Assembly (NCBI GenBank): GCA_001797815.1
Contig: MGQK01000022.1
Coordinates: forward strand, 6,646-14,311
Length of the DNA stretch: 7,666 nt
Origin: Deltaproteobacteria bacterium RBG_13_61_14
GTDB lineage: Bacteria; RBG-13-61-14
Reading direction: 5' to 3'
The notes below the pieces were generated by a model. It saw only the letters and a list, made by a program, of their open reading frames with translations, was not told the origin of the DNA and did no database searches. A program made the translations under genes and the position numbers. Below are positions 1 to 7,666 of this stretch, piece after piece (the stretch's first letter is position 1; each line of letters begins with the position of its first letter).

Positions 1-264
1 AGCATGGCCTCCCGCGCCATCCTCCGGCCCGGCGAAAACGGGCTCTTCGCCGAGAACGACCCCCAGGACTTCGCCCAAAAGATCACCCAGATCCTCCAAG
101 ACCCAAGCCGCTTTCAGGCGCCTTTTGATACCGCGGCTTATTCCCACGAGACCCTGGGCCAGCGCTATCAGCAGCTCTACAGCGAGCTCTGGGCCACCGG
201 CCGCAAGGCCACGGAAAAAACCGGGCTGAAAAATCTGCTGGAAGAATTCAAGGATTTGTTCTAG
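1..264 (+). CDS. Glycosyltransferase (GT-B, family 4-like), C-terminal end only
   Basis: Partial gene: the frame is open from base 1, and the ATG at 4 is probably an internal Met. The 87 visible residues look like the last part of a GT-B (GT4-type) glycosyltransferase. PGENGLFAENDPQDFAQKI followed by ILQDPSRF matches the usual end of such enzymes, where a G-x-NGL loop of the nucleotide-sugar site is followed by a helix and an 'L-DP' segment. A closing helix with YSHETLGQRYQQLY and a charged tail ends at TAG 262-264. These enzymes move a sugar from a nucleotide donor to a lipid- or glycan-linked acceptor on the cytoplasmic side, typically for LPS, capsule or exopolysaccharide. Donor and acceptor cannot be told because the upstream E-x7-E region is missing. 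The gene converges on rmuC with an 18-base gap and no clear terminator between them. Confidence 0.68.
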   Translation, partial: SMASRAILRPGENGLFAENDPQDFAQKITQILQDPSRFQAPFDTAAYSHETLGQRYQQLYSELWATGRKATEKTGLKNLLEEFKDLF

Positions 265-282
265 GCAGGATTTCCGGGCCGG

Positions 283-1635
283 CTACGGCTCCGGTTCTTC
301 ACTCTCCGCTTCTTCCGGTTCCTCCGGCTCTCCGATTAGGGCCGCGGCTTCTTCCGCCGGCAACTGCTCCACATTTCGCAATTTCCTTTCAATCGTGCGC
401 GTCTTGCGCGCGGCAAAATCAATCTGGTTGCTGGCTTCCTGAAGCTTCTTGGAAGTCTTGTCCAGCAGATCACCGAACTTTCCAAATTCGGTTTTCACCG
501 CGCTGAGTAACTTCCACACTTCGCTGGAGCGTTTCTCGATGGCCAAGGTTCGGAAGCCCATGCTCAGGCTGTTGAGGAGCGCGGCCAGGGTGGTGGGACC
601 CGCCACCGATACCCGGAAGGTTCTTTGCAATTCCTCGCACAGTCCCGGGATGCGCAACACTTCGGCAAAGAGGCTCTCGGTCGGCAGAAACATGATTCCG
701 AAATCCGTGGTCTGGGGCGGATCCAGGTATTTGTCGCGGATGTCTTTCGCCTGGCCTTTGATTCGCTGGGCCAGTTTCTGGTGCGCTTCCTCGGCCAGTT
801 TGTCATCGCCTTTTTCGTGGGCATCGAGCAGGCGGTAGTAATCCTCCAGGGGAAATTTGGCGTCAACCGGCAGCCAGACGATGTCGTCTTTGGAATCACC
901 CCGGCCCGGCAGCTTGACCGCGTATTCGACAATCTCACTGCTCCCCTTTTTGGTAGCCACATTCTTGCCGAATTGATCGGGGGTTAAAAGTTCTTCGATA
1001 ATATTCCCCAGCTGAATTTCGCCCCAGTATCCCCGGCTTTTGACATTGGAGAGCACTTTCTTCAAATCGCCCACCCCGATGGCCAGGGTCTGCATCTCGC
1101 CCAGGCCCTTATGCACCATCTCCAGCCGTTCACTGACCAGCTTGAAAGATTCGCCCAGCCGCTTTTCCAGGGTGGTTTGCAGCTTTTCATCCACCGTGGC
1201 CCGCATCAGCTCCAGCTTCCGGCTGTTATCCTCCTGCATAGTCTGGAGCTGTTCTTGCAGGGTCTGGCGCACTTGGTCCAGTTTCTGCTCGGTCGTTTGA
1301 ATCAAAGCGCCGAGCTGTTGGGCAAAGGCATCCAACTGATTTTTTTGGAGCGTGGAATGGTCCATCATCCGGGCGAAGAGCGATTCGCCGAAACCGCGCA
1401 AGTTGCCCAGCAACTCCTCCCGCAGGGACCGGTCGGCTTGCAGGTTCTCGTTGCGCATCCGCGCCATATCATCGCGCAACGTCCGTTCGGTCTCGGCCTG
1501 GGCTTTTTCCAGACCTTCGAATTGATCCGAGAACCGGGACCCATCTTCCGCGCTCAGTCGCCGCCAAAGCATCAGAGTCACGATCAGGATGACAACCGTT
1601 AATCCCGTGCTGACATAGAATATCCACTGCGGCAT
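283..1635 (-). CDS. rmuC: RmuC family DNA recombination/maintenance protein
   Basis: RmuC proteins limit rearrangement at inverted repeats and are predicted to have a restriction-endonuclease-like core; the exact reaction is poorly defined. The protein is 450 aa from the chosen start. In order: one N-terminal membrane anchor (about 3-24, WIFYVSTGLTVVILIVTLML), a long charged coiled coil (about 35-180), then the RmuC core. Core motifs are GYWGEIQLGNIIEE (about 202-215), PVDAKFPLEDYYRL (about 256-269), FGIMFLPTESLFAEVL (about 312-327) and AGPTTLAALLNSLSMGFRTL (about 345-364). The end is a Glu/Pro-rich acidic tail. An in-frame ATG at 1698 exists, but it overlaps rsmE and would put 21 polar residues before the anchor. 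The ATG at 1635 has AGGAG seven bases upstream and starts right before the membrane segment. It lies 34 bases after rsmE and is probably co-transcribed with it. Family assignment is secure. Confidence 0.95.
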   Translation of the reverse strand: MPQWIFYVSTGLTVVILIVTLMLWRRLSAEDGSRFSDQFEGLEKAQAETERTLRDDMARMRNENLQADRSLREELLGNLRGFGESLFARMMDHSTLQKNQLDAFAQQLGALIQTTEQKLDQVRQTLQEQLQTMQEDNSRKLELMRATVDEKLQTTLEKRLGESFKLVSERLEMVHKGLGEMQTLAIGVGDLKKVLSNVKSRGYWGEIQLGNIIEELLTPDQFGKNVATKKGSSEIVEYAVKLPGRGDSKDDIVWLPVDAKFPLEDYYRLLDAHEKGDDKLAEEAHQKLAQRIKGQAKDIRDKYLDPPQTTDFGIMFLPTESLFAEVLRIPGLCEELQRTFRVSVAGPTTLAALLNSLSMGFRTLAIEKRSSEVWKLLSAVKTEFGKFGDLLDKTSKKLQEASNQIDFAARKTRTIERKLRNVEQLPAEEAAALIGEPEEPEEAESEEPEP

Positions 1636-1642
1636 CACTCGG

Positions 1643-1647
1643 CTCCT
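1643..1647 (-). promoter_or_regulatory. Ribosome binding site that decides the rmuC start
   Basis: On the minus strand this reads AGGAG, with 7 bases to the ATG at 1635. It is the main reason to prefer 1635 over the longer in-frame ATG at 1698. Confidence 0.75.
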
Positions 1648-1669
1648 GGTGCAAGCGTTTGCATTTGGT

Positions 1670-2404
1670 TCATGATCTTCCCAAATCACCCCAAGCATAC
1701 TGAAGAATTGTCAATCCCGCAATCGCCGCGGTCTCGGTGCGCAAGACGCGCCGGCCCAGGGAAGCTATCGTAAAACCCGCCTGCTCAAGCCGCTCGACCT
1801 CGGACTCTTCCAACCCGCCTTCCGGCCCGACCAGCAAAGCCGCGGAGCCGGGCGGCTTGGTTCCCTGCAAGGTCTCGCGCAAACTCCGCGCTGGCTCCTT
1901 CTCCCAGAGCGCGACCTTCGCCTCGCAGGCTTCAGCCCAGCCGATCGCGCCCTCCAAATCCGTGACCGGCGCCACCAAGGGCACTCGCTCGCGCCGGCAT
2001 TGCCGGGCCGCGGCCAGAGCGATCGCCGGCCAGCGGTGGGCTTTCTTCTGTTTCTGCTCGCGCTCAGCCAAGCGGATCGAGCGCCGGGAATGGAAGGGCA
2101 CGATCACGTCCGCGCCCAGCTCGGTCGCCTTCTGGATGATCAGCTCCATCCGCTCCTTGTCCGGGAGCGCCTGCAAGAGGGTGAGTTCCAGCCCCGATTC
2201 CGCCGGCCCGCCCAGGGCTTCGAAGATGAAGAGCCGGACCCGGTCGCCGGCCAGCTCCTTCACCCGGCCCCGGAAAGACCGGCCGGAGGCATCGCTCAGG
2301 GTGACGATCTCGCCGACGCGGTCCCCCGCCGGGGCGAGCTCATGCCACTCGGATCGAGAAAGCACGGTTTCAGCGCCGGGAGAGAGATGACGGGGCCGGG
2401 CCAT
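1670..2404 (-). CDS. rsmE: 16S rRNA (uracil(1498)-N(3))-methyltransferase, RsmE family
   Basis: RsmE methylates N3 of U1498 in helix 44 of 16S rRNA using S-adenosylmethionine; it is cytoplasmic. The 244-aa protein has the normal family length. The C-terminal SPOUT (trefoil-knot) domain is clear: ERMELIIQKATELGAD (about 84-99), AARQCRRERVPLV (about 132-144), the SAM-site loop LLVGPEGGLEESE (about 190-202) and the knot motif LGRRVLRTETAAIAGL (about 216-231). The N-terminal PUA-like domain is shorter and more divergent than usual: only one His-containing segment (SEWHEL) is recognisable and the usual 'H-x-V-LR' stretch is not. A stop codon lies a few codons upstream in frame, so ATG 2404 is the first ATG available. 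The Shine-Dalgarno is weak (AGAAG). The gene lies 49 bases after the sensor gene and 34 before rmuC, which suggests one minus-strand transcript. Confidence 0.95.
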   Translation of the reverse strand: MARPRHLSPGAETVLSRSEWHELAPAGDRVGEIVTLSDASGRSFRGRVKELAGDRVRLFIFEALGGPAESGLELTLLQALPDKERMELIIQKATELGADVIVPFHSRRSIRLAEREQKQKKAHRWPAIALAAARQCRRERVPLVAPVTDLEGAIGWAEACEAKVALWEKEPARSLRETLQGTKPPGSAALLVGPEGGLEESEVERLEQAGFTIASLGRRVLRTETAAIAGLTILQYAWGDLGRS

Positions 2405-2453
2405 GACTTCTATTTATCACGACCCGGCCCGACCGGCAAATAGGGGTTTGAGT

Positions 2454-4598
2454 TTAAGTCGGGTTAAGCAGCGGCAGCCGCACGAGCACCTGCTCGGCCT
2501 CGGGTTGGATTTCCAGGTTGTCGTCGCCGGACCATTCGCTGCCGGTCTCGGGCCCGGCCGCGGCGGCGATGACGGCCAGTTGTTCGGAAGCGAGCGGCGG
2601 GCTGGAGGAGAAGAGGACTTCCGCCGCCTGCTCGCTCGCCCGGGTTTGGATGACCAGTTCCGTTTCCTTGGGCAGGGCATCGCAGAAAGCAAAGACCAGT
2701 TGCAAGAGCGCGCGCCGGAGTCGGCCCGGATTCATCTGGACCGGGGGCGTGTCCGCGGGCAGGAGGCGCAGGCGGAGCCCGTGCTTGAGAAAATCGTGCT
2801 CGACCAGCAGGACCAATTCTTCCAGCAGGGGTTTGAGCGCGCCGGCCGGCGCCGGAACCAGGTCATCCCGGACCAGGTTGAGCAGGGACAGGTTCAACCG
2901 CTCGCCCCGCCGGCTTTGCTCTTTGGCAGTCTGCACCAAATCCCGGACATAATTCGCGTCCTCTTCCGCCAGGACCGCGAAGCCCGAGATGGCGGAAAAA
3001 ATGTTGTTGAACTCGTGCGCCAGGCTGCCCACCACCCGGCCGGCCAGACACCAGGAATCCGGTTTCGGAGCCGCCGCGATCTCTTGCACTTCTGCAATCT
3101 GCGGGGAAGGTCCGAGTTGGATCAATTCCAGCCACCCCCCTTCGGGATCGCCATCCCCCGAACGCGGCAAACGCCGGCGCTGAAAGTTCCTGCCCGAGTC
3201 TGTAGCGCACGCCTCCCATTCGCCGGGTGTGCTCCCGGCCGCGGGCGGCTGGCAATCCGGGCAAGGACCCGGCTCGATCCTCCATAGCGCCGTGGCGCAA
3301 GGCAGCCCGCGCAAGCGCTCGGCCGGGCCGAACCACTCCCGGGCCGGACCGCGCACGCTGCGGACCCGGAAGTCCGGTCCCACCTGGACCACGCCCGCGG
3401 CCAGGGCCGCGAGGATCTGATCGGTCTGGGCGATTTCTTTCTCCAGGTCTTCCCGCGCCTGATCCAATTCACTGGTCAAGCGCACCACCTGCTCCTCGGC
3501 CCGGTGCAGTTCTTTCCCCAGTTTTTGGAGCTGCTGGGCCAGTTCCTGCTTTTCCTCCTCCTGCAACTCCGCCGCGGTCTTGTCCCCCACCGCGGCCGGG
3601 TTCCCAGCTTCCCCGCCTGGGGGACCGAACTCCAACTCCTGCCCCACGCCCAGCAAGCCCGGGTGGTCACGGCCCCCAAGCAAAGGTTTCAGGTGCAGGC
3701 GGACCTGGGTGACCCCGCCGCCGGCCAGGGCAAAGCGGACTTCGCCGATCTGGTTTTTCTCCTGGGCCTGGCAGGCCGTAACCAGGTCCTCGGCCAGGGT
3801 TTCATCCGGCGGCCAGACCAATTCCTGGAGACGGTGTCCCAGGTAAAGGTCGCGGCGCAACGCGGGAAACAGGGTTTCGAACTGCCGGTTCAGGTAAACG
3901 AACCGGCCCTGGCCATCGAGCACAAAGATCCAATCCGGCGCTTCTTCCAGCAGCCGGGCCCGGCCGGCCGGGGAGAAGGGAAGCGCGGGGTCGGAACCGG
4001 CCGCGGGCCGGGCCGGCGCTGCCGGCTGAACCGAGGGTCCGGGCCGCGAGAGCAAGAGCGCGCTCAAGCCGGCGCAGGCGCCGAGCACGGTGAGATAGGC
4101 CCAGCTTTGCGGCTCTTGCACCAATTCCAGCCAGGGGCTTGCGGCCTTGACTGAAACCAGCCACGCCGCCAGCACCAGGAGGCCGTCCCCTTTGGCCCAG
4201 GGCAGGCCGTGCAACAACAATTGGTTGCGGAAAAAGAGCACGGGCAACAGCAACTGGAGCGGACTCGCCAGGCCGCCGGTGCCGACGATCAGGTAAACGA
4301 CCATGCCGTAGTCGCCCAGAGCCGCGGCCATGGCCGCGGTGATGCGCCGGCCCGGACGCCTGGTCCCGAGCAGCGTAATGGTGTAACCCAGGCAGAGCGC
4401 CAGCCAGCAGGAGTAGATGACCCAGGGCAGGCGGCCCTCGGGCAAAAGAAAGTGCACGGCCAGCGCCATCACCCAGCGGCCGAGCAGGAAGACACGGCGC
4501 TCGAGGTCAAGGATTCTCGCGGCGATGGCGGCATGATCCGCGGGAAGATCTTTAACCCAGAAAGGGAACGTGAGATGTTGAGAGACTGTTCTACCCAT
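2454..4598 (-). CDS. Membrane PAS sensor, histidine-kinase-like with degenerate ATPase domain
   Basis: 714 aa. Seen in order: about six hydrophobic segments between residues 37 and 184; a Pro/Ala-rich linker (185-212); a PAS domain (about 219-322, beginning DWIFVLDGQGRFVYLNRQFE); a Glu/Gln-rich coiled coil (about 340-395); a second, weaker PAS-like domain (about 392-497) with Cys434, Cys446 and Cys449; then a dimerisation/phosphoacceptor helix with GSLAHEFNNIFSAISGF, the likely phospho-acceptor being His528. The ATP-binding part is abnormal. The N-box region (LLQLVFAFCDALP, 631-643) has Gln633 and Ala637 where Asn is expected. No DxGxG (G1) or G2 box follows, yet the final strand (EQVLVRLPL) is kept. 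It could be a phosphotransfer or scaffold protein like ChpT or Spo0B, or an inactive kinase. No response regulator is adjacent. ATG 4598 follows GGAGG by 11 bases. It is first in the probable operon with rsmE and rmuC. The signal sensed is unknown. Confidence 0.85.
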   Translation of the reverse strand: MGRTVSQHLTFPFWVKDLPADHAAIAARILDLERRVFLLGRWVMALAVHFLLPEGRLPWVIYSCWLALCLGYTITLLGTRRPGRRITAAMAAALGDYGMVVYLIVGTGGLASPLQLLLPVLFFRNQLLLHGLPWAKGDGLLVLAAWLVSVKAASPWLELVQEPQSWAYLTVLGACAGLSALLLSRPGPSVQPAAPARPAAGSDPALPFSPAGRARLLEEAPDWIFVLDGQGRFVYLNRQFETLFPALRRDLYLGHRLQELVWPPDETLAEDLVTACQAQEKNQIGEVRFALAGGGVTQVRLHLKPLLGGRDHPGLLGVGQELEFGPPGGEAGNPAAVGDKTAAELQEEEKQELAQQLQKLGKELHRAEEQVVRLTSELDQAREDLEKEIAQTDQILAALAAGVVQVGPDFRVRSVRGPAREWFGPAERLRGLPCATALWRIEPGPCPDCQPPAAGSTPGEWEACATDSGRNFQRRRLPRSGDGDPEGGWLELIQLGPSPQIAEVQEIAAAPKPDSWCLAGRVVGSLAHEFNNIFSAISGFAVLAEEDANYVRDLVQTAKEQSRRGERLNLSLLNLVRDDLVPAPAGALKPLLEELVLLVEHDFLKHGLRLRLLPADTPPVQMNPGRLRRALLQLVFAFCDALPKETELVIQTRASEQAAEVLFSSSPPLASEQLAVIAAAAGPETGSEWSGDDNLEIQPEAEQVLVRLPLLNPT

Positions 4599-4609
4599 GA
4601 TTACAAAAT

Positions 4610-4614
4610 CCTCC
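4610..4614 (-). promoter_or_regulatory. Ribosome binding site of the PAS sensor gene
   Basis: On the minus strand this reads GGAGG inside a purine-rich GAGGGAGGAT, 11 bases before the ATG at 4598. The spacing is slightly long but the match is strong, and it supports this start. Confidence 0.65.
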
Positions 4615-4659
4615 CTCAGAGGTTATCGGAGCAAAACCCGAAAAGATTTAGGTAAACCT

Positions 4660-4688
4660 TTGGCACCATGGACCACCTCTGATACAAT
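4660..4688 (+). promoter_or_regulatory. Sigma-70 type promoter with extended -10, for the transglutaminase lipoprotein gene
   Basis: TTGGCA (4660-4665, five of six to TTGACA), a 17-base spacer, then TACAAT (4683-4688, five of six to TATAAT). TG at 4680-4681 is correctly placed for an extended -10. Transcription would begin near 4695, only 4 bases before ATG 4699 and 10 before ATG 4705, so the message would be leaderless or nearly so. It lies in the 100-base divergent gap. I found no comparably good promoter for the minus-strand sensor operon there. Confidence 0.6.
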
Positions 4689-4698
4689 ACCAGGACAG

Positions 4699-5847
4699 AT
4701 GAAGATGAGATGGGCAAGGCTCCTGCTCCTAAAGACCCTGGCCGCGGGTGTGCTCGGCTGCGGGTGTCAGCCGACGTCCCCCCCGCCGGCCCCGGCCTTG
4801 CCGCCGGGCGCGAGCCTGATCGAAGCCCGCAACGGCAAAATTCCGCCCCTGACCCTGGAGTTTCAGCAGGAAGACCCGGACCAGCCCCGGCTGAAACTCT
4901 TGCGGGAGCGGGAGGGCCTGGATCAGGTAGTCGCCGGGGCCAAGGACGAGTTGGAAGTGTTTACCCGGCTTTGCGATTGGACCAATGCCCAATGGCAAAA
5001 CTCGACGCCCAACCCTTATCCTCCCTGGGACGCGCTCTTCATCCTGGACTGGATCCGGGCGGGCAAGACCGGCGGCTTCTGCGCCCAATACGCGGTGGTT
5101 CTGGTCCAGGCCGGCTTGTCCCTGGGCTACAGCGCGCGGTATCTGGCCGTTGCTCCGGAAAAGGGGGAGGACAGCGGCCACCTCACGGTGGAGGTCTGGT
5201 CCAATCAATACGACAAGTGGGTGGTGATAGACCCGTTTTTTAACGCGCGCTACGAACGCGAGGGGCTGCCGCTTTCCGGCCTGGAGGTCCACCAGGCCCT
5301 GGTGCAGGGCAAGGCCAAGCAGGTCCGGGTGATCCGCGGCCAAGGCGGCAACGGCGAGAAAAACTCGAAAGCCTCGGAGCAGGAAATGATCGGCTATTAC
5401 TTCCACCTGGCCGCGGACCTGCGCAACAACCACCTCTCCCGGCCCTTGCCCTTCTGGGACCGGCGCCAAGGATACCTGAGCTGGCAGGACTCTTTCACCC
5501 AGGGCCGGCCCCGGATCTTCGGCCGCTTCACCCGCGATCCCGAGGCCTTCAATTTCCCCCTCAACCAGGTGGAGGCGGAGTTCGAGCCAGCGGGTCCGGC
5601 CCGCCTCCGGGTGCGCCTGCGCACCGCCATGGTCAAATTCCAGGAATTCGAGGTGCAACCGGACCCGGGAAGCGCCCGGCGCCTGCGCCTGGAAGACCCG
5701 CTCATCGGACTCGATCCTCTCCAAGGCTCGGTCCTGGTTTACGAGTGGCCGCTCAAGCCCGGCGAGAACACGCTCACCGTCCGCAGCCGCAACGCCAAGG
5801 GCATCAGCGGCCCCGCTGCCTTCCTCCGGATCAGCTTCCAGCCCTAG
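4699..5847 (+). CDS. Transglutaminase-like lipoprotein
   Basis: 382 aa from ATG 4699. It begins with a type II signal peptide: basic MKMRWAR, hydrophobic LLLLKTLAAGV, then lipobox VLGC with Cys21 as the likely lipidated residue, so a membrane-anchored, extracytoplasmic protein. A Pro-rich linker follows. The papain-like transglutaminase core has all three catalytic residues: Cys128 (GGFCAQYA), His161 (SGHLTVEVW) and Asp178 (VVIDPFFN). Residues from about 280 onward look beta-rich (a possible Ig-like or carbohydrate-binding fold) and are unassigned. Bacterial members of this superfamily act as proteases, amidases or crosslinkers; the substrate here is unknown. The ATG at 4705 (start MRWAR) is an alternative, with AGGA nine bases upstream. 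A still longer frame from ATG 4597 is unlikely: it would begin upstream of the promoter and bury the signal peptide. The gene diverges from the sensor operon. Its stop codon lies inside a repeat-element target duplication. Confidence 0.85.
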   Translation: MKMRWARLLLLKTLAAGVLGCGCQPTSPPPAPALPPGASLIEARNGKIPPLTLEFQQEDPDQPRLKLLREREGLDQVVAGAKDELEVFTRLCDWTNAQWQNSTPNPYPPWDALFILDWIRAGKTGGFCAQYAVVLVQAGLSLGYSARYLAVAPEKGEDSGHLTVEVWSNQYDKWVVIDPFFNARYEREGLPLSGLEVHQALVQGKAKQVRVIRGQGGNGEKNSKASEQEMIGYYFHLAADLRNNHLSRPLPFWDRRQGYLSWQDSFTQGRPRIFGRFTRDPEAFNFPLNQVEAEFEPAGPARLRVRLRTAMVKFQEFEVQPDPGSARRLRLEDPLIGLDPLQGSVLVYEWPLKPGENTLTVRSRNAKGISGPAAFLRISFQP

Positions 5848-5849
5848 CG
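5844..5849. repeat. Left target-site duplication of element 1, CTAGCG
   Basis: CTAGCG here is repeated exactly at 5970-5975, directly outside the terminal inverted repeats of element 1. It contains the lipoprotein gene's TAG stop (5845-5847), so the insertion did not change the protein's end. Confidence 0.65.
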
Positions 5850-5880
5850 CTCTGTCAAGGCAAATTTGCGGAATGGGAAT

Positions 5881-5904
5881 GTAGGGGCACGGCTTGCCGT
5901 GCCC
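5881..5904 (+). repeat. Hairpin unit A (REP-like) of element 1
   Basis: A GTAG foot followed by GGGCACGGC (5885-5893), a TT turn, and GCCGTGCCC (5896-5904): a perfect 9-bp stem. It is 20 of 24 bases identical to unit B read on the other strand. The four differences are two paired compensatory changes. Confidence 0.75.
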
Positions 5905-5911
5905 AGGATCA

Positions 5912-5935
5912 GGGCGGGGCAAGCCCCGCCCCTAC
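5912..5935 (-). repeat. Hairpin unit B (REP-like) of element 1, inverted
   Basis: GGGCGGGGC (5912-5920), an AA turn, then GCCCCGCCC (5923-5931): a perfect 9-bp stem, with the GTAG foot on the minus strand (5932-5935). Unit A lies 7 bases away in the opposite orientation. Confidence 0.75.
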
Positions 5936-6009
5936 CAAGAATTTATCCCACATTTATCGTTTGACAGAGCTAGCGCGCCGCCACATTCATTTTGATGGAT
6001 GCTCGTGTG

Positions 6010-6034
6010 GTAGGGCGCGATTGGATTCGCGCCC
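6010..6034 (+). repeat. Hairpin unit C (REP-like) of element 2
   Basis: A GTA foot, then GGGCGCGA (6013-6020), loop TTGGAT, then TCGCGCCC (6027-6034): a perfect 8-bp stem. The loop is the reverse complement of unit D's loop, ATCCAA. Confidence 0.7.
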
Positions 6035-6051
6035 GATCCCATCTGATAGAC

Positions 6052-6076
6052 GGGCGGGTATCCAAACCCTCCCTAC
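6052..6076 (-). repeat. Hairpin unit D (REP-like) of element 2, inverted
   Basis: GGGCGGGT (6052-6059), loop ATCCAA, ACCCTCCC (6066-6073), and the foot TAC: an 8-bp stem with one mismatch. Read on the minus strand it matches unit C at 20 of 25 positions, including foot and loop. Two stem pairs have changed on both sides. Confidence 0.65.
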
Positions 6077-6089
6077 AGACGACGAAAAT

Positions 6090-6102
6090 GCCCTAGCGCG
6101 CC
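6090..6102. repeat. Direct repeat GCCCTAGCGCGCC on the right of element 2
   Basis: Its first nine bases match the end of the lipoprotein gene (5841-5849), and its last ten match 5970-5979. Joining these two left pieces across element 1 recreates the whole 13-base repeat, which supports nested insertion. Confidence 0.55.
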
Positions 6103-6120
6103 TGCCGCGGCTGGCGGACG

Positions 6121-7666
6121 CTATCGGAAGATGCGGTAAATCCGGATTTGCTCGTAGGGGGTCTTGGGCTTGCCGAGAGTGCCCAATCGGGTCACCTCTA
6201 TGAAGCCGCGAGATTTGGCCGGGTCCGGGGCCAGGGAGTAATGGAAGGTGACATACCAGGTGATATGGCGGTCGGCGATGTAGCGGAGCACCTGTTGCCA
6301 GCGCTCTTCGGTCAGGGGCTTGGTGCCCTGGTAGTAGTCGAAAATGTCGGGGTTGATGAGCGCGCCCAGGTCATAGACCCAGCGGCCGCAGTTGCCGCCG
6401 ACCACGCCCAGGCCGGTGTAACCCACCAGGATGCGCGCATCCTTGGACGTGTGCCGAGCCAGCCACAGCGCCGCGTCCAGGCGCAGGCCTTCGTTCAAGG
6501 AGACCTCTTGTTTAAACACCTTCCGGCCTTCTTGCCACTGGGGCCAGGAGACCGCGGCCAGGTAGAGCAGGAACACGGCAAAGCCGGCGGGAAAGACCAG
6601 GCGGCGCCGGTCGAGCCGCGGCCGGCGGAAAGCGATCCACTGGTAGAGGCGGAATAAGCCCGCGCAGCCGGCGATGGCGAAGCTCAGCATCACCGGGGCG
6701 ATGTAGCGGTGGTAATAGCCGCCAAAGGCCGGGCTGACCGGGAAGCTTAAGCCGTAAGCCGCGGGCAGGAAGACCAGGGGGAGGAGGATGAGGAGCCCGG
6801 GGGGAATCTCGGCCCGCCGTTTCACCAGGTCCCAAAGCGCGGCCAAGCCCAGGTAGAAGGTGGCGGCGCGGATGATCCGGCCGAGCAGTTGCAAAGGGGC
6901 GATGAGCTTATTCCAACCGTCATCCAGGGAGATCAAGGCCCAGAGCAGTCTTTCCGGCCAGGCGCGCTGGAGGAGAGCTGGGTCCTGGGCCATCATGATC
7001 TTGCCCAGGTAGGTGCCGGGCAGGAAGTGGCCGGTATGGTGATACACGAAGCCCAGGTAGGGAAGCACCGGGACCAGGAAGCAGATGCCGAAGAGGATAA
7101 GCTTTCGGAATTTTGGGGACACCATACTTAATTGCTTTGAGTCATGAGGAATTAAGTATGGTGTCCCTCTAATTAGGAAGGCGAGCGGGATCAGGGCCGC
7201 GGGCAAGAGCCCTTCCGGCCGGGTGAGGAAGAGGAGCGCGGAGAGCAGGCCCAGCGGGATCGGCCGAAAGCCGAAGCGCCCGACCAGCCAGATGAGCAGC
7301 GCGATTTCGAAGACAAAGAGCGCGGTCTCCATGCCGGAGACGGCGTTCATGAACAGGGCGGGCGAGGTCGCTGCGAGCAGGCCGGCGGCGAGGGCGAAGA
7401 GTCGCTCGCGGGTCAGTGCCCGGGTGATGGCTCCGGCCAGGAACACGGTGCCGCTGTAAGCGAGAATGCCGAGGGCCTGGACCACGAAGAGGTAGGATTT
7501 GATGCCGAAGATTCGGAGGAAAAAGCTGACGAGCACCGGCCAGAGGAAGCTGGTGCAGCCGAAGGAGGTTTCGTGGGGGTTAAAGGAGAAGCCTTGGCCC
7601 TGGGCCAGGTTCTCGGCGTAGTGGCGGAAGATGTAGGCGTCGTCCAGGGGCAGGCCCTTGGCGGAC
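6121..7666 (-). CDS. Polytopic GT-C glycosyltransferase (GT39/ArnT-like or AftB-like), 5' end missing
   Basis: The frame stays open past the GTG at 7536 to the window edge, so the start lies outside; about 514 codons are visible. The upstream part encodes LPLDDAYIFRHYAENLAQG, then GFSFNP and TSFLW. This is the first luminal loop of GT-C enzymes, with the paired Asp that acts in catalysis. Then come SGMETALF (about 110-117), TRPEG (about 148-152), many membrane helices, and RYIAPV (about 330-335). A soluble extracytoplasmic C-terminal domain follows (about 376-514, with GYTGLGVVGG and YDLGALINP). Such enzymes move a sugar from a polyprenyl-phosphate donor to an envelope glycan, lipid or protein outside the inner membrane. 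The motif set recalls AftB-like arabinosyltransferases as well as GT39; the acceptor is unknown. Residues about 165-186 come from a palindromic repeat inserted in frame between two helices. Confidence 0.85.
   Translation of the reverse strand, partial: SAKGLPLDDAYIFRHYAENLAQGQGFSFNPHETSFGCTSFLWPVLVSFFLRIFGIKSYLFVVQALGILAYSGTVFLAGAITRALTRERLFALAAGLLAATSPALFMNAVSGMETALFVFEIALLIWLVGRFGFRPIPLGLLSALLFLTRPEGLLPAALIPLAFLIRGTPYLIPHDSKQLSMVSPKFRKLILFGICFLVPVLPYLGFVYHHTGHFLPGTYLGKIMMAQDPALLQRAWPERLLWALISLDDGWNKLIAPLQLLGRIIRAATFYLGLAALWDLVKRRAEIPPGLLILLPLVFLPAAYGLSFPVSPAFGGYYHRYIAPVMLSFAIAGCAGLFRLYQWIAFRRPRLDRRRLVFPAGFAVFLLYLAAVSWPQWQEGRKVFKQEVSLNEGLRLDAALWLARHTSKDARILVGYTGLGVVGGNCGRWVYDLGALINPDIFDYYQGTKPLTEERWQQVLRYIADRHITWYVTFHYSLAPDPAKSRGFIEVTRLGTLGKPKTPYEQIRIYRIFR
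7109..7174. repeat. In-frame palindromic repeat inside the GT-C gene
   Basis: GGGACACCATACTTAATT (7116-7133), a 16-base loop, then AATTAAGTATGGTGTCCC (7150-7167): perfect 18-base arms. AATT continues the symmetry on both outer sides (7109-7112 and 7171-7174) after three unmatched bases, giving 66 bases or 22 codons. It is distinctly more AT-rich than the gene around it. In the coding frame it reads through without a stop as GTPYLIPHDSKQLSMVSPKF. It resembles palindromes spread by REP-associated or IS200/IS605-like transposases; that link is from memory and untested. Confidence 0.8.

Follow-up and report, generated by a model that had tools for sequence, protein, structure and literature searches.

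A putative miniature mobile element of two facing TIRYT-type repeats lies in frame within a predicted membrane glycosyltransferase gene

The window, meaning the whole stretch of DNA that was analysed, comprises 7,666 nt of the genome of Deltaproteobacteria bacterium RBG_13_61_14 (a 4.74-Mb assembly in 132 contigs). At one end it contains a predicted membrane glycosyltransferase gene, which runs on the minus strand from past position 7665 down to 6121 and can be traced beyond the window edge. A Pfam search of the encoded protein gave no match, NCBIfam returned a weak match to a putative glycosyltransferase family, and a stretch of 11 residues near the N terminus is masked. Within this GC-rich gene lies an AT-rich palindromic unit of 66 bases, the limits of which are set by its outer AATT boxes (Table 1).

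Table 1. Coordinates of the glycosyltransferase gene and of the palindromic unit within it
Feature	Position in window	Strand	Basis
Predicted membrane glycosyltransferase, 543 aa complete, start outside the window	6121-7666	-	ORF; orthologues with 43 % and 42 % identity (the two closest); weak NCBIfam match; codon scores of +40.1 on one side of the unit and +41.2 on the other
66-bp TIR dimer, from AATT box to AATT box, in-frame product IRGTPYLIPHDSKQLSMVSPKF	7109-7174	-	Ends mostly match the limits of homology with other dimers; one of six frames open
First TIR core arm GGGACACCATACTTAATT, outer box AATTTTG at 7109-7115	7116-7133	+	Exact match; solo copies conserved from -7 to +18
Loop GCTTTGAGTCATGAGG, 16 nt	7134-7149		Most frequent loop length in the 8 dimers of the host genome
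Second TIR core arm, inverted, outer box TCTAATT at 7168-7174	7150-7167	-	Exact match

The original prediction, which was made from the sequence of the window, described a perfect 18-base inverted repeat with a 16-base loop, and this description is confirmed by the two identical arms. In 200 dinucleotide shuffles of the window, 0.01 arm matches are expected at up to three mismatches, and two matches occurred in none of them. The RNA of the coding strand folds across the palindrome with -32.5 kcal/mol (z -7.6), and the 66-nt unit alone, folded as DNA, reaches a z of -7.96, the two inverted repeat units forming one hairpin. As the original prediction noted, a hairpin in the transcript might affect translation or mRNA stability. 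The motif GGGGWSAS, which is discussed below, is fitted by GGGGACAC at 7115-7122 in the first arm; the second arm has AGGGACAC, which lacks one G.

Since the length of the unit is a multiple of three and the coding frame stays open across it, the gene reads through the palindrome and gains 22 residues (visible residues 165-186), as had been predicted. The single open frame of the unit is the one used by the host gene. Hydropathy plots place the peptide between two hydrophobic segments, and orthologues carry an unrelated short basic loop at this position, for example QLLRGNKSAALR, which agrees with the location that had been proposed. The peptide is absent from all 21 aligned homologues, the closest of which share 42-43 % identity with the protein, so the same peptide does not recur in homologues of other genomes. 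The unit encodes 22 residues, but compared with the two closest orthologues the protein is longer at this point by only about 11 to 15, as the interval between fixed motifs measures 47 residues here and 32 and 36 residues there. The smaller gain may reflect the loss of some of the original loop residues; alternatively, the ancestral loop may have been short.

A loss of loop residues could also be taken as a sign that the host gene has been inactivated and is decaying, with the element lying in a pseudogene. This explanation is highly improbable, since the frame is open over 543 amino acids, the codon scores on either side of the unit are those of strongly coding sequence, and conserved segments of the glycosyltransferase resume past it.

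The arm is not unique in the host genome, where it occurs at 70 places with up to two mismatches, 32 of them exact, while a reversed-pattern control yielded none. The palindrome is therefore a dispersed repeat. Loop length in this protein family is highly variable, which would leave room for a chance palindrome within an ordinary protein loop. However, the copy number, the match of the unit to other dimers and the absence of the peptide from the aligned homologues rule this out for practical purposes. In two sister genomes of the same order (G001 and G002), the arm was not found with up to one mismatch.

Most of the 70 places are solo arms, in which positions -7 to +18 with respect to the core are conserved (AATTCGG GGGACACCATACTTAATT C) and which in most cases carry GGGGACAC as their fit to GGGGWSAS. 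Eight form inverted dimers, whose loops measure 11, 16 or 21 nt. Homology among the dimers mostly ends at unit positions 1 and 66, corresponding to 7109-7174 of the window, and the dimers at C46:42849 and C99:65319 share 98 % identity in otherwise unrelated surroundings. A codon-score test of 60 host-genome sites revealed one convincing in-gene site, namely the window copy. A second candidate, C3:226, was rejected as probably a chance match due to two mismatches, a lower score and the absence of the AATT box. The possibility of a target-site duplication was also considered. As the outer AATT is self-complementary, it does not discriminate at the window copy, and in other genomes the ends are inverted (GTTCGG/CCGAAC) and not direct, which argues against such a duplication.

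Several minor observations were made on the other copies. Some solo arms share 70-300 bp of sequence downstream. At several of them (L077:4055, L079:3850 and L083:3202; L053:797, L056:2799 and 8009, and L078:4504), about 110-300 bp of intergenic sequence recurs between copies, and these arms resemble one terminus of longer elements that have eroded. An Rfam search of seven loci with solo arms and long common flanks found nothing. In two hybrid pairs, L064:165 and L079:10132, which are 94 % identical across 72 bp, a TIR arm precedes an inverted arm that belongs to another type, AAATTAGGGACAGTCACCTATTTC. In addition, gene 3' ends are overlapped by arms at L071:5173 and L082:3249, an ORF in L082 terminating within a dimer.

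A Y1 transposase gene flanked by the same arms, another expectation of the original prediction, does exist. Among 19 Y1_Tnp matches in the host genome, there is one such gene (C46:40512-41174, 221 aa), which carries the motifs NHVH and YIELNP and whose stop codon lies at the edge of the downstream arm and is overlapped by it. The remaining Y1 genes that were read have different ends. A 227-aa Y1 gene on C40 was rejected as the cognate transposase because its flanks are ATACTGGGGACAGGCCCCAGTAT, and several 320-aa Y1 genes have GGGGTCAG ends. The 320-aa class is present in many copies in the host genome, and a different flanking inverted repeat beginning GGGGTCAGGTCT was seen for it at L033 and L166 there and at L164 in G001.

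A scan for relatives of the C46 transposase identified 43 loci, with hosts including Desulfobulbaceae, Geobacter, Riflebacteria, Tectomicrobia, Bacillota, Salinisphaera and Omnitrophota. In a transposase tree, the C46 gene was not placed next to any single lineage. For most relatives with a nearby arm match, the arm lies 47-61 bp upstream of the start and the inverted arm directly after the stop; the Omnitrophota loci had no arm match nearby. The arm variants CCATAC, CCTTAC and GTATAC usually occur as the same variant at both gene ends. In the Smac51 genome, two near-identical copies diverge just outside the TIRs. One Bacillota and one Riflebacteria genome contain the same inverted dimers, mostly with short loops, and their arms co-vary, with 22 compensatory cells compared to a shuffled mean of 7.2, a value of 22 being reached in none of 2000 shuffles. 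Of 141 genomes from the order to which a Geobacter relative belongs, 18 contain the exact arm and 22 a close transposase; 7 contain both, giving an odds ratio of 4.6 (one-sided Fisher p 0.009) that is not corrected for relatedness.

Taken together, the palindrome is best read, with a probability of roughly 0.8, as a miniature non-autonomous mobile element consisting of two facing TIRs of a TIRYT-type Y1/HUH transposase separated by the 16-nt loop. It was probably spread by a TIRYT, and we infer transposition itself from the shared ends and the co-occurrence. The C46 transposase would act in trans on the single-stranded hairpin form of the dimer, as proposed for REPINs and RAYTs, and would have placed a copy in the glycosyltransferase gene. 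This copy could have survived because its 66 bases are divisible by three, the frame used is the only open one of its six, and its peptide falls into a loop that joins two membrane helices. Selection against insertions into genes would account for the fact that nearly all copies are intergenic and that the single in-gene copy is in frame.

Counting against a mobile element are the absence of an empty site among the orthologues, the nearest of which share only 42-43 % identity, the net gain of 11-15 instead of 22 residues, the lack of compensatory changes between the arms in the eight dimers of the host genome, and the exact-arm genomes in which no close transposase was detected at an E-value of 1e-60 (11 of 18). 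The last point would also fit another process, in which the dimers spread by template switching or repair copying at replication forks, or by hairpin recombination, and the transposase gene merely bears copies at its ends. Most solo arms have no intact partner, and the common downstream stretches of some resemble a mosaic of intergenic repeats, as such a process could leave behind. Nevertheless, it is rather unlikely, as arm type and transposase are associated across phyla, the spacing being fixed and the ends co-varying, and the other Y1 genes of the host genome have different ends. A further explanation is that the peptide or the mRNA hairpin has been put to use, regulating translation or altering the enzyme, and is kept by selection. 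The intact frame and the strong hairpin would be in line with this. However, the peptide is the default product of the repeat and homologues manage without it, so a function of this kind is very unlikely.

The arms, the transposase and the spacing match the TIRYT/TIRtron group and not GTAG REPs or the palindromic elements (RPEs) of Rickettsia. TIRYTs and TIRtrons were named, and the motif GGGGWSAS given, by Di Nocera et al. 2013 (PMC3733652), who reported TIR repeats as singles, dimers and clusters. As in TIRtrons, a Y1 transposase with NHVH and YIELNP is located here between inverted repeats of the GGGGWSAS type, and the repeats are dispersed as singles and dimers (70 places, with 8 inverted dimers). 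In contrast, the present case of an in-frame TIR dimer within a protein gene is not mentioned in the accessible text of that paper. According to Quentin et al. 2018 (PMC6006769), TIRYT transposases have about 240 aa, the HuH motif NHVH and the Y motif YIELNP, most TIRYTs belong to subclass 2.1, and REP-like repeats were not found near those genes. Here, however, the ends of the transposase gene recur at about 60 sites, as a family that includes hairpin dimers. Among the 20 literature matches listed, out of 152 for the arm strings, there was no relevant paper. The kind of element has thus already been described, and the unusual feature is the copy of a TIR dimer inside a gene.

The arrangement is similar to that of REPINs and RAYTs (Bertels and Rainey 2011, PMC3116915), for which it is proposed that one chromosomal Y1 transposase mobilises, in trans, two inverted units within one hairpin. 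The present arms differ in that they have no GT[AG]G tetranucleotide at their feet but begin with AATT, and in that the transposase is TIR-associated. An identity as a GTAG-type REP was therefore rejected.

The original prediction had compared the element to the in-frame palindromic elements of Rickettsia. This holds for the arrangement, a palindromic repeat in frame within a coding gene that adds a short peptide, but not for kinship. According to PMC3733652, a CGTC tag marks RPE-4 and RPE-6, and no transposase is known for CGTC repeats. No CGTC was found at either end of the present unit, the ends being of the GGGGWSAS type of TIRYTs. A Rickettsia-type element was rejected for this reason, and the sequences are unrelated as far as the tags show. 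Hence, the prediction stands for a dispersed, in-frame palindromic element and a transposase with the same arms, while a relationship to Rickettsia elements is not supported.

In-frame REPs within genes are known for the GTAG and CGTC families. Quentin et al. 2018 (PMC6006769) describe them inside tnpAREP genes of subclass 2.4, likewise as frame-preserving inserts in a surface loop, although in that case the gene with the insert encodes the transposase itself and the repeat is a GTAG REP. With the present locus, the TIR dimer joins the palindromic repeats that can reside in frame in protein genes, and a short palindrome of several phyla is tied to a definite transposase lineage. The chances are about even that TIRYTs of the subclass 2.1 type possess a miniature form resembling REPINs, which spreads along with them between phyla and, by inserting in frame into a protein gene, can give the protein a new peptide loop. 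The transposase and its hairpin substrate form a testable pair for studying the spread of REPIN-like repeats.

Next to the glycosyltransferase gene, between it and a gene ending at 5847, the window also contains two inverted GTAG...CTAC doublets (5881-5935 and 6010-6076). The first of these looks like a canonical GTAG REP doublet, and its unit GTAGGGGCACGGCTTGCCGTGCC occurs at 87 places in the genome with up to two mismatches, so this host harbours a GTAG-type family as well as the TIR family.
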